The notes below the pieces were generated by a model, which saw nothing but the letters and a program-made list of their open reading frames with translations, did no database searches and was not told where the DNA came from. The translations under genes were made by a program, and so were the position numbers. Positions 1 through 64,000 of a DNA stretch of 64,000 bases are shown piece by piece; position 1 is the stretch's first letter, and each line of letters begins with the position of its first letter. Origin of the DNA: an uncultured Eubacteriales bacterium (GTDB taxonomy: Bacteria > Bacillota > Clostridia > Christensenellales > Aristaeellaceae); assembly GCA_902765395.1 (NCBI GenBank), contig CACWZP010000006.1, positions 62,001 through 126,000 on the forward strand, in the 5' to 3' direction.

Positions 1-462
1 GTTGCCGCCAGTCAGCACCAGCGTGGCCTCCGGGTTGTCGCGCAGATACTTATCCGCGGTGTCCAGCCGGGAGATCAGGTCCGGCACGGGCTTGCCGTTT
101 TCCAGCGCCAGGCCCAGCACGATGGCGTGGGTCGCGGGCGCCTGGGTGTTCACGAAGCTGCCCGCCACGACCTTCCCGATCAGCACCAGGAACGCCAGTG
201 TAGCCAGGACCACCACCGCGCGCAGGCACCAGCCCACCGCCTTCAGCGCTGCGGGCTTCAGCTTCGTGAAGAAGCCGAAGCGCACGTCCAGCGCAAAGAC
301 GATGAAGAACGCGCACACGATCAGCTCATTTCGGAAGATCTGCACATAGGTGTCCTTCAGGACCACCGCGCTGATGCGCCGCAGCATGATGACGCTCAGG
401 TAAGCCGTAAAGGCCACCGCCAGAAAAACCAGGATATCGCCAATGATCCGCCTCGCCTGCAT
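1..462 (-). CDS. DUF218 (YdcF/SanA-like) membrane protein, 3' part cut off
   Basis: The reading frame starts at ATG 460-462 behind an AGGAGG site and stays open to the window edge, so only the first 154 residues are seen. Three hydrophobic segments lie at about residues 8-27, 44-62 and 77-100. They are followed by AIVLGLALENGKPVPDLISR and a stretch ending LVLTGGN, which fits the start of a DUF218 domain (ElyC/SanA/YdcF type, linked in other bacteria to envelope or vancomycin phenotypes). It lies 23 bp downstream of a STAS-kinase gene and probably ends that operon. The substrate is unknown, and the conserved C-terminal half cannot be checked here. Confidence 0.75.
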   Translation of the reverse strand, partial: MQARRIIGDILVFLAVAFTAYLSVIMLRRISAVVLKDTYVQIFRNELIVCAFFIVFALDVRFGFFTKLKPAALKAVGWCLRAVVVLATLAFLVLIGKVVAGSFVNTQAPATHAIVLGLALENGKPVPDLISRLDTADKYLRDNPEATLVLTGGN

Positions 463-485
463 AGCCTCGCCTCCTTCTGTGTTTC

Positions 486-1673
486 CTACATCATTTTAAA
501 CAGCGCGCGGACGGCCTGTTCGTTGGGAATGACCACGCCCCGCAGCAGCTTGTCCATCAGCATGGGGGCCATCCGGGTGGCCGTCTCCGAGCCCGAACCG
601 CAGATCATCACCACGTTGAAGGCGTAGAGCAGGCCGAGCTTGGCGAAATAGGCCTTCAGCGCCTCCGGCTCCCGGATGCCGGTATACTCCATGAAGAAGC
701 GGCTGCCCGCGTCCAGGATCATCTCCTTCGGCATGCCCACGCTCCTTTCGATGTGCTGGGCTTGGTTGCCGGCGGGCGCGGAGATCATGTCCCGATAGAT
801 GGACACCAGGTCGCACACCGGCGGCCCCGTGGTCACCTCCGGCATGTCGATCAGCACCAGTTCGCCGTCCTGGAGCATGATGTTGCCGGGGTGCAGGTCG
901 TTGTGGGTCAGCGTGTCCGCCTCCGGGATGTCGTCGATGATGCTGTTCAGCAGGTCGAGTTCCTCCCGGGAGCACCACGGCTCCAGTTTCTCCACCCGGC
1001 GCCGGAACACGTCCTGGATGCGGTCAAAGCTGCCCGCGGGCACGTGGGTGGTGTGCAGGGCCCTGGCCAGGGCCACGTACTTATCCACGTACTCGTCCAT
1101 CCGCTCGGGATGGTCCCGCATCGCGTGGCCCAGGGTGTCGGACTTGAGCATCTCGAACACCACGCCCAGGCAGTCCCCCACCCGCACCACGTCGTAGGCG
1201 ATCACCGAGGGCACGCCGTTGACGAAGGCCGTCCGGGCGAAGTCCCGCTCGCGCTGGATCTCCTCCATCTTCATCCAGGGCTTGTAGACCTTCACGATGG
1301 TGTCCTCGTCCAGCCGGTAGACCGAGCCGTTGCCGCCCTGGCCGATCAGCTCGCAGCCCTCCACGGACACCTGCCGCAGCCGCTTCTTCACGTCCAGAAG
1401 CTCGGTAAAGCCGGTCACCTCAAAGATGTCGTACACCTCCGCCGAGACGTTCTCCACCGGCAGCGCCTTCTTTGCCAGCTTCCGCAGCTTCATCAGCACC
1501 CGCAGGCCGGCGCTGGAGATGTACTCCAGGTTCCCGGCGTCGATGGCGATCGCCGCGCCGGGATGGGCGTTCACCGCCTCGAAGATCTCAGCCTCAACCG
1601 CCGAAGCATTGTTGGAGTCCACGCGGTCCTCGAGAAAGAGGGTCAGGGTGTTGTTCTCAAGCCGCGTCTTCAT
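486..1673 (-). CDS. STAS domain fused to APH/choline-kinase-like kinase (copy 2)
   Basis: This 395-residue protein has two parts. Residues 1-100 form a STAS (anti-sigma-factor-antagonist) domain with the motif YISSAGLRVLMKL, where the serine phosphorylated in SpoIIAA-like proteins would sit. Residues 105-390 form a small-molecule or protein kinase fold: Gly loop IGQGGNGSVYR, lysine strand TIVKVYKP, catalytic loop HNDLHPGN and metal-binding strand LVLIDMPE. The catalytic set looks intact. The substrate is unknown. The architecture resembles phosphotransferase families multiplied in some rumen bacteria. Its start overlaps the 3' end of the phosphatase gene by 17 bp, which suggests coupled translation. 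It is a paralogue of the gene at 2615-3802. Confidence 0.8.
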   Translation of the reverse strand: MKTRLENNTLTLFLEDRVDSNNASAVEAEIFEAVNAHPGAAIAIDAGNLEYISSAGLRVLMKLRKLAKKALPVENVSAEVYDIFEVTGFTELLDVKKRLRQVSVEGCELIGQGGNGSVYRLDEDTIVKVYKPWMKMEEIQRERDFARTAFVNGVPSVIAYDVVRVGDCLGVVFEMLKSDTLGHAMRDHPERMDEYVDKYVALARALHTTHVPAGSFDRIQDVFRRRVEKLEPWCSREELDLLNSIIDDIPEADTLTHNDLHPGNIMLQDGELVLIDMPEVTTGPPVCDLVSIYRDMISAPAGNQAQHIERSVGMPKEMILDAGSRFFMEYTGIREPEALKAYFAKLGLLYAFNVVMICGSGSETATRMAPMLMDKLLRGVVIPNEQAVRALFKMM

Positions 1674-2586
1674 ATGCGATTTCCCCCTCCAGATACTTGT
1701 CCCGCAGGCGTTCGATCTCCTCTTCGGTGACGCCCAGCTCCGACGTGATGTAGCCCAGCGCCGAGCCGTAGTTCTGCTTCAGCCAGTCCAGGCCGTTGAC
1801 CATGTACCGGGCGTTCACCGCGTCCATGGCCGTCATCAACGCGTCCAGCTTCTCGCCCTCGACGCCCGCGTCGATCAGCATCTGGCGCTCGCCCTCGATC
1901 AGCTCGGCGTTGAAGGTGTTGGTCAGCAGGTAGTCGGCCAGTATGGTCTCCTCGTCCACGCCCAGCGCGGTGAGGATCAGCATGGCCGCGCAGCCGGTGC
2001 GGTCCTTGCCCTGGGTGCAGTGGAACAGCATCGCCGCGCCCTCGGGCAGGTCGATCAGCTCCCGGAACATGCGCGCGTAGCCCGCCTTGCCCGCCCCGCC
2101 GGACAGGAAGCCGACGTACATATCCTCGCCGATGACGCCCATCTTCAGATACAGCTTCAGCCGGTCCACCGGGTTGTCCATGTCCAGACCTTCCATATCC
2201 TCCGGGGTGATGTTCGCCCGGGCCGCCGCCATGGCTTCCTCGTCGATGATGCCCAGGTGCAGGTTCTCCACACCCTCGATCTCCGGGTCCGGCGCGGCTT
2301 CGATCTCCCTGGTCATGCGAAGGTCGAGCACCAGGGCCAGGTGGTATTCGCCGGTGAGCTTCTGAATATCCGCCTCCGTCGCGCCGCCCAGCGCGGCGGT
2401 GCGCAAAAACGCGCCCCACTTCACCGTGCGGCCGTCCTCCGTGGGATAGCCGCCAAGCTCCCGGGCATTGCCCACGCCCTCCAGCCCCAGGCTCTGGGCC
2501 TGGGGGTCGATCGCCGCGCCCGCCTCCGCAAGGGCGGCGCCCGCCAGCAGCAGGGCCGCGATGAGCGCGCACAGGATACGCTTCAT
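1657..2586 (-). CDS. Secreted tyrosine-phosphatase-like protein
   Basis: This 309-residue protein begins with a signal peptide (MKRILCALIAALLLAGAALA) and continues as a dual-specificity/tyrosine phosphatase of the bacterial PtpB or Y_phosphatase3 type. The P-loop is HCTQGKDRTG, matching HCxxGxxRT with nucleophilic Cys and Arg. An RNARELGGY-like motif (NARELGGYPT) near the N-terminus is also typical of the family. The ATG at 2584-2586 is preferred because AAGGAGA lies 7 nt upstream; an ATG 6 nt earlier is too close to that site. It sits between two STAS-kinase genes. Export implies an extracellular or wall-side substrate, possibly a phosphoester or phosphoinositide rather than the neighbouring cytoplasmic kinases. 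Confidence 0.85.
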   Translation of the reverse strand: MKRILCALIAALLLAGAALAEAGAAIDPQAQSLGLEGVGNARELGGYPTEDGRTVKWGAFLRTAALGGATEADIQKLTGEYHLALVLDLRMTREIEAAPDPEIEGVENLHLGIIDEEAMAAARANITPEDMEGLDMDNPVDRLKLYLKMGVIGEDMYVGFLSGGAGKAGYARMFRELIDLPEGAAMLFHCTQGKDRTGCAAMLILTALGVDEETILADYLLTNTFNAELIEGERQMLIDAGVEGEKLDALMTAMDAVNARYMVNGLDWLKQNYGSALGYITSELGVTEEEIERLRDKYLEGEIAYEDAA

Positions 2587-2614
2587 TGCCATCTCTCCTT
2601 CAACGCTCGATGAT

Positions 2615-3802
2615 TCACCAGTCCAGCGGCTTCGCGCTGCGGATCAGGGGCAGCACCCGCTGGCGGATGCCGACGATCGACACCCGGTTCATGTACTCCA
2701 GGTCGTAGCCGCACCGCCGGGTGCCCTGATAGCTGGACATCAGCTGGGCAACGGGCATGGTCGCAGCGGTGATCCGCTCGATCTCGGCGGGGTCGTCGGT
2801 GCCGAAGTAAGCGCCGCACATCGCCTGCCACATCCTCGGCCCGTCCTCCAGCCTGAAGCCCAGCAGCCGCCGGCGCTCCTCCTCCGGCAGGGTGGACTTG
2901 GGTAGGTAGAGATAGGGCAGGATCAGCCCGGCCACGTCGAACACCGGATGCCCGATGGCAGCGTCGCCGATGTCGATCAGCACGAACTCGCCGTCCTGCT
3001 GCACCATGATGTTCTTGGAATTGAAGTCGCCGTGCAGGAAGGTGTTTCGGTCGGGGATCGACTGTATGAAGGCGCGGATCTCCTCCGCCTCGCCGGGCTC
3101 CATGATGCACTCCACGTGAGGCAGCCAGTTCAGCAGCTCTTCCTTTCGGTTCGGCAGCGCGCCGTTCGCCATCTCAATGGCGTGCAGCTCCCGGAGCAGG
3201 CGGGCGCTCTTTTCGCCCATCTCCTCCACGCAGCCGGGGTCGGCGTCCATGATCTGCGCCACGGTGCGGGCGTTCAGCAGCTCGAACACCACGCCGTAGC
3301 TGTCCCCGCTGCGCACCACGTCATAGGAGATCGCCGTGGGCACGCCCGCCAGGAAGGCCTTCTGGGCAGTGTCGCGCTCGTGCTGGACCATGTCCAGCGT
3401 GAGCCCGGGCGAATACACCTTCACGATGGTCTCCGGGTCGATGCGATAGACCCTGCCGAAGCCGCCGGAGCCGATCAGCTCGCAGCCCTCCACGGACACC
3501 TCCCGCAGCCGCTTCTTCACGTCCAGAAGCTCGGTAAAGCCGGTCACCTCGAAGATGTCGTACACTTCTGCCGAGACGTTCTCCACGGGAAACGCCTTCT
3601 TCGCCAGCTTCCGCAGCTTCATCAGCACCCGCAGGCCGGCGCTGGAGATATACTCCAGCTTCCCGGCGTCCAGCGCGATCTCCAGGCCCGGGTTGGCCGA
3701 GACCGCCGCCATGGCCGCCTTCTCGAATTCGGCGGCGTTGTTCGAGTCCACGCGCCCTGCCGGCGCCAGCAGGAGCCTTCCGCTTTCGACAGTGCTTTGC
3801 AT
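2615..3802 (-). CDS. STAS domain fused to APH/choline-kinase-like kinase (copy 1)
   Basis: First gene of the operon, 395 residues, same design as the copy at 486-1673. The N-terminal STAS domain (YISSAGLRVLMKL) is followed by a kinase with Gly loop IGSGGFGRVYR, lysine strand TIVKVYSP, catalytic loop HGDFNSKN and metal strand LIDIGDA. The catalytic loop differs from copy 2 (HGDFNSKN against HNDLHPGN), so the two kinases may not share a substrate. The STAS C-terminal half and linker are nearly identical between the copies while the kinase domains have diverged. GGGAGG lies 8 nt before the ATG. No promoter was assigned with confidence. Confidence 0.8.
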   Translation of the reverse strand: MQSTVESGRLLLAPAGRVDSNNAAEFEKAAMAAVSANPGLEIALDAGKLEYISSAGLRVLMKLRKLAKKAFPVENVSAEVYDIFEVTGFTELLDVKKRLREVSVEGCELIGSGGFGRVYRIDPETIVKVYSPGLTLDMVQHERDTAQKAFLAGVPTAISYDVVRSGDSYGVVFELLNARTVAQIMDADPGCVEEMGEKSARLLRELHAIEMANGALPNRKEELLNWLPHVECIMEPGEAEEIRAFIQSIPDRNTFLHGDFNSKNIMVQQDGEFVLIDIGDAAIGHPVFDVAGLILPYLYLPKSTLPEEERRRLLGFRLEDGPRMWQAMCGAYFGTDDPAEIERITAATMPVAQLMSSYQGTRRCGYDLEYMNRVSIVGIRQRVLPLIRSAKPLDW

Positions 3803-3913
3803 GCGCTCGCCCTCCCTGTTTCATATCTATATTATATGAATTATAACATCATCCCATCGAATTATCCATCCCTTTTCCAATATTTCAAGGGATTTTTCCG
3901 CTGTTTTCATGAC

Positions 3914-3940
3914 AAAGCCCGGGAGCCAGCCGGCTCCCGG
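3914..3940 (-). terminator. Intrinsic terminator downstream of tmk
   Basis: CCGGGAGCC (3919-3927) and GGCTCCCGG (3932-3940) form a perfect 9-bp stem with a 4-nt loop. On the minus strand it is followed by GCTTTGT, a weak U-tract. It lies between the dTMP kinase stop and the STAS-kinase start. Confidence 0.6.
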
Positions 3941-3972
3941 ACCTCTGTGGAAGGATTCGGGGATGCCTCTCG

Positions 3973-4650
3973 TCAGAGCAGGGGCAGAACGCTCTGCTCG
4001 ATCTCGGCCTGGATGTCGTCGATGGCGCGCATCCCATCGCCGTGGATGCACTCGACCGTCCGCCAGCCCAGCTTGCCGGCGCAGTAATCCGCCGCCTTGC
4101 GGCTGCGCTGCAGGTAGGCGAGGTTGCTCTCGTGGATGTCCTTCTTCCTTTCGTCGCCGTGATAGCGCTCGTCCATCAGCTTCTGGGATACCTCCGGCGC
4201 GACGCGCAGGTAGACCACCAAATCCGGCTCGGGGATGCCGAGGAGGGTGTATTCGTAGTGAAACAGCCAGGTCAGGAAGCCGTCCCACTCCGCCTCCGGC
4301 AGCTTCGAGCACTGGTGGACGGCGTTGGAGGTGGTATAGCGATCCGCGATAACGATGCCGCCCTCGTTGTAGAAGCGGCCCCACTTCTCCTTGTAGCTGG
4401 CGAAGCGATCCATCGCAAAAAAGCTGGAGGCCGCGTAGGCGTTCACATCCGAGGGATCCTTGCCAAACTCGCCCGCCAGATACATCTTCACCAGCGCGGA
4501 GGAGTCGGATTCGTAATCCGGGAAGGAAACCTGCAGGGGATTCTTCCCGCGCGCGGACAGCGCCTCCGCCAACCGCTTTGCCTGGGTGCCCTTGCCCGAG
4601 CCGTCCAGGCCCTCAATGACGATCAACCGGCCTTTTTTCTGCATTTCCAT
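3973..4650 (-). CDS. tmk: Thymidylate kinase family protein
   Basis: This 225-residue protein carries a P-loop (IEGLDGSGKGTQAKRL), an Asp-Arg motif in VIADRYTTSNAVHQ and a lid-like segment around DERYHGDERKKDIHE. These are the features of dTMP kinase, which phosphorylates dTMP to dTDP in the cytoplasm. The length is close to the usual 205-220 residues. The lid resembles eukaryote-like or divergent dTMP kinases, so a second tmk elsewhere in the genome is possible. The start is ambiguous between ATG 4650 and the ATG two codons later. It appears monocistronic, with a terminator directly downstream. Confidence 0.85.
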   Translation of the reverse strand: MEMQKKGRLIVIEGLDGSGKGTQAKRLAEALSARGKNPLQVSFPDYESDSSALVKMYLAGEFGKDPSDVNAYAASSFFAMDRFASYKEKWGRFYNEGGIVIADRYTTSNAVHQCSKLPEAEWDGFLTWLFHYEYTLLGIPEPDLVVYLRVAPEVSQKLMDERYHGDERKKDIHESNLAYLQRSRKAADYCAGKLGWRTVECIHGDGMRAIDDIQAEIEQSVLPLL

Positions 4651-4825
4651 CAGTCCTTACTTCTCTTTCCATACATACTGTCATGGTAATTCCGGCACTC
4701 GCCGGACGCGATGGGCTACCACCAGCCCGGGTTATCCTGCGGCGGCGGTTTGTCAAGGAGGCGCTTGATTCCTTTGCGCCTTCAACCGGCCCCTCGTCGT
4801 CCATCCAGGCGAGGCCGCGTCCCCG

Positions 4826-6316
4826 TCAATCCATCATGCGCTCGAAATGCTCGTCGCAGGCCTTCTCCAGGGCCTTGACGATGATCTTCAGCGTCCGGAT
4901 GCGGGCATACTTCTTGTCGTTGGATTCGATGATGTGCCAGGGGGCGTTCTTCGTGCTGGTCTTTGCAAGCATCTCGTCGATGGCCTCTTCATACTGGGGC
5001 CACTTCTCCCGGTTGCGCCAGTCCTCGTCGGTGATCTTCCACTGCTTCTCCGGGGTGTTCTGGCGGTCGGTGAAGCGGGCCAGCTGGGTATCCTGGTCGA
5101 TGTGAATCCAGAACTTCAGCACCACCGCGCCCCAGTCCGTCAGCGCACGCTCGAATTCGTTGATCTCGTTGTAGGCCCGTTTCCAGTCCCTTTCGGAACA
5201 GAAGCCCTCCAGGCGCTCCACCATCACCCGGCCGTACCAGGTGCGGTCGAAGATGCAGATGTGGCCGGTGCGGGGCAGGCGCGTCCAGAAGCGCCACAGG
5301 TACTGCCGGTTCAGCTCGTGGGGCAGCGGCGAGGCGATGGGATGCACATCGAAGCCCCGGGGATCCAGCGGATAGGCCACCCGGCGGATGTTGCCGCCCT
5401 TGCCGGCGGCGTCCCAGCCCTCGTAGCACAGGATCACGGGGATCTTTTTACGGTAGATCACGTTGTGCAGCGCGCTGAGCCTGTCCTGCAGCTTCTTCAG
5501 CTGGGCCTTGTACTCCTTGTCGTCGATGGTGGGCGACAGGTCCACGTCCGCCAGTCGGGGCATCTCGATCAGGGGGAACTCCTCCTCGAAAGGCTCGCCC
5601 ACATAGCGGCCGTCCCGAAGGCCCCGGTCGATGGTTTCCACCAGCAGCTTCATGGCGTCCCGCACGGCGCTCTTGCGCCGGGAGCCGTCCAGTACGTGCC
5701 AGGGGATCACGTCGTCGGTCCGGTCCATGAAGTCGTCGTAGGCCTCCAGGAAGCGCTTGTACTCCCGGTGCTGCCACAGGTCGTCGTTGTTCACGCGCCA
5801 CTCCGTGTCGTGGGACTCCGACAGCTTCCGAAGCCGCTCAAATTGCTCTTCCTTTTCAATGTGCACAAACAACTTCAGCACCAGGTAGCCCCCGTCCCGC
5901 AGCTGGCGCTCGAACTCGTTCACCTGGCGGATGCGGCGGCGGAACTCCTCCTTGGTGATCTCGTGGCGCAGGAACTTCTGGATCGCGCCCTCCATCCAGC
6001 CGGAATCCAGGAAGGTGATCTTGCCGTTCTGGGGGATCGCCTTCACATACTGGTACAGGAACGGATAGCGCTCCTGGGTCTCCGGCACGATGGTCGGGGA
6101 GACGACGCTGTAGAAGCGGGGGTCGATCTCGCTGATCAGCTCCTTGATCAGGCTGCCCTTCCCCGCCGCGGCCCAGCCCTCGATCAGCACGATCACCGGC
6201 AGCTTCGCGTCCCGAAGCTGTTGCTGCTGGCCCAGCAGCGTGTTCCTGAATTCCTTGATCTGCGCGCGGACGACGTCCTTGTCCTCCTTGCCCCTCCACT
6301 CATAGCCCTTCAGCAT
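4826..6316 (-). CDS. pap: Two-domain PPK2: polyphosphate:AMP phosphotransferase
   Basis: This 496-residue protein contains two PPK2 domains. The first (about 10-240) has Walker A EGWAAAGKGS and FLDSGWMEG; the second (about 260-490) has Walker A YEGWDAAGKGGN and FDRTWYGRVMVERLEG. Two-domain PPK2 proteins of this length are class II enzymes that phosphorylate AMP to ADP using polyphosphate. The C-terminal domain keeps the full catalytic set (Walker A Lys, DRTWYGR, lid arginines), while the N-terminal one is more diverged (SGWMEG for RTWYGR), as in known PAP enzymes. A good promoter lies upstream at 6372-6400 and GGAGG is 8 nt from the ATG. Confidence 0.9.
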   Translation of the reverse strand: MLKGYEWRGKEDKDVVRAQIKEFRNTLLGQQQQLRDAKLPVIVLIEGWAAAGKGSLIKELISEIDPRFYSVVSPTIVPETQERYPFLYQYVKAIPQNGKITFLDSGWMEGAIQKFLRHEITKEEFRRRIRQVNEFERQLRDGGYLVLKLFVHIEKEEQFERLRKLSESHDTEWRVNNDDLWQHREYKRFLEAYDDFMDRTDDVIPWHVLDGSRRKSAVRDAMKLLVETIDRGLRDGRYVGEPFEEEFPLIEMPRLADVDLSPTIDDKEYKAQLKKLQDRLSALHNVIYRKKIPVILCYEGWDAAGKGGNIRRVAYPLDPRGFDVHPIASPLPHELNRQYLWRFWTRLPRTGHICIFDRTWYGRVMVERLEGFCSERDWKRAYNEINEFERALTDWGAVVLKFWIHIDQDTQLARFTDRQNTPEKQWKITDEDWRNREKWPQYEEAIDEMLAKTSTKNAPWHIIESNDKKYARIRTLKIIVKALEKACDEHFERMMD

Positions 6317-6371
6317 GGTCCTCGCCTCCGTTGTATTTCTCCGCTGTGCGGTATATCCTCAGGCAATTATG

Positions 6372-6400
6372 ATTATACAGGAGATTTTACCGAAATGCAA
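6372..6400 (-). promoter_or_regulatory. Sigma-A-type promoter of the PPK2 gene
   Basis: On the minus strand TTGCAT (6395-6400) is separated by 17 bp from TATAAT (6372-6377). The start codon of the PPK2 gene lies about 55 bp downstream. Confidence 0.7.
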
Positions 6401-6494
6401 CACGGAATTCACCCGCGGGCAGGGGCCTTCGGGCATGGGAAACGCGGGCCCGCAACGGCTGACAGGCCCGCGTTCGTGCGAAACACCGGGAAAG

Positions 6495-6580
6495 TGGTGC
6501 GGTAGGCGGGACTTGAACCCGCACACCCAGGGGGTATCAGATTTTAAGTCTGAGGCGTCTGCCGATTCCGCCACTACCGC
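6495..6580 (-). tRNA. tRNA-Leu (anticodon UAA)
   Basis: The minus strand folds as a class II tRNA. The acceptor stem is GCGGTAG/CTACCGC, the anticodon stem-loop is CAGACT-TAA-AATCTG, the T-arm is GCGGGTTCAAGTCCCGC, and there is a long variable arm. Discriminator A and an encoded CCA follow (6495-6497). The anticodon UAA reads leucine UUA/UUG. Confidence 0.95.
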
Positions 6581-6591
6581 ACGCAGATAGT

Positions 6592-6620
6592 ATTATAACA
6601 TGAAAGCGTGCATTTCACAA
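6592..6620 (-). promoter_or_regulatory. Promoter of tRNA-Leu
   Basis: On the minus strand TTGTGA (6615-6620) precedes TATAAT (6592-6597) with a 17-bp spacer, just upstream of the tRNA 5' end. Confidence 0.65.
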
Positions 6621-6653
6621 GTGAAAAATGCCGCCAGGACAAAGCCGCGCAAG

Positions 6654-6675
6654 AATGCCCGCCGAAGCGGGCATT
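6654..6675 (-). terminator. UUCG-type hairpin after the histidine phosphatase gene
   Basis: AATGCCCGC (6654-6662) and GCGGGCATT (6667-6675) form a 9-bp stem whose loop reads TTCG on the minus strand, a very stable tetraloop. It lies just downstream of the stop of the gene at 6692-7426. The following T-tract (ATTCTT) is short. Confidence 0.6.
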
Positions 6676-6691
6676 TGGTTTTGAGGGATAG

Positions 6692-7426
6692 TCAGGGGTT
6701 CGCGTTCAGGCCGTCGTCCACGCCGTAGTGCTCGCGAAAGCAGCCGTGGTGGGAGATGGGCTCATTCGCGGCATAGAGATGGGACGTGTCGCCCAGGGCG
6801 GTGCAGCGGAACCAGACCTGTCCGGGGATGCGCTCCTCGGTGACGAGGGACGTGACGGACGAGGGCGGCATGATGAACCCGTGCAGCAGCAGGTAGGGCG
6901 GGATGCACAGCAGGTGGGACAGCATCACCATGGCAATGCCGAAGTGGCAGACGAGGCAGACGGTGCTGTCCGAGTTGTCGTCGGTCACATAGATGTCCCC
7001 CCGGCGGCTGTAGCCGTAGCGGGAGAGCAGCGCGTCCAGGCCCCGGGCGGTCTCGTCGTAGATTTCGGCGGCGTTGCCTGTGGCCACCAGGGCGTTGTCG
7101 CGCCAGTTTTCCCGGCTCCACAGCTCCGGGCAGCGGGTCCAGTACTGGGGCATGAAATCCCAGGCGATGGACTTTTTCCCGGTCTTGGGGTCGATCACCC
7201 GGCCGCGGAACTCCTCCAGCCAGGGCAGCATCTCGGCCTTCCGGCCCAGCAAGTCAAGGGTATACTCCGCCGTCTCGCGGGCGCGGCCCAGGGGCGAGAC
7301 ATAGAAGTCGTCGATGTGCAGCTTCTCAAGCCGCTTCGCCAGCGCCGCGGCCTCCCGCTTGCCCTTTTCGGTCAGGCAGTCGGCCTCGTAATTCGGCTCG
7401 CCGTGGCGCACGATGAGCAGCTTCAC
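6692..7426 (-). CDS. Histidine phosphatase (phosphoglycerate-mutase-like) family protein
   Basis: This 244-residue protein starts with VKLLIVRHGEPNYE, whose RHG supplies the phospho-accepting histidine at residue 8. A second catalytic His region is VCHFGIAMVM. The GTG at 7424-7426 overlaps the stop of the upstream kinase-like gene (GTGA, 4-bp overlap), so the pair is translationally coupled. The family includes phosphoglycerate mutases, cobalamin pathway phosphatases and broad phosphatases. Nothing in the sequence fixes the substrate. The partner gene suggests a nucleotide-linked role, which is inference only. Confidence 0.85.
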   Translation of the reverse strand: MKLLIVRHGEPNYEADCLTEKGKREAAALAKRLEKLHIDDFYVSPLGRARETAEYTLDLLGRKAEMLPWLEEFRGRVIDPKTGKKSIAWDFMPQYWTRCPELWSRENWRDNALVATGNAAEIYDETARGLDALLSRYGYSRRGDIYVTDDNSDSTVCLVCHFGIAMVMLSHLLCIPPYLLLHGFIMPPSSVTSLVTEERIPGQVWFRCTALGDTSHLYAANEPISHHGCFREHYGVDDGLNANP

Positions 7427-8025
7427 GCCTTCTCCTCCAGCCCGCGCACGGCCTCGCAGATCACCTTCGCGCTGACATCGTAGCCCAGCAGGCCGGTGTC
7501 GATCATCAGGTTGTAGTTGGCGCAGTCGCCCCACTTGCGGCCGGTGAACTGCTGGTAGTAGCTGCGGCGGGCGTGGTCGGTGCGCCGCATGGCCTTCTGG
7601 ATCGCGGTGGGGTCCTTGCTGTCGATGATCTCCCCCACACGGGCGGCGCGGTGCAGCTCGTCGCCGTAGAGGAACACCTTGAAGCAATCGATGCCGTGCT
7701 CCTCCAGGATGATGTCCGCGCAGCGGCCCAGCAGCACGCAGGCGCCCTTCCTCGCGAAGCCCAGGATCACCTCGCGCTCGATCTCGCGGATGGCCTCGCG
7801 GCGGTCGATATAGGCGGCGGGGGTAATCATGCGCAGGAAGGCGTCTCCCCGGGAGATCTCCTCCTCCTCGTGCTCGATGACCCCGGCGTCCAGGCCGGTC
7901 TTCAGCACGGTGTCGCGGATGATGTCGCGGTCGTAGATCTCAATGCCCAGTTCCCTGGCCACGCGGCGGCCGATGCTGGTGCCGCCCGCGCCGTACTCCC
8001 GGCTGATGGTGATGATGGTGTTCAT
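7423..8025 (-). CDS. Cytidylate-kinase-like protein (Cytidylate_kin2 type)
   Basis: This 200-residue protein begins with ITISREYGAGGTSIGRRVA, the glycine-rich nucleotide-binding start typical of the cytidylate kinase-like family (PF13189), followed by the usual YDRDII. A later segment ACVLLGRCADIILEE also matches the family. True CMP kinase (cmk) is a separate family member, and these paralogues are common and uncharacterised in Clostridia. It is the first gene of a two-gene unit with the histidine phosphatase. Confidence 0.8.
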   Translation of the reverse strand: MNTIITISREYGAGGTSIGRRVARELGIEIYDRDIIRDTVLKTGLDAGVIEHEEEEISRGDAFLRMITPAAYIDRREAIREIEREVILGFARKGACVLLGRCADIILEEHGIDCFKVFLYGDELHRAARVGEIIDSKDPTAIQKAMRRTDHARRSYYQQFTGRKWGDCANYNLMIDTGLLGYDVSAKVICEAVRGLEEKA

Positions 8026-8064
8026 GGGCTTCGCCTCCGTAGGTTGATGGGGTTATTATAACAC

Positions 8065-8090
8065 AAAGGGGCGGCGGTTGCCACCCCTTT
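8065..8090 (-). terminator. Hairpin between PHP operon end and cytidylate-kinase-like gene
   Basis: AAAGGGGCGGC and GCCACCCCTTT pair around a GGTT loop, with one internal C-A mismatch. On the minus strand TTTGTGTT follows. It could terminate transcription from the large mannoside operon. A TATAAT (8055-8060, minus) lies immediately downstream but lacks a good -35. Confidence 0.5.
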
Positions 8091-8158
8091 ATTGGAGTTT
8101 ATGCGTCTCTCAAATGAAAACAACACAGGCTGTGGAGGCAATGTCGTTCAAACAAGAA

Positions 8159-8250
8159 AGATTATTCGACTTCGGCTTCGCCTTCGCTCAGGATGACAGT
8201 CCTGTGATTCGTGTCATCCTGAGCGGAGCGTCAGCGCAGTCGAAGGATCT
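8159..8250. repeat. Intergenic palindromic element, copy 1
   Basis: AGATTATTCGACT at the left edge and AGTCGAAGGATCT at the right edge are imperfect inverted ends. Inside, GCTCAGGATGAC (8186-8197) and GTCATCCTGAGC (8213-8224) form a perfect 12-bp inverted repeat. A related element with the same ends lies at 38031-38124. It fills most of the 272-bp gap between genes and carries no credible gene. Confidence 0.75.
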
Positions 8251-8297
8251 CTCTGTTCTTCTTGTCCGAATGGCATTGGGCCGTGGAGAGAAGCGCA

Positions 8298-9095
8298 TCA
8301 TTCCCTGAGGAAATCCCGGTTCGTGGGGATCCGCAGCATATCCGGGTCGTCCTCGTCCACCCAGTAGGTCACCAGATGCGGCGCGGTCTCCACATCCACG
8401 TCGAACCAGCCCGCCGGGATCACGGGCCGGATCGCGCCGCGGGAGCGGATCAGCCGGGCATAGTCCATGGGGCCGGTCAGCCGCACGTCCGTCTCCACGC
8501 CCATCAGCCTGGCCGGGTCGGCCTTGGGGCTGTTGTGGTTGTCGGAGCCGGCGGTGGTCAAAAAGCCGTATTCCTCGGCATAGCGCCGGGCATAGGCGTC
8601 GCAGTCGGGAGTGTTGCCGGTGTTGGCCACCTCGATGCCGTCGCAGTACTTTTTGCCCAGCAGGATGTACTTCAAATACTGCCTGTGGCGGAAGGGATGC
8701 GCCTGGATCACCGCGCCGCCGGCTTTGTGGATCTCCTCCAGCTGCTTTTTGCGGGTCCAGTGCTCCACGTCCGGGTGTTTGAGCAGCCAGGCCTTGTCCG
8801 GGCCGTAGACCAGGTACTCATCCCCGTCGAAGTTCTGCTCCCAGGCGAAGAACACGTCCAGGCCGATCTTCTGGCCCTCGGCCAGCGCCTCCTCGTAGCC
8901 GGAGCAGAACAGGTCGATGCGCTCCTTCCAGGGCAGCTCCCGGGGCACGGCGGTGTTGCCGCCGGTGAAGTGGTCGGTGATGAATATGCCGGTGTAGCCC
9001 TGCTCCTTGTAGAAGCGGGCCTGCTCCGCGCCGGTGGACACGCCGCATGCGCTGCCCTGGCAGGTGTGCATGTGGGTTTCGTAGAGGTAAGGCAT
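8298..9095 (-). CDS. PHP-domain phosphoesterase
   Basis: This 265-residue protein has the PHP metal-binding motifs: ETHMHT (first HxH), FITDHF, IQAHPFRH and GSDNHN. The family hydrolyses phosphoesters (histidinol-phosphatase or nucleoside/sugar phosphate type) in the cytoplasm using a trinuclear metal site. It is the last gene of the mannoside operon, 16 bp after the phosphohexomutase, so a sugar-phosphate substrate is plausible but not shown. Confidence 0.85.
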   Translation of the reverse strand: MPYLYETHMHTCQGSACGVSTGAEQARFYKEQGYTGIFITDHFTGGNTAVPRELPWKERIDLFCSGYEEALAEGQKIGLDVFFAWEQNFDGDEYLVYGPDKAWLLKHPDVEHWTRKKQLEEIHKAGGAVIQAHPFRHRQYLKYILLGKKYCDGIEVANTGNTPDCDAYARRYAEEYGFLTTAGSDNHNSPKADPARLMGVETDVRLTGPMDYARLIRSRGAIRPVIPAGWFDVDVETAPHLVTYWVDEDDPDMLRIPTNRDFLRE

Positions 9096-9111
9096 GCGAG
9101 CCTCCTTGGCG

Positions 9112-10782
9112 TTATTGGTTGATGATCTTCTCCATGTCCCCGACCAGCTTCGCTTCCTCGGCGGCAGCGGTTTCCCGGTCGTGGGCGGTGACGGAGGCGT
9201 AGACCTTCAGCTTGGGCTCGGTGCCGGAGGGGCGCACCACCACGGACGCGCCGTCCAGCAGGAACTTCAGCACGTCGCTCTTGGGCAGGCCGTCCAGGCC
9301 AGGCGCGTAGTCCAGCACCTTATTGATCTTCCGGCCGCCCAGGCTGTCGATGGGATCCCGGAAGGCGGCCATGATGGCCTGCATCCTGGCAAAGCCCGCG
9401 GAGCCCTCGAACTGATAGCTGTGCAGCGTGTTCAGGCAGTAGCCGAATTCGGCGTAGAGCTGCTCCAGCCGCTGCTTCAGGCCGATGCCCCGCGTTTTGT
9501 ACCAAGCGAACATCTCGCAGATCAGGAACGAGGCGTCCACGGCGTCCTTGTCGCGCACGTAGGTGCCGGACAGGTAGCCGTAGCTCTCCTCGAAGCCGAA
9601 GATATAGCGGTCGGGCCGGCCCTCCTTCTCCAGGCGGCCGATGGTCTCACCGATGTACTTGAAGCCGGTAAGCACGTTCACAGCCTCCACGCCGTACTTC
9701 GCCGCGATGCGCTCCACCATGTCGGTGGTGACGATGGTCTTGACCATCACGGGCTGATCGGGCATCGTGCCCAGGGCGACGCGGCGCTGGCAGATGTAGT
9801 CCAGCAGCAGCATGCCGGTCTCGTTGCCGGAGAGCAGCGTGTAGTCGTCGCCGTCCTTCACCGCGATGCCGCAGCGGTCGCAGTCCGGGTCGGTGGCCAG
9901 CAGCAAATCCGCGTTCAGCCGCCGGGCGTAGTCCAGGCCCAGCTGCATGGCCTCGCGGATCTCCGGGTTCGGGAACGGGCAGGTCGGGAAGTGTCCGTCG
10001 GGCTGCTCCTGCTCCCTGACCACGGTGACGTTGGTATAGCCGCTCTCGGCGAGCGCCCGCAGCACCGGCTTGAGGCCCGTGCCGTTCAGCGGGGAATAGA
10101 CGATGGCGGCGGACTTGTCCACCGTCTCGCCGCCCAGCAGCGACTGCTTCTTCACTTCCTCGGTGAATGCGGTGTACACATCCTCGCCGATGTACTCGAT
10201 GAGGCCCTGGTCCATGCCGATGCCGAAGTCCATGCGCTTCGGGTCGTCGAACACGTCCAGCCGGTCGATGGCGGCAAGGATCGCCTCGGCGGCCTCGGTG
10301 GTGATCTGGCAGCCGTCCGGGCCGTAGACCTTGTAGCCGTTGTACTTGGCGGGGTTGTGGCTGGCGGTGACCATCACGCCCGCGGCGCAGCCCAGCGCAC
10401 GCACCGCGTAGGACAGGCAGGGCGTGGGCATCAGCTGCGGATAGATGAAGGCCCTGATGCCGTTGGCGGCGAACACGCCGCAGGCCGCGCGGGCGAATTC
10501 ATCCGAGAGGATGCGGGAATCGTAGCTGACGGCGATGCGCCGCGCGTCCTCCGGGAAGTGGGCGTTCACATAGTCCGCCAGGCCCTGGGATGCCTTCGAT
10601 ACGGTGTGAATGTTCATGCGGTTGGTGCCCGCGCCCAGCACGCCGCGCAGGCCACCGGTGCCGAAGGCCAGGTCGCGATAGAAGGCGTCCTCCACCCGGG
10701 CGGCGTCCATAGTCTTCAATTCATCCTGCAGCGAGGCGTCCGCCCGCTCCAGCCAGCGCTTGTAGCTCGCTTCGATGTTCAT
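9112..10782 (-). CDS. Phosphoglucomutase/phosphomannomutase
   Basis: This 556-residue alpha-D-phosphohexomutase has the phosphoserine loop GVMVTASHNP (Ser141), the metal loop ATDPDCDRCG, the sugar-specificity loop GFEESYGYL and the C-terminal phosphate-binding loop VRPSGTEPKLK. All four domains are present and the length matches PgcA-type enzymes. It interconverts hexose 1- and 6-phosphates. In this operon it would feed mannose-1-phosphate or glucose-1-phosphate released by the GH130 phosphorylase into glycolysis. A similar gene is found in described Roseburia mannan loci. Confidence 0.93.
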   Translation of the reverse strand: MNIEASYKRWLERADASLQDELKTMDAARVEDAFYRDLAFGTGGLRGVLGAGTNRMNIHTVSKASQGLADYVNAHFPEDARRIAVSYDSRILSDEFARAACGVFAANGIRAFIYPQLMPTPCLSYAVRALGCAAGVMVTASHNPAKYNGYKVYGPDGCQITTEAAEAILAAIDRLDVFDDPKRMDFGIGMDQGLIEYIGEDVYTAFTEEVKKQSLLGGETVDKSAAIVYSPLNGTGLKPVLRALAESGYTNVTVVREQEQPDGHFPTCPFPNPEIREAMQLGLDYARRLNADLLLATDPDCDRCGIAVKDGDDYTLLSGNETGMLLLDYICQRRVALGTMPDQPVMVKTIVTTDMVERIAAKYGVEAVNVLTGFKYIGETIGRLEKEGRPDRYIFGFEESYGYLSGTYVRDKDAVDASFLICEMFAWYKTRGIGLKQRLEQLYAEFGYCLNTLHSYQFEGSAGFARMQAIMAAFRDPIDSLGGRKINKVLDYAPGLDGLPKSDVLKFLLDGASVVVRPSGTEPKLKVYASVTAHDRETAAAEEAKLVGDMEKIINQ

Positions 10783-10794
10783 AAGTATGCTCCT

Positions 10795-12249
10795 TTACGC
10801 TTCGATTTCAAAGGGGAACGCGGGCAGGCCGTTCGCGCCGAACAGGCAGGCCGCCGGGTCGTTTTCCATGGCGTAGGCGACCTTCGCGCGCTCCGGGGCG
10901 TCGACCAGCAGCGCGCCGTCCTCCACCCGCGCCGCGGCGGGCGCGCCGTTCAAAGTGAGGCTGCGCGTATCGCCCGCGATTTCGCCCAGCTTTTCAGAGA
11001 AGCTCAGCCGGATGGCGCCGCCCTGGCGCTCGACCCGCGCAAGCCGGGGCGCGTCGACGTCGATTTCACGCCCGTAGGCGTATTTCAGCGCCAGGTCCGC
11101 CATGCGTTTGCCGGGCGCGCGCTTGTCCCAGGGGTGGATATCGTCGCTCTCGCCACAGTCCAGCAGGCAGGCCAGGGCGCAGCCGTGCACGCTTTCGCAC
11201 ACCTGCTGCTGGGCCGCGCGGATGCCGGGCCAGTTCTCCTGCGCCGGGTCCGCGCCGAAGTTGGGCAGCTGGGCGGCCACCACCTGCAGCGCGTCGTTCT
11301 CAAAGCCCCGCCGCCAGTCGCCGATCATGGCGGTAAACAGCGCCGGATAGACCTCGGGATGGCCGGAGTCGGTCTCGCCCTGGTACCAGAACAGGCCGCG
11401 CGCGCCGTAGGGGGTGACGCGGCTGGTCATGGTGCGCCACAGGTTGCCCGGGCGGCGCATCATGCCGGGGCCGGTGGGCGGCGGCCAGGGGAAGTCCCCG
11501 ACCTGCGCGGCGATGGCGTTGCCGCGGATGTCCGGGTTTTCAGCGCGCAGGGCGTTCGCCCCGGCCACCCACGCGTCCACGCGGGCATAGTAATCGGCGT
11601 TGTCCCGGGCAAACGTCGCCTCGTCCACGCCCTCCAGGGCTTTTTCAAAGTCCGCCAGCGCGGCGCGGCCCTCCGGCAGGGTGGCCAGGGTGTCGGCGCT
11701 GATCCAGTTGGACACCTCGGTGCCGCCCACGCAGCAGATCAGCATGCCCACCGGCACGCCCAGCGCCTCCCTCAGGCGGCGGCCCGCATAGTACGCCACG
11801 GCGCTCACGTCGCCGCAGGTGCCCGGCTCGAGCCGTTTCCAGGCGGTGGCCCGTTCCCTTTCGAGCATGGCTTCGTCGATCTCGGCTTCCTCGCTGACGG
11901 TATAGAAGCGAAGGTTGTCGTCCGCGGCCGTGGCCGCCTCCGCCGCGCCGCCCTTGCCGTCCTTCAGCAGAAATTCCATGTTGGACTGGCCGCCGCACAG
12001 CCAGACCTCGCCGATCATCACGTCGGTGAAGGTCACCGACTCATCACCGCAGGTCAGCGTCAGACGATAGGGGCCGCCGGCGGGCATGGGCGGCAGCATG
12101 ACCTTGAACCGTCCCAGCACGGGCAGCGCCTCGGCGCGCACCACGTCCAGCGTGGCGGTCACCAGGCCGTCCGCCTCGCCGAACACGGCCACCGGGCGCT
12201 CCCGCTGCAATACCATGTGGTCGGAAAATACAGAGGCGACTTTCAGCAT
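10795..12249 (-). CDS. SASA-family carbohydrate acetylesterase (sialate O-acetylesterase-like)
   Basis: This 484-residue protein has the SGNH/SASA motifs: LCGGQSNMEF with nucleophile Ser89, FWYQGETDSG, and the C-terminal DxxH pair in ESDDIHPWD. No signal peptide is visible, so it should act in the cytoplasm on imported oligosaccharides. The name sialate O-acetylesterase is historical. Next to GH130, GH36 and CE2 genes, removal of acetyl groups from mannooligosaccharides is the more likely role. It lies 7 bp after GH130. Confidence 0.85.
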   Translation of the reverse strand: MLKVASVFSDHMVLQRERPVAVFGEADGLVTATLDVVRAEALPVLGRFKVMLPPMPAGGPYRLTLTCGDESVTFTDVMIGEVWLCGGQSNMEFLLKDGKGGAAEAATAADDNLRFYTVSEEAEIDEAMLERERATAWKRLEPGTCGDVSAVAYYAGRRLREALGVPVGMLICCVGGTEVSNWISADTLATLPEGRAALADFEKALEGVDEATFARDNADYYARVDAWVAGANALRAENPDIRGNAIAAQVGDFPWPPPTGPGMMRRPGNLWRTMTSRVTPYGARGLFWYQGETDSGHPEVYPALFTAMIGDWRRGFENDALQVVAAQLPNFGADPAQENWPGIRAAQQQVCESVHGCALACLLDCGESDDIHPWDKRAPGKRMADLALKYAYGREIDVDAPRLARVERQGGAIRLSFSEKLGEIAGDTRSLTLNGAPAAARVEDGALLVDAPERAKVAYAMENDPAACLFGANGLPAFPFEIEA

Positions 12250-12256
12250 CGTATCA

Positions 12257-13420
12257 TTATCCCTTCAGATAGTCCAGGTTCTTTCGAATGAACGCCACGC
12301 GCTGCTTCACGCAGTCGGGGCTGCGCATGGCGTCGGCGGGGGTGTTGAACACGTAGTCGACGAGCCGGTCCATGTCCGTGGTGGCCACGTGCATGCGGGT
12401 GTCGCTGGAGGCGTAGTAGATGTACACCTTCCCGTCCGGCGCGGCGATGGCGCCGTTGGTGAACACCACGTTGCTCACGTCGCCCACGCGCTCGGCCCCA
12501 TAGGGGGCGATCAGGAAGCCGCCCGGCTCGGCGATGACCCGGCTGGGGTCGTCCAGGGCCGTGGCGAAGGCGTAGATCACATAGCGCAGCCCGGCGGCGG
12601 TGTTGCGCACGCCGTGGGCGATGTGGATCCAGCCCCGGTCCGTCCTGATGGGCGTGGCGCCCGCGCCGTTCTTGGACTCGGTGATGGTGTGGTAGCGGCG
12701 CACGGAGGTCATCTTCTCCTCGTCGATCACGGCGTGGGTGATGTCCTCGCACAGGCCGAAGCCGATGCCGCCGCCGGAGCCGGTCTCGATGAAGTCGTCC
12801 ATGGGCCGGGTGTAGAAGGCGTACTTGCCGTTCACGAACTCCGGGTGCAGGCAGACGTTGCGCTGCTGGGGCGAGCGCAGCGTCACCAGGTTGGGCAGGC
12901 GCTCCCAGGTCTTGAGGTCCTTCGTGCGCACGATGCCCGCCGCCGCCACCGCCGCGGAGAGGTCGCTGACGGAGGTGTCCTTGCTCTCGGAGCAGAACAC
13001 GCCGTAGATCCAGCCGTCCTCGTGCCGGGTCAGGCGCATGTCGTACACGTTGGTCTCCTCAGGGCAGGTGTCCGGCAGCACGACGGGTTCGTCCCAGAAG
13101 CGGAAGCCGTCCACGCCGTTATCTGACTGAGCCACGGCGAAGAAGCTCTTGCGGTCCATGCCCTCCACCCGGGCCACCAGCGTGAACTTGCCGTCCAGCA
13201 GGATCGCGCCGCTGTTCAGCACGGCGTTGATGCCCAGGCGCTGCATCATGTGGGGGTTGGTGGCCGGGTTCGGGTCGTACATCCAGAAGGGCGGGATGTG
13301 GTCCCGGGTCAGCACCGGGTTCACCCAGCGGTCGTAAATGCCGTTGTAGCGGCTGTCGTCGATGGCGTTTTTTTGGGCGATCAGCGCTTCATAGCGCGCG
13401 TTCAGTTCCTGATAGGTCAT
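12257..13420 (-). CDS. GH130 phosphorylase, likely 4-O-beta-mannosyl-glucose phosphorylase
   Basis: This 387-residue five-bladed propeller enzyme contains [15 protein letters not shown], in which Asp127 is the likely proton donor. Its length and this motif resemble GH130 subfamily 1 enzymes, which phosphorolyse mannosyl-glucose to mannose-1-phosphate and glucose. The ATG at 13418-13420 has AGGAGG exactly 7 nt upstream; earlier in-frame starts overlap that site. With cellobiose 2-epimerase in the same operon it forms the known two-step route from mannobiose via mannosyl-glucose. Subfamily assignment is by motif only. Confidence 0.85.
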
Positions 13421-13484
13421 CGCCATTCCTCCTGTATCGATGTGGAAGGTCGTCTGCTGCCTCACTGTATCTCTTGGTCACGGA

Positions 13485-14510
13485 TCACTTCATCATTTCC
13501 CCCAGCGCCCGCACGATCTGCTCCGTCGCGCGGACGTGGGCCTGGCGGCTGGGGTGCATGCGGCTGCCCAGGCTGCCGTTACAATCGTCGAGGGCCAGGT
13601 AGCGCAAACGGGCGTCCCCGGCGGCGATCCGGCGGTCCACGGCCCGCTTCAGCGGGGCCTCCATGGCGTTCCCGCACAGGCCGTAGGCCCAGAGGATGGC
13701 CGCGTTCGGGTTGTGGGCGCGCACCGTCTCCATGAGCTTCACGGCGCACGCCTCCAGCGCTTGAAGGCCCGCCTCGCGCTCGGCCTCGGGCAGGGAATCA
13801 ATGCCGCTGTTGTCATTGGTGCCCAGGTTGATGACCACCGCGTCGGCGGCGCGCTGGGCATTGAATTCGTAAGGCACGGCGCCCGCCTGACAGGCGCCGC
13901 ACAGCTGCTCGTAGATCGTGCCGATGGTGTGCGCCGGGTTGGCGTCATAGGACAGGTACGCCCCCCAGCCGCCCAGGGCCACCAGCCGCTTCTCGGCGTC
14001 CATGGCCTCGGCGGTGAGCGTCGGGAAGGCGAACTGGTTGGAGATCCACAGCATGCGCCACTCCATGGCGTCGGTAGGGCCCACGGTGCCCTCCCCCACG
14101 GTCAGGCTGTCGCCCAGGAACTCGATCAGCCGGGGCTTCGCCGCCGGGGCGGTCAGCGTACCCTCCGCGTGCAGCGCGTTCAGCACCACCGGCGCGGTGT
14201 CGCAGTCGGTGGGCTGGCTGTCCCGGCGGATCTCGATATCGTGGGCCACGCCCGCCTCCATGCGGCCCAGCAGGTCATAGCGGTGCGTGCCGGGCATCAG
14301 CGCGAACCGGGCCACCGGCGCGCTGTCCACGGTGACGGCCGCGAAGGGGATGTGCTCGTCGTCGGCCACGGTGAACTCCGCCTCCAGCCGACGGCCGTCG
14401 AATCTCGTGCGCACGCCGGAGCCGGACCACCACAGGTCGCAGCCCGCTTCATCCGGGTTGAACCGGCCCAGGCGCAGGCAGGCCGCGCCCCGGGGATCGT
14501 ATCTCGTCAT
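13485..14510 (-). CDS. CE2-type SGNH acetylesterase
   Basis: This 341-residue protein has an N-terminal beta-rich region (about 1-125) and a C-terminal SGNH hydrolase domain. Block I is FLGDSLTVGEG (Ser135), block III is INLGTNDNS, and the C-terminal His lies in SRMHPSRQAH. This two-domain layout is that of carbohydrate esterase family 2, which deacetylates mannans, glucomannans and xylans. No signal peptide is present. The ATG overlaps the stop of the alpha-galactosidase by one base (TGATG); a GTG one codon earlier is an alternative. Confidence 0.8.
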   Translation of the reverse strand: MTRYDPRGAACLRLGRFNPDEAGCDLWWSGSGVRTRFDGRRLEAEFTVADDEHIPFAAVTVDSAPVARFALMPGTHRYDLLGRMEAGVAHDIEIRRDSQPTDCDTAPVVLNALHAEGTLTAPAAKPRLIEFLGDSLTVGEGTVGPTDAMEWRMLWISNQFAFPTLTAEAMDAEKRLVALGGWGAYLSYDANPAHTIGTIYEQLCGACQAGAVPYEFNAQRAADAVVINLGTNDNSGIDSLPEAEREAGLQALEACAVKLMETVRAHNPNAAILWAYGLCGNAMEAPLKRAVDRRIAAGDARLRYLALDDCNGSLGSRMHPSRQAHVRATEQIVRALGEMMK

Positions 14511-16693
14511 CACTGCTCATTCACCGCCTTCAGGGTGTACAGCGCGCTCCAGGCGTCGCCGGCTCCATTGACCTCCATCGGCAGGCACAAGCCCGCGCTC
14601 ATCAGCTCGTCGCCGCCATAGACCTCGCCCAGCTCGGCGATCTCATACCGCCTGTCGGGATCCAGCCCGCGCAGCTTCACCATCGGCGGCATCGTGTTGG
14701 GGATCGCCCGGGCGCGCACGAAGGTGAAGATGGCCTCGGACCTGTCCGGCGCCACGCTCATCCAGGCGGTGTCGTTGCCCTCGAAGGGCGACAGCAGCCG
14801 GTAGAAATCGCCGTAGAGCCTGATCTGCTGGGTCCTTTCGGCGAAGGCGATCTGCGCATGCAGGGCCTCCCGCTCCTCGTCCGACAGCTTCCGGGGGTCC
14901 AGCTCATAGCCGAAGGAACCGCCCATGGCCACGGCGAAGCGGGCGTCCATCGGCGTGACGCGCGCGGTCTGGTGGTTCGGCACGGCGCTGACGTGGCAGC
15001 CCATGGTGGAGGGCGGGAAGGCCATCGTGGTGCCGTACTGGATCTCGCAGCGCTGCAGGGCGTCGGTGTCGTCGGAGCACCAGAACTGGGGCACGTAGTA
15101 CAGCATGCCCGCGTCGAAGCGCCCGCCGCCGGAGGCGCAGCCCTCGAACAGCACATCCGGGAAGTCCCTGGTCAGACGGTCGGTGACGGCATAGAGGCCC
15201 AGCATGTATCGGTGGGCCGTCTCGCCCTGCCGCTCGGCGGGCAGCGCGGCGGAGCCGATGTTTGAGAAGTAGCGGTTCATGTCCCACTTCAGGTAGGCCG
15301 CGCCGCTCTCCCTCAGCGTGCCGGCCACGGACTGGTACACGAACTCCTGCACGTCCTCGCGGCCCAGGTCCAGCGTCAGCTGGTGGCGGGCGGTGATGGC
15401 CTCGCGGCCGGGGATGTGCAGGCACCAGTCGGGATGGGCTCGGAACAGGTCGCTGTCCGGGGAGACCATCTCCGGCTCCATCCAGATGCCGAACTGGATG
15501 CCCAGCGCCCGCACCCGGTCGCCCAGGGCCTTCAGGCCATGCGGCAGCTTGCGCGTATCGGTCTGCCAGTCGCCCAGGGAGGTGGTGTCGTCGTCCCGGT
15601 GGCCGAACCAGCCGTCGTCCATCACGAACAGGCCCGCGCCGGCGTCCGCCGCGGCCTTGGCGATGGACACCAGCTTGTCCTCGTCGAAGTCAAAGTAGGC
15701 GGCTTCCCAGCTGTTCAGCAGCACCGGGCGGTCGACGCCCATCCACCGCCGGGGCAGCAGGTGGTTCTCCCACAACTTGTGGAAGCCCCGGCTCATGCCG
15801 CCGATGCCCTCGGTGGAGATCACCAGCGCCGCCTCAGGGGTCTGGAAGGCTTCGCCGCGCTCCAGCCGCCAGGTGAAATCCCGGTCGTTGATGCCCATGA
15901 GCAGCCGCGCGCCGCCGGTGGGCGTGTCCTCCGCCCGGGCGATGAAGTTGCCCGAGTAGATCAGCGACAGGCCCAGCGCCTCGCCGCGCTGCTCGTCCGC
16001 GCCCCGGCGCACCAGGGCCATGAAGGGCGAGGTCTGCAGGCTGGACGCGCCGCGCTGGCTGGAGACGCCCTGGAAGCCGGGGGTCAGCGGGCGGCGGTAC
16101 GGCGTGCGCTCCCGGGCCCAGCTGCCGGACAGGGTGATCAGCTCCCATTCGTCGTCGGGCAGGTCCAGGCAGAGGCTGTAGGCCCGCTCAACGGTCAGCG
16201 GCGCGCCGCCCTCATTCACCAGGCGGGCGCTGCGGACGACGGCCGGGCAGTCGTCGTAGATGGCATAGTTCAGCTCCGCCACAAGGCCGGTGTGCGCGTC
16301 CTTCAGCGTCAGCCGCAGGGCCGCGCAGCCCTCGCCGCGGGTGGCGGGCAGGCCGGAGAGGGCGGGCTTTTCATCCAGAACTTCGGCCTTTTCAAGCCGC
16401 AGGTCCACAGCCCGGCTGCCGTCCGGGGCAGCCACCGTCAGCGCGCCTTCGCGCATGTCACCCAGCCCGAAGGAGGGGTACTCCTGGGGCAGGCGGTCCA
16501 GCGCGCACTCCTGCACGCTGAAATCCTCGGTCTTCAGGTTGGCGCGGCGCAGCAGGCCCGCCGGGTTCAGTTTGTTGAGCCGCGGCCCCGCGTACAGATG
16601 GGCCACGACGCCTCCGGGCAGTTCGCACAGCGCGTAGCTGATCCAACGGCTCCTCAGGTGCCAGATATTTCCCTCGCGCAAGATCTCCGCCAT
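14510..16693 (-). CDS. GH36 alpha-galactosidase
   Basis: This 727-residue enzyme has an N-terminal beta-sandwich, a central TIM barrel (about 315-640) and a C-terminal beta domain. The nucleophile is Asp471 in YLKWDMNR and the acid/base is Asp527 in GCASGGGRFD. FVMDDGWFG is also typical of the family. It should remove alpha-1,6-galactose from galactomanno-oligosaccharides in the cytoplasm, as no signal peptide is present. It sits between the epimerase and the CE2-like esterase in one operon. Confidence 0.95.
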   Translation of the reverse strand: MAEILREGNIWHLRSRWISYALCELPGGVVAHLYAGPRLNKLNPAGLLRRANLKTEDFSVQECALDRLPQEYPSFGLGDMREGALTVAAPDGSRAVDLRLEKAEVLDEKPALSGLPATRGEGCAALRLTLKDAHTGLVAELNYAIYDDCPAVVRSARLVNEGGAPLTVERAYSLCLDLPDDEWELITLSGSWARERTPYRRPLTPGFQGVSSQRGASSLQTSPFMALVRRGADEQRGEALGLSLIYSGNFIARAEDTPTGGARLLMGINDRDFTWRLERGEAFQTPEAALVISTEGIGGMSRGFHKLWENHLLPRRWMGVDRPVLLNSWEAAYFDFDEDKLVSIAKAAADAGAGLFVMDDGWFGHRDDDTTSLGDWQTDTRKLPHGLKALGDRVRALGIQFGIWMEPEMVSPDSDLFRAHPDWCLHIPGREAITARHQLTLDLGREDVQEFVYQSVAGTLRESGAAYLKWDMNRYFSNIGSAALPAERQGETAHRYMLGLYAVTDRLTRDFPDVLFEGCASGGGRFDAGMLYYVPQFWCSDDTDALQRCEIQYGTTMAFPPSTMGCHVSAVPNHQTARVTPMDARFAVAMGGSFGYELDPRKLSDEEREALHAQIAFAERTQQIRLYGDFYRLLSPFEGNDTAWMSVAPDRSEAIFTFVRARAIPNTMPPMVKLRGLDPDRRYEIAELGEVYGGDELMSAGLCLPMEVNGAGDAWSALYTLKAVNEQ

Positions 16694-16715
16694 GTGTCAT
16701 CCCTCCAAATATCCA

Positions 16716-17891
16716 TTATACCTCGATTTCCGGCTCCCGCCGGATGATTTCCATGCACATGCGCCCGTTGTGATAGGGGCACTTCCAGGGCTCCACGATG
16801 GGCATCTTGGCGGGCGTGCCGTCCTCGTGCACCAGCCAGTACCACTCCGAGCCAGGCCGCCTGTCGCTGAGCACGTCGCGGATGTAGCGCCACTGGCTGA
16901 CGACGGCCTTCTCATAGCGCGCCTCGCCGGTGTGCCGCCAGGCGTTCAGGAAGCCCAGCAGGGCCTCGGCCTGCACCCACCAGACGCGGTTGGTGTCCAC
17001 CTTTCCCCGCTCGCACTCGTTGGCGAAGCCGTGGTCGGTGAGGGCCGTCCGCCAGGTCTGGTCCGCCATGGCCAGCAGGATGGGGCGGATGCGCGCAGTC
17101 AGGGCCGGATCGTCCAGGTCGTCCAGCGTGCGGTCCGCCAGCCAGCTGGTCTCGATGTCGTGGCCATAGCTGTACAGGTCGATCAGCGTGTGGTAGTCCA
17201 TGTCGAAGAACACCTCCTGGCGGCGCTTCTCCGGGTTCCAGATGCGCTTTTCCAGGATGCTCAGGATCTCCGCCAGGTTCTGCCTCAGCGCGGGCTTCGG
17301 GTCGGCCTCGTAGAGGCCGGTGTAACCCTCCAGGATGTGCAGCAGCGTGTTCATCGTACGGTACGCCATCACGCCGTTCTCGCTCAGCTTCTCGTTGCTC
17401 TCGGGCTTCCAGTCGGCGGTGAAGGCCTCCAGGTAGCCGCCCGCGTCCCGGCAACGGCGCTCCACCACGTCGCGCAGCGCCCAGGCGCGCTCGAGCGCCT
17501 CGCCGTCGCCGCTGGCGCGGAAATACGCCGCCAGCGCGTAGATGGCGAAGCCCTGGTTATAAGTGTGCTTGGTGGCGTCGGCCACCGTGCCGTCGGCATG
17601 CAGCGCCCAGTAGACGCCGCCGTTTTCGTCGTCGGTCATGCGCTTGAGCATGGCATAGGCGTGCCGCGCCTCGTCCAGCAGCGACGCGTCGCCCAGGGTC
17701 CTGTACGCCTCGGAGAAGAACCATAGGATGCGGCTGTTGAGTATGCAGCCCTTGTCCGCCTCGGGGTGCCGGGTCAGGTCGAAATCCACCCCGCCGATAT
17801 AGCCCCCGTTCGCGTCGTCCCGCAGCCCCTTCCAGAAGGGGATGATGTGCTCGGCCAACTCCCGGCGAGCCTCGATAACCAGCTGTGCCAT
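16716..17891 (-). CDS. Cellobiose 2-epimerase (AGE family)
   Basis: This 391-residue alpha/alpha-barrel protein has the family motifs NSRILWFFSEA, KHTYNQGFAIYALA, YGHDIETSWL and SEWYWLV, with histidines placed as in cellobiose 2-epimerases. It converts the reducing-end residue of beta-1,4-disaccharides between glucose and mannose. Here it would turn mannobiose into mannosyl-glucose for the GH130 enzyme. It is the first gene of the operon. The ATG at 17889-17891 is preferred with AAGGAAG 6 nt upstream, over a TTG two codons earlier. Confidence 0.92.
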   Translation of the reverse strand: MAQLVIEARRELAEHIIPFWKGLRDDANGGYIGGVDFDLTRHPEADKGCILNSRILWFFSEAYRTLGDASLLDEARHAYAMLKRMTDDENGGVYWALHADGTVADATKHTYNQGFAIYALAAYFRASGDGEALERAWALRDVVERRCRDAGGYLEAFTADWKPESNEKLSENGVMAYRTMNTLLHILEGYTGLYEADPKPALRQNLAEILSILEKRIWNPEKRRQEVFFDMDYHTLIDLYSYGHDIETSWLADRTLDDLDDPALTARIRPILLAMADQTWRTALTDHGFANECERGKVDTNRVWWVQAEALLGFLNAWRHTGEARYEKAVVSQWRYIRDVLSDRRPGSEWYWLVHEDGTPAKMPIVEPWKCPYHNGRMCMEIIRREPEIEV

Positions 17892-18033
17892 GGGCAACTT
17901 CCTTTCATGGTTTGATGCGCCCCGCGCCTCTGGTTAATATTTTAGTATATTGTTAGGTAATTTTCAAGTAATAATTTACTTATTTTGGCCTACAAATCGA
18001 AAAAAACTTTCCCGGTGAAAGATGCTCGCTACC

Positions 18034-18062
18034 ATTATAATGCCTGGATACGCGCTTGGCAA
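18034..18062 (-). promoter_or_regulatory. Promoter of the mannoside catabolic operon
   Basis: On the minus strand TTGCCA (18057-18062) and TATAAT (18034-18039) are 17 bp apart. A leader of about 135 nt would precede the epimerase ATG. The promoter points away from the AraC gene, so the 339-bp gap is a true divergent control region. Confidence 0.7.
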
Positions 18063-18083
18063 GATACAGACCAGTGGTTGTGG

Positions 18084-18208
18084 GGGACAAAAACGAACTG
18101 CGCGCGGTCAAAAAAGTGACAATATGCTGTCGAATTAGGGACAAATTCAGCTTTCTTTTCTTCGTTCCATTAACAAAACAAGGGACATAAGTTATAATAT
18201 AAGGGACA
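18084..18208. promoter_or_regulatory. Four GGGACA direct repeats in the divergent control region
   Basis: GGGACA occurs at 18084, 18138, 18182 and 18203, usually within (A/T)AGGGACA(A/T)A. The last two are 21 bp apart, two helical turns, and bracket the -10 of the araC promoter. The spacing and direction fit AraC-type half-sites and possible autoregulation. Binding is inferred, not shown. Confidence 0.45.
18170..18198 (+). promoter_or_regulatory. Promoter of the first AraC regulator gene
   Basis: TTAACA (18170-18175), a 17-bp spacer and TATAAT (18193-18198) lie 33 bp before the ATG at 18231. GGGACA repeats overlap or flank the element. Confidence 0.7.
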
Positions 18209-18230
18209 ATAGATGCAGGAGGTGAACTCC

Positions 18231-19049
18231 ATGAAGGCATTTTACCAGTCGCATCCCGGCGGGATGTTTATCGGCGACATGACCACTTCCCCCTTCCCGC
18301 TGCACGTGCATGAGACGATAGAACTTTCCTATATTATAAAGGGTGACTGCGTCATGCAGATCGACGACGATTCCTATACCCTCTATCCGGGAGACATCGC
18401 CGTCACCTTCCCGCTGGTGCCCCACAGCATCGACCAGCTGACCACCGACAGCCAGGGGCTGGTACTGTTCTTCCTGGCAGACGGGATCGACGAATTTTCC
18501 AACACGTTCCACAAGATGATGCCCGTCTCCCCGGTGGTGCGCGCCGCGGACGTGCCCCAGGACGCCCTGCTGGCGCTGGACAGGCTCTCGCAGATGAAGG
18601 GCACAGAATACCGGCCCACCCGCCTGGCCTGCCTGCACCTGCTGCTGGCCAACCTGCTGAGCGCCATGGAGCTGCGCCCGGCCGAGACCCAGAACGAAAA
18701 GGGGCTGGCGGACCGGGTGATCAAGTACATATTCGACCACGCCTGCGAGAACATCACCCTCTCCAGCACGGCCCACGGGCTGGGCATCAGCGAGAGCCAC
18801 CTGTCCCACCTGTTCTCCCAGCAGTTCCACATCAACTTCCGCCGATTCGTCAACGCCATCCGCATCGACAAGGCCGAGGCTCTGATGCGCGACCCGGACA
18901 TGACGCTAACCGCCATCTGCTACAGCTGCGGCTATGAGAACATGCGCACCTTCCGTCGCGCATTTGTGCGCGAAACGGGAATGTTACCAACCGCGTATTT
19001 GCAAAAAATGAGAGGTGAAGCGCCCTTCATCGCACAAATTGACGCTTGA
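18231..19049 (+). CDS. AraC-family regulator with cupin sensor (mannoside locus)
   Basis: This 272-residue protein has an N-terminal cupin-like sensor (about 10-140: LHVHETIELSYIIKGD, YTLYPGDIAV) and a C-terminal pair of AraC helix-turn-helix motifs (about 170-265: LSSTAHGLGISESHLSHLFS and TAICYSCGYENMRTFRRAF). AGGAGG lies 8 nt before the ATG at 18231, which decides the start. It is divergent from the sugar operon and precedes the binding-protein gene, so it most likely controls one or both in response to a mannoside. Confidence 0.9.
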   Translation: MKAFYQSHPGGMFIGDMTTSPFPLHVHETIELSYIIKGDCVMQIDDDSYTLYPGDIAVTFPLVPHSIDQLTTDSQGLVLFFLADGIDEFSNTFHKMMPVSPVVRAADVPQDALLALDRLSQMKGTEYRPTRLACLHLLLANLLSAMELRPAETQNEKGLADRVIKYIFDHACENITLSSTAHGLGISESHLSHLFSQQFHINFRRFVNAIRIDKAEALMRDPDMTLTAICYSCGYENMRTFRRAFVRETGMLPTAYLQKMRGEAPFIAQIDA

Positions 19050-19164
19050 CAGGGCCAAAAATAGCCATTTCAGTTAAAACAGGCGCCTTAAAACAGTTAA
19101 ATCGGCCAATTATGTAACCCGCAATCGTTGTTTTATTTTTGAGTTGAAAGCAAATAATGAGTAT

Positions 19165-19212
19165 CAAATCAACAATCGGTGAGCAAAAAAGGGCCCGCCG
19201 ATTGTTGATTTG
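19165..19212. promoter_or_regulatory. Perfect 15-bp inverted repeat overlapping the -35 of the binding-protein gene
   Basis: CAAATCAACAATCGG (19165-19179) is the exact reverse complement of CCGATTGTTGATTTG (19198-19212), with an 18-bp spacer. The right arm contains the -35 element TTGATT. This is a strong candidate operator; the 33-bp centre spacing is about three helical turns. Confidence 0.6.
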
Positions 19213-19233
19213 TTGTTATACAGCTGTTATAAT
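19205..19233 (+). promoter_or_regulatory. Promoter of the sugar-binding protein gene
   Basis: TTGATT (19205-19210), 17 bp, then TATAAT (19228-19233). The ATG follows 51 bp downstream. The -35 lies inside the inverted repeat at 19165-19212. Confidence 0.7.
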
Positions 19234-19284
19234 GAAACACGAAGAGCACAACTGCTCAGAAATTTTCTAAGGGAGGATAACACC

Positions 19285-20991
19285 ATGAGGAAACTGCTGT
19301 CCGTTCTGCTGGCTCTGTGCCTGCTGGGCACTCTGCTGGTGCCCTTCGCCGTGGCGGAGGAGAAACCGGAGCCCATCACCCTGACCGCCTTCCGCGGCGA
19401 TCCCGGCGACCAGCCCTATGAAGACAACAAGATCTACAAGAAGATCGAAGAGGAATTCGGCATCACCTTCGAGTGGGAATTCCTGGCCGGCGACCTGGAC
19501 GAGACCCTGGGCCTGAAGCTGCAGGACATGGACGACCTGCCGGACCTGTTCGACGGCGGCAACAGCGCCGAGACCCTGATCGACGCCGGCGCGCTGATCA
19601 ACCTGCTGGACTACGTCAATCCTGAGGATACCCCCAATCTGTGGGCCCACATTGAGCCCCAGAAGAACCGCATCATCACCAAGGACGAAGTCACCGGCGA
19701 GGATGTCATGTACATCATCCCCAACTACGGCCTCGGTGAGGGCGAGCAGATCGTCAACAGCGTCAACGGCCCCGCCTTCTTCATCCAGAAGCAGGTTCTG
19801 GCCTGGGCCGGCTATCCTGAGATCCACACCCTGGACGAGTACTTCGACCTGATTGAGAAGTTCATCGCCGAGAATCCCACCAACGCTGACGGCGTTCCCT
19901 ATGTGGGCTTCGACATCCTGTGCGAAGGCTGGCGTCACTTCTGCCTGATCAACCCCGTGCAGCACCTGATGGGCCGCCCGAACGACGGCGAAGTGCTGGT
20001 GGACGTGACCAAGGACGACTATCCCACCGAGACCTTCATCAACCAGCCCTATGCCAAGGCCTACTACAAGAAGCTGAACGAGGAGTTCAAGAAGGGCATC
20101 ATCAGCCCCGACACCTTCGTCATGAGCTATGACCAGTACATCGCGCAGCTCTCCAGCGGCACCGTGCTGGGCATGTTCGATCAGACCTGGGACTTCGGCG
20201 ACGCCACCAACGCCCTGCTGACCGACAAGAAGTACGAGAACACCTACGTGGCCCTGGGCCTGGTCTACGACGAGGACGACGTGGCGGCCGAGGATATGCC
20301 CGAAGGCTGGACCATCGAGGAACATTACGTGAACGGCTCCCTGCCGAACCTGGACCGCGGCTTCGGTATCTCCGTTTCCTGCGAGTGCCCCGAGCGCATC
20401 GTCGCCATGTGGGAGCGCATGCTGGACTATGACTGGCAGATGCTCTTCAACTGGGGCGTCGAGGGCGAGGATTACTCCGTGGTGGATGGCCGCCTGACCA
20501 TGACCGAGGAGCAGTACGCCAACACCCAGGACATCGAGTGGCAGCGCCACAACAAGGCCCGCGCCTTCTTCGAGAGCAGCCCCAAGCGCCAGGGCTACAT
20601 CATGGACGGCGAGTTCGCCGGCCAGTGCTGGGAGCCCGGCAACCAGGACGAGATCGTGTTCGGCCTGATGAACGACTACGACAAGGACTTCCTGAGCCAC
20701 TACGGCTACAGCAAGTTCGGCGACTTCGTGAATCCGCCCATCGAGCTGGCGCCCTACGGCGAAGCCTGGCAGATCGACAAGGCAGACATCCAGAAGGACT
20801 ATGATGACTATCTGAGGATTCAGGACGAGCAGCTGCCCAGCATCATCATGGCCGCTGACGACGCCGAGTTCGACGCCAAGTGGGATGCCTTCGTGACGGA
20901 GATCACTCCCAGCGCCGATATCTACGCGAACTTCATGCATGAGCAGATTCTGAAGCTGGTCGACGCCTACTACGGCGAAGACGCTGAATAA
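19285..20991 (+). CDS. LplA-type extracellular sugar-binding protein (CUT1 ABC transporter)
   Basis: This 568-residue family 1 solute-binding protein starts with a signal peptide (MRKLLSVLLALCLLGTLLVP) and an AVA-EE cleavage site. There is no lipobox cysteine near the expected site, which is unusual for a monoderm Firmicute binding protein. The size and pairing with LplB/LplC-like permeases match the LplA group. GGGAGG lies 8 nt before the ATG. It is divergent from a mannoside operon, so beta-mannooligosaccharides are the best guess for its ligand. A strong hairpin follows the gene, which would raise its expression relative to the permeases. Confidence 0.88.
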   Translation: MRKLLSVLLALCLLGTLLVPFAVAEEKPEPITLTAFRGDPGDQPYEDNKIYKKIEEEFGITFEWEFLAGDLDETLGLKLQDMDDLPDLFDGGNSAETLIDAGALINLLDYVNPEDTPNLWAHIEPQKNRIITKDEVTGEDVMYIIPNYGLGEGEQIVNSVNGPAFFIQKQVLAWAGYPEIHTLDEYFDLIEKFIAENPTNADGVPYVGFDILCEGWRHFCLINPVQHLMGRPNDGEVLVDVTKDDYPTETFINQPYAKAYYKKLNEEFKKGIISPDTFVMSYDQYIAQLSSGTVLGMFDQTWDFGDATNALLTDKKYENTYVALGLVYDEDDVAAEDMPEGWTIEEHYVNGSLPNLDRGFGISVSCECPERIVAMWERMLDYDWQMLFNWGVEGEDYSVVDGRLTMTEEQYANTQDIEWQRHNKARAFFESSPKRQGYIMDGEFAGQCWEPGNQDEIVFGLMNDYDKDFLSHYGYSKFGDFVNPPIELAPYGEAWQIDKADIQKDYDDYLRIQDEQLPSIIMAADDAEFDAKWDAFVTEITPSADIYANFMHEQILKLVDAYYGEDAE

Positions 20992-21009
20992 TCTCATAAC
21001 ACCACGCCA

Positions 21010-21041
21010 GGGGGAGAGAGGAACTCTCTCCCCCGGTTTTT
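21010..21041 (+). terminator. Intrinsic terminator/attenuator after the binding-protein gene
   Basis: GGGGGAGAGAG (21010-21020) and CTCTCTCCCCC (21024-21034) make a perfect 11-bp stem with a GAA loop, then GGTTTTT. Partial readthrough would feed the two permease genes. Confidence 0.85.
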
Positions 21042-21049
21042 CAAATTGT

Positions 21050-21176
21050 GGGCTGGGAACCCCTCCGCCTGCTTCGCAGGCACCTCCCCTTGAAAGGGGC
21101 GGCAAGAAATCCCGGCCCCCCTTGAAAGGGGACTTGGCATCGATGAAGTCGATGACTGAGGGGTTGGCCCCAACCC
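21050..21176. repeat. Intergenic repeat with CCTCCG-type core
   Basis: This block contains the hairpin GCCTGCTTCGCAGGC, repeated CCTTGAAAGGGG, and outer arms GGGAACCCCTC and GAGGGGTTGGCCCC. A shorter related block is at 27058-27160 (CCTCTCCGTCTGCTGCGCAG). It lies between the binding-protein terminator and the permease gene and has no credible gene. Confidence 0.55.
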
Positions 21177-21222
21177 AGAATTTGGAAAACCGAAACAAAA
21201 TACTTTCCAGGGGGGAATTGTC

Positions 21223-22176
21223 ATGACCAATTACACCCAGGGCACCGCGAGATACGCCAGCCCGAAGAAGAAGGGCTTCTTCTCCAGGCTGGCCGGCCAG
21301 TGGCAGCTGGCGCTGATGTCCGTGCCCATCTTCCTGTACGTGCTGCTGTTTAATTATGCGCCCATGTGGGGCTGGATCAACGCCTTCAAGGATTACGGCA
21401 ACCGCAAGCTGGTGGCCCGGGGCATCACCCCCTTCAACGGCCTGGACAACTTCAAGTGGCTGTTCAGCCGCCCGGACTTCTTCGTCGCCATCCGCAACAC
21501 GCTGGCCATGAGTGTCATCAACCTGGTGTTCGGCACGGTATCCGCCATCATCCTGGCGGTGCTGCTGAACGAGGTGCGCCAAAAGACCTTCAAGAAGACG
21601 GTGCAGACCGTCACCTACCTGCCCCACTTCCTGTCCATGGTCATCATCGTGGCCATGGCCCAGAACATCTTTGCCAGCAACGGTCCCGTCAACGACCTGC
21701 TGGGCCTGCTGGGCATCCAGCCCGTATTCTGGCTGGGCGAGGGCAAGTACTTCTGGTGGCTGGTGGGCCTCATCAACGTGTGGAAGGAAGTCGGCTGGGG
21801 CACCATCATCTACATCTCCGCCATGACCAGCATCGACCCAAGCCTGTATGAGGCGGCTTCCATCGACGGCGCGGGCCGCTTCCAGCGCATACTGCACGTC
21901 ACGCTGCCGGGCATCAAGAGCACCTTCGTCATCCTGCTGATCATGAACATCGGCCACCTGATGGAGGCGGGCTTTGAGATCCAGTACCTGCTGGGCAACG
22001 GCCTGACCGCCGCCTACTCCCGCACCATCGACATCTTCGTGCTGGAGTACGGCACCCAGAACATGGACTTCGGCGTGGCCACCGCCGCCGGCATCTTCAA
22101 GAGCGTGGTCGCCATCATACTGCTCGTCGGCGCGAACTTCATCTCCAAGCGCCTCGGCGAAGAGACGCTGGTTTAA
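21223..22176 (+). CDS. CUT1 sugar ABC transporter permease (LplB-like)
   Basis: This 317-residue integral membrane protein has six predicted membrane segments, the first at about residues 31-50. The EAA loop reads YEAASIDGAGRFQRILHVTL, which contacts the ATPase. No ATPase gene is nearby, as is usual for CUT1 systems that share an MsmX-type ATPase. It is followed 18 bp later by the second permease. Confidence 0.92.
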   Translation: MTNYTQGTARYASPKKKGFFSRLAGQWQLALMSVPIFLYVLLFNYAPMWGWINAFKDYGNRKLVARGITPFNGLDNFKWLFSRPDFFVAIRNTLAMSVINLVFGTVSAIILAVLLNEVRQKTFKKTVQTVTYLPHFLSMVIIVAMAQNIFASNGPVNDLLGLLGIQPVFWLGEGKYFWWLVGLINVWKEVGWGTIIYISAMTSIDPSLYEAASIDGAGRFQRILHVTLPGIKSTFVILLIMNIGHLMEAGFEIQYLLGNGLTAAYSRTIDIFVLEYGTQNMDFGVATAAGIFKSVVAIILLVGANFISKRLGEETLV

Positions 22177-22194
22177 GGAAGGAGGGCGACTGAA

Positions 22195-23112
22195 ATGACT
22201 ACCACCAATTATCAGAACATAAAGGTTCGCAAGCACTATGACGTCGTCTTCCCGATCGTCAATGCCGTCATACTGATCCTGCTGATGTTCGTGACGCTGT
22301 ATCCCGTCATCAATACCGTGGCCATCTCCTTCAACGACGGCACCGACGCCCTGAAGGGCGGCATCGGCCTGTGGCCCCGGGTGTTCAGCGTCAAGAGCTA
22401 CCAGTCCATACTGTCGGACCCCGCCGTTTATCAGGCGGCCTGGATCTCGGCTTCCAAGACGGTGATCATCACGATCCTGAACCTGTTCTGGACCAGCATG
22501 CTGGCCTACACGCTGACCCGCAGGGAGTACGTGCTGCGCAAGGTCATCACCACGATGCTGGTGCTGACCATGTACATCAACGCCGGCCTGATCCCCAACT
22601 ACCTGCTGATCACCAAGGTGCTGCACCTGAACAAGAGCTACTGGGTGTACATCATCCCCACGATGTTCTCCTGCTTCAACATGATCGTGCTGCGCACCTA
22701 CATCGCAGGCCTGCCCGAGGCGCTGGTGGAATCCGCGCGCATCGACGGTGCGGGCGACATCCGCATCTTCTGGCAGATCATCTTCCCGCTGTGCAAGCCG
22801 GTTCTGGCGACGGTCGCCCTGTTCGTGGCCGTGGGCAGCTGGAACAGCTGGTTCGACACCCACCTGTACAACGCCAGCAAGACCCAGTTGCATTCCCTCC
22901 AGTACTTGCTGAAGATGAAGCTGGCCACCACCCAGGCCAGCGCCAACGCTGCCAAGTCCTCCGTGGACGCCCTGTCCAAATCCACCAAGACCACCCCGGT
23001 CACCATCCGCTGCGCCATCACGGTCATCAGCACGGTGCCGATCCTGGTGGTGTATCCCTTCCTGCAGCAGTACTTCGTCACCGGCATGGTGCTGGGCAGC
23101 GTGAAGGGCTGA
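22195..23112 (+). CDS. CUT1 sugar ABC transporter permease (LplC-like)
   Basis: This 305-residue partner permease has six membrane segments and the EAA loop VESARIDGAGDIRIFWQIIF. A soluble stretch near residues 240-268 (KTQLHSLQYLLKMK onward) is typical of LplC proteins. It completes the heterodimeric channel with the gene just upstream. AAGGAGG precedes the ATG. Confidence 0.92.
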   Translation: MTTTNYQNIKVRKHYDVVFPIVNAVILILLMFVTLYPVINTVAISFNDGTDALKGGIGLWPRVFSVKSYQSILSDPAVYQAAWISASKTVIITILNLFWTSMLAYTLTRREYVLRKVITTMLVLTMYINAGLIPNYLLITKVLHLNKSYWVYIIPTMFSCFNMIVLRTYIAGLPEALVESARIDGAGDIRIFWQIIFPLCKPVLATVALFVAVGSWNSWFDTHLYNASKTQLHSLQYLLKMKLATTQASANAAKSSVDALSKSTKTTPVTIRCAITVISTVPILVVYPFLQQYFVTGMVLGSVKG

Positions 23113-23185
23113 TCCCCAACTGTCGCGGGCGAGGGCATCTTCCCCGCCATTCTCTACATCGAACCACCCGCCCGGAGGTGCGAAT

Positions 23186-24094
23186 ATGCAGAACAAAGCG
23201 CCTGCCGAGGCCATGTCGCGGAGCCGTTTCCCGGATGGATTCAGGATCCTGAAGGGCAACCAGGAGTACGTCACCTACATCGAACACTCCTCCCTCCGCG
23301 TGTGGTACTCTGAAACCCCCTCCCACTACGAGACCCACTTCCATTCGGCGGTGGAGATCATACTGCCCATCACCGGCGAGGTGATCTATACCGTCGAGGA
23401 CAGCACCTATCGCGTGCAGTCCAACGAAGTGCTGATCATCCCGCCCAACACGGTACACAGCCTGTTCATGCACGAGGGCAGCAGCCGCTACCTGCTGCTG
23501 TTCGAGCCGGACCACATCTTCGGCATGCGGGATATGCAGCTGATCGAGGGCCTGCTGAAGATGCCCATCTACCTGACGGGCCAGTCGGAAAGCCAGGAGA
23601 GCATCCGCGCGCTGCTGATGGCGGTGGTGAACTGCTACGAGCGCCGGGAATTCCTGTGGAACTCCCTGTGCTATGCCAGCCTTCTGCAGATGTACGCGCG
23701 CCTGGGCCAGTTCAACATGACCCGGGAGATGAACCGCTACGACGAGAAGAGCCAGCGCATCGACCCGGAGATCGTGGACAGCGCCCGGCTGTACATCGAC
23801 CAGAACTACATGCGCGACATCACGCTGACCGATGTGAGCAACTTCACCGGCTTCTCCAAGTGCTACTTCTCCCGGGTGTTCAAGCAGCAGCTGGGCCTGA
23901 GCTTCTCGGAATACCTGCGCCACAAGCGCATCAGCATGGCCGAGGAGCTGCTGATCCACTCCCGCCAGCCCATCCAGGAGATCGCCATGAGCGCCGGCTT
24001 CGGCAGCGTGGCCACCTTCAACCGGGTGTTCCGCGACGCCAAGAACTGCACCCCCTCCCGCTTCCGGGAGATCTACGGGGATATACTGAAATAA
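23186..24094 (+). CDS. Second AraC-family regulator with cupin sensor
   Basis: This 302-residue protein has an N-terminal cupin domain (HYETHFHSAVEIILPITGEV and VLIIPPNTVHSLF) and two C-terminal AraC helices (DVSNFTGFSKCYFSRVFKQ and IAMSAGFGSVATFNRVF). It lies 73 bp after the permease gene without a visible terminator, so it is probably co-transcribed with the transporter. Two regulators in one sugar locus suggest separate control of transport and catabolism. It ends at a bidirectional terminator. Confidence 0.9.
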   Translation: MQNKAPAEAMSRSRFPDGFRILKGNQEYVTYIEHSSLRVWYSETPSHYETHFHSAVEIILPITGEVIYTVEDSTYRVQSNEVLIIPPNTVHSLFMHEGSSRYLLLFEPDHIFGMRDMQLIEGLLKMPIYLTGQSESQESIRALLMAVVNCYERREFLWNSLCYASLLQMYARLGQFNMTREMNRYDEKSQRIDPEIVDSARLYIDQNYMRDITLTDVSNFTGFSKCYFSRVFKQQLGLSFSEYLRHKRISMAEELLIHSRQPIQEIAMSAGFGSVATFNRVFRDAKNCTPSRFREIYGDILK

Positions 24095-24102
24095 GCCCCC
24101 CA

Positions 24103-24140
24103 TTGAAAAGCCCCGCAGGCTGAGCCTGCGGGGCTTTTTC
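24103..24140. terminator. Bidirectional terminator between AraC and esterase genes
   Basis: AAAAGCCCCGCAGGC (24106-24120) and GCCTGCGGGGCTTTT (24124-24138) form a perfect 15-bp stem with a TGA loop and T-rich sides in both directions. It separates two convergent genes. Confidence 0.92.
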
Positions 24141-24810
24141 AATTATCCAGCAGCCACCCGATCCCCTTCGCCATCCGGCCCAGCGGGTCGTTGAAGTGTC
24201 CGCCGGGGTTCAGCTCGAATCGGGTGGGGACGTTTCTTTCCTCATACATCGCCACCAGGCGCCGCGCAGCGTCCTCCACGGTGCGCATGACGGGGTTTCG
24301 GGCCCTGCCCTCCTTGTCCCCCACCGAGATGTAGACCCGCTCAGGGGCGCGCGCAGGGGCGTTTGCGGCAGCCCAGTCGATGAAGCCCGGGTACCACAGC
24401 GAGCCGGACACGCTGGCGAAGCGCTGGAAGGCGTCCACCCGGCACGCCGCCCAGGCCGCGAACAGCCCCGCCAGGGAGTATCCCGCCAGGCCGATCCAGC
24501 GCGGCCGCTCCGGCAGCCTCTCAAGCGCCGCCGGGAGCACCTGGCCCGTCAGCGCCTCGAGCCATTTATCCGCGTGACCGCCGAAGCTCTGCCCCCTGAA
24601 CGCCCCCGGCGCGGGCCAGGGCGTCAGGTCGTCGTCCCAGTCCAGTCCACCGATGGCAGCGAGCGAGAAGTCCGCCTCCGCGACGGCTTTCACCGCCTGA
24701 TACAGCGCTTCGCCCTCGCCGTCCTCCCCGTTCACCACGATCAGCGGCGCGCCCGTCTTTTCCGACGGGAACAGTTCCACGGCCTTTTCCGCAACACACA
24801 GCCTTTCCAT
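24139..24810 (-). CDS. Alpha/beta-hydrolase esterase (IroE/Fes-like)
   Basis: This 223-residue protein has the nucleophile elbow GLAGYSLAGLFAAWA (GxSxxG), a downstream acid region VYISVGDKEGRARNP, and the catalytic-His segment NPGGHFNDP. This pattern fits the putative-esterase family that includes enterobactin esterases and esterase D. AGGAGG is 6 nt upstream of the ATG at 24808-24810, so longer upstream readings are rejected. No signal peptide. The substrate is unknown. Confidence 0.8.
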   Translation of the reverse strand: MERLCVAEKAVELFPSEKTGAPLIVVNGEDGEGEALYQAVKAVAEADFSLAAIGGLDWDDDLTPWPAPGAFRGQSFGGHADKWLEALTGQVLPAALERLPERPRWIGLAGYSLAGLFAAWAACRVDAFQRFASVSGSLWYPGFIDWAAANAPARAPERVYISVGDKEGRARNPVMRTVEDAARRLVAMYEERNVPTRFELNPGGHFNDPLGRMAKGIGWLLDN

Positions 24811-24953
24811 AGATTGCCTCCTGCGATTCCCAGAAGCCTTCCCCCGATGGGGTAGGTGGATTTCGGTGAAATTGCTTGCACTTTTGCCGAAAGACGGATG
24901 AGGTCCTTTCGGACAGCGTAAACGACGCCGCCCCATGTTTCCGGCGATGCCCG

Positions 24954-24966
24954 CCCCCCCCCCCCC
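24954..24966. repeat. Thirteen-cytosine homopolymer tract
   Basis: Positions 24954-24966 are an uninterrupted run of 13 C, between the esterase start and the rpsI terminator. It is not in a coding region. It may be a slippage-prone site or a sequencing/assembly weak point. Confidence 0.9.
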
Positions 24967-24975
24967 GGCGGCCCG

Positions 24976-25007
24976 TCCGCTGATCGTGCAATAATACCAA
25001 TGAAAAA
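24976..25007. repeat. 30-bp dispersed repeat beside a terminator, copy 1
   Basis: TCCGCTGATCG followed by TGCAATAATACCAATGAAAA closely matches the sequence at 29298-29328. Both copies abut the T-rich side of a terminator for a minus-strand gene. Confidence 0.6.
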
Positions 25008-25032
25008 CCCCGGTGCCGTGTGGCATCGGGGT
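25003..25032 (-). terminator. Terminator of the rplM-rpsI operon
   Basis: ACCCCGGTGCC (25007-25017) pairs with GGCATCGGGGT (25022-25032) with one G-U. On the minus strand it is followed by TTTTTC. Confidence 0.88.
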
Positions 25033-25044
25033 ATGTTCTCGCTT

Positions 25045-25437
25045 TTAGCGCTTGGAGAACTGGGGCGCGCGACGGGCGGCCTTCAGGCCGTACTTCTTGC
25101 GCTCCTTCATGCGCGGGTCGCGGGTCAGATAGCCGGCCTTCTTGATGGCGGGCTTCAGATCGGCGTCCGCCTTCACCAGCGCGCGGGCGATGCCGTGACG
25201 GATCGCACCGGCCTGGCCGGTGAAGCCGCCGCCCTTGCAGTTGACGACGACGTCCCACTTGCCCAGGGTCTCGGTCAGCACCAGGGGCTGACGCACGACG
25301 GTCTTCAGGGTCTCGTAACCGAAGTACTCCTCCAGGTTACGCTTGTTGATGGTGATGTTGCCCTCACCGGGGATCAGACGAACGCGGGCGATCGCCTTTT
25401 TCCTTCTGCCGACGGCATGGAAACTAACATTACTCAT
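25045..25437 (-). CDS. rpsI: 30S ribosomal protein S9
   Basis: This 130-residue protein ends with the typical S9 tail RRAPQFSKR and contains [12 protein letters not shown] and [19 protein letters not shown]. It binds 16S rRNA, and its C-terminal basic tail reaches the P-site tRNA. It follows rplM by 19 bp in the standard L13-S9 operon and is read from AGGAGG-ATG. Confidence 0.98.
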
Positions 25438-25456
25438 TTCTTCGTCCTCCTCCCTA

Positions 25457-25885
25457 TTACAGCTTCAGCTCTTCGGGCTTCTGGGCCTGCTGGTTGTGCT
25501 CGGGTCCGGCGTACACGAACAGCTTCTTGGCCATCGCGTAGCCCAGGGGGCCCTTGGGCAGCATGCGGCGAACCGCCTCACGGAAGGCGAACTCGCTCTT
25601 CTTGGCCATCAGCTTGCGGTAGGAAACCTCCTTCAGTCCGCCCGGATAGCCGGTATGATAGCGATAAAACTTGTTGTCCAGCTTCTTGCCGGTAAACACC
25701 AGCTTATCAGCGTTCACGACGATGATATAGTCGCCGCAGTCGCAGTGGGGCGTGAAGGTGGGCTTGTGCTTGCCGCGCAGCATGGAAGCGACCTGGGAAG
25801 CCAGGCGGCCGAACACCATGCCCTCGCCGTCGATGACGTACCACTTACGCTCGACGTTCTGGGGATTCGCCATATAAGTACTCAC
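25457..25885 (-). CDS. rplM: 50S ribosomal protein L13
   Basis: This 142-residue protein ([20 protein letters not shown] onward) contains [17 protein letters not shown] and the conserved [14 protein letters not shown]. The GTG at 25883-25885 is preferred: GGAGGG lies 9 nt upstream and the resulting length is the usual one for clostridial L13. An ATG four codons later would be too far from that site. It heads the L13-S9 operon behind a roughly 160-nt leader. Confidence 0.95.
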
Positions 25886-26046
25886 GTGTAATTTCCCTCC
25901 AATTTCGATCGCCGGAACTCTCCGGCCGCGAACCGGGCCAAATGCCCTGCGTCCGCTCTTCATTGAAATCAATGCTTTTGCGCCAGGTGTGGTCAGTACC
26001 TTCGCAATCATGCCATTGCCCGGGGCTAGTGAGCGTATTGACACAA
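25886..26046 (-). promoter_or_regulatory. Long 5' leader of rplM-rpsI
   Basis: About 160 nt lie between the predicted transcription start (near 26045) and the L13 start. The leader contains short hairpins such as CCGGAGAGTTCCGG near the ribosome binding site. Many Firmicutes carry an autoregulatory L13 leader in this position. I cannot match the consensus by eye, so this is only a candidate. Confidence 0.35.
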
Positions 26047-26051
26047 GATGT

Positions 26052-26080
26052 ATTATACCCAATTTTCCCCTGTGCGTCAA
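26052..26080 (-). promoter_or_regulatory. Promoter of rplM-rpsI
   Basis: On the minus strand TTGACG (26075-26080), a 17-bp spacer and TATAAT (26052-26057) form a near-consensus promoter. Confidence 0.85.
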
Positions 26081-26106
26081 CGGTTTTCAGGGCCGGTTTT
26101 CAACAT

Positions 26107-26988
26107 TTAACATCGCCTTCGGATTGCCAGCCACCCCGCCAGGCCGCCCAGCGCGGCGGCGAGGGTGGCGACGTTGCACAGGTACCCAAAGCCGGCGCAC
26201 AGCCAGAAGCCGAACAGCCCCCAGCGCGCCGCCAGCGGCACCATGGGCAGCGCGTGGGCCAGCAGCAGCGCTCCGCCCCGGGCCAGCGCCGCACAGCCGC
26301 ACAGCAGCGGCAGAGCCATCCCGGCAGCGCAGAGCAGCCCCAGGCGGCGGGGTTTCACGGCGGAATCCGCCCGCCTGCACACGGCATCCGCCGCCACGCA
26401 GGCGTTCAGCGCGGCGTGGCAAAGGGCGAGTAAGAGCATCGCCGGCACATTCCCCGCAAGGGTCAGCACCGCCTCGCCCCGAAGGTACAGCCGCGACGGC
26501 CGGGGATCGAGGGCGAGACCCAGGTAGAACAGCACGGCGACAGCGACGAGCGCCATCCCCGCGGCGCCCATCCCCCGCCCCCCGCGCAGGTTCAAGAGCG
26601 CCGCCAGCATCAGCGCGATGGCCATGCCCCAGAGGAAGCCGTGTCGCAGCGGCAGGGTCAGCGCGCCCAGCTCCCCGGCGTTCAACACCGCCACCGCCGC
26701 CGCCACGGCCAGCAGCAGCGCGTGAAACAGCCCCACGATCCGGCCCTTCCCCCGCCCCAGCGCCTTGCGGCAGAGCGCGCCAAAACCGCCCGCGTCCACG
26801 CGGATCGCCCACTTCGCGCACAGCCCCAGCAGCAGCCCGAAGAGCGCCGAGGCCAGAGCCACGCCCGGCCAGGCCGCCCAGCCCAGCTGCATGAAGAAGA
26901 TCACCAGCGCCCGCCCGGAGGCGAAGCCGGTGGCCGCCGCGGCCCCCAGCGCCGCCATCGCCGCCCGCCAATCCCCATTTCTTTCCAT
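26107..26988 (-). CDS. YkvI-like membrane protein
   Basis: This 293-residue very hydrophobic protein has about eight membrane segments. The early motif ATGFASGRALVIFFMQ resembles the GFASGQE-FF signature of the YkvI family (COG3949, APC-like fold, function unknown). The ATG at 26986-26988 has no clear ribosome binding site of its own and lies 7 nt after a terminator-like stem; a second ATG at codon 11 is possible. It follows a small membrane protein and a P-loop ATPase on the same strand. Confidence 0.65.
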   Translation of the reverse strand: MERNGDWRAAMAALGAAAATGFASGRALVIFFMQLGWAAWPGVALASALFGLLLGLCAKWAIRVDAGGFGALCRKALGRGKGRIVGLFHALLLAVAAAVAVLNAGELGALTLPLRHGFLWGMAIALMLAALLNLRGGRGMGAAGMALVAVAVLFYLGLALDPRPSRLYLRGEAVLTLAGNVPAMLLLALCHAALNACVAADAVCRRADSAVKPRRLGLLCAAGMALPLLCGCAALARGGALLLAHALPMVPLAARWGLFGFWLCAGFGYLCNVATLAAALGGLAGWLAIRRRC

Positions 26989-26991
26989 GGC

Positions 26992-27034
26992 AAAACCCCC
27001 GTTTCACACGAATAGTATGCGAAACGGGGGCTTT
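26992..27034 (-). terminator. Hairpin immediately upstream of the YkvI-like gene
   Basis: CCCCCGTTTC (26996-27005) and GAAACGGGGG (27021-27030) form a perfect 10-bp stem with a 15-nt loop and TTTT on both sides. On the minus strand it ends 7 nt before the ATG of the YkvI-like gene. It could terminate the upstream pair of genes or hide the start region. Confidence 0.7.
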
Positions 27035-27057
27035 TGATAATCGGCGCGGGATCGGGA

Positions 27058-27160
27058 ATGCCCCCTCTCCGTCTGCTGCGCAGCCACCTCTCCCCCTCAC
27101 GGGGGCGAGGCAAGAATAAAGGTTGAGCGCTTCCTCACTGGGCGAGGCTGGAAGGAACGA
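27058..27160. repeat. Intergenic CCTCTCCG-type repeat, shorter copy
   Basis: CCTCTCCGTCTGCTGCGCAG and CCTCACGGGGGCGAGGCAAG resemble the block at 21050-21176 in order and composition, but are diverged. No gene is seen in 26989-27227. Confidence 0.45.
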
Positions 27161-27227
27161 TGAGCGCTTCCCCGCGGAAACCCGGCCAGGATCCGATAAA
27201 ATCATGGCAGCGACCGAGCAAGGAAAC

Positions 27228-27548
27228 TCACTCCCCCGCCGCGGCCTCCCGGGACAGCTCCTCGGCGGTCTTGTCCACGGGCGTCTGCTGCTCGTAGACC
27301 CAGCCCAGCGAGGGGTCTTCGGCGATGTCCAGCGGCTGGCCGTGCTCGTCCAGCTCCGGCGGCCGGGTCTCGCGGGTGGCCTCCTCGGCAAACTGCGGGT
27401 CCCGCTCGGTGGGGCCGCCCGCGCGCAGCAGCTTCAGTGAACCGCCCAGCAGCTGCACCGCCAGCACCACCGCCAGCACCGCCGCCACCAGGGCCACCGT
27501 CGCTACGGCCATGCGCGTCCATGCGGGCGCGCGCCTGCGCCTGTTCAA
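27228..27548 (-). CDS. Small single-pass membrane protein, unknown
   Basis: This 106-residue protein has a basic N-terminus (MNRRRRAPAWTR), one membrane helix at about residues 13-36, and an acidic, proline-rich tail (TRETRPPELDEHG, DPSLGWVYEQQ). I recognise no family. The start overlaps the stop of the P-loop ATPase by 4 bp (ATGA), so the two are translationally coupled and may act together at the membrane. Confidence 0.7.
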   Translation of the reverse strand: MNRRRRAPAWTRMAVATVALVAAVLAVVLAVQLLGGSLKLLRAGGPTERDPQFAEEATRETRPPELDEHGQPLDIAEDPSLGWVYEQQTPVDKTAEELSREAAAGE

Positions 27549-27970
27549 ACCGTATACTTCCGGACGTACTCCGGCACCTCATCCTCGGGCGAGCTGATGG
27601 ACAGCACGAAGCTGCAGTTGTGGGCGTTGGAAACCCGCTCCAGCTTCTCGAAAAACTGCTCCATCTCGATGTCGTCCAGCGGGGTCTTGACCAGCTTCTT
27701 GAAGGCGTCCACCGCGATCAGGGACAGGTCGAAATCGGCGGAAAGCATGCCGCAGACGAAGGCCAGGAACTCGTGGGCGGTGCACTTGTAGGCCGCCGGA
27801 TACTCGCTGGCGTCCACGAAGCGGATCTCGTGGCGCAGGTCGTACATGTAGCGCTTGTCGTCGTCGATGAAGATGATATTGCCGTGCTCGCTCTTCAGGG
27901 CGTCGTTGGTGATGTCGATCAGCCGCTTGGTCTTGCCGCTGCCCTTGTCGCCAAGGATTACTTTGATCAT
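27545..27970 (-). CDS. Small P-loop ATPase, unknown role
   Basis: This 141-residue protein starts MIKVILGDKGSGKTKRL, a Walker A motif at residues 8-15. A Walker-B-like strand is LSLIAVDAF, and a polar end of a beta strand appears in CSFVLSISS. It is far shorter than most ATPases and has no other domain. It resembles conserved clostridial proteins of unknown role with a minimal NTPase fold. It is first in a two- or three-gene unit, with AAGGAG upstream and its own promoter. Confidence 0.7.
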   Translation of the reverse strand: MIKVILGDKGSGKTKRLIDITNDALKSEHGNIIFIDDDKRYMYDLRHEIRFVDASEYPAAYKCTAHEFLAFVCGMLSADFDLSLIAVDAFKKLVKTPLDDIEMEQFFEKLERVSNAHNCSFVLSISSPEDEVPEYVRKYTV

Positions 27971-28006
27971 GTTTCTCCACTCCTTATCATTTCAGGTGGT
28001 ACCTTT

Positions 28007-28035
28007 ATTATACTATGGAACGCCGCAAAAAACAA
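28007..28035 (-). promoter_or_regulatory. Promoter of the P-loop ATPase gene
   Basis: On the minus strand TTGTTT (28030-28035), 17 bp, TATAAT (28007-28012), about 37 bp upstream of the ATG. Confidence 0.6.
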
Positions 28036-28106
28036 GGTGTGATGATGCAGGAATTTGCAGGCCGTCAGTCGAATACTCTCCTATTCACATCAGGAGGATA
28101 CATCCC

Positions 28107-28664
28107 ATGGCACATTTTGACGACGCGAGCATCCTGGAAACCACCGTGGAATCCAAGCGGGTCTTCGACGGCTTGATATTGCACATCGACCACGTCAACA
28201 ACCGCCTGCCCAACGGCAAGCTGGCCGCCCGGGAGGTGGCCCGCCACGTGGGTGCGTCCGCGGTGGTGCCCGTGGACGGGGACGGCAACGTGTGGCTGGT
28301 GAAGCAGTTCCGCGCGCCCATCGACCAGATCCTGCTGGAGGTGCCCGCCGGGAAGCTGGATTACAAGGGCGAGGACCGGCTGGAGGCCGCGAAGCGGGAG
28401 CTGAAGGAGGAGACGGGCCTGACCGCCGGGGAGTGGACGCACCTGTCTGACATCGTGACCACGCCGGGGTTCAGCGACGAGCTGATCAGCCTGTACCTGG
28501 CCCGGGACCTGTCCGCCGGCCAGAGCCACCCGGACGACGACGAGTTCCTGAACGTGGTGAAGCTGCCGCTGAACGAGCTTGTGGCCATGATCGCCCGGGG
28601 CCAGGTGACCGACGCCAAGACCATCTGCGCCGTGCTGCTGGCGGAAAAGGTCGTGAACGGATAG
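28107..28664 (+). CDS. ADP-ribose pyrophosphatase (Nudix)
   Basis: This 185-residue protein has the Nudix box GEDRLEAAKRELKEETGL and the upstream VPAGKLD typical of ADP-ribose pyrophosphatases; TPGFSDELISLYLA also matches that group. It would cleave ADP-ribose to AMP and ribose-5-phosphate. AGGAGG lies 9 nt before the ATG at 28107. A GNAT gene follows after 1 bp. Confidence 0.9.
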   Translation: MAHFDDASILETTVESKRVFDGLILHIDHVNNRLPNGKLAAREVARHVGASAVVPVDGDGNVWLVKQFRAPIDQILLEVPAGKLDYKGEDRLEAAKRELKEETGLTAGEWTHLSDIVTTPGFSDELISLYLARDLSAGQSHPDDDEFLNVVKLPLNELVAMIARGQVTDAKTICAVLLAEKVVNG

Positions 28665-28665
28665 C

Positions 28666-29235
28666 ATGATCTACACCGACAGCTATACCTACATGCCGGA
28701 GCTGGAAACCCCGCGTCTGCGCCTGCGCAAGCTGCAGATGCGGGACGCGGAGGACATCTTCCGCTACAGCCGGGACAGCGAGGTGGCGCGGCACGTGCTG
28801 TGGGACGCCCATCGCTCCGTGGGCGAGAGCCGCAGCTACCTGCGATACATGATCCGGCGCTACCGCAACCACGAGCCCGCCAGCTGGGGCATCGAGTGGA
28901 AGGAGACCGGCCGGATCATCGGCACCATCGGCTATATGTGGATCCAGACCGACAACTCCGCCGCCGAGGTGGGCTATTCCCTGGCCCGGGACTTCTGGAA
29001 CATGGGCATCATGACCGAGGCGCTGAAGGCGGTGATCGCCCACGGCTTCGGCAGGCTGAACCTGAACCGCATCGAGGCCCAGCACGAGACCACCAACCCC
29101 GCCAGCGGCGCGGTGATGCGCAAGTGCGGCATGGTGCGCGAGGGCCTGCTGCGCCAGCGGCTGTACAACAAGGGCCGCTATGTAGACGTGGAGCTGTACG
29201 CGATACTGCGCAAGGACTACAAGAGCAAGCTATAA
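28666..29235 (+). CDS. GNAT acetyltransferase, RimJ/RimL type
   Basis: This 189-residue protein begins ETPRLRLRKLQMRDAEDIF, the usual start of RimJ/RimL-like acetyltransferases. It has the acetyl-CoA region GYSLARDFWNMGIMTEALKA and the later ETTNPASGAVMRKCGM. The acceptor may be a protein N-terminus or a small molecule. It is probably translated with the Nudix gene. Confidence 0.88.
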   Translation: MIYTDSYTYMPELETPRLRLRKLQMRDAEDIFRYSRDSEVARHVLWDAHRSVGESRSYLRYMIRRYRNHEPASWGIEWKETGRIIGTIGYMWIQTDNSAAEVGYSLARDFWNMGIMTEALKAVIAHGFGRLNLNRIEAQHETTNPASGAVMRKCGMVREGLLRQRLYNKGRYVDVELYAILRKDYKSKL

Positions 29236-29297
29236 CGATTTCCGGCGAAGCCCTGTGGTCGCCGGACCGCGCGGTCTGTTTGCCTGAAGAGGCAATC

Positions 29298-29328
29298 ATC
29301 CGCTGATCGCGCACAATTCCAATGAAAA
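29298..29328. repeat. 30-bp dispersed repeat beside a terminator, copy 2
   Basis: TCCGCTGATCG followed by CGCACAATTCCAATGAAAA matches 24976-25007 with a few differences. It is next to the terminator shared by the GNAT and rpiB genes. Confidence 0.6.
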
Positions 29329-29360
29329 CGCGGGAGCGTCATCGACGCCCCCGCGTTTTT
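29325..29360. terminator. Bidirectional terminator between GNAT and rpiB genes
   Basis: AAAACGCGGGAGCGTC (29325-29340) pairs with GACGCCCCCGCGTTTT (29344-29359) with one mismatch; T-rich on both sides. Confidence 0.88.
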
Positions 29361-29374
29361 GATGTTGCCTGTCG

Positions 29375-29830
29375 TTATTCCTGCACGGACTCTCCCCGGT
29401 CCAGGGCCATGATCTTCTCCACGCGGCGGGCGTGGCGGCCGCCCTGGAATTCGGTGGTGAGGAAGGTGCGCACGATCTCCTCGGCCATCACGGGGCCGAT
29501 GGTGCGCGCGCCCATGGCGACGATGTTGGCGTCGTTGTGCTGCCGGGACAGCGCCGTGGAAACGGGCTCGGAGCACAGCGCGCAGCGCACGCCGTGGATC
29601 TTGTTGGCGGAGATGGAGATGCCGATGCCGGTGCCGCAGATCAGGATGCCCCGGTCGCACTCGCCGGACACCACGGCCTTGGCCACCTTCTCGGCATAGA
29701 TGGGATAGTCGGTGCTCTCGATGGAATCGGTGCCGAAGTTCACGACCTCATAGCCGTTCTCCTTCAGCCAGCCCATCACGTGGTTCTTCATGTCCACGGC
29801 GCCGTGGTCATTTCCGATCGCAATCTTCAT
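29375..29830 (-). CDS. rpiB: Ribose-5-phosphate isomerase B
   Basis: This 151-residue protein has the RpiB signatures MKIAIGNDHGAVDMK, ILICGTGIGISISANK and VRCALCSEPVSTALSRQHND, including the catalytic Cys of the CGTG loop. It interconverts ribose-5-phosphate and ribulose-5-phosphate. It lies 48 bp beyond the small membrane protein that ends the opp operon and could be its last gene, though it has its own ribosome binding site. Confidence 0.96.
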   Translation of the reverse strand: MKIAIGNDHGAVDMKNHVMGWLKENGYEVVNFGTDSIESTDYPIYAEKVAKAVVSGECDRGILICGTGIGISISANKIHGVRCALCSEPVSTALSRQHNDANIVAMGARTIGPVMAEEIVRTFLTTEFQGGRHARRVEKIMALDRGESVQE

Positions 29831-29878
29831 GGTACAAGTCCTTTCTTCGCGCCGCGCGGCGCGATCGCGTTTCCTGTG

Positions 29879-30172
29879 TTACTGGAACCAGACATACTGG
29901 CAGAACAGCACAAACAGCACCAGCCCCACGCAGAGCACGCCCACCACCAGCAGGGCCGCCTTCAGCGCGCCCCAGGTGAATAACCAGCTCTCCCTGTCGG
30001 TCAGCGGCGTCTCCCGGCGCTCGGGCCCGGCGCCCGCCTTCTCCGCCTCGCGACGCAGGGACGCCTCCGGGCTCTCGGGAGCATACCAGGGCATGCCCTC
30101 TACGTTCATGTTGACGATGGTGCGGCCGTCGTCCACCTCGGGCAGGCTCTTTCGGGGATCATTCCTCGCCAT
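29879..30172 (-). CDS. Small C-tail-anchored membrane protein, unknown
   Basis: This 97-residue protein is polar and charged over residues 1-65 and has one strong membrane helix at the C-terminus (about 70-95: ALKAALLVVGVLCVGLVLFV). I recognise no family. It overlaps the 3' end of oppF by 14 bp, which ties it to the peptide transporter operon. GGAGAG precedes the ATG by 5 nt. Confidence 0.65.
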   Translation of the reverse strand: MARNDPRKSLPEVDDGRTIVNMNVEGMPWYAPESPEASLRREAEKAGAGPERRETPLTDRESWLFTWGALKAALLVVGVLCVGLVLFVLFCQYVWFQ

Positions 30173-31163
30173 AACCGCTCTCCGGGTCGTAGATGTGGCA
30201 GGCGACGGTATGGCCGTTGCCCATGTCCAGCGTGCGCGGCACCTTCTGGCTGCACACCCCGCGGCACTTGCGGCAGCGCGTGTGGAACTTGCAGCCCGAG
30301 GGCGGGTTCGCCGGGGAGGGGATGCTGCCCTCCAGGATGATCCGGTTCATCTTCACCGTGGGATCCGGGATCGGGATGGCCGAGAACAGCGCCTGGGTGT
30401 AGGGATGCAGCGGGTTGGCGAAGATCTCGTCCTTGCTGGCGAACTCCACCATGTTGCCCAGGTACATCACGCCCACGGTGTCGGAGATGTGCTGCACCAC
30501 CGACAGGTCGTGGCTGATGAAGAGGTAGGTCAGGTTGAACTGCTTCTGCAGGTCCTCCAGCAGGTTGATGATCTGGGCCTGGATGGACACGTCCAGCGCG
30601 GACACCGGCTCGTCGCAGACGATGAAATCCGGGTTCAGGGCGATGGCGCGGGCGATGCAGATGCGCTGGCGCTGGCCGCCGGAGAACTCGTGGGGATAGC
30701 GGTCCTTCTGGTAGTCGTGCAGGCCGCAGGCCTTCATGATGCGGGACACATAGGCGTCGAACTCATTTTCCGGCACCAGGTGATGCTCGCGCACGGCCTC
30801 GCCGATGATCTCGCCCACGGGCAGGCGCGGGGACAGGCTGGAATAGGGATCCTGGAAGATCAGCTGGATCTTCGGCCGGAAATCCCGCAGGGCGCGGCCC
30901 TTCAGCTGGTCCAGGTGGGTGTCGCCGTTGAAGACCACCTCGCCGGAGGTCTTCGGCGTCAGGTTCAAAAGCGTCTTGCCCACGGTGGTCTTGCCGCAGC
31001 CGGACTCGCCCACCAGGCCCATGGTGGTGCCGCGCTTGATGGAGAAGGAAACGTCCTCCACGGCGTGCACCTGGCCCACCACGCGTCCGAACAGGCCCGC
31101 GCGGATCGGGAAGTACTTGCAGAGGTTGCGCACCTCCACCACGTTTTCATAGGTGGAACTCAT
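30159..31163 (-). CDS. oppF: Oligopeptide ABC transporter ATP-binding protein OppF
   Basis: This 334-residue ATPase has Walker A GLVGESGCGKTT, signature FSGGQRQRICIARA, Walker B PDFIVCDEPVSALD and the switch His in FISHDLS. The C-terminal oligo_HPY extension carries a cysteine cluster (CKFHTRCRKCRGVC) typical of Opp/Dpp ATPases. It pairs with OppD, with which it overlaps by 4 bp. Confidence 0.96.
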   Translation of the reverse strand: MSSTYENVVEVRNLCKYFPIRAGLFGRVVGQVHAVEDVSFSIKRGTTMGLVGESGCGKTTVGKTLLNLTPKTSGEVVFNGDTHLDQLKGRALRDFRPKIQLIFQDPYSSLSPRLPVGEIIGEAVREHHLVPENEFDAYVSRIMKACGLHDYQKDRYPHEFSGGQRQRICIARAIALNPDFIVCDEPVSALDVSIQAQIINLLEDLQKQFNLTYLFISHDLSVVQHISDTVGVMYLGNMVEFASKDEIFANPLHPYTQALFSAIPIPDPTVKMNRIILEGSIPSPANPPSGCKFHTRCRKCRGVCSQKVPRTLDMGNGHTVACHIYDPESGYGEE

Positions 31164-32311
31164 TCTTCCGCACCCCCTTTGTCAAAGTACCGCCAGCAGC
31201 TGACGATGTGGGTATCCGAGACGTGGATCTCCGGCGGATACTTGCCCTGGCAGCGCTCCACGCACTTTTCGCAGCGGTCGCGGAAATAGCAGTAGTCCGG
31301 CATGTTCACCGGGTTGGGCACCGCGCCGGGGATGGAGTACAGCCGGTCCACCTTCTTGTTGATGACGGGCTTGGACTCCATCAGGCCGATGGTGTAGGGA
31401 TGGCGCGGGTCGAGGAACACCTCACTGGCCAGGCCCTTTTCCACCACGCGGCCCGCGTACATGACCACCACGTAGTCCGCCATCTCGGCGATGACGCCCA
31501 GGTCGTGGGTAATCAGCATGATGGATGCGTTGATGCGGCTCTTCAGGTCGCGCAGCAGCTCCAGTATCTGGGCCTGGATGGTCACGTCCAGGGCCGTGGT
31601 GGGCTCGTCCGCGATGATCAGCCGCGGGTTGCAGGCCAGCGCCATGGCGATGACGATGCGCTGGCGCATGCCGCCGGAAAGCTCGTGGGGATAGCGGTTG
31701 TAGATGCCCTCGGCGTCCGCGATGCCCACCATCTTGATGGCCTCGATGGACCGGGACTTCACCTCGTCCTCGTCCATGTCGGGGTTGTGCAGCGCGATGA
31801 CCTCGTCCAGCTGGTAGCCGATGCGGAACACCGGGTTCAGCGAGGTCATGGGCTCCTGGAAGATCATGGAGACCACGTTGCCGCGCACCTTCTGCATAGC
31901 CTCGATGGGCATCTTTGCCACGTCGAAGGCCTTGCCGCCCAGGTTCAGGCGGATGGCGCCCTCCACGATCTGGCCGTTGGGCCGCTGCACCAGCTGCATG
32001 AGGCTCAGGCTGGTGACGGACTTGCCGCAGCCGGACTCGCCCACGATGCCCACGGTCTTTCCCACGGGCACGTTGAAGGTGACGCCGTCCACGGCCTTGA
32101 CCGTGCCCACGTCAGTGAAGAAATAGGTGTGCAGGTTGTCGAACTCCACCACGTTGCCGGGGTCCTTCATCTGCGTCAGGTATTCGCTCTCCGGCACATG
32201 CTTGCGGGAGAGGCGCTTGTCCAGCTTCTTGGTGATCTTCTGGTTCTCCCGGCTGATCCGGCGGGATTCCCGGGCGGAGATATAGCTGGTTTCGTTGCTC
32301 TTCTTGCTCAT
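31160..32311 (-). CDS. oppD: Oligopeptide ABC transporter ATP-binding protein OppD
   Basis: This 383-residue ATPase has Walker A GIVGESGCGKSVTS, signature LSGGMRQRIVIAMA, Walker B PRLIIADEPTTALD and switch His LITHDLG. The C-terminal cysteine cluster is CYFRDRCEKCVERC. An N-terminal extension of about 50 charged residues (SRRISRENQKITKKLDKRLS) is longer than in most OppD and may be a regulatory or partner-binding arm. Confidence 0.96.
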   Translation of the reverse strand: MSKKSNETSYISARESRRISRENQKITKKLDKRLSRKHVPESEYLTQMKDPGNVVEFDNLHTYFFTDVGTVKAVDGVTFNVPVGKTVGIVGESGCGKSVTSLSLMQLVQRPNGQIVEGAIRLNLGGKAFDVAKMPIEAMQKVRGNVVSMIFQEPMTSLNPVFRIGYQLDEVIALHNPDMDEDEVKSRSIEAIKMVGIADAEGIYNRYPHELSGGMRQRIVIAMALACNPRLIIADEPTTALDVTIQAQILELLRDLKSRINASIMLITHDLGVIAEMADYVVVMYAGRVVEKGLASEVFLDPRHPYTIGLMESKPVINKKVDRLYSIPGAVPNPVNMPDYCYFRDRCEKCVERCQGKYPPEIHVSDTHIVSCWRYFDKGGAEE

Positions 32312-32327
32312 GCTTCTGCCCTCCCCG

Positions 32328-34079
32328 TCAGCGCTTCATCTTGGGATCGAAGGCGTCGCGCAGGCCGTCGCCGACGAAGTTGAAGCCCAGCACCGTCAGC
32401 ACGATCAGCACGCCCGCGGGGATCCAGATGTACCAGAAGTTCGTCATCACGTAGATGTTGCTGGCCGCGTTGATGATGGAGCCCCAGGAGGCCAGCGGGT
32501 ACTTGATGCCCAGGCCCAGGAAGCTCAGCGTGGCCTCCGTCAGGATGATGCTGCCCAGGCCCATGGTGGCCTGCACGATCAGCAGGGGCATCACGTTGGG
32601 CACCAGGTGGCGGAAGATGCGCCGGGACACCCTGACGCCGGTGGCCTCGGTGGCCACCATGAAGTCCTGCTCGCGCAGGGACAGGATCTGGCCGCGCACC
32701 ACGCGGGCCACGCCCGTCCAGCCCATGATGCCCATGATGGCCATCAGCAGGAAGATGCGCGTGTAGGGGGGCACCTCGAAGGCGTCCATGATCGCGCCGG
32801 CGATGATCATCATCGGATAGTAGGGAATGGAGTTGAACAGGTCCACGAAGCGCATCAGCAGCGTGTCCACCCAGCCGCCGAAGTAGCCGGAGATGCCGCC
32901 GATGATGATGCCGATCAGGTTCTCCAGCAGCATGACCACGAAGCCGACCATCAGGGAGATGCGGCCGCCGTACATCAGGCGGGTGAGCACGTCCATGCCG
33001 TGGTCGTCGGTGCCCAGCGGGTGGGCCATGCTCGGCGCGGCATACATGTCGATCAGGTAGGTCTGCTGCTCGGTGTAGATGATATAGTTGTTCCCGCGCA
33101 TGCGGATGGTGTGCTTCTCGGTCTCGCCCGCGGCGTTCACATACTCAAACGCCATCTGCTTCTGGGTAATGGCCTCGGCCACGGCGGCCTTGTAGTCCAT
33201 CTCCAGGGTGGCGCCGGTGGTCATCGGGCTGACGATCACGTTGCTGACCGACGCCATCGCCTCGTCGCTGCCCGCGCGATAGATGACGGCGGAGTTGTCT
33301 GCGTCGCTGTCCAGGCGGTAGGCCTCGCCGTCCGCCTCGAAGGTCTGCTCGCCGGCGCGCAGGGCCAGCTCCGCGGCGCGGCGGAAGCCATAGCCCGACA
33401 CCAGGGCGTCGTCCTCACCGCCGAAGGCGTTGAAGTTGAGCAGGCTGGCGATGCCCGCCTCGCTCATGGTGCCCAGGGTGTAGGACTTGGCCTTGCCCTT
33501 GGTGAGCATAAAGCTCTGCCCGTCCACCTCGAACTGCAGGCTGCCGCCCTGCACGGCCTTGAGGGCCGCGTCCTTCACGGTGTCGGAGATCTCCTCGCCG
33601 GGTTTGGCCTTCACGTCCACGATCTTGCCCAGCATCGTCACGCTGCCAAGCTCCTTGGCGGTGCCGATGGCGTAGAAGTCCTCGCCCAGGCGATGCACGT
33701 TCCAGGACGCGCCGTCGGCCTCAAAGGCCACGTCGTCCTCCCCCACGTCCTTCACCACGCGGCTGAAGTTGGCGCGCACCAGCGTGGACAGCTGGGCGCC
33801 GTCCGGGGTGAAGAAGCGGTACTCGGTGTTGACCACGGCGCTGGCGTATTCCTTGTTGGCGCTGTCGGTCTTGTAGAACACCTGGTCCTGGCGGTAGGGG
33901 GAGATCACGCCGCCCAGGAACGAGAATACGAACATGAATGTGAGGATGATGATGCCCGCGATGGCCAGCTTGTTGCGGATGAACCGCTTGAAGACCATCA
34001 TGCCCGGCGACAGCACCTTGACGCGGCGGCCGTCGTCCAGGGCGAGCTGTTCATTGTTGTTGATCCTGTTTTCGCTCAT
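32328..34079 (-). CDS. oppC: Oligopeptide ABC permease OppC with large extracytoplasmic insert
   Basis: This 583-residue protein is about 280 residues longer than ordinary OppC. The first membrane helix (about 33-55) is followed by a soluble stretch of roughly 270 residues, then the usual permease core (about 340-580) with HPLGTDDHGMDVLTRLMYGG and the EAA region VATEATGVRVSRRIFRHLVP. Within the insert a beta motif recurs: VAFEADGASWNVHR, LQFEVDGQSFMLTK, QTFEADGEAYRLDS. The insert must face outside the cell, where it could contact OppA or peptide. The remaining permease looks functional. Confidence 0.92.
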   Translation of the reverse strand: MSENRINNNEQLALDDGRRVKVLSPGMMVFKRFIRNKLAIAGIIILTFMFVFSFLGGVISPYRQDQVFYKTDSANKEYASAVVNTEYRFFTPDGAQLSTLVRANFSRVVKDVGEDDVAFEADGASWNVHRLGEDFYAIGTAKELGSVTMLGKIVDVKAKPGEEISDTVKDAALKAVQGGSLQFEVDGQSFMLTKGKAKSYTLGTMSEAGIASLLNFNAFGGEDDALVSGYGFRRAAELALRAGEQTFEADGEAYRLDSDADNSAVIYRAGSDEAMASVSNVIVSPMTTGATLEMDYKAAVAEAITQKQMAFEYVNAAGETEKHTIRMRGNNYIIYTEQQTYLIDMYAAPSMAHPLGTDDHGMDVLTRLMYGGRISLMVGFVVMLLENLIGIIIGGISGYFGGWVDTLLMRFVDLFNSIPYYPMMIIAGAIMDAFEVPPYTRIFLLMAIMGIMGWTGVARVVRGQILSLREQDFMVATEATGVRVSRRIFRHLVPNVMPLLIVQATMGLGSIILTEATLSFLGLGIKYPLASWGSIINAASNIYVMTNFWYIWIPAGVLIVLTVLGFNFVGDGLRDAFDPKMKR

Positions 34080-34100
34080 TGGAACGTCCTCCTTTCCGCG

Positions 34101-35096
34101 TCAGTTCACGCGCACGCGCGGGTCGACCACGGCGTACATGATGTCCGCCAGCATCAGGCTGACCTGCGTCAGCAGCAGCCCGAACACGGCGTAGAACATC
34201 GTGAACGGCAGGTCGCCCGCCACCATGGCGTCATAGGAAATATAGCCGATGCCCGGGATCTGGTACAACGTCTCAGTGATCATGGAGCCCGAGAACAGGC
34301 TGGGCACCAGGTAGCTCATATAGCTGACCAGGGGGATCAGCGTGTTGCGGAAGGCGTGGCGGTTGATGACCACCCGCTCGGACAGGCCCTTGGCCCGGGC
34401 CGTGCGGATGTAGTCCGCGTTCAGCACCTCCAGCATGTTGGTGCGGGTGTAGCGGGTCAGGCCGCCCACGTTCAGCATCGTCAGCGTCAGGGTGGGCAGC
34501 ACCATGTGCTGCACCATGTCCCAGATCTTGCCGGACGCGGACAGCTGCTCATGATAGCGGCCCACGATGCCGTACAGGTCGAACCAGTTCAGCCGCACCG
34601 CGAATATATATTTCAAAACCGTTGCCAGGAAGAAGGTGGGCAGCGATATGCAAAGCATGGCAAATACGGTGATGCCGTAGTCGAACCCGCTGTACTGGTG
34701 CCTCGCGGCCTGGATGCCCAGCGGGATACAGATCACCACTTCGAGGATCAGGGTAATGATATTGAGAACCACGGAATACCAGATGACCTGGTTGAACTTT
34801 TCGACGACCGGGATGCCATACTTCCAGCTCTCCCCGAAGTCGCCCTTCAGGACGCCTCCCAGCCAGTTGAAATAGCCGGTGATCACGTCGTCGTTCATGT
34901 GATAGGCCTCATTCAGCTCCGCCAGCCACTGCTGATAGCTTTTGCCGCCGGTGGTGGAGGACGCCGCGGCCCTCTGCCGGGCCAGGCTCTCCACGAAGCT
35001 GGTGGGCATGCAGCGCATCACGCCATAGATGATGAACGCGCCCAGGAATATGATGACGAGTGCCAGCGCGGTGCGCCGGACGATGAATTTCCACAC
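34101..35096 (-). CDS. oppB: Oligopeptide ABC permease OppB
   Basis: This 331-residue permease starts at GTG 35094-35096 with GGAGGA 7 nt upstream. It has six membrane segments; the first is at about residues 9-30. The family loop LNADYIRTARAKGLSERVVI contacts the ATPases. A loop of about 50 polar residues after helix 1 is somewhat longer than usual. It is the partner of OppC and is spaced 21 bp before it. Confidence 0.93.
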   Translation of the reverse strand: MWKFIVRRTALALVIIFLGAFIIYGVMRCMPTSFVESLARQRAAASSTTGGKSYQQWLAELNEAYHMNDDVITGYFNWLGGVLKGDFGESWKYGIPVVEKFNQVIWYSVVLNIITLILEVVICIPLGIQAARHQYSGFDYGITVFAMLCISLPTFFLATVLKYIFAVRLNWFDLYGIVGRYHEQLSASGKIWDMVQHMVLPTLTLTMLNVGGLTRYTRTNMLEVLNADYIRTARAKGLSERVVINRHAFRNTLIPLVSYMSYLVPSLFSGSMITETLYQIPGIGYISYDAMVAGDLPFTMFYAVFGLLLTQVSLMLADIMYAVVDPRVRVN

Positions 35097-35283
35097 GGTC
35101 GCTTCCTCCCCGAGTTTTAATGTATATCGCTCCACATCCATCGGGCATTTGCCGGGGATTCGTACGCGCTTTCAGGCGCGGCGCTGCGCCGCCCGCCCAA
35201 AACGGGAAGACCGCTTCCGGCGGACGGCGCAGGGCCGCCCCTGCGGATTTCCCCGCGGAGGACAGATGCCTGGATCGTGGAAC

Positions 35284-35335
35284 AGGGACTGAAAAGTCCC
35301 AAAGCCGCTCCCTCCCGGGGAGGGAGGGGGCGGCG
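35284..35335 (-). terminator. Candidate attenuating hairpins between oppA and oppB
   Basis: Two adjacent stems lie here: GGGACT-GAAA-AGTCCC (35285-35300) and a GC-rich imperfect stem GCCGCTCCCTCC/GGAGGGAGGGGGCGGC (35304-35334). On the minus strand CTTT follows the larger stem. They sit just after the oppA stop, as expected for reduced readthrough into permease genes. Confidence 0.5.
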
Positions 35336-35366
35336 GGAATGGGTTTACCTTGCTTGGGAGAGTCGA

Positions 35367-37796
35367 TTACTGGGCGGCCTCGACCATCTTCATGGTCTGG
35401 ACCTCGCTCAGCCATCCCCAGAAGGTGGTGACATCGCCGGTGACGGTGGGGATGTCCACGCGCTCGGTGCTGGCGATGACGATGTTCTGGCGCTGATAGG
35501 TCGGGATCTCAACAGCCCAGTCGATGATCTCGTCCAGGGCGGCCTTGTAGACCTGCTTGCGGTAATCCTGGTCGTCCGACTGACGGGCGTCCACGATCAG
35601 CTTGTCCAGCTCGTCGGACTGGATGTGATAGTGGTTGGAATCGGAGCCGCCGCGGCCCACGATGCCGGAGGAGTGATAGACCTGATACATATCGGGATCG
35701 ATGGTGGCGCCCCAGGCCGCGCACCACATGTTCTGGGTGCCAGCGTCCAGCGCATCCCACAGCACGTTGCTGTCGGCGGGGTCGTTGATCTTCAGCTCGA
35801 TGCCGATCTTCTCCAGGGCGTTCTTGGCGTCGGTCAACACGGCGAAGGCCGGGTGGTCACCGGTGCCGTCGCCGGGGATGATGGCCTCATAGGACAGGGC
35901 AGCGCCTTCGGGAGCCTCGGTGAACTTGCCGGATTCCTCGTCGAAGGTGTAGCCGGCGGCCTTCAGGAAGCCGATGGCTGCCTGCAGAGCGGCGTCATAC
36001 TTCTCTTCCTGGGTCATCTCGGCGGTGTAGATGTCGTTGCCGTCCACGTCCACGGAGAAGGCCACCCTGTAGCCCTCGTCGGTGGCCTGCGGGGCCGCCC
36101 AGGAGGTGGTGGAGATGGGATAGTTGATGACCGCGGCGGCGTCGCCATAGTAGCTGTCGATGGCGGTGTCGCGATACACGGACAGGATGGTGGCGAAGGC
36201 CTTGCGCAGGTTCTTGGAAGCCTCGCTGCCGGGCTCGCCAGCCACGTTCATGGTATCGGCGTTCATGCCGATGTAGCCATAGCCCAGGTTGGCCACGGAG
36301 TAGGTGGTCACCACGTTGCCGGTCACTTCGCCGTTGTCGTTGAAGGAGCGCAGCATCTCGAAGTTGGACTTGGAGCCGGTCATCTCGCCGCCGTCGGCGG
36401 TGCCGGTCTGCACGGCGCTGGCCACCTCAGCGGCCTGGGTCTCCTTGTACTGGAAGGACTTGATCTCGGGCTCGCCCAGGTAGTAGTTCTCGTTGGCCTC
36501 GTAGTAGGCAACGCGGTTCTCGTACTTGACGAACTTGTAGGGGCCGGCGCCCATGGGGGCGTCGTTCTTGGACTGCACAATGCTCAGATCGCCGAAGGGA
36601 TGGCCGAACTGGTTGTTCTCATAGTCATACTGCTCGGGATCGCCATAGTAGTGCAGCGGGGCGATGGACAGGCCCAGGATGCTGTACACGGCGGGAGCCT
36701 CGAAGCCATGGGTCTGCACTTCGACGGTGTAGTCGTCCACGCGCTTGATGCCCTCGATGTTGGGCACGCCAGCGGACATGTCAACGCCCGCGTCCTCGGC
36801 GACCTTGGTCATCAGGGCGCTGTTGATCTCATCGGCATTCGCGCCGGTGGCGGACTCGACGGACAGGTAGGTGTCCAGGTCGCCGCCGTACTGGGCGAAC
36901 ACGGAAGCGTACAGGTCGTCGATGGTGGGCTCTTCACCCTCAACGGAGAAGCCCCACATGGCGGCGCCGAAGGCCACCTTCAGAGCGTCGGACTCGCCGA
37001 TCTCCTCGGCGGTCTTGCCCATCGTCGACTCGGCATATTCGGCGGCGTAGTTCTCGTAGACGTAGTCCACGATGCCCTGCAGGTCGGTCTTCCACAGCTC
37101 GACGGCAGGCGCGGCATAGGAGTCAAACTCCTCCTGGGTGAAGGCGTCGCCCTCAGCCACGGTGTACTCGGCGCCATTGGCGGCAAAGGCGGCCTTGATG
37201 GCGTCCACGGTCGCGGTGGTCTCTCCCAGGGAGGCCTCGGGGATCTGGGTCCTGTAAGCCTGCAGGCCCACGATGTCATAGCTGCTCAGCGTGGTGGAGC
37301 CGTTGTAGGCGGGATCCAGGAACACATAGTAGTTGAAGATGACGTCGTCGATGGTCACGGGCTCTCCGTCGGAGAACTTCAGATCCTCGCGCATCTTGTA
37401 GGTGTAGGTGGTGATGTCGGCGTCCTTGTCGTAGTTGACGGACAGGTCGCCGGTGCCGTAGTAGGTGTAATCCGTGCCGTTGTAGGCATGGGTCTCACCC
37501 TCGATGCCGTTGTAGATGATGCCGCCGGTGCGGTCGGTGGTCATCATGCTGGCCTGGGTCAGGTTCACCATGTCCTGATCATAGGCGGTGTCGGCAAAAT
37601 ACGGGGAGAATTTGCCGGACAGGGTGGAAGTCGCCACAACCAGGGGCGTGCCCAGGGCGGGATCCACTTCAGCGGTCTCTTCCACAGCGGCTTCCGCGGT
37701 CTCTTCCACGGCCGCTTCTGCGGTCTCTTCCGCCACCGCGCCGATCACGCTGAAGAGCATGAGCGCCGCCAGCAGCATAGCCAGAAGCTTCTTCAT
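35367..37796 (-). CDS. oppA: Oligopeptide-binding protein OppA (SBP family 5)
   Basis: This 809-residue family 5 binding protein is much longer than the usual 540-600. The signal peptide MKKLLAMLLAALMLFSVIGA ends in AVA-EE with no lipobox Cys. Next comes an octapeptide repeat (ETAEAAVE, 2.5 copies) and then the family start LGTPLVVATSTLSGKFSP. Family motifs include YTYKMREDLKFSDGEPVTID and PMGAGPYKF. Extra acidic insertions (about 170-300) account for the size. GGAGGT lies 9 nt before the ATG at 37794-37796. It is the first gene of the opp operon. Confidence 0.92.
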   Translation of the reverse strand: MKKLLAMLLAALMLFSVIGAVAEETAEAAVEETAEAAVEETAEVDPALGTPLVVATSTLSGKFSPYFADTAYDQDMVNLTQASMMTTDRTGGIIYNGIEGETHAYNGTDYTYYGTGDLSVNYDKDADITTYTYKMREDLKFSDGEPVTIDDVIFNYYVFLDPAYNGSTTLSSYDIVGLQAYRTQIPEASLGETTATVDAIKAAFAANGAEYTVAEGDAFTQEEFDSYAAPAVELWKTDLQGIVDYVYENYAAEYAESTMGKTAEEIGESDALKVAFGAAMWGFSVEGEEPTIDDLYASVFAQYGGDLDTYLSVESATGANADEINSALMTKVAEDAGVDMSAGVPNIEGIKRVDDYTVEVQTHGFEAPAVYSILGLSIAPLHYYGDPEQYDYENNQFGHPFGDLSIVQSKNDAPMGAGPYKFVKYENRVAYYEANENYYLGEPEIKSFQYKETQAAEVASAVQTGTADGGEMTGSKSNFEMLRSFNDNGEVTGNVVTTYSVANLGYGYIGMNADTMNVAGEPGSEASKNLRKAFATILSVYRDTAIDSYYGDAAAVINYPISTTSWAAPQATDEGYRVAFSVDVDGNDIYTAEMTQEEKYDAALQAAIGFLKAAGYTFDEESGKFTEAPEGAALSYEAIIPGDGTGDHPAFAVLTDAKNALEKIGIELKINDPADSNVLWDALDAGTQNMWCAAWGATIDPDMYQVYHSSGIVGRGGSDSNHYHIQSDELDKLIVDARQSDDQDYRKQVYKAALDEIIDWAVEIPTYQRQNIVIASTERVDIPTVTGDVTTFWGWLSEVQTMKMVEAAQ
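37672..37731. repeat. 24-bp tandem repeat in oppA
   Basis: GCGGTCTCTTCCAC plus ten more bases repeats at 37672 and 37696, with a half copy at 37720. Each unit encodes ETAEAAVE on the minus strand, just after the signal peptide. The period is a multiple of three, so copy-number change would keep the frame. Confidence 0.9.
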
Positions 37797-37820
37797 CAAA
37801 GGTCTACCTCCTTATTTTCC

Positions 37821-37894
37821 TTTTGCGGTTGCGCAAAAGATTTCTATTTAACTATACAGCATAATTTGAAAAAAGTCAACGTGAAGTTGCGCAA
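37821..37894. promoter_or_regulatory. TTGCGCAA palindromes flanking the oppA promoter
   Basis: TTGCGCAA occurs at 37829-37836 and 37887-37894. The first is within TTTTGCG-GTTG-CGCAAAA (37821-37838), a 7-bp inverted repeat. On the minus strand one copy lies upstream of the -35 and the other just after the transcription start, which fits a pair of operators. Confidence 0.5.
37851..37879 (-). promoter_or_regulatory. Promoter of the opp operon
   Basis: On the minus strand TTGACT (37874-37879), 17 bp, TATAGT (37851-37856). The leader to the oppA ATG is about 48 nt. Confidence 0.78.
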
Positions 37895-37996
37895 TTAATC
37901 CAGTCATATTATACTAAATTGAGTTAAAATGAAGTCTTGAGGGCGACAAATATGCATTTGCGGCCCGTTCGTCCTATTCCCCGAGGGAAAAAAACG

Positions 37997-38005
37997 TGCT
38001 ATAAT
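37997..38005 (+). promoter_or_regulatory. Extended -10 promoter candidate
   Basis: TGCTATAAT at 37997-38005 is a full extended -10 element; the -35 is poor. It would transcribe through the palindromic element at 38031-38124 into the membrane protein gene at 38169. Confidence 0.45.
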
Positions 38006-38030
38006 GGTCATGTCATTCAGACAGGGAAGC

Positions 38031-38124
38031 AGGTTCTTCGACTTCATTTCGCTTTCGGCTGCACACCGCTCAGAATGGCGGCGCAGAGCTTCGATTGTCA
38101 TCCCGGACGGAGTCGAAGGATCCT
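38031..38124. repeat. Intergenic palindromic element, copy 2
   Basis: Ends AGGTTCTTCGACT (38031-38043) and AGTCGAAGGATCCT (38111-38124) are inverted and match those of 8159-8250. The inner stem is weaker than in copy 1 (CCGCTCAGAATGGC against TGTCATCCCGGACGG). It occupies the gap between the oppA promoter and the next gene. Confidence 0.7.
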
Positions 38125-38168
38125 TTCCGTTCCCTGCATGAGAACGCTGTGAACACATGGAGGCTTCC

Positions 38169-38705
38169 GTGAAAGAGCGAAAATACAAGGACCGATACGA
38201 AATCGTCACCAGTGTCGACCCCCGCACCGGCCGGGAGAAGCGCTCCGCCCGCTATGCCGGGGAGTACTACCGCTTCCCGGACGGCACGGCGAAGGCCCGG
38301 GCGACGTGGCCCGGGGCGGCGGTGGCGCTGTACTGGCTGCTGGCGCTTGTTTACCCGCGCTTCGGGCGCGCCACCAGCCATTGCATCTATGCCCTGCCCC
38401 CGTTCCTGATTGGACTGGTGCCCGGGTTCTACGCGCTGATGGGCCTCTTCACGCTGCTGCGCGCACCCGAGCGCATGACGGTGGTGCAGCGGGAAAACGG
38501 GCCGGGGCGGCTGACGCGGTCGTTCCTGGGCTGCGGCGTGTTCGGCGCGCTGGGGGCCGCGGGCGGCGCAGTCTTCCTGACGCTGTCCGGGCAGTGGGCA
38601 GCGGGCTGGGTGGACGCGCTGCTCATGGGCGGCGCCGCCGCGTGCGCCTGGTGCGGCTTCGCGGTCTCCCGGCGGATCTATCATTCGATGGAGAAGATCG
38701 GCTGA
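38169..38705 (+). CDS. Four-helix membrane protein, unknown
   Basis: This 178-residue protein has a polar basic N-terminus (VKERKYKDRYEIVTSVDPRT) and four hydrophobic segments at about 45-62, 72-95, 120-140 and 145-165. No family is recognised. GTG 38169 has GGAGG 5 nt upstream and is preferred; an ATG at 38157 lacks a ribosome binding site. It is followed by a strong promoter for the next gene, so it is probably a single-gene unit. Confidence 0.65.
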   Translation: MKERKYKDRYEIVTSVDPRTGREKRSARYAGEYYRFPDGTAKARATWPGAAVALYWLLALVYPRFGRATSHCIYALPPFLIGLVPGFYALMGLFTLLRAPERMTVVQRENGPGRLTRSFLGCGVFGALGAAGGAVFLTLSGQWAAGWVDALLMGGAAACAWCGFAVSRRIYHSMEKIG

Positions 38706-38716
38706 CCGGTTTTCGC

Positions 38717-38745
38717 TTTACATTCCCCCAACCGCCTGATATAAT
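38717..38745 (+). promoter_or_regulatory. Promoter of the PNPOx-like gene
   Basis: TTTACA (38717-38722), 17 bp, TATAAT (38740-38745), 36 bp before the ATG. Confidence 0.82.
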
Positions 38746-38781
38746 GGAAGAAACAAACCTATTGAATTGGAGGGCATTGCC

Positions 38782-39174
38782 ATGAATGAAGTGTACGAAT
38801 TCCTGAAGAAGTGCGGCACCTACTACCTGGCCACGATGGAGGGCGACCAGCCCCGGGTGCGTCCCTTCGGCACCGTCGACCTGTTCGAGGGCAGGCTCTA
38901 CATCCAAACCGGCAAGGTGAAGGACGTGTCCAGGCAGCTGCACGCCAACCCCAAGGCCGAGATCTGCGCCTTCATGGACGGCAAGTGGCTGCGCGTGGCG
39001 GGAAAACTGATCCCGGACGAGCGCGTGGAGGCCAAGCGGCACATGCTGGACAGCTATCCGTCCCTGAAGGCCATGTACGACGCCGAGGACGACAACACCG
39101 AGGTGCTGTACTTCGAGGACGCCGCCGCCACCTTCTCCAGCTTCACCGAAGCGCCCAGGACCATCAACTTTTAA
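38782..39174 (+). CDS. Pyridoxamine-phosphate-oxidase-like flavin-binding protein
   Basis: This 130-residue split-barrel protein has GTYYLATMEGDQPRVRPFGT and GRLYIQTGKVKDVSRQL, the start of the PNPOx-like FMN-binding fold. It lacks the full catalytic set of PdxH and is of the short type often called pyridoxamine 5'-phosphate oxidase family protein. GGAGGG is 7 nt before ATG 38782. The DUF362 gene follows after 12 bp, suggesting a joint redox role. Confidence 0.88.
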   Translation: MNEVYEFLKKCGTYYLATMEGDQPRVRPFGTVDLFEGRLYIQTGKVKDVSRQLHANPKAEICAFMDGKWLRVAGKLIPDERVEAKRHMLDSYPSLKAMYDAEDDNTEVLYFEDAAATFSSFTEAPRTINF

Positions 39175-39186
39175 GGAGGAAATCCC

Positions 39187-40257
39187 ATGACCGAAAAGAT
39201 CCCCGGCACCGGCGGCGAGCGCTACGTGCCCTATGAAGAGCGCACCGGCAACGAATCCATCGTCTATTTCACCCGCGACCTGTCCCCGGAGGGGCTGAAG
39301 AAGCTCTATCGCCGGGTGAACGGCCGCATCCAGGGCAAGGTGGCCGTGAAGCTGCACACCGGCGAGCAGTACGGCCCGAACATCATCCCCAGCGCCTGGG
39401 TGAAGGAATTCCTCGCCAGCGAGATCCCCGGCGCCACCATCGTGGAGACCAACACCTTCTACGAGGGCGACCGGGACACCACCGAGAAGCATCGCGAGAC
39501 GCTGAAGGTGAACGGCTGGACGTTCTGCCCCGTGGACATCACCGACGAGTTCGGCACGGCGGACCTGCTGGTGCTGGGCGGCAAGTGGTTCGACCACATG
39601 AGCGTGGGCCGGGAGCTGCCCAAGTACGACTCTCTCGTGGCGCTCACCCACTTCAAGGGCCACACCATGGGCGGCTTCGGCGGCAGCAACAAGAACATCG
39701 GCATCGGCTGCGCCGACGGCAAGATCGGCAAGCGCATGATCCACGCCCGGAACAGCGCCGATCCCGAGCTGGCCTGGAGCGTGGACATGGAGGAGCTGAT
39801 GGAGCGCATGACCGAGTCCACCAAGGCCACCGTGGACTTCTTCGGCAAGAAGACCTGCTTTATCAACGTGATGCGCAACATCTCCGTGTCCTGCGACTGC
39901 GAGGGCTGCCTGGCCGAGCCGGTGGTGACGCCGGACATCGGCATACTGGCCAGCACCGACATCCTGGCCGTGGATCAGGCCTGCGTGGACCTGATCTACG
40001 CCCTGTCCGACGAGGACAGCGCGGCCATGCGCGAGCGCATCGAGACCCGCCACGGCCATCGCCAGCTTTCCTACATGGACGAGCTGGGCATGGGCAACCG
40101 CAAATATATCCTTCTGGACGTGGACAAGGATGATCTGCGCATCCGGCCCGCCGACGCCGTGGAGGGCGTGGTGCCCTTCGTGGAGGATCCCAAGGTGGCC
40201 GAGCGCCGCATGAAGGCCCTGGCCGCCCAGGCGGCCGCGGAGGCGGCGAAGGAATAG
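39187..40257 (+). CDS. DUF362 protein (putative Fe-S centre family)
   Basis: This 356-residue protein is a DUF362 family member: GKVAVKLHTGE near the N-terminus, LTHFKGHTMGGFGGSNKNIG, and the Cys-rich SCDCEGC followed by PDIGILASTDILAVDQAC. The typical C-terminal 4Fe-4S ferredoxin domain is absent. The family is annotated as an Fe-S centre protein of unknown function. It is co-transcribed with a flavin-binding protein. Confidence 0.88.
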   Translation: MTEKIPGTGGERYVPYEERTGNESIVYFTRDLSPEGLKKLYRRVNGRIQGKVAVKLHTGEQYGPNIIPSAWVKEFLASEIPGATIVETNTFYEGDRDTTEKHRETLKVNGWTFCPVDITDEFGTADLLVLGGKWFDHMSVGRELPKYDSLVALTHFKGHTMGGFGGSNKNIGIGCADGKIGKRMIHARNSADPELAWSVDMEELMERMTESTKATVDFFGKKTCFINVMRNISVSCDCEGCLAEPVVTPDIGILASTDILAVDQACVDLIYALSDEDSAAMRERIETRHGHRQLSYMDELGMGNRKYILLDVDKDDLRIRPADAVEGVVPFVEDPKVAERRMKALAAQAAAEAAKE

Positions 40258-40267
40258 GCGCGATCCT

Positions 40268-40293
40268 GGCCTTCCCCTGTGGGGAAGGCCTTC
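40268..40293 (+). terminator. Terminator after the DUF362 gene
   Basis: GGCCTTCCCC (40268-40277) and GGGGAAGGCC (40281-40290) form a perfect 10-bp stem with a TGT loop, followed by TTCT. Confidence 0.7.
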
Positions 40294-40357
40294 TGCTTGG
40301 CCGTCGTCCTCCTCCCCTTCCCCATTGCGAACTCTCGGTTAAGAATCGCCTCATCCC

Positions 40358-40386
40358 TTGCTTTTTCAGCTCTTTATCACTATAAT
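40358..40386 (+). promoter_or_regulatory. Promoter of the lysine riboswitch operon
   Basis: TTGCTT (40358-40363), 17 bp, TATAAT (40381-40386). The predicted start lies about 10 nt before the riboswitch. Confidence 0.7.
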
Positions 40387-40402
40387 ATAGGAAAATGAAC
40401 GA

Positions 40403-40572
40403 TCGATAGAGGCGCGGGACGCATCAGTAGCGCCGCGGAGCCCCTCCAAGGGCTTTGAAGCGGCGGGAAAGGGCATTTCGCCGAAATCCGGGGCGGTTGG
40501 AGCCGAACCGGGTTGGGGAATCGCGAAACACGCGGTTCACTGTCACAACCCCCGTTGTGGAGCGCTATCTCT
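40403..40572 (+). ncRNA. Lysine riboswitch (L-box)
   Basis: The conserved blocks of the lysC-type leader appear in order: GATAGAGGCGCGG, CATCAGTAGCGCC, GGAGCCCCTCC, GGGAAAGGGCATTTCGCCGAA, ACTGTCACAACC, and the closing GGAGCGCTATCTC. GATAG (40405-40409) pairs with CTATC (40565-40569) as helix P1. The length (about 170 nt) is typical. A terminator follows at 40598-40633, so lysine binding would stop transcription of the transporter genes. The assignment rests on motif order remembered from Bacillus lysC; a covariance-model search would settle it. Confidence 0.9.
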
Positions 40573-40597
40573 GATCCCAGAATCTCATTGCACCTTC

Positions 40598-40633
40598 TGC
40601 GACCGGAGCATGGACTTCGGTCGCATTCATTTT
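40598..40633 (+). terminator. Terminator of the lysine riboswitch
   Basis: TGCGACCGGAG (40598-40608) pairs with CTTCGGTCGCA (40615-40625) with one G-U, loop CATGGA, then TTCATTTTA. It is the likely expression platform; the start codon is 25 nt further. Confidence 0.75.
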
Positions 40634-40658
40634 AATAACACATCAGGAGGCAATACCC

Positions 40659-41456
40659 ATGAAGAGAATCATCGTCACCCTGCTGGCCATCGCCATGCTG
40701 CTGAGCGCCTGCGCCTTCGCCGAGGGCACCTTCCGCGTGGGCATGGAGTGCAATTACGCGCCCTTCAACTGGACCCAGGTGGAGGCCGACGACAACAGCG
40801 TGCCCATCGACGGCGGCATGGGCTATGCCGGCGGCTACGACGTGGAGATCGCGAAGAAGATCGCCGAGGGCCTGGACAAGGAGCTGGTCATCTGCAAGAT
40901 CGAGTGGGACGGCCTGATCCCCGCCCTGCAGGCTGACCAGATCGACGCCGTCATCGCGGGCATGTCCCCCACCGCCGAGCGCAAGGTGACCGTGGACTTC
41001 ACCGACGCCTACTACAACAGCGACCTGGTGGTCGTGGTGCGCAAGGACGGCGCCTTCGCCGAGGCCGCGAGCCTTTCCGACTTCGCCGGCGCGAAGGTCA
41101 CCGGCCAGCAGAACACCTTCCACTACACCGTCATCGACCAGCTGGAGGGCGTCGAAAAGCAGCCCGCCCAGGTGGATTTCCCGGCCATGATCACCGCCCT
41201 GTCCAGCGGCGCCATCGACGGCTACATCTCCGAGCGTCCCGGCGCGGTTTCCGCCTGCCAGGCCAACGCCGACCTGACCTTCGTCACCCCCGGCTTCGTG
41301 GCCAGCGAAGAGGACACCTCCGTGGCCGTGGCCGTCAAGCAGGGCCAGCCGGAGCTGATCGAGCAGATCAACGGCATCCTGGCCGGCATCGACGCGGACG
41401 CGCGCAATGAGCTGATGGACAACGCCGTGCTGACCCAGCCGGTTTCCGCCGAATAA
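40659..41456 (+). CDS. Amino-acid ABC transporter binding protein, predicted lysine
   Basis: This 265-residue family 3 solute-binding protein has signal MKRIIVTLLAIAMLLSACAF with a possible lipobox LSAC, although AFA-EG also fits ordinary cleavage. The mature start TFRVGMECNYAPFNW and GYDVEIAKKIAEGL, WDGLIPALQADQIDAVIAGM are typical of polar amino-acid binding proteins. The upstream lysine riboswitch points to lysine as substrate. AGGAGG precedes the ATG. A perfect hairpin follows the gene. Confidence 0.9.
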   Translation: MKRIIVTLLAIAMLLSACAFAEGTFRVGMECNYAPFNWTQVEADDNSVPIDGGMGYAGGYDVEIAKKIAEGLDKELVICKIEWDGLIPALQADQIDAVIAGMSPTAERKVTVDFTDAYYNSDLVVVVRKDGAFAEAASLSDFAGAKVTGQQNTFHYTVIDQLEGVEKQPAQVDFPAMITALSSGAIDGYISERPGAVSACQANADLTFVTPGFVASEEDTSVAVAVKQGQPELIEQINGILAGIDADARNELMDNAVLTQPVSAE

Positions 41457-41472
41457 CCGATCGACCACCCTG

Positions 41473-41497
41473 TAGGGGCGCCGCTGCGGCGCCCCTA
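41473..41497 (+). terminator. Hairpin between binding-protein and permease genes
   Basis: TAGGGGCGCCG (41473-41483) and CGGCGCCCCTA (41487-41497) form a perfect 11-bp stem with a CTG loop. The T-tract is poor (ATCGTTTTA), so it may stabilise the upstream transcript or attenuate. Confidence 0.65.
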
Positions 41498-41534
41498 TAC
41501 ATCGTTTTACCAATACTTTTGAGGATGTGATTTC

Positions 41535-42318
41535 ATGCCCACCGCCCAGTCCGGCTTCTTTGAATGGGTATTCTTCTTCCTGAAAACCTACGGCGGCCTG
41601 TTTTTGCAAGGCGCGGGCGTCACGCTGCTGATCGCCCTGACGGGCACGCTGACGGGCTTCGTCATCGGCCTGGCCGTGGGCTATGTGCGCGCCAGGCCCG
41701 TCGACAGGGAAAACGGCGTCGCGCGCTACTGGCTGCGCAAGGCGGTGCGGTGGCTGCTGGGCGTGTACATCGAGGTGTTCCGCTCCACGCCCATGATCGT
41801 GCAGGCCATGGTCATCTTCTACGGCATGTCCGCGGTGTTCCATGTGAACCTGCCCCACCTGCTGGCGGGCTACATCATCGTGTCCATCAACACCGGCGCC
41901 TACCTGTCCGAGATCGTGCGCGGCGGCATCCAGTCCGTGGACCCCGGCCAGCAGGAGGCCGCTCTGGCCATCGGCATGACCTACGGCCAAAGCATGCTGC
42001 ACGTGGTGCTGCCCCAGGCCATCCGCAACATACTGCCCGCCCTGGGCAACGAGTTCGTGGTCAACATCAAGGACACCTCCGTGCTGAACGTCATCAGCGT
42101 GACCGAGCTGTTCTTCGTGTCCAAGAGCGCCGCGGGCACCTACTTCAAGTACTACGAGGTGTTCTTCATCACCGCCTGCATCTACTTCGTGATGACCTTC
42201 ACCGTCACCCGCTTCCTGCGCTGGCTGGAGAAGAAGATGGACGGCCCGGAAAACTACGCCATCCACGGCTCCCAGACCGTGCCGGACGTGGAGCTGATCA
42301 CCAAGGGAGGCGAGCAGA

Positions 42319-42326
<8 letters not shown>
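41535..42326 (+). CDS. Amino-acid ABC transporter permease, predicted lysine
   Basis: This 263-residue permease of the HisM/GlnP type has [20 protein letters not shown], then [13 protein letters not shown] and the loop [20 protein letters not shown]. Five membrane segments are predicted. It has an unusually long cytoplasmic loop (about 55-75, with [17 protein letters not shown]). The end overlaps the ATPase gene by 8 bp. Confidence 0.93.
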
Positions 42327-43062
<736 letters not shown>

Positions 43063-43070
43063 GGGCATGC

Positions 43071-43107
43071 AAAAAAGGCTGAATGACAGTTGTCATTCAG
43101 CCCTTTT
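43071..43107. terminator. Bidirectional terminator between lysine transporter and fabZ
   Basis: GGCTGAATGACA (43077-43088) and TGTCATTCAGCC (43091-43102) are perfect complements, with A6 on the left and CTTTTC on the right. It separates convergent genes. Confidence 0.9.
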
Positions 43108-43116
43108 CATTTCCAT

Positions 43117-43545
43117 TCACTTTGAGATCATGAACATGAATTCACCGGAGGCGCAGACGGCGCCGTCCACGGTGGCCTCGCCCTTGACGACGAAGAGCAT
43201 GCCCTTGCTGCGCACCAGCTCGGAGTGGACCGTGATGGTGTCGCCGGGGCGCACCGGGCGGCGGAAGCGCACGCTGTTGATGCCCGCGTAGTAGGGCGTG
43301 CCGCCGGGGATAGCGTCCTTCATCAGCATGCAGGAGGCCTGAGCGATGATCTCGCACTGGATGACCCCCGGCACCACGGGATTGCCCGGAAAGTGGCCCC
43401 GGAGGAAGAATTCGTCGCCGCGCACGTGATAGACGCCCTCGGCGGTGCCGTCCTCCAGCAGCGCGGCCTCGTCCAGCAGCGCCATGTCGTCGCGGTGGGG
43501 CAGGATTTGCGCGATTTGCTCGCGGTTCAGGCGTTCAACAGACAT
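43117..43545 (-). CDS. fabZ: 3-hydroxyacyl-ACP dehydratase FabZ
   Basis: This 142-residue hot-dog protein has the FabZ motif LRGHFPGNPVVPGV with catalytic His51, and Glu65 in VIQCEIIAQ. ILPHRDDMALLDE is the usual N-terminal motif. It dehydrates 3-hydroxyacyl-ACP to enoyl-ACP. It is the last visible gene of the fab operon, 69 bp after fabF. Confidence 0.96.
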   Translation of the reverse strand: MSVERLNREQIAQILPHRDDMALLDEAALLEDGTAEGVYHVRGDEFFLRGHFPGNPVVPGVIQCEIIAQASCMLMKDAIPGGTPYYAGINSVRFRRPVRPGDTITVHSELVRSKGMLFVVKGEATVDGAVCASGEFMFMISK

Positions 43546-43614
43546 TTGTTACCTCCATTAGATTCGTCGAAACACTGTCCAAAGGGCTTTCCCTTGATGG
43601 GAAGCCTTTGGAAA

Positions 43615-44844
43615 TCAGATTTTCCGCAGCGCAATTACGGCATTGTGCCCGCCGAAGCCCAGCGACGAGGACAGGGCCAGCTGGATGTCGGCCTTCACCG
43701 CCGCGTTCGGCACGTAGTTCAGATCGCACTCGGGATCGGGAGAATCGAGGTGGACGGTGGGCGGCACGACGCCGTGCTTCAGCGCCATGGCGCAGACGAT
43801 GGCCTCCACACCGCCGGCCGCGCCCAGCATGTGCCCGGTCATGGACTTGGTGGATGAGATCAGCGCTTCGCGGGCGCGTTCCTCCCCCAGGGCCTTCTTG
43901 ATGGCCAGGGTCTCCACCTTGTCGTTCATGGGCGTGCCGGTGCCGTGGGCGTTGATGTACAGCTTCTCGCCGTCGTAACCGGCCTCTTCCAGCGCCAGCT
44001 TGAAGGCGTTGGCCGCGCCGGTGCCCTCCGCCTGGGGGGCGGTGATGTGGTAGGCGTCGCAGGTGTTGCCGTAGCCGACCACCTCAGCGTACACCCTCGC
44101 GCCGCGGGCCATGGCGTGCTCATACGCCTCCAGCACCAGTATGCCGCTGCCCTCGCCCATCACGAACCCGGCGCGTCGGGAATCGAAGGGCAGGGACGCC
44201 GCGCTGGGGTCCTCGCTCTCGCTGAGGGCCTTCATGTTGGAAAAGCCCGCCACCGCCAGGGGGATGATCGTGGCCTCCGCGCCGCCGGCGATGATGGCAT
44301 CCGCGTGGCCGTATTTGATGGCGCGGAAGGCCTCGCCGATGGCGTGGCTGCTGGTGGCGCAGGCCGTCACCACGGGCAGGCAGGGGCCCTGGGCGTTGAA
44401 GCGAATGGCGATGTTGCCCGCGGCCATGTTGCCGATCATCATGGGCACGAAGAAGGGCGAGACCCGGCCCGGGCCGCGGTTCAGCAGCTTCTCCGTCTCC
44501 TGGACGAAGGTCTGCATGCCGCCGATGCCGCTGCCCACGTAGACGCCGAAGCGCTCCGGGGCGACGGTGCCCTCGATGCCGCTGTCGGAGACGGCCTGGA
44601 TGGCCGCCGCCATGGCGTACTGGGCGAACAGGTCGGTGCGCTTGGCCTGGGCGCGGTCGATGCCCGCGGCCTCGGCGTCGAAGTCCTTCACCTCGCCCGC
44701 CACCTTGACCTTGTAGCCCTCGGTGTCGAAGCGGGTGATCGGCCCGATGCCGCACACGCCCTTGGTCAGGTTGTCAAAGAAGGTCTGCGCGCCGCTGCCC
44801 ACCGGGGAGATGACGCCCATGCCGGTAATTACTACTCGATTCAT
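43615..44844 (-). CDS. fabF: 3-oxoacyl-ACP synthase II FabF
   Basis: This 409-residue condensing enzyme has the Cys-His-His triad: [15 protein letters not shown] (Cys162), [11 protein letters not shown] and [11 protein letters not shown]. It elongates acyl-ACP with malonyl-ACP. The gene is separated from fabG by an unusual 320-bp spacer full of inverted repeats, so it may have separate or attenuated expression. Confidence 0.97.
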
Positions 44845-45164
44845 AAATAATCCTCATTACTGACTCTAGGGGAGGTATCGGAGGGAGCTCCCTCCGATTC
44901 AAATCGTACGCGGCGGCATGTACGCCGCGGGCGGGGCCATTTTTCAGGAGGGAAATCCCATTTGCCCGGATGAAAAATGGCTTCCTTGCGGATTTGACGG
45001 CCGGAGTTCCCAGGGAACTCAAGTCAAATCCGTTTGAGCGTCCGCAAAGCGGACTGAGGGCGAGACCGCTTGGCTGGCCCGCCCGAAACCCGCGGGCCGC
45101 GACAGCGAGCACACGGGGCGATCGAGGGGGCGGCTGCGGAGGGGGATGGAATCCCCCTTTGCCA
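44845..45164. repeat. Spacer between fabG and fabF packed with inverted repeats
   Basis: No gene is visible. At least five inverted repeats occur: ATCGGAGGGAG/CTCCCTCCGAT (44877-44898, perfect), CGCGGCG/CGCCGCG (44909-44929), CCATTTTTCA/TGAAAAATGG (44937-44980), GATTTGAC/GTCAAATC enclosing GAGTTCCC/GGGAACTC (44991-45030), and GTCCGC-AAA-GCGGAC (45040-45054). A further AGGGGGAT-GGA-ATCCCCCT stem is at 45140-45158, next to the fabG stop. Confidence 0.8.
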
Positions 45165-45908
45165 TTACCTCATGAAGAAGCCGCCGTCCACGTTGATGAC
45201 CGTGCCGGTGATGTAGCCGGCCTCGTCGCTGGCCAGGAATGCCGCCGCGGCGGCCACGTCCTCGGCCTTGCCCATGCGGCGCAGGGGGATGCTCTTCAAG
45301 GCCTCCTGGAGCGCGTCCTGGTTCATGGAGGCGGTCATGGGCGTCTCGATGAAGCCGGGGGCGATGGCGTTGCAGGTGATATTCCGGCTGGCCAGCTCCC
45401 GGGCGATGGTCTTGGTCAGGCCCACCACGCCCGCCTTGGACGCGGAATAGTTCGCCTGGCCCGCGTTGCCCATCAGGCCGGAGATGGAGGCAATGTTGAT
45501 GATGCGGCCCGCGCGCTTCTTCATGAAGTCGGCGTACAGCGCCTTGATCATCAGGAACGTGCCCTTCAGGTTCACGGAGAGCACGGCGTCGAAGTCCTCC
45601 GGCGTCATGCGCAGGGCCAGCTTGTCGCGGGTGATGCCCGCGTTGTTCACCAGGATGTCCACGCCGCCCAGCGCTTCCTTCACCTGGGCGACCGCCGCCG
45701 TCACCTGGTCGTAATCGGTGATGTCGCAGCGCGCCGCGAAGGCCCGCACGCCCAGCGCGCGCAGCTCCTCGGCGGTCTGCTCGGTCACTTCCAGGCTGCC
45801 CGCGTCCAGGATGGCGATGTCCGCGCCCTGGCCGGCCAGCTTCATGGCGATGGCCTTGCCGATGCCCCGCGCACCGCCGGTGACGAGGGCCACTTTACCG
45901 TTCAGCAT
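45165..45908 (-). CDS. fabG: 3-oxoacyl-ACP reductase FabG
   Basis: This 247-residue short-chain dehydrogenase has the NADPH motif TGGARGIGKAI, NNAGITRD, and the catalytic YSASK (Tyr154, Lys158). It reduces 3-oxoacyl-ACP. It follows fabK by 118 bp with a repeat in between, where other clostridial operons usually carry fabD. Confidence 0.96.
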   Translation of the reverse strand: MLNGKVALVTGGARGIGKAIAMKLAGQGADIAILDAGSLEVTEQTAEELRALGVRAFAARCDITDYDQVTAAVAQVKEALGGVDILVNNAGITRDKLALRMTPEDFDAVLSVNLKGTFLMIKALYADFMKKRAGRIINIASISGLMGNAGQANYSASKAGVVGLTKTIARELASRNITCNAIAPGFIETPMTASMNQDALQEALKSIPLRRMGKAEDVAAAAAFLASDEAGYITGTVINVDGGFFMR

Positions 45909-45950
45909 ATTCGTAACCTCTGATTCCTGTTGAATTGTTGGCAGACGGCC

Positions 45951-46036
45951 AAGAGTTCAGAGTTGAGAGTTGAGAGTTGAGCGAATAGCCTGATTCACCA
46001 TTATCTAAACTCTGAACTCTTAACTCTTAACTCTCA
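45951..46036. repeat. Inverted repeat made of GAGAGTT heptads, copy 1
   Basis: The left arm (45951-45981) is built of AGAGTTCAGAGTT and GAGAGTTGAGAGTTGAG; the right arm (46008-46036) is its near complement, AACTCTGAACTCTTAACTC onward. The right arm contains the fabK stop codon (46027-46029). A related element is at 58224-58311. Confidence 0.85.
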
Positions 46037-46980
46037 AAGACCCTCTCCGCCGCTTTGGAGAGGATCTCCTCCGTCTCCCGCATGAGATCATCGACGATCT
46101 CCTTCGCGCTCTGCTCCTTCTTCACCAGCGCGGCGATCTGCCCCGCCAGGAAGGAACCGCCCTGCAAATCGCCGTCCACGGCGGCCTTGCGCACCGCGCC
46201 GGTGCCGAAAGCGGAAAGCTCCTCCTCGGAGACGTTCGGGTCGCGCTCCATCTCCGCGAACTTGTTCACGAAGGGATTGCGCAGCGCCCGCACCGGGTGG
46301 CCCAGCTTGCGGCCGGTCACCTGGGTGTCAATATCCCGGGCGGCGATGACCTTCTGCTTGTAGTTCTCATGGATGCCGCACTCGTAGGCGGACAGGAAGC
46401 GGGTGCCGCACTGCACGCCCTCGGCGCCCAGCATGAACGCCGCCGCCATGCCGCGGCCGTCGGCAATGCCGCCCGCCGCCAGCACGGGGATGCTCACCGC
46501 GTCCACCACCTGGGGCACCAGGGCCATGGTGGTCAGCTCGCCGATGTGGCCGCCGGACTCGGTGCCCTCGGCGATCACGGCGGTGGCGCCGCTGCGCTCC
46601 ACCCGGCGGGCGATGGCCACGCTGGGCACCACGGGCACCACCTTGATGCCGGCCTCGATCCAGGCGGGCATGTACTTGCCGGGCAGGCCGGCGCCGGTGG
46701 TGACCACGGGCACCTTCTCCTCCACGACCAGCTTCGCCACGGCCTCCACATGGGGGCTCATCAGCATGATGTTCACGCCGAAGGGCTTATCGGTCAGGCT
46801 GCGGCACAGCTGGATCTGGCCGCGCACGTAGTTCTCGTCCGCGTTCATGGCCGAGATGATGCCCAGCCCGCCCGCGTTCGAGACCGCCGCCGCCAGCTTG
46901 CCGTCGGAGACCCAGGCCATGCCGCCCTGGAAGATGGGATAGCGAATGCCGATGGCCTCGCAAACTCTGCTCTTCAGCAT
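46027..46980 (-). CDS. fabK: Enoyl-ACP reductase II FabK
   Basis: This 317-residue FMN enzyme has YPIFQGGMAWVSDGKLAAAV, the flavin-binding AEGTESGGHIGELTT and IPVLAAGGIADGRG, and GAEGVQCGTRFL. It performs the final reduction of each fatty-acid cycle and replaces FabI, giving natural resistance to triclosan-like inhibitors. It lies 1 bp after acpP. Its last codons lie within a repeat element. Confidence 0.95.
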   Translation of the reverse strand: MLKSRVCEAIGIRYPIFQGGMAWVSDGKLAAAVSNAGGLGIISAMNADENYVRGQIQLCRSLTDKPFGVNIMLMSPHVEAVAKLVVEEKVPVVTTGAGLPGKYMPAWIEAGIKVVPVVPSVAIARRVERSGATAVIAEGTESGGHIGELTTMALVPQVVDAVSIPVLAAGGIADGRGMAAAFMLGAEGVQCGTRFLSAYECGIHENYKQKVIAARDIDTQVTGRKLGHPVRALRNPFVNKFAEMERDPNVSEEELSAFGTGAVRKAAVDGDLQGGSFLAGQIAALVKKEQSAKEIVDDLMRETEEILSKAAERVFES

Positions 46981-46981
46981 C

Positions 46982-47212
46982 TTAGCCAGCGATCCTTTCG
47001 TTGATCAGGTTCACCAGGTCCTGCACGGTGGCGATGCCCTCTTCCAGCTCGATGGTGATGCCGAACTCGTCCTCCAGGGTCATGACCATCTCGGCGATGT
47101 CCAGGGAATCCACGTTCAGGTCCTTGAAGGTGCTCTCCGGCTTCACGGAAGCGGCGTCGATGCCCTTGGCGTCCACGATGGTCTCCACGATCTTCTCAAA
47201 AACGTTGTCCAT
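46982..47212 (-). CDS. acpP: Acyl carrier protein
   Basis: This 76-residue acidic protein has the phosphopantetheine site NVDSLDIAEMVM (Ser36). It carries growing acyl chains. Position between fabH and fabK is standard for clostridial fab operons. TAGGAGG precedes the ATG. Confidence 0.98.
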   Translation of the reverse strand: MDNVFEKIVETIVDAKGIDAASVKPESTFKDLNVDSLDIAEMVMTLEDEFGITIELEEGIATVQDLVNLINERIAG

Positions 47213-47279
47213 GATGATTTCCTCCTAAAAGATATTGATTGGGGTTTTGTATGTCACGCCGCTGGCGTTCGCGGAGCCG

Positions 47280-48227
47280 TCACAGCTCCAGATACGCCGT
47301 ACCCGTGCACAATCCCGCGCCAAAGGCGTTCAGGATCACGCGGCAGCCCGGTTTCAGCTTTCCGGCGCGGTTCAGCTCGTCCAGCAGCACCGGGATGGTG
47401 GCCGAGGACGTGTTGCCCGTGCGCTCGATGTTGTGGGGGAAGCAGCCCTCGTCCACCTTCAGGCGGGTGCGGACGGCCTCCAGGATGCGCATGTTGGCCT
47501 GGTGCAGCACGTAGAAGTCGATGTCCTCCGGCTGCAGGTCGTGATAGGCCAGCATCTCGCGGATGTCCCGGAAGGAGTGGGACACGGCGAACTTGTACAC
47601 CTCCTGGCCCTGCATCTTCAGGTACTGGGCCGGAGCTGGATCGACTGCGAAGGGGCTGTTGCCCGGCGGGGTGGACGCGCATAGCACGTCGCGCCGCGGC
47701 TCGCTGGCGAAGCGGATGTCCTTGATGCCCTCGCCCTCGCCCACCACCGCGGCCCCGGCGGCGTCGCCGAACAGCACGCAGGTGGAGCGGTCGGTCCAGT
47801 CCGCAAAGCGGGACAGCGCCTCGGCGCTGACGATCAGTATCTTCTTCGCCCTGCCGGAGGCGATCAGGCCCTCGGCCACGGCCAGCGCCGCGATGAAGCC
47901 GGTGCAGCCGCCGTTGATGTCCATGCCCATGCACTTCAGGCCGATGGCGTTCTGGATGTCGCAGGCCAGCGCGGGGCTCATGGTCTCCGCCTGCACGGTG
48001 GTGACCAGCACATAGTCGATCTCCTCCGGCGCGACGCCCGCGTTCTCCAGGGCCGCCTTCCCCGCCCGCTCGGCCAGGGACTGCAGCGTTTCATCGGAAA
48101 GCACCCGGCGCTCCCGGATGCCGGTGCGGGTGGATATCCACTCGTCGTTGGTGTCCAGGAACGCCGCCAGATCGTCGTTTTTCACGACCTTCTTCGGCAG
48201 CGCGCTGCCGGTTCCCAGTATTTTCAA
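47280..48227 (-). CDS. fabH: 3-oxoacyl-ACP synthase III FabH
   Basis: This 315-residue enzyme starts chains from acyl-CoA and malonyl-ACP. The triad is visible: Cys108 in DINGGCTGF, His in VLHQANMRI and Asn in ERTGNTSSAT. GIRERR near residue 37 is the CoA-binding motif. The start is TTG at 48225-48227 with GGAGGT 7 nt upstream. It follows the regulator gene by 5 bp. Confidence 0.96.
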   Translation of the reverse strand: MKILGTGSALPKKVVKNDDLAAFLDTNDEWISTRTGIRERRVLSDETLQSLAERAGKAALENAGVAPEEIDYVLVTTVQAETMSPALACDIQNAIGLKCMGMDINGGCTGFIAALAVAEGLIASGRAKKILIVSAEALSRFADWTDRSTCVLFGDAAGAAVVGEGEGIKDIRFASEPRRDVLCASTPPGNSPFAVDPAPAQYLKMQGQEVYKFAVSHSFRDIREMLAYHDLQPEDIDFYVLHQANMRILEAVRTRLKVDEGCFPHNIERTGNTSSATIPVLLDELNRAGKLKPGCRVILNAFGAGLCTGTAYLEL

Positions 48228-48232
48228 GAGAA

Positions 48233-48700
48233 TTACCTCCCCTGTTTCAATTCATCCTTTTTTTGAGTGAAGAACTCGTTCAGGCCCTTCAATGAGCGGA
48301 TCAGCACCGCCACGTCCTCGTCCTCCACGCAGCGCCGCACGGCGTTGATCATCTTGCGCTGGGCGAACAGGTAGCCGATGTAGGCGTGGGTACCGGAGTC
48401 CGTCAGGTGGATGTGCACCTGGCGGCCGTCCTCCAGGTCCCGATGCTTGGTGACATAGCCCTTCTGCTCCAGCCGCTTGATCATGGCCGTGACCGAGGGC
48501 AGCGTGATGTCCAGCTCCTGGGAGATCTCGGTGACGGTGCGCCCCCGCTGGCGGCTGACGCCCACGCACTCGATGGCGCGCATCTCCGACAGGCTCAGCT
48601 TGCCGTCCGACAGGTCGGCCAGCATCACCTGCTCGATCTTGCCCGCGGCGCGGTAGGTGTCCACCAGCAGCCGGTTCAGCTCGTTTCCCAGCGCGTCCAT
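48233..48700 (-). CDS. fabT: MarR-family regulator, FabT-like
   Basis: This 155-residue winged-helix protein has the recognition region VTEISQELDITLPSVTAMIK and wing YVTKHRDLEDGRQVHIHLT. As first gene of a fatty-acid operon it matches FabT, which represses fab genes together with acyl-ACP. A candidate operator overlaps the start of transcription at 48749-48765. Confidence 0.88.
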   Translation of the reverse strand: MDALGNELNRLLVDTYRAAGKIEQVMLADLSDGKLSLSEMRAIECVGVSRQRGRTVTEISQELDITLPSVTAMIKRLEQKGYVTKHRDLEDGRQVHIHLTDSGTHAYIGYLFAQRKMINAVRRCVEDEDVAVLIRSLKGLNEFFTQKKDELKQGR

Positions 48701-48748
48701 GCCTCTGCGCCCCCCCCAATGATCCGGATGTCGCGATGTCGTCGAAAC

Positions 48749-48765
48749 TTAGTTATACAATCTAA
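48749..48765. promoter_or_regulatory. Candidate FabT operator
   Basis: TTAGTTATACAATCTAA is an imperfect palindrome with TTAG/CTAA ends. It touches the -10 and covers the predicted transcription start of the fab operon, a usual place for a MarR-type repressor site. Confidence 0.45.
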
Positions 48766-48792
48766 TTATAAGACCTTTACCGGATTTGTCAA
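48765..48792 (-). promoter_or_regulatory. Promoter of the fab operon
   Basis: On the minus strand TTGACA (48787-48792), 16 bp, TATAAT (48765-48770). The leader to the fabT ATG is about 58 nt. Confidence 0.82.
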
Positions 48793-48866
48793 GTTAACAT
48801 TGCCGCCGGAATTAACCAAAACGCAAAGCGCCCGCCCTTTCAGCGTCAAGACGGGCTCAAATCCGG

Positions 48867-48895
48867 TTGACACGGCCCTGCCGTTCGTTTATAAT
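48867..48895 (+). promoter_or_regulatory. Promoter of the surface polymer operon
   Basis: TTGACA (48867-48872), 17 bp, TATAAT (48890-48895): full consensus. The first gene starts 68 bp downstream. Confidence 0.88.
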
Positions 48896-48962
48896 TTCAT
48901 TATAGTGGGTTATTGGGGCCATCCGCGTCCCGAAACAATACATCTGACAAGAGGTAATCGCC

Positions 48963-49658
48963 ATGAATATCGCTCTCATCATCGCCGGCGGCCGGGGCAT
49001 GCGCATGGGGCAGGACATCCCCAAGCAGTTCCTGACCGTGTACGACAAGCCCGTCATCGCCTACACCATGGAGGCCTTTGAAAAGCACCCGGACATCGAC
49101 GCCATCGCCGTGGTCTGCGTAGAGGGCTGGGAATCCATCCTCAGCGCCTATGCCAAGCAGTACCGCATCACCAAGCTCAAGCACATCATCCCCGGCGGCG
49201 AAAACGGCCAGGGCTCCATCCGAAACGGCGTGTTTGAGCTGGAAAAGCACTACGCCCCGGAGGATCTGGTGCTGATCCACGACGCCATCCGGCCCATGGT
49301 GTCCCAGGACATCATCTCCGGCTGCATCGCCACCGCCCGGGAGCACGGCAGCGCCATCGTCACCGTGCCCTGCCAGGAGGCCATGCTGGAGACCGAGGAC
49401 TTCCAGACCACCCATTCCGCCTATCCCCGGGAGCACCTGAAGCGCACCCAGACGCCCCAGGCCTTCCCCATCGGCGTCATCTGCGACGCCCACCGAAGGG
49501 CGCTGGAGCAGGGCATCACCAACTCCGTGGCCAGCTGCACGCTGATGGTGGAGCTGGGCGAGACCATCTGGTTCTGCGCCGGCAGCGAGAAGAACATCAA
49601 GCTCACCACGCCGGACGACATGGAGATCTTCAAGGCGCTGTTGGACGTACGGAGGTAA
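48963..49658 (+). CDS. TarI/IspD-family cytidylyltransferase, probably CDP-ribitol type
   Basis: This 231-residue nucleotidyltransferase has IIAGGRGMRMGQDIPKQF, HDAIRPMVSQDI, RTQTPQAF and NIKLTTPDDMEI. IspD (isoprenoid route) and TarI (CDP-ribitol for wall polymers) share this fold. The features WESILSAYAKQY, REHLKRTQTPQAF and the gene neighbours favour a TarI-like role. The neighbours are two LicD genes and two TagF-like genes that use CDP-alditols or related donors. A dual role cannot be excluded by eye. Confidence 0.8.
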   Translation: MNIALIIAGGRGMRMGQDIPKQFLTVYDKPVIAYTMEAFEKHPDIDAIAVVCVEGWESILSAYAKQYRITKLKHIIPGGENGQGSIRNGVFELEKHYAPEDLVLIHDAIRPMVSQDIISGCIATAREHGSAIVTVPCQEAMLETEDFQTTHSAYPREHLKRTQTPQAFPIGVICDAHRRALEQGITNSVASCTLMVELGETIWFCAGSEKNIKLTTPDDMEIFKALLDVRR

Positions 49659-49664
49659 CCGGCT

Positions 49665-50480
49665 TTGGCTGACAACTACATCACCCCCGCCCAGATGCAG
49701 CAGCGGGGGCTTGGCATGTTGAAATTCGTGGACGGCATCTGCCGCAGGGAGAAGCTGACCTACTGGCTCTCCGGCGGCACGCTGCTGGGCGCCGTGCGCC
49801 ACAAGGGCTTCATCCCCTGGGACGACGACGTGGACCTGATGATGCCCCGGCCGGACTACGAAAAGCTGGTGGCCATCGCCCAGGGGCTGTCCACGGACAA
49901 ATACGAGTTCGCCCATCCCCGCTACCGCAAGGACTACGCCATGCCCTGGCTGCGCGTGTACGACCTGGGCACCCAGGTGGACCTGACTAACATGGTGAAG
50001 TTCGGCTCGGCGCACCTGTTCGTGGACATCTTCCCCGTGGACGCCCTGCCCGCCAACCCGAAGCTGAGCAAGCTGCGCTTCAAGCGGGTGCGGCTGCGGG
50101 ATATCCTGCTGAAGTGCTCCCGCAAGGCGGATCTCTGGCCCAACGAGCGGCTTCAATGGCTGAAAAGAATACTGATGGTCGCCACCTCCATTCACTCCAC
50201 CAACTACTATGCCCGAAAGCTGGACCGCTTCTGCCGCCGGGGCAATTACGACAGAGCCCGGTTCGCCGGGGTCCTGGAGATCACCCACTACAAGGAGCGG
50301 GAGCGCATGCCCAAGTCGGTGTTTGAGGGCACGGTCTACCTGCCCTTCTGCGACGGCGAGTATCCCGCGCCGGCGGGCTGGGACACGTATCTCAAAAACC
50401 TGTACGGCGACTATATGAAGCTGCCGCCGGAGGGAAAGCGCCACAGCAAGCACAGGCTGCGGGCGACCCTCGTGGACTGA
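49665..50480 (+). CDS. LicD-family phosphotransferase (copy 1)
   Basis: This 271-residue protein has the LicD core LTYWLSGGTLLGAVRHKG and PWDDDVDLMMPRPDYEKL, with the metal-binding DDD. LicD proteins transfer phosphocholine, ribitol-phosphate or related groups to glycans; human fukutin and FKRP belong to the same superfamily. It starts with TTG 49665 behind GGAGGT. Strong similarity to the next gene shows tandem duplication. Confidence 0.88.
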   Translation: MADNYITPAQMQQRGLGMLKFVDGICRREKLTYWLSGGTLLGAVRHKGFIPWDDDVDLMMPRPDYEKLVAIAQGLSTDKYEFAHPRYRKDYAMPWLRVYDLGTQVDLTNMVKFGSAHLFVDIFPVDALPANPKLSKLRFKRVRLRDILLKCSRKADLWPNERLQWLKRILMVATSIHSTNYYARKLDRFCRRGNYDRARFAGVLEITHYKERERMPKSVFEGTVYLPFCDGEYPAPAGWDTYLKNLYGDYMKLPPEGKRHSKHRLRATLVD

Positions 50481-50532
50481 TCACAACCGCCCGTAATACA
50501 CAACGCCATGGAAAATACGGAGGGACGCCGCC

Positions 50533-51357
50533 TTGGCTGAGACCTATATCAGCACCGCCCAGATGCAGGAGCGGGGGCTGGAAATGCTGAAATTCGTGGA
50601 TGAGATCTGCCGCAGGGAGAAGCTGACCTACTGGCTCTCCGGCGGCACGCTGCTGGGTGCCGTGCGCCACAAGGGCTTCATCCCCTGGGACGACGACGTG
50701 GACCTGATGATGCCCCGGCCCGACTATGAAAAGCTGGTGGCCGCCGCCGGGCGGCTGTCTACCGAGCGATACAGCTTCTCCCATCCCCGGCTGCAGGAGG
50801 ATTACGCGATGACCTGGCTGCGCGTGTACGACCTGGGCACCCAGGTCAAGCATTCCAAGGTCATCCGGCTCAGCCCCGGCAGCCTGTTCGTGGACATCTT
50901 CCCCGTGGACGCACTGCCGACGAACAAGCTGCTCAGCGATTTGCGCTTCCTGGGCGCGCGGCTGCGCTATATCCTGCTCAAGTCCTCCCGCCGGACGGGG
51001 GTCTGGCCGAACGAACGGCTGAAGCTGCTGAAGCGGATGCTGGCCTTCTTCACCCACCGGCTGCCCTCCAACCGGTTCGCCCGCCGACTGGACAACTACT
51101 GCAACCGGGGCGACTTCAACAAGGCGCGCTTCGCCGGCTGCTGCGTCATCACCCACTACGGCAATCGGGAGCGCATGCCCAAATCGATATACGAAAGCAC
51201 GGTCCGCCTGCCCTTCTGCGACGGCGAATTCCCGGCGCCCGCGGGCTGGGACACCTATCTGAAAAACCTGTACGGCGACTATATGAAGCTGCCGCCGGAG
51301 GAAAAGCGGGTGCAGCATTACCTGCGGGCCACCATCATCGACGGAGAGGGAGAATAG
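50533..51357 (+). CDS. LicD-family phosphotransferase (copy 2)
   Basis: This 274-residue paralogue of the previous gene keeps LTYWLSGGTLLGAVRHKG and the DDD site. N-terminal third and C-terminal end (WDTYLKNLYGDYMKLPPE) are nearly identical to copy 1, while the middle (about 95-200) has diverged, so acceptor specificity may differ. Start is TTG 50533 behind GGAGGG. It ends 2 bp before the SDR gene. Confidence 0.88.
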   Translation: MAETYISTAQMQERGLEMLKFVDEICRREKLTYWLSGGTLLGAVRHKGFIPWDDDVDLMMPRPDYEKLVAAAGRLSTERYSFSHPRLQEDYAMTWLRVYDLGTQVKHSKVIRLSPGSLFVDIFPVDALPTNKLLSDLRFLGARLRYILLKSSRRTGVWPNERLKLLKRMLAFFTHRLPSNRFARRLDNYCNRGDFNKARFAGCCVITHYGNRERMPKSIYESTVRLPFCDGEFPAPAGWDTYLKNLYGDYMKLPPEEKRVQHYLRATIIDGEGE

Positions 51358-51359
51358 AC

Positions 51360-52382
51360 ATGTATCCACTCTATGAAAAACACCTCCTGGAGGCCTGCGA
51401 GGCCCTGGGCGACATCGAATCCCTGCGCGACAAGCGCGTGCTGATCACCGGCGTCACCGGCCTCGTGGGCGCCTGCCTGGCGGACGCGCTGATGCTGCTG
51501 AACGCGCGGCGCGGCTTTGGCATGACGATTTACGGCGTCAGCCGCGATCCCGCCCGCTGGCAGGAGCGCTTTCCCGGCGTCACCCTGATCGCCGCGGACC
51601 TGACCCGACCGAGTCCGGCGCTGCCGGAAGCGGATTACATCGTCCATGCCGCCTCCAACGCCCATCCGGCCACCTTCACCGCTGACCCGGTGGGCACCAT
51701 GCTGTGCAACCTGCGGGGCACGAACGCCCTGCTGGAGCAGCTGCGCGCGGCCGGGCACGGGCGGCTGCTGTTCATCTCCACAGGCGAGATCTACGGGGAA
51801 AACCCGGCGATCACCGACGGCTTTTCCGAGACGGACTTCGGCCGGGTGGACCCGATCAACCCCCGCTCCTGCTATCCCGAGAGCAAGCGCGCCTCGGAGA
51901 CGCTGTGCGCCTGCTACGCCGCCCAATACGGCGTGGACGCCCTCGTGGCCCGGCTGAGCTACGTCTACGGCCCCACCCAGACTGCCAATGACAGCCGCGC
52001 CACCGCCCAGTTCATGCGCGGCGTGCTGTCGGGCGAGGACATCGTTTTGAAGAGCCCCGGCGCGCAGGTGCGCACCTACACCTACGCCCCGGACGCCATC
52101 GCGGGCCTGCTGGCGCTGCTGCTGCGCGGGGAAAGGGGCGAAGCCTACAACGTGGCCAGCCGCCTGGGCACCATCTCCATCCGCGGTTACGCCGAGACGC
52201 TGGCCGCCCTGGCGGGCGTGAGCGTGCGCTTCGATATGCCCAGCGAGCTGGAGCAGCGGGGCTATTCCAAGGTGACCCGGGCGGTGCAGAAGGGCGACAA
52301 GCTGGAGGCGCTGGGCTGGACGCCCCGCTGGGACGTGGAGTCCGGGCTGAAGGCGACGCTGCAGGCGCTGAAAGAGGGGTAA
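51360..52382 (+). CDS. NAD-dependent sugar epimerase/dehydratase (extended SDR)
   Basis: This 340-residue protein has the NAD motif LITGVTGLVGACLA, HAASNAHP, the catalytic SCYPESKR (YxxxK) with a preceding FISTGEIYG. It matches extended SDRs such as nucleotide-sugar 4,6-dehydratases, UDP-glucuronate decarboxylases and epimerases. The substrate is not deducible. In this operon it should prepare a donor or precursor for the polymer. Confidence 0.88.
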   Translation: MYPLYEKHLLEACEALGDIESLRDKRVLITGVTGLVGACLADALMLLNARRGFGMTIYGVSRDPARWQERFPGVTLIAADLTRPSPALPEADYIVHAASNAHPATFTADPVGTMLCNLRGTNALLEQLRAAGHGRLLFISTGEIYGENPAITDGFSETDFGRVDPINPRSCYPESKRASETLCACYAAQYGVDALVARLSYVYGPTQTANDSRATAQFMRGVLSGEDIVLKSPGAQVRTYTYAPDAIAGLLALLLRGERGEAYNVASRLGTISIRGYAETLAALAGVSVRFDMPSELEQRGYSKVTRAVQKGDKLEALGWTPRWDVESGLKATLQALKEG

Positions 52383-52389
52383 GGCCCGC

Positions 52390-53541
52390 ATGAACCTGAA
52401 CCGCATCAAGAGAATCCCGGCGCTGCATCGGCTGCTGAACGCCCTGCGGCGGGAGGGCGGCGGGCGCTACATGCGCCTGGTCCACCGCGTGCTCGGCGTG
52501 AAGAAGGACCGGGTGTTCTTCTCCAGCTTCATCGGGCGCGGATTCTCCGACAGCCCCGCCCGGATCTGCGAGGCGCTGCACGCCCTCTGCCCGGAGGCGG
52601 AGCTCGTCTGGCAGCTGAAGCGCCCGGAGGACGCGCCGGATTACGTGCGCGCGGTCAAGCCCCGCTCGCTGGCGGCGCTGCGGGCCATCAGCACGTCCCG
52701 CTGCCTGGTGGACAACTTCAACCGCCCCAATTACATGCCGAAGTTCGACGACCAGAAGTACGTGCAGACCTGGCACGGCGACCGCGGCTTCAAGAAGATG
52801 CTGTACGACATGGAGGACGGCGGCTTCTTCCCCGACGGCAGCCAGATGGACCTGGGCGTCTCCGGCTCCGACTTCGGGACGAAGAACTATCGCACCGCCT
52901 TCCGCTACGAGGGCGAGGTGATGCAGCTGGGCATCCCCCGCAACGACGCGCTGCTGAACCCCGACCCGGCGCAGATCGCCCGGATCCGCAAGGCGCTGGG
53001 CATTCCCGACGGAACGAAAGCGCTGCTCTACGCGCCCACCTTCCGGGACGAGACCGCGGGCGGCGAACAGCCCGCGGGCTTTCGCCTGGGCGCGGCGCTG
53101 GACAGGCTTGAGGCCGCCACCGGCGCGCCCTGGGTCTGCCTGGCCCGCGCCCACAGCCGCAACCTGCGCATCCACGGCGACGGGGACGCCCGGGTGCGGG
53201 ACGTATCCAAATGGCCGGAGACGGCGGAGCTGCTGCTGGCGGCGGACATGCTGATCTCCGACTACAGCTCCACCGCCGGGGACTACGTGCTGCTGGACAG
53301 GCCGGTGATCCTGTACCAGGCGGATCGGGCCCGGTTCATCCACAGCAACCGGCAGATGTACTTCGACCTGCGAGAGTGCCCCTATGCCTGCGCGGAGTCG
53401 GAGGAGGAGCTGCTTTCCCTGCTGGACGACATCGACGCGCTGGTGCCCCGCTGCGCCATGGTGCGCGACTTCTACGGCGTCACGGAGACCGGCCGTTCCG
53501 CCGAGGCGGTGGCCCGCTGGATCGCCAATACCCTTGAATGA
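52390..53541 (+). CDS. CDP-glycerol/ribitol phosphotransferase, TagF-like (copy 1)
   Basis: This 383-residue protein matches the Glyphos_transf family: YVQTWHGDRGFKKMLYD, RNDALLNPD, LLYAPTFRDE and LLLAADMLISDYSSTAGDY. These enzymes transfer glycerol- or ribitol-phosphate from CDP-donors to build teichoic-acid-like chains at the membrane. The protein lacks the long N-terminal domain of full polymerases and so may be a primase or single-unit transferase. Confidence 0.88.
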   Translation: MNLNRIKRIPALHRLLNALRREGGGRYMRLVHRVLGVKKDRVFFSSFIGRGFSDSPARICEALHALCPEAELVWQLKRPEDAPDYVRAVKPRSLAALRAISTSRCLVDNFNRPNYMPKFDDQKYVQTWHGDRGFKKMLYDMEDGGFFPDGSQMDLGVSGSDFGTKNYRTAFRYEGEVMQLGIPRNDALLNPDPAQIARIRKALGIPDGTKALLYAPTFRDETAGGEQPAGFRLGAALDRLEAATGAPWVCLARAHSRNLRIHGDGDARVRDVSKWPETAELLLAADMLISDYSSTAGDYVLLDRPVILYQADRARFIHSNRQMYFDLRECPYACAESEEELLSLLDDIDALVPRCAMVRDFYGVTETGRSAEAVARWIANTLE

Positions 53542-53556
53542 TGGGAGTGACTGGAT

Positions 53557-54738
53557 TTGAGGACGGGCAAGTTTGACAAGTCGAAGGCCTTCCCCCGGCT
53601 GGCGCACATCTATCGCTCCATCATCATCCGCACCACGCGCCTGCTGCGCGGCATCGACGGCAACAAGGTGGTGTTCTCCAGCCTGCTGGGAGAACACTAC
53701 AGCGACAACCCGCGGCTCATTTCAGAGCGCCTGCATGAGCGCAGGCCCCAGACGGACATCGTATGGGTGCTCAGCCGCACCGCCAGGCGCCGGCTGAAGG
53801 ACATCCTTCCCGATTACGTGCGCGTGACCATCTATCGCTCGGACGACGCCTTCAGGGAGCAGGCCACGGCCCGGGTCTGGGTGGACAACTTCACCAAGCA
53901 CGACGCCCTGAAGCCCAAGCGGGGCAGGCAGTTCTACATCCAGACCTGGCACGGCGACCGGGCCATCAAGATGATCGGCTACGACGCGGAGAAGAACCGG
54001 CTGAAGCGCATGGAGGAGTACTGCGACCGGGTGGTCACCGGCTCGAAGTTCGGCGAGAATATGTTCCGCACCGCCTTCCGATACAAGGGCGAATACATCG
54101 CCGCCGGCTGCCCCCGCAACGACATCCTGGTGAAGAACGACCCTCAGGACATCCGCCGGGTGCGCGAAAAGCTGGGCATCGACGAGGGCACGAAGCTGCT
54201 GCTGTACGCGCCCACCTACCGGGAGAACACCAAGGTCCTGCCCAAGTCGGCCCAGATGGACCTGGACCGCACGCTGCGCTGCCTGGAGGAAACCACCGGC
54301 GCGCCGTGGAAGTGCCTGTTCCGGGCCCACTACCTGTCCCAGGGCATCGACCTGGAGCCGGTGAAGGACCGCATCGTGGACGTGACCGCCCATGAGGAGA
54401 TGTCCGAGCTGCTGCTGGCGGCGGACATGGTGCTGACCGACTACTCCTCCTGCGCGCTGGACTTCATCGTGCGGGACCTGCCCGCCCTGTTCTTCATTGC
54501 GGACTGGGACGAGTATGTATCCACCCGAAAGGTCTATTTCGACATCCGCGAGACGCCGATGATGACCGCCGCCGACCAAGACGCCCTGGAGGCGCTGATC
54601 CGCGGCCTGACGCCGGAGAAGGCGCGGCAGAACTGCGCCGAGATCCGCGAATACTTCGGCTACTACGAGACCGGCCACGCCACCGACGCGGTCTGCGACC
54701 GCATCATCGAGCTGCTGGACGGAGACAGGAAAGCATGA
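53557..54738 (+). CDS. CDP-glycerol/ribitol phosphotransferase, TagF-like (copy 2)
   Basis: This 393-residue protein of the same family has YIQTWHGDRAIKMIGYDAEK, GCPRNDILVKND, LLLYAPTYRENT and MVLTDYSSCALDF. It is clearly related to copy 1 but diverged along its whole length, so an older duplication with separate roles is likely. Start is TTG 53557 behind GGGAG. It overlaps the GT4 gene by 4 bp. Confidence 0.88.
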   Translation: MRTGKFDKSKAFPRLAHIYRSIIIRTTRLLRGIDGNKVVFSSLLGEHYSDNPRLISERLHERRPQTDIVWVLSRTARRRLKDILPDYVRVTIYRSDDAFREQATARVWVDNFTKHDALKPKRGRQFYIQTWHGDRAIKMIGYDAEKNRLKRMEEYCDRVVTGSKFGENMFRTAFRYKGEYIAAGCPRNDILVKNDPQDIRRVREKLGIDEGTKLLLYAPTYRENTKVLPKSAQMDLDRTLRCLEETTGAPWKCLFRAHYLSQGIDLEPVKDRIVDVTAHEEMSELLLAADMVLTDYSSCALDFIVRDLPALFFIADWDEYVSTRKVYFDIRETPMMTAADQDALEALIRGLTPEKARQNCAEIREYFGYYETGHATDAVCDRIIELLDGDRKA

Positions 54739-55859
54739 GCGCGACGAAAAACACGGGCGGCATCCGCCTGCTGATGGTGAACACGGTCAAGAGCGAGCTG
54801 AACGGCCAGACGCTGATCGTCCTCAAGTACCTGCGCGCCATGGATCGGGCGGGCATGACCATCGGCTATGCCTCCAAGGGCGAGCCCGCGCCGGAGATCC
54901 GCCAGGCGCTGGAGGCGCTGGGCGTGAAGGTGTGGGCGCTGCCGGAGCGGCGCGGGCAGCGGCCCCTTTCCTATGGCCGCGCCCTTTCACGGATCGTGCG
55001 GCGGGAGGGCTATAATATCGTCCACGTCCACGGCAACAGCGCCACCGTGGCCCTGGACCTGCTGGCCTCTCGGCTGGGCGGCGCCAGGGTTCGCATCGCC
55101 CACAGCCACAACACCACCACCGGCTATCCCCTGGTCAACCGGCTGCTGAAGCCGCTGATGTTCCTGAACGCCAACGGGCGCATGGCCTGCGGCCGGGAGG
55201 CCGGGCAGTGGATGTTCGGGAACCGGCCCTTCGACGTGATCCCCATCGCCAGCGACGCGGACGAGTACGCCTTCGACGCCGCCAGGCGGGAGCAAAAGCG
55301 CCGGGAGATGGGTGTCGGGCCGGAGGACATCCTTCTGATGCTGGTGGGCCTGCTGACGCCCCAGAAGAACCACGCCTTCCTGCTGGACGCCTTTGCGGAC
55401 GCCGTGGCGCGCAACCCCCGGCTGAAGCTGATGCTGGTGGGCGGCGGCGAGCTGCGTCAGCCGCTGGAGGAGCAGGTCGCCCGGCTTCATCTCGGCGATT
55501 CGGTGACGTTCACCGGCCCCGTCCGGGACGTGCCCGACCGCATGCGCGCGGCGGACGCGCTGGTGCTGCCCTCGCTGTACGAGGGCTTCCCCAACGTGCT
55601 GGTGGAGGCGCAGCTGTCGGGGCTTCCGACGCTGGTGTCGGACAAAGTGACCCGGGACTGCGACATGACCGGCCTGCTCGCCTGGCTGCCCCTGGACAGG
55701 GCGGCTTGGGCGGAAGCCATGGCCGCGCACAGGCCCATCGACCGGGACGCCGCCAGCCGCGCAGCCCGCGAGGCCATCGCCCTCCGGGGCTTTGACATCC
55801 GCGCCGCCGCGGCAAAGCTGCGCGGGCGCTATGAGCAGCTGCTGGAAAGCGGACGTTAA
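54735..55859 (+). CDS. Glycosyltransferase family 4
   Basis: This 374-residue GT-B enzyme has the N-terminal VNTVKSELNGQTLIVLKYLR, HVHGNSATVALDLLASRLGG, IAHSHNT, and C-terminal VGLLTPQKNHAFLLDAFADA with PSLYEGFPNVLVEAQLSG, the EX7E motif. It transfers a hexose from a nucleotide sugar, probably to lipid-linked or polymer acceptor. It is the last gene of the operon. Confidence 0.92.
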   Translation: MSATKNTGGIRLLMVNTVKSELNGQTLIVLKYLRAMDRAGMTIGYASKGEPAPEIRQALEALGVKVWALPERRGQRPLSYGRALSRIVRREGYNIVHVHGNSATVALDLLASRLGGARVRIAHSHNTTTGYPLVNRLLKPLMFLNANGRMACGREAGQWMFGNRPFDVIPIASDADEYAFDAARREQKRREMGVGPEDILLMLVGLLTPQKNHAFLLDAFADAVARNPRLKLMLVGGGELRQPLEEQVARLHLGDSVTFTGPVRDVPDRMRAADALVLPSLYEGFPNVLVEAQLSGLPTLVSDKVTRDCDMTGLLAWLPLDRAAWAEAMAAHRPIDRDAASRAAREAIALRGFDIRAAAAKLRGRYEQLLESGR

Positions 55860-55875
55860 GAATTGAAAACAGGGA

Positions 55876-55904
55876 TTGACAAAGCGGATTTGTCGACTTA
55901 TAAT
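55876..55904 (+). promoter_or_regulatory. Promoter of the aromatic amino-acid operon
   Basis: TTGACA (55876-55881), 17 bp, TATAAT (55899-55904). Full consensus. The leader peptide starts about 33 nt after the predicted transcription start. Confidence 0.9.
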
Positions 55905-55944
55905 TTAGCCAACTAAAGCACTGACACACCCGGAGGTACACACC

Positions 55945-56001
55945 GTGAAGCGCAGCGCGTACAGCTTTTACTACTTTTACTTTATCGGCGTTCGCAGATA
56001 G
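55945..56001 (+). CDS. Tyr/Phe-rich leader peptide of the aromatic operon
   Basis: GTG 55945 opens an 18-codon frame, MKRSAYSFYYFYFIGVRR, ending in TAG. GGAGG lies upstream at a suitable distance. Residues 6-13 include four Tyr and three Phe, a composition expected of an attenuation leader such as PheL and very unlikely by chance. It lies between a consensus promoter and a strong terminator, directly before the DAHP synthase gene. Its role is to sense charged tRNA-Tyr and tRNA-Phe, not to make a stable protein. Confidence 0.92.
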   Translation: MKRSAYSFYYFYFIGVRR

Positions 56002-56042
56002 AGAGCTTTGCTGTACACCCAATTCAAGCGCGGATCTTGACA

Positions 56043-56082
56043 ACGGCCCTGCAGTAAAACTCGCTGCGGGGCCGTGTTTTTT
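56043..56082 (+). terminator. Terminator of the aroF attenuator
   Basis: ACGGCCCTGCAG (56043-56054) pairs with CTGCGGGGCCGT (56064-56075), 12 bp with one G-T, loop of 9 nt, then GTTTTTT. It lies 31 bp before the aroF ATG. Confidence 0.93.
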
Positions 56083-56112
56083 AGCCACGGGAACGAAAGG
56101 AAGGAAACCGTC

Positions 56113-57117
56113 ATGATTATTCTTTTGAAGGACAAGGTGAACGAAAAGCAGGTAAAGAACCTGACCAACTGGCTGGAGGGCATCGGCTTCGACCTGCACA
56201 TCTCCAGGGGCCAGCACCAGACCATCATCGGCCTGATCGGCGACACCAGCCGCGTGGACATCGACCTGATCAGCTCGCTGGACATCGTGGAGAGCGTCAA
56301 GCGCATCCAGGAGCCCTTCAAGAGCGCCAACCGCAAGTTCCACGAGGACGATTCCGTGGTGGACTGCGGCGGGGTGCCCATCGGCGGCGGGCACTTCCAG
56401 ATCATCGCCGGGCCCTGCTCGGTGGAGACCCGGGAGCAGATCATCTCCGTGGCCCAGTCGGTGAAGAAGAGCGGCGCGGGCATGCTGCGCGGCGGCGCGT
56501 TCAAGCCCCGCACGTCCCCCTACGCCTTCCAGGGGCTGCACGAAAAGGGCCTGGAGCTGCTCCTGGAGGCCAAGAAGGCCACGGGCCTGCCCATCGTCAC
56601 GGAGATCATGGAGGCGGCGCACCTGCCCCTGTTCGAGGACGTGGACGTGGTGCAGGTGGGCGCGCGGAACATGCAGAACTTCGAGCTTCTGAAGGAGCTG
56701 GGCCAGACCCGCAAGACGATCCTCTTGAAGCGCGGCCTGGCCAACACGCTGGAGGAGCTGCTGATGAGCGCCGAGTACATCATGGCCGGCGGCAACAACA
56801 ACGTGATCCTCTGCGAGCGGGGCATCCGCACCTTCGAGACCTACACCCGCAACACCCTGGACCTGTCCGCCGTGCCGGTGCTGCGCCGGCTGACCCACCT
56901 GCCGGTGGTGGTGGACCCCAGCCACGGCACGGGCCACGCCTACCTGGTGAAGTCCATGGCCATGGCCGCCACGGTGGCCGGGGCCGACGGGCTGATCATC
57001 GAGGTGCACAACGACCCGCCCCACGCCTTGTGCGACGGCAAGCAGAGCCTGACGCCGGAGCAGTTCGACGAGCTGGCGCAGGGGATCCGCAATGTGCTGC
57101 CGTATCGGGTGAGGTGA
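56113..57117 (+). CDS. aroF: DAHP synthase, type I-beta, with N-terminal regulatory domain
   Basis: This 334-residue enzyme has an N-terminal ferredoxin-like (ACT-like) domain (about 1-75) and a barrel with [29 protein letters not shown] and [13 protein letters not shown]. It joins PEP and erythrose-4-phosphate, the first step of the shikimate pathway. The N-terminal domain is known in Thermotoga-type enzymes to mediate feedback inhibition by Tyr or Phe. With the attenuator this gives two control layers. ATG 56113 follows GGAAGGAAA. Confidence 0.96.
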
Positions 57118-57347
57118 ATTCTGATTTGCTTTGCAAATCAGAATCCAATGAATTGCGCCTTCAGCGCATGAATTGACCTGACGGTCATGATTTGCCCTTC
57201 GGGCGTGAATTGCGCCTGCGGTGCCGCTTCCCAATCCGTAGGATTGAGAAGTCGGCAGTCCGGCTAAAGCCGGACCAGCTTTGCCAGAGGCAAAGCTGCC
57301 TTGGCGCATAAGAGAAGGCACAATTCAAATCATGCGCAAAGCGCCAA
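57118..57347. repeat. Array of consecutive short hairpins between aroF and tyrA
   Basis: At least six stems follow one another: ATTCTGATTTGC/GCAAATCAGAAT (57118-57144, perfect 12 bp), GACC-TGAC-GGTC (57175-57186), GCCC-TTC-GGGC (57194-57204), CAATCC-GTA-GGATTG (57232-57246), GTCCGGC-TAAA-GCCGGAC (57258-57275), AGCTTTGCC-AGA-GGCAAAGCT (57277-57297). An outer TTGGCGC/GCGCCAA pair spans 57301-57347. No gene is visible. The first stem may end some transcripts. Confidence 0.85.
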
Positions 57348-57391
57348 TTCATTCTCCCCCCGGTCAACTACAACTCGAAAGGAAGTCTACT

Positions 57392-58222
57392 ATGAAAATC
57401 GCCATCATCGGCCTGGGCCTGATCGGCGGCTCGCTGGCCATGAGCATCCGACGCCACACCGACCACACCGTGTTCGGCCATGACATCAACCCGGAGGTCA
57501 TGCTGCGGGCGAAGGCGGTGGAGGCCATCCACGACGAGCTGACCGGGGACATGCTGCCCGGCTGCGACGTCGTGCTGGTGAGCCTGTTCCCCCAGCTTTG
57601 CGCGGACTGGATCGCGGAGCACGCGGACCGCTTCGGCAAGGGCGCGCTGGTGGTGGACTGCGCGGGTGTGAAGCGCTGCGTGTTCGACCAGGCGGCCCCG
57701 CTGGCGGAGGGCCGCGGCTGGCACTACATCGGCGGGCACCCCATGGCGGGCCGGGAATTCTCCGGCTTTGCCGCCGCCCGGGCCGACCTGTTCGACAACG
57801 CCTCCATGATCCTCTGTCCCCCCGCCGACGTGCCCATCGAGGTCCGGGAGGCGGCCAAGGCCTTCTTCCTGGAGGCGGGCTTCAAGCTGGTGCGCTTCTG
57901 CACCCCCGAGGCCCACGACCAGATGATCGCCTACACCAGCCAGCTGGCCCACATCGTCTCCGGCGCCTATGTCAAGAACCCGCTGTCGAAGGACCACAAG
58001 GGCTTCTCCGCAGGCAGCTTCCTGGACATGACCCGCGTGGCCCGGATGAACGAGGTGATGTGGACGGAGCTGTTCCTGGAGAACAACGACCTGCTGCTGC
58101 CCGCGCTGGACGACCTCATCATGCGGCTGAACGAATATCGCGACGCCCTGGCCGCCGCCGACCCGGACGGCCTGCTGCCCGTGCTGCGGGAGGGCAGGAT
58201 CGCCAAGGAAGCGCTGGATTAG
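57392..58222 (+). CDS. tyrA: Prephenate dehydrogenase
   Basis: This 276-residue enzyme has the NAD motif IIGLGLIGGSLAM, and the catalytic-site segments GGHPMAGREFSGF and AYTSQLAHIVSGAY. It oxidatively decarboxylates prephenate to 4-hydroxyphenylpyruvate for tyrosine. No C-terminal ACT domain is present, so feedback control may rest on transcription. ATG 57392 has AAGGAAG upstream. Confidence 0.95.
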   Translation: MKIAIIGLGLIGGSLAMSIRRHTDHTVFGHDINPEVMLRAKAVEAIHDELTGDMLPGCDVVLVSLFPQLCADWIAEHADRFGKGALVVDCAGVKRCVFDQAAPLAEGRGWHYIGGHPMAGREFSGFAAARADLFDNASMILCPPADVPIEVREAAKAFFLEAGFKLVRFCTPEAHDQMIAYTSQLAHIVSGAYVKNPLSKDHKGFSAGSFLDMTRVARMNEVMWTELFLENNDLLLPALDDLIMRLNEYRDALAAADPDGLLPVLREGRIAKEALD

Positions 58223-58223
58223 T

Positions 58224-58311
58224 GAAAAGAGTTGAGAGTGATTGGCTTGGCCAAACCGTTCGCGTTCTAAGGTACTCTTATCTGGACTCTAAGCTCTGAA
58301 CTCTTTCTCAC
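58224..58311. repeat. Inverted repeat of GAGAGTT type, copy 2
   Basis: GAAAAGAGTTGAGAGT right after the tyrA stop and ACTCTAAGCTCTGAACTCTT before the next gene are imperfect complements. The words AAGAGTT and CTCTGAACTCTT are shared with the element at 45951-46036. Confidence 0.65.
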
Positions 58312-58335
58312 CAAGACCAAAAGGAGGTCTCCCCC

Positions 58336-58815
58336 ATGTCTCAAGTCATCGTCCGCCCCGCGAAGCGGGAAGAACTGGAGCGCGTCAACGAGCTGCGCCG
58401 CATGGTGAACGACCTGCACGTCGCCGGCCGCCCGGCCCACTTCAAGCCTGGTTTCAACGAGGCCCTGCAGCATCACCTCTTCGACCAGTTCGACCAGACT
58501 GAGCGCTTCGGCGTGCTGGTGGGGCTGGTGGACGGCGAGGTGGCCGGGTTCGCCACTGTGCAGTACGTCCACCGGCCCGAAGGCCCCTACACCCACGCGC
58601 TGGACTTCTACCACGTGGAGGAGTTCGGCGTGGACGCGGCCTTCCGCCGCCGGGGCGTGGCCAGCGCGCTGGTGGAATACATGAAGGACGACGCGAAGGC
58701 GCGGGGCTTCACCCGCCTGGATTTGGACGTGTGGGCCTTCAACGATGACGCAAAGGCCTTCTACGACGCGGCGGGCTTCGAAACCTATCGTTTCTACATG
58801 GAGATCAATCTGTAA
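58336..58815 (+). CDS. GNAT acetyltransferase within the aromatic operon
   Basis: This 159-residue protein has the GNAT acetyl-CoA site FGVDAAFRRRGVASALVEYM and a C-terminal KAFYDAAGFETYRFYMEI. It starts VIVRPAKREELERVNELRRM. It lies between tyrA and aroB with short gaps on both sides. No known pathway step needs it, so it is either a passenger or an unrecognised modifier. The acceptor is unknown. Confidence 0.88.
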   Translation: MSQVIVRPAKREELERVNELRRMVNDLHVAGRPAHFKPGFNEALQHHLFDQFDQTERFGVLVGLVDGEVAGFATVQYVHRPEGPYTHALDFYHVEEFGVDAAFRRRGVASALVEYMKDDAKARGFTRLDLDVWAFNDDAKAFYDAAGFETYRFYMEINL

Positions 58816-58828
58816 GGGGAGATCGCGT

Positions 58829-59893
58829 ATGCGCACCATTCATGTCACCGCCTCGAAGGAATACGACGTGCTGATCGGCGAGGGGCTGCTGGACAAGTGC
58901 GGCGAGCTGACCGCGAAGGTGGTCAGGCCCTGCAAATGCGTGATCGTGTCCGACGACACCGTGGACGAGCTCTACGGCGACCGGGCGCAGATCAGCTTCA
59001 GCTACGCCGGCTTTGACGTGACCCGCTTCGCCTTCCCCGCCGGGGAGGCCAGCAAGAACCTCGCGACCCTCACCGACATACTGAATGCCCTGGGCGAGGC
59101 GGGCCTTTCCCGCAGCGACCTGGTGGTGGCGCTGGGCGGCGGCGTGACCGGCGACATGGCGGGCTTTGCCGCGGCCATCTACGCCCGGGGCATCCGCTTC
59201 GTGCAGATCCCCACCACGCTGCTGGCGGCGGTGGATTCCTCCGTGGGCGGCAAGACCGCCGTGGACATGCCCTTCGGCAAGAACATGGTGGGCGCGTTCC
59301 ACCAGCCCAGCCTGGTCATCACGGACACGGACGTGCTGCGCGATCTGCCCGCCGAGCAGCTGTCCAACGGCTGCGCGGAGGCCGTCAAGTGCGGCGTGCT
59401 GAACGACCCGGCGCTGTTCGAGCTGCTCTCCGGCGGCGACTGGCTGGACGACATCGACGAGGTGGTGGAGCGCTGTGTGACCTACAAGCGGGACGTGGTG
59501 GCCGGGGACGAATTCGACACCGGCAGCCGGGCGTTCCTCAACCTGGGCCACACCTTTGGCCACGCCATCGAGCACCTCTCCGGCTACCGGCTGCTCCACG
59601 GCCAGTGCGTGGGCATCGGCATGCTGATGGCCGCCGCCGCGGCAAAGTGCCCGGAGGACATGATCCTCAGGATCGCGGACTGCCTGCGCAGGAACGGCCT
59701 GCCCACCCGCTGCGATTATCCCGCGGCGGCGCTGGCGAAGGCCGCGCTGAACGACAAGAAGCGCGCGGGCGGCTCCATCACGCTGGTACTGCCGGAGGCA
59801 ATCGGCAAATGCCGGCTGGAGAAGGTGCCCGTCTCCGAATTGCCCCGCTGCTTTGAGGCGGCGCTGGCATCCCAGGAGGCGCTGGGCCTATGA
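58829..59893 (+). CDS. aroB: 3-dehydroquinate synthase
   Basis: This 354-residue enzyme has ALGGGVTGDMAGFAAAIYAR, PTTLLAAVDSSVGGKTAVD and NLGHTFGHAIEH with metal-binding His. It converts DAHP to 3-dehydroquinate. ATG 58829 follows AGGGGAG. It overlaps aroA by 4 bp (ATGA). Confidence 0.97.
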   Translation: MRTIHVTASKEYDVLIGEGLLDKCGELTAKVVRPCKCVIVSDDTVDELYGDRAQISFSYAGFDVTRFAFPAGEASKNLATLTDILNALGEAGLSRSDLVVALGGGVTGDMAGFAAAIYARGIRFVQIPTTLLAAVDSSVGGKTAVDMPFGKNMVGAFHQPSLVITDTDVLRDLPAEQLSNGCAEAVKCGVLNDPALFELLSGGDWLDDIDEVVERCVTYKRDVVAGDEFDTGSRAFLNLGHTFGHAIEHLSGYRLLHGQCVGIGMLMAAAAAKCPEDMILRIADCLRRNGLPTRCDYPAAALAKAALNDKKRAGGSITLVLPEAIGKCRLEKVPVSELPRCFEAALASQEALGL

Positions 59894-61107
59894 ACGTACT
59901 CATCACGCCAGGAAGGCTTTCCGGGAGCGTGCGCGCGCCCGCGTCCAAGTCCGCCGCCCACCGCGCGCTGATCTGCGCCGCGCTAGCGGATCGGCCCACC
60001 CGGGTGCGCATCAGCGCCCTGAACCGGGACATCGAGGCCACGCTCGCGTGCCTCGCGGCGCTGGGGGCACAGTTGGAAAATGACGGGGACGGGATACAAG
60101 TCACGCCCATCGCCGACGCGCCTGTGGACGCCCTGCTGGACTGCGGCGAGAGCGGCTCCACGCTGCGCTTCCTGCTGCCGGTGGCCTGCGCGCTGGGCGT
60201 CCGGGCAACGGTCGTCGGCCACGGGCGGCTGCCCCAGCGCCCCAACGCGGCGCTGACGGACGCCCTGCGCGCGCACGGCGCGTCCATCGACAATGACCTC
60301 TTGCCCATGCGCCTCTCCGGGCCCATCGCGGGCGGCCGGTGGGCGCTGCCGGGGGACGTGTCCAGCCAGTACGTCACCGGGCTGCTGCTGGCGCTGCCGC
60401 TGCTGGTGGAGGACAGCGAGATCGTCCTCACCACGAAGCTGGCCTCCGCCGCCTACGTGACCATGACGCTCCAGGCGCTTGCGGCGTTCGGCATCGAAAT
60501 CATCCCCACGGACACCGGCTGGCGCGTCCCCGGCGGGCAGAGGTATCGCTCCCCGGGAGACCTCGAGGTGGAGGGCGACTGGTCGGCGGCGGCGTTCTGG
60601 CACGGGGCCAACGCCCTGGGCGCGGGCATCCGCGTGGAGGGGTTGAAGGCCGACAGCGTCCAGGGCGATCGGGCGGTGCTGGATCTGCTGGGCAGGGCCG
60701 AAATCAACGCCGAAAACGTGCCCGACCTGGTGCCGATCCTGGCCGCCGCCGCGGCGAGCCTGCCCCAGACCACGGTCATCACCGGCGCGGCGCGGCTGCG
60801 GCTGAAGGAGAGCGACCGCCTCGCCACCACCGCCGCCATGCTGCGGGCGCTGGGCCACGGGTGTGAGGTCACCCCGGACGGGCTGGTCATCCGCGGCGGC
60901 AGGCCCGCCCCCTGCGCCGAGGGCGTGCGCACCGTGGACGGCGCCAACGACCACCGCATCGTGATGGCCGCCGCTGTGGCCGCAGCGTTTGCCGACGCGC
61001 CGGTGCGCATCACCGGGGCCGAAGCCGTCGAAAAATCCTACCCGGTCTTCTTCCGGGACTACCAAGCGTTGGGAGGGATCGTCCATGTCGAACACCCTGG
61101 GCAGTAA
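59890..61107 (+). CDS. aroA: EPSP synthase (3-phosphoshikimate 1-carboxyvinyltransferase)
   Basis: This 405-residue enzyme has SGSVRAPASKSAAHRAL, CGESGSTLRFLLPVA, DVSSQYVTGLLLALPLL, EGDWSAAAFW and KESDRLATTA. It transfers enolpyruvyl from PEP to shikimate-3-phosphate. It is somewhat shorter than the usual 425-430. In the glyphosate-contact loop the sequence is CGESGSTLRF rather than the class I LGNAGTAMR, consistent with a class II-like enzyme. Confidence 0.96.
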   Translation: MNVLITPGRLSGSVRAPASKSAAHRALICAALADRPTRVRISALNRDIEATLACLAALGAQLENDGDGIQVTPIADAPVDALLDCGESGSTLRFLLPVACALGVRATVVGHGRLPQRPNAALTDALRAHGASIDNDLLPMRLSGPIAGGRWALPGDVSSQYVTGLLLALPLLVEDSEIVLTTKLASAAYVTMTLQALAAFGIEIIPTDTGWRVPGGQRYRSPGDLEVEGDWSAAAFWHGANALGAGIRVEGLKADSVQGDRAVLDLLGRAEINAENVPDLVPILAAAAASLPQTTVITGAARLRLKESDRLATTAAMLRALGHGCEVTPDGLVIRGGRPAPCAEGVRTVDGANDHRIVMAAAVAAAFADAPVRITGAEAVEKSYPVFFRDYQALGGIVHVEHPGQ

Positions 61108-62155
61108 ATTCCGCGTGACCGTCTTCGGCCAGAGCCATTCGCCGATGATCGGCGCGGTGATCGAGGGCGTCCCCGCGGGCGTCGTGCCGGACATGGCGGC
61201 CATATCGGCCTTCATGGCGCGACGGGCTCCCGGCGGCGGCGACCTGTCCACGCCGCGGAAGGAAGCCGACGCGGTGCGCATCGTCGCCGGGCTGAACGAC
61301 CGGGGCGAGACCTGCGGCGCGCCGCTGACCGCCGTGATTGAGAACACCAACGCCCGCAGCCAGGACTACGATGCCCTGCGGGACGTGCCCCGGCCCGGCC
61401 ACGCCGACTTCGCCGCTGCGGTGAAGTACGCCGGCCACAACGACATTCGCGGCGGCGGGCAGTTCTCCGGGCGGCTCACCGCGCCGCTGTGCTTCGCCGG
61501 GGCGCTGGCCATGCAGCTGCTGGCGGAGCGGGGCATCCGGGTGAAGGCGCGCATCCGCAGCGTCGCGGGCATACCGGACGCGGACATGGATTTCGCACGC
61601 CCCGACCTGGACGCCATCGCCGGTGCAGGCCTGCCCTGCGTGGACACCGACGCCGCGGCGCGCATGGCCGACGCCATCCGCCAGGCGAGGGCCGAGGGCG
61701 ACTCCGTGGGCGGCGTGGTGGAGTGCTTCGCCACGGGCCTGCCCGCGGGACTGGGCGACGGCATGTTCGACGGCGTGGAGAACCAAATCGCCCGGGCGCT
61801 GTTCGGCATCCCCGCCGTGAAGGGCGTGGAATTCGGCGCGGGCTTTGCCGCCGCCGACATGCGCGGCAGCGCCCACAACGACCCCTTCCGCGTGGAGGGC
61901 GGCCGCGTGGTCACCGAGACCAACCGCCACGGCGGCGCGCTGGGCGGCATCACCACCGGCATGCCCCTGGTGGTGCGCGCGGCATTCAAGCCCACGCCGT
62001 CCATCGCGCTGGAACAGAAGTCCGTGTCCCTCTCCCGGAATGAGAACATCCCCCTGACCGTGCAGGGCCGCCACGACCCCTGCGTGGTGCCCCGGGCCGT
62101 GCCCGTGGTGGAGGCCGTCGTGGCGTGCGTGCTGCTGGACATGATGCCGCAGTAG
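61085..62155 (+). CDS. aroC: Chorismate synthase
   Basis: This 356-residue FMN-dependent enzyme has FGQSHSPMIGAVIEGVPAG, RPGHADFAAAVKYAGHND, RGGGQFSGRLTAP and RHDPCVVPRAVPVVEA. It forms chorismate from EPSP. ATG 61085 lies inside the aroA end, giving a 23-bp overlap and coupled translation. Confidence 0.97.
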   Translation: MSNTLGSKFRVTVFGQSHSPMIGAVIEGVPAGVVPDMAAISAFMARRAPGGGDLSTPRKEADAVRIVAGLNDRGETCGAPLTAVIENTNARSQDYDALRDVPRPGHADFAAAVKYAGHNDIRGGGQFSGRLTAPLCFAGALAMQLLAERGIRVKARIRSVAGIPDADMDFARPDLDAIAGAGLPCVDTDAAARMADAIRQARAEGDSVGGVVECFATGLPAGLGDGMFDGVENQIARALFGIPAVKGVEFGAGFAAADMRGSAHNDPFRVEGGRVVTETNRHGGALGGITTGMPLVVRAAFKPTPSIALEQKSVSLSRNENIPLTVQGRHDPCVVPRAVPVVEAVVACVLLDMMPQ

Positions 62156-62212
62156 TCCCGTTTCCCCGTTCCTGCCCATCGCTTTCCGTTTTCCACTCAA
62201 GGAGGTAATCCC

Positions 62213-63355
62213 ATGGAATTGATTGAAATCCGCCGCAACATCGACGCCATCGACGAGGAAATGGTCCGGCTGTTCGCCCGGCGCATGGACTGCGCCCGGG
62301 CCGTGGCCGAAGCCAAGCGGCAGACCGGCAAGCCCATCCGCGACCACGCCCGGGAACGGGAGATCGTCAACCGGCTCACCGCCCTGGCCGGCGAGGGCAA
62401 CGCCCCCTACGTGCGGGCGCTGTACAGCCACATCTTCGACCTGTCCCGCAGCTGCCAGTCCTCGGTGTGGGACCATCAGAGCCCGGTGGAGGCGCTGGTA
62501 ACGAAGGCCATCGCCGAAACCGAGGGCAAGCGGCTGCCGGAGCACGCGCTGGTGGCCTGCCAGGGCACGGAGGGTGCCTACGCCCAGCAGGCCTGCGAGC
62601 GCCTGTTTCCCTACCCCGACATCCTCTACTTCGACAGCTTCGACGGCGTGTTCAGCGCCGTGGAAAAGGGCATGTGCCGCTACGGCATACTGCCCATCGA
62701 GAACAGCACCGCCGGCTCCGTCACCCAGGTGTACGACCTGATGGAGAAGCACCACTTCTACATCGTGGGCGCCCACCGGCTGCGCATCGACCACCGCCTG
62801 ATGCGCAAGCACGGCGCGTCCACCGCGCCCATCGCCGAGGTGGTCTCCCACGAGCAGGCCCTGCGCCAGTGCTCCCAATTCTTCGCCAATCACCCCGAAA
62901 TCACCGCCACGCCCATGGCCAACACCGCCGTGGCCGCCGAGTACGTGGCCAAAAGCGACCGGGACGACCTGGCCGTGATCGCCAGCCGCGCCTGTGCGGA
63001 GCTATACGGGCTGGACATCGTGGGCGATGACGTGAGCGACCAGGCCAGCAACTTCACCCGGTTCATCTGCATCTCCCGCAAGCCGGAGATCTATCCCCAG
63101 GCGCGGAAGATCTCGCTGATGCTGAACCTGGCCCACGAGCCGGGCTCGCTGAACACGGTGGTGTCCCGGCTGGCCATCGCCGGGGTGAACCTCTTAAAGC
63201 TGGAGAGCCGCCCGCTGCCCGGACGGGAGTTTGAGTTCCGCTTCTTCTTTGACATGGCCGCCGACGCCCACGACGCGGACGTGGTGCGGCTGCTGGGCGA
63301 GCTGGAGGCCCACTGCGAGCACTTCACCTTCCTGGGCTGCTACGACGAGCAATAA
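62213..63355 (+). CDS. pheA: Bifunctional chorismate mutase/prephenate dehydratase
   Basis: This 380-residue protein has an AroQ-type chorismate mutase (about 1-85: IRRNIDAIDEEMVRLFARR), a prephenate dehydratase (about 110-290: CQGTEGAYAQQA, LPIENSTAGSV, SNFTRFI), and a C-terminal ACT domain (about 300-380) with LKLESRP for phenylalanine feedback. Together with tyrA it splits chorismate between Phe and Tyr. AAGGAGG precedes the ATG. aroD, aroE and aroK are not seen in this operon. Confidence 0.96.
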   Translation: MELIEIRRNIDAIDEEMVRLFARRMDCARAVAEAKRQTGKPIRDHAREREIVNRLTALAGEGNAPYVRALYSHIFDLSRSCQSSVWDHQSPVEALVTKAIAETEGKRLPEHALVACQGTEGAYAQQACERLFPYPDILYFDSFDGVFSAVEKGMCRYGILPIENSTAGSVTQVYDLMEKHHFYIVGAHRLRIDHRLMRKHGASTAPIAEVVSHEQALRQCSQFFANHPEITATPMANTAVAAEYVAKSDRDDLAVIASRACAELYGLDIVGDDVSDQASNFTRFICISRKPEIYPQARKISLMLNLAHEPGSLNTVVSRLAIAGVNLLKLESRPLPGREFEFRFFFDMAADAHDADVVRLLGELEAHCEHFTFLGCYDEQ

Positions 63356-63404
63356 TTTTCGGTTAAAGCTACCGATGAAGGTGGCGCAGGTGCACGGGAT
63401 GTTC

Positions 63405-63410
63405 TATAAT
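63405..63410 (+). promoter_or_regulatory. -10 element before the NAGPA-like gene
   Basis: TATAAT at 63405-63410 lies 43 bp upstream of the ATG. No convincing -35 is present. Confidence 0.4.
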
Positions 63411-63453
63411 GGAAGTTGGTGTACCCCACTTTCATCAGAAGAGGTTGAACAAA

Positions 63454-64000
63454 ATGTCCACTGCAAAGGACCGCCACGCTCAAAAATCCGGCGGCCAGCA
63501 TAAACGACCCGCGATTCGCGGGCCGCGGCCCGCCTGGGTGCTGGCCGTGGCCCACGCGCTGGCGCTGGGCATCGCCCTGGTGCTGTATGCCCTGCCCCAT
63601 CACGTGATCCCCAGCGTGCAGGAGGCCACAGGCGTGGTCTCCAGCCGCCAGAGCATCCAGCGCACCGCCGAGCCGGTCGCCACCCCCGAAGCCACCCTTT
63701 GGCCCGTCCAGATGGCAGCGGAGACCGCCGACGCGGAAGCCGAGGCCACGCCCGCGCCCACCCCCGCGCCCACGGAGGAGCCGGTGGGCAGCTTCCGCAA
63801 CAAGTTCGCGGACAAGTTCACCGACGGCGAGGTCATCCGCACCCACAGCGAATATCGCAGCGCCAACCTGTACGTCACATTCCAGAAGAAGTACTTCGAC
63901 GAGCTGCTGTCCCGGGTCTACTTCGTGGACATCTACGTGGCGGACATCACTTGCCTGCGCTCGGCGCTGGCCCAGGACAAGTACGGCCGGGGCATCAAGG
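63454..64000 (+). CDS. Phosphodiester glycosidase (NAGPA-type) family protein, 3' part cut off
   Basis: The frame opens at ATG 63454 with GAGGT upstream and stays open to the window end (182 codons). It has a basic N-terminus, one membrane helix at about residues 27-46 (LAVAHALALGIALVLYAL), a Pro/Ala/Thr-rich linker (ATPAPTPAPTEEP), and then the start of a domain with YRSANLYVTFQK, VYFVDIYVADITCLRSALAQ and KYGRGI. This resembles the DUF2233/NAGPA domain that removes GlcNAc-phosphodiester caps from exopolysaccharides. Likely anchored outside the membrane. Confidence 0.75.
   Translation, partial: MSTAKDRHAQKSGGQHKRPAIRGPRPAWVLAVAHALALGIALVLYALPHHVIPSVQEATGVVSSRQSIQRTAEPVATPEATLWPVQMAAETADAEAEATPAPTPAPTEEPVGSFRNKFADKFTDGEVIRTHSEYRSANLYVTFQKKYFDELLSRVYFVDIYVADITCLRSALAQDKYGRGIK

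Follow-up and report, generated by a model that had tools for sequence, protein, structure and literature searches.

Attenuation in the proteobacterial pheL, trpL, and hisL leaders follows a common logic, in which control codons of a leader peptide act together with a 1:2 protector helix, a 2:3 antiterminator, and a 3:4 terminator. An aroF leader, aroR of Corynebacterium glutamicum, was reportedly described by Neshat et al. in 2014. According to the accessible text of PMC11802643, pheL senses Phe, and the aroR leader, which carries Phe-Tyr-Phe before the DAHP synthase gene aroF, responds to Phe and not to Tyr. Ribosome stalling at aroR raises transcription of the operon (same text of PMC11802643). 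An excerpt of PMC8632094 proposes attenuation for uORFC-13-1, located upstream of aroF in Acholeplasma, which combines a candidate upstream ORF holding Phe codon(s) with a terminator. Ribosome-mediated attenuation is also documented for other amino acids and operons of Gram-positives. His leader-peptide attenuators occur in Firmicutes (PMC2965389, in part) and have been proposed in several of them, including C. difficile (PMC9413887, in part), and a Leu-rich leader of Leu/ilv genes has been described in Staphylococcus aureus (PMC5794164, in part). Furthermore, Merino's database of 2005 tabulates putative attenuators before tyrA-containing operons, including operons with DAHP synthase and tyrA, e.g., in Thermus thermophilus and Thermoanaerobacter; the accessible part of PMC1173090 names neither the sensor nor a leader peptide.

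The present study concerns a window (the whole stretch of DNA that was analyzed, 64,000 nucleotides) from an uncultured gut bacterium of the Eubacteriales, in which a Tyr/Phe-rich leader precedes aroF. This leader shares the attenuation logic of pheL, trpL, and hisL but differs from them in sequence and host, and no Rfam family matches it. Like aroR, it combines Phe and Tyr codons before aroF; unlike it, as far as the description in the text of PMC11802643 goes, aroR belongs to an actinobacterium, holds Phe-Tyr-Phe only, and is unaffected by Tyr availability. Compared likewise by its description, uORFC-13-1 has 24 representatives, from Acholeplasma and environmental sequences only, with at least one Phe codon and no claim on Tyr in the excerpt of PMC8632094. 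Of the cases that we found in the texts accessible to us, aroR and the uORFC-13-1 candidate come closest, and no report of a Tyr/Phe aroF leader in Clostridia was found among the open-licence papers listed in our searches. A preliminary description of the locus had set Proteobacteria, with their leader peptides, against Firmicutes, better known for T-boxes or TRAP. That contrast is too sharp in view of the His (PMC9413887), Leu (PMC5794164), and Acholeplasma Phe (PMC8632094) cases, as the accessible parts of these sources give them. Ribosome-mediated attenuation is a classical kind of regulation, to which the aroF leader would add a broadly distributed case with a telling codon pattern.

Results

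A leader frame and an intrinsic terminator precede aroF

The elements of the locus, in window coordinates, are as follows.

55876..55904, + strand: sigma-70-type promoter, TTGACA-17-TATAAT
55945..56001, + strand: leader peptide gene MKRSAYSFYYFYFIGVRR, 18 codons, GTG start, TAG stop
55959..55965, + strand: segment 1, GTACAGC, 5' arm of the outer (protector) helix, 7 pairs with 56010-56016
55966..55983, + strand: putative control codons Phe8 Tyr9 Tyr10 Phe11 Tyr12 Phe13, from ribosome-masked folds
55980..56003, + strand: inner hairpin CTTTATC/GATAGAG, nested in the 1:2 domain and containing the stop codon
56007..56016, + strand: segment 2, TTTGCTGTAC, alternative partner of segment 1 or of the terminator 5' arm; no variation across the genus alignment
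56043..56082, + strand: intrinsic terminator, ACGGCCCTGCAG/CTGCGGGGCCGT followed by GTTTTTT
56050..56058, + strand: segment 3, TGCAGTAAA, antiterminator partner, part of the terminator 5' arm and loop
56113..57117, + strand: aroF, DAHP synthase with an N-terminal ferredoxin-like domain (Pfam DAHP_synth_1, DAHP_snth_FXD)
57392..63355, + strand: tyrA, a GNAT gene, aroB, aroA, aroC, and pheA (chorismate mutase-prephenate dehydratase), by Pfam

The promoter agrees with the consensus at 12/12 positions. No other promoter-like site occurs in the scanned 1.7 kb, where shuffled sequences would yield 0.2, and the pattern TTGAC-N-TATAAT recurs in 22/23 of the genus upstreams scanned. Between the end of the upstream glycosyltransferase gene, at 55859, and the promoter, the scan found no terminator-like site; across the same 1.7 kb such sites are not enriched (2 found vs 2.2 expected in shuffles). 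A Shine-Dalgarno sequence, GGAGG, lies 5' of the GTG at 55945. Codons 6-13 of the leader read Y S F Y Y F Y F, so that a short frame, predicted to be translated, holds a run of codons for pathway products, with seven aromatic residues in eight. The terminator stem has 12 pairs (56043-56054/56064-56075), followed by G and six T, and stands between the leader and the first gene. The hairpin ends 37 nt before the aroF ATG and leaves the purine-rich stretch before aroF outside; from the leader stop to the ATG the distance is 111 nt.

The promoter, ribosome-binding site, 18-codon frame with its aromatic run, and 12-bp terminator with six T before aroF had all been read by the preliminary description, and each was recovered where it had placed them. 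The alternative helix that it proposed, TTTGCTGTA/TGCAGTAAA, pairs throughout, with two G-T pairs (56007-56015/56050-56058). What it called a "third helix" starting inside the aromatic codons resolves into two nested helices. Codons Tyr6-Ser7, immediately 5' of the control codons, take part in the outer one (55959-55965/56010-56016), and the inner one (55980-55986/55997-56003) starts at the last Tyr/Phe codons.

The genes aroF-tyrA-GNAT-aroB-aroA-aroC-pheA, aroF first, lie on one strand with short gaps and are presumably co-transcribed. The GNAT acetyltransferase gene (58336-58815, +) sits within this aromatic cluster. Palindromic repeats occupy the aroF-tyrA gap (57118-57390), and 16 more partial matches to them lie elsewhere in the genome. 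At or past the window end are a phosphodiester glycosidase gene, a gene that matches no Pfam family, and a gene fusing shikimate dehydrogenase to shikimate kinase; the fusion (2516-3754 of fetched region L198) has the same orientation and lies beyond the downstream end of the window. The source genome measures 3.38 Mb, and its closest named record by AroF is the uncultured Clostridiales bacterium isolate RUG311 (93% identity). A search of the genome with AroF gave one match at E 1e-30, unrelated type II DAHP synthases being outside this search. If AroF is the sole DAHP synthase, it also feeds Trp synthesis; the leader nevertheless has no Trp codon.

The aromatic leader is conserved among relatives

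The region 5' of aroF, to a maximum of 450 nt, was collected at 177 loci: 77 from the family, 80 from named contigs (the best 80 of 593 relatives), and 20 from the genus. Four further genus loci (L184, L185, L186, and L189) were left out because the N-terminus of AroF was missing, and an AroF match was absent from 3/28 genus genomes. Frames in which no fewer than 5 of 8 residues are F/Y/W were present in 121/177 upstreams (44/77, 57/80, and 20/20, respectively) and were not found in the other 56. Seven of these 56 (L012, L013, L017, L019, L030, L032, and L111) match the RNA model R1, introduced below, at E 0.01 or better. Among the upstreams of at least 250 nt in the first two sets, 100/153 had the leader, vs 8/153 of first-order resampled sequences and 10/153 of reverse strands. 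At the stricter level of at least 7 F/Y/W per 8 residues, such frames appeared in 2/3060 resampled upstreams (153 x 20). The aromatic leader before aroF is thus more than chance.

Within the genus, the leader was found in 24/24 usable upstreams, with gaps of whole codons in the alignment, and the same element is present in L086 and L170. The preliminary description had named conservation among relatives as a check, and these counts bear it out. A Shine-Dalgarno-like site lies 5' of an in-frame start in 102/121 leaders, vs 12.5/121 for random out-of-frame starts. Stems of -14 kcal/mol or better followed by a T-run occur in 114/120 leader regions, one leader being excluded by region length, vs 11/120 shuffled. 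Aromatic leaders before aroF were also seen in metagenome-assembled genomes labeled Planctomycetia, Treponemataceae, and Thermoguttaceae (L139, L135, and L107), L139 matching R1 at E 3e-5; these cases may reflect either mis-binning or gene transfer.

The helices of the leader RNA covary to different degrees

In the window itself, the alternative helices are unexceptional against shuffles (2:3, p 0.20; 1:2, p 0.36; fold z -0.5). Significance in single sequences at p 0.05 or better was reached by the 2:3 duplex in 68/121 leaders and by the 1:2 duplex in 66/121. The case is carried by comparison with relatives.

The genus alignment A1 (23 sequences) served to build the covariance model R1. The antiterminator is paired in 98.9% of its cells in A1, and within-genus covariation is almost nil because the helices are nearly invariant. 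The Phe codons of the 23 genus leaders are TTT 62 times and TTC 3 times, and those of eight sampled window genes are TTT 14 and TTC 85; the TTT preference of the genus aroF leaders is probably a pairing constraint. Matches to R1 at E 0.01 or better, counted when correctly oriented and no more than about 350 nt 5' of aroF, were obtained at 19/74 other family loci and 35/80 named loci, one of the latter (L086) being a training row. Specifically, the E-values were 3.9e-7 for Anaerotignum neopropionicum, 3.2e-5 for Sporobacter termitidis, and 9.3e-5 for Angelakisella massiliensis. Six wrong-strand matches at the same level all overlap the palindromic terminator region. Three helices recur in relatives: the outer 1:2 helix bracketing the aromatic codons, the inner hairpin, and the terminator.

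A broader alignment, A3, holds 47 rows from well-scoring sources (8 from the genus and 39 others), weaker ones being excluded. L018, L090, L094, L098, L139, L168, and L183 were excluded for giving wrong-strand matches as well, and L029 as below the cut-off; one wrong-strand match, L169, is retained. The 1:2, inner, and 3:4 helices together are paired in 94.5% of A3 cells, vs 77.2% in shuffled rows (0/500 reach the observed value) and 37-52% in slid controls, and double changes occur at 27/28 pairs, vs 12-16 when slid. The outer helix is 88.2% paired, with double changes at 7/7 pairs, and the inner helix is 97.0% paired; since A3 was fitted to the protector, inner, and terminator helices, these figures lean towards them. 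With this leaning, the protector helix next to the control codons, the inner hairpin, and the terminator appear to covary strongly.

The antiterminator 2:3 was not included in the covariance model. It is paired in 77.9% of A3 cells, vs 29-52% when slid, and 3/500 shuffles are as high; on four other measures, the observed value is equaled or exceeded in 10-26 of 500 shuffles. Its double changes in A3 (8/12 pairs, 23 cells) are not above the slid controls (4-8 pairs, 6-23 cells). In a swap test read by ranks on the 38 non-genus rows, one of which (L161) has an empty segment, segment 2 paired on average better with the terminator of its own row than with those of other rows; the own partner had a median rank of 0.24 and stood in the best tenth in 15/38 (KS p 4e-4). 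The alignments thus give real yet moderate support for the antiterminator. The preliminary description had looked to covariation of the alternative stems. It is strong for the 1:2 helix and terminator and moderate for the antiterminator, but almost none is seen within the genus.

Predicted folds depend on the position of the ribosome

Equilibrium folds were computed for transcripts ending at 56064, 56068, and 56070 (terminator incomplete), with a ribosome masked at chosen codons in six settings (three footprints, each with the upstream RNA free or unavailable). At 3' end 56070 without a ribosome, the terminator has a predicted probability of 0.95 and the antiterminator of 0.01; with the ribosome at the stop codon, the values are 0.97 and 0. 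Across all six settings, the antiterminator reaches 0.63-0.97 when the A site holds codon 9, 10, or 11 (Tyr, Tyr, and Phe, respectively). The neighboring codons depend on the footprint (codon 8, 0.08-0.94; codon 12, 0.17-0.97; codon 13, 0.09-0.97), and the values for codons 5-7 and Ile14 are 0.07-0.67 and 0.06-0.82, respectively. The antiterminator and terminator share the arm 56050-56058 and so would exclude each other, and in these predicted folds, together with the conserved pairing, the antiterminator would be freed by a ribosome on the control codons.

The folding model is not clean. The ribosome-free antiterminator is predicted at 0.27 for 3' end 56064 and 0.83 for 56068 before reversing to 0.01 at 56070, and several codons are footprint-dependent. 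Moreover, full-length equilibrium folds with ribosome masks, including 3' ends 56076 and 56090, always favor the terminator; therefore, the switch must be kinetic.

Codon content of the leader follows the downstream gene

A second covariance model, R2, was built from A3, and 391 genomes of the class were scanned with it without reference to any gene. Matches at E 1e-3 or better came from 37 genomes, the window's own included. Since eight candidates were scored per genome, the counts are lower bounds. At least 42 matches lie outside the window's own genome: 20 before aroF, 4 before pheA, 1 before tyrS, 1 before leuA, and 16, all weak, before nothing recognised. Downstream genes were assigned for the first 29 loci by tblastn with seven window proteins and for tyrS and leuA by NCBIfam; in the other 12 fetched regions the downstream frame was read. 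At E 1e-4 or better, 21/21 non-own matches precede aroF (18), pheA (2), or tyrS (1), and at least one of these 21 (L205) comes from the contig that also supplied training row L147. Among 398 genomes of the phylum, 4/4 non-own matches at E 1e-4 stand before aroF and carry aromatic leaders. In the window's own genome, R2 gave no significant match besides the aroF copy, the others being at E 0.4 or worse.

Both Tyr and Phe occur in the control window of 117/121 aroF leaders (93/97 outside the window's genus), with totals over the 121 of Tyr 409, Phe 337, and Trp 1. In the related genus with the pheA matches, a script picked leaders before 22/25 pheA genes (60% identity or more) under a looser rule of 4 of 8 aromatic residues plus a position limit; without the limit, about a fifth of resampled 450-nt upstreams pass. 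The control window holds no Tyr in 21/22 of these pheA leaders (Phe 100, Tyr 2, Trp 12). By eye, the exception, L255, was picked in the wrong frame; the right frame reads MVNFSFTWREFSFFAFTKLG. A pheA leader missed by the rule is present by eye in L247; for L253, such a leader lies elsewhere in its genome, in L223; and none was seen by eye in L264. The contrast between aroF and pheA codons has a Fisher p of 2e-18, which ignores relatedness. Hence, leader codon content follows the downstream gene: Tyr plus Phe before aroF, and Phe before pheA.

Tyr-Tyr-Tyr leaders were found at 2/30 tyrS loci, both in one genus. Tyr-rich leaders before tyrS in one genus (L214, 1500-1555; L274; L275) read MTTFLRNRSHKQAYYYLFS and MIFILKNHAHKQAYYYLFQ, and that of L214 is followed by a terminator-like hairpin. 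The aroF attenuator model also found a Leu-rich leader, MKSQFSAQLNLLNLALLLQG, with a terminator-like hairpin before leuA (L231, 1498-1640); the LeuA family search reached one genome, and the Leu leader therefore rests on one case.

Discussion

Ribosome-mediated transcription attenuation of the aromatic operon by the aroF leader is, in our judgment, very probably the right account of these observations. The preliminary description had read the locus as a leader-peptide attenuator, and leader conservation and covariation support this reading. That the leader senses both Tyr and Phe, as also proposed there, is likely to a lesser degree; the dual reading fits the codons, both kinds being present in 117/121 aroF leaders, from which we infer it.

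In the proposed mechanism, RNA polymerase would start just past 55904, and a ribosome would translate the leader of 18 codons. As long as no ribosome is present, segment 2 would be sequestered in the outer helix 1:2, and the terminator 3:4 would form. Under a shortage of charged tRNA-Tyr or tRNA-Phe, the ribosome would stall at or near Tyr9-Tyr10-Phe11, cover segment 1, and disturb the inner hairpin, thereby releasing segment 2. Free segment 2 could then pair with the terminator 5' arm and loop as the antiterminator, and polymerase would read into aroF-tyrA-aroB-aroA-aroC-pheA. With both amino acids ample, the ribosome would reach the stop codon in the inner hairpin and cover segment 2, which would let the terminator form. 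We infer leader translation, stalling, termination in vivo, and the response to both amino acids from the features described above. In Gram-positives such as B. subtilis, transcription may outrun translation, which would weaken a ribosome-timed attenuator.

The same attenuator could have a single effective amino acid, either Phe, as in C. glutamicum aroR, or Tyr, with the other codons kept for RNA pairing or because aromatic codons of either kind fit the U-rich arm. Being a variant of the attenuation account, this reading overlaps with it in probability, and we regard it as rather unlikely. The accessible text of PMC11802643, in which a Phe-Tyr-Phe leader answers to Phe and not Tyr, offers a precedent, and RNA evidently shapes the leader codons here (TTT 62 vs TTC 3), codons 13-14 forming an arm of the inner hairpin. 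However, the codons critical in the predicted folds, 9-11, are Tyr, Tyr, and Phe. Moreover, Tyr is kept in 117/121 aroF leaders and absent from 21/22 script-picked pheA leaders of one related genus, as expected if Tyr codons sense Tyr.

Instead of transcription, the ribosome might alter access to the aroF ribosome-binding site, and the leader does lie near aroF (111 nt from its stop to the ATG). Such translational attenuation is very improbable, given that six T follow the hairpin, that the hairpin ends 37 nt before the ATG and excludes the purine-rich stretch, and that relatives generally carry strong stems followed by T-runs.

In the source genome, T-box matches at E 0.001 or better number 16, of which at least three exceed the gathering score, and the window holds a lysine riboswitch (40399-40575, +, 104.7 bits), so that RNA sensors are common in this genome. 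Therefore, one could suppose that the leader itself is a T-box, a riboswitch, or a protein-binding leader with the aromatic frame as a by-product. We consider this slightly less probable still than translational control. Rfam release 15 gave no match at the gathering score on the window leader or in 16 relatives' loci; up to E 10, the only hit on the leader was a miRNA at E 9.4, and T-box (RF00230) gave none at either level. Furthermore, the frame keeps its Shine-Dalgarno site, whole-codon gaps, and a codon content that tracks the downstream gene. The T-box, riboswitch, and translational-control readings were rejected on the lack of an Rfam match, the T-run after the hairpin, and the conserved frame. 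A chance frame next to an ordinary terminator of the glycosyltransferase gene, which ends at 55859 with no terminator-like site found before the promoter, is hardly credible, since such frames arise in 2/3060 resampled upstreams, the leader is conserved with covariation in relatives, and the promoter intervenes.

One homologous, modular Clostridia scaffold may have moved between genes and been re-coded, with Tyr plus Phe for aroF, Phe for pheA, Tyr for tyrS, and perhaps Leu for leuA, alongside many T-boxes; we hold this tentatively, at somewhat under an even chance. The 16 T-box matches of this genome mean that T-box and leader-type sensors coexist. If such a modular scaffold does operate alongside many T-boxes, translation of these leaders must keep up with RNA polymerase.

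Ribosome-timed attenuation requires close coupling of transcription and translation. Since this coupling has reportedly been lost in B. subtilis, the leaders would offer a direct test of whether it holds in Clostridia. The codon contrast between aroF and pheA leaders constitutes a natural experiment on amino-acid specificity. If the present account is true, a widespread Tyr/Phe attenuator, without a match in Rfam 15, operates in bacteria that are usually described through T-boxes, and it would explain how the supply of aromatic amino acids is tuned in many uncultured gut Clostridia.
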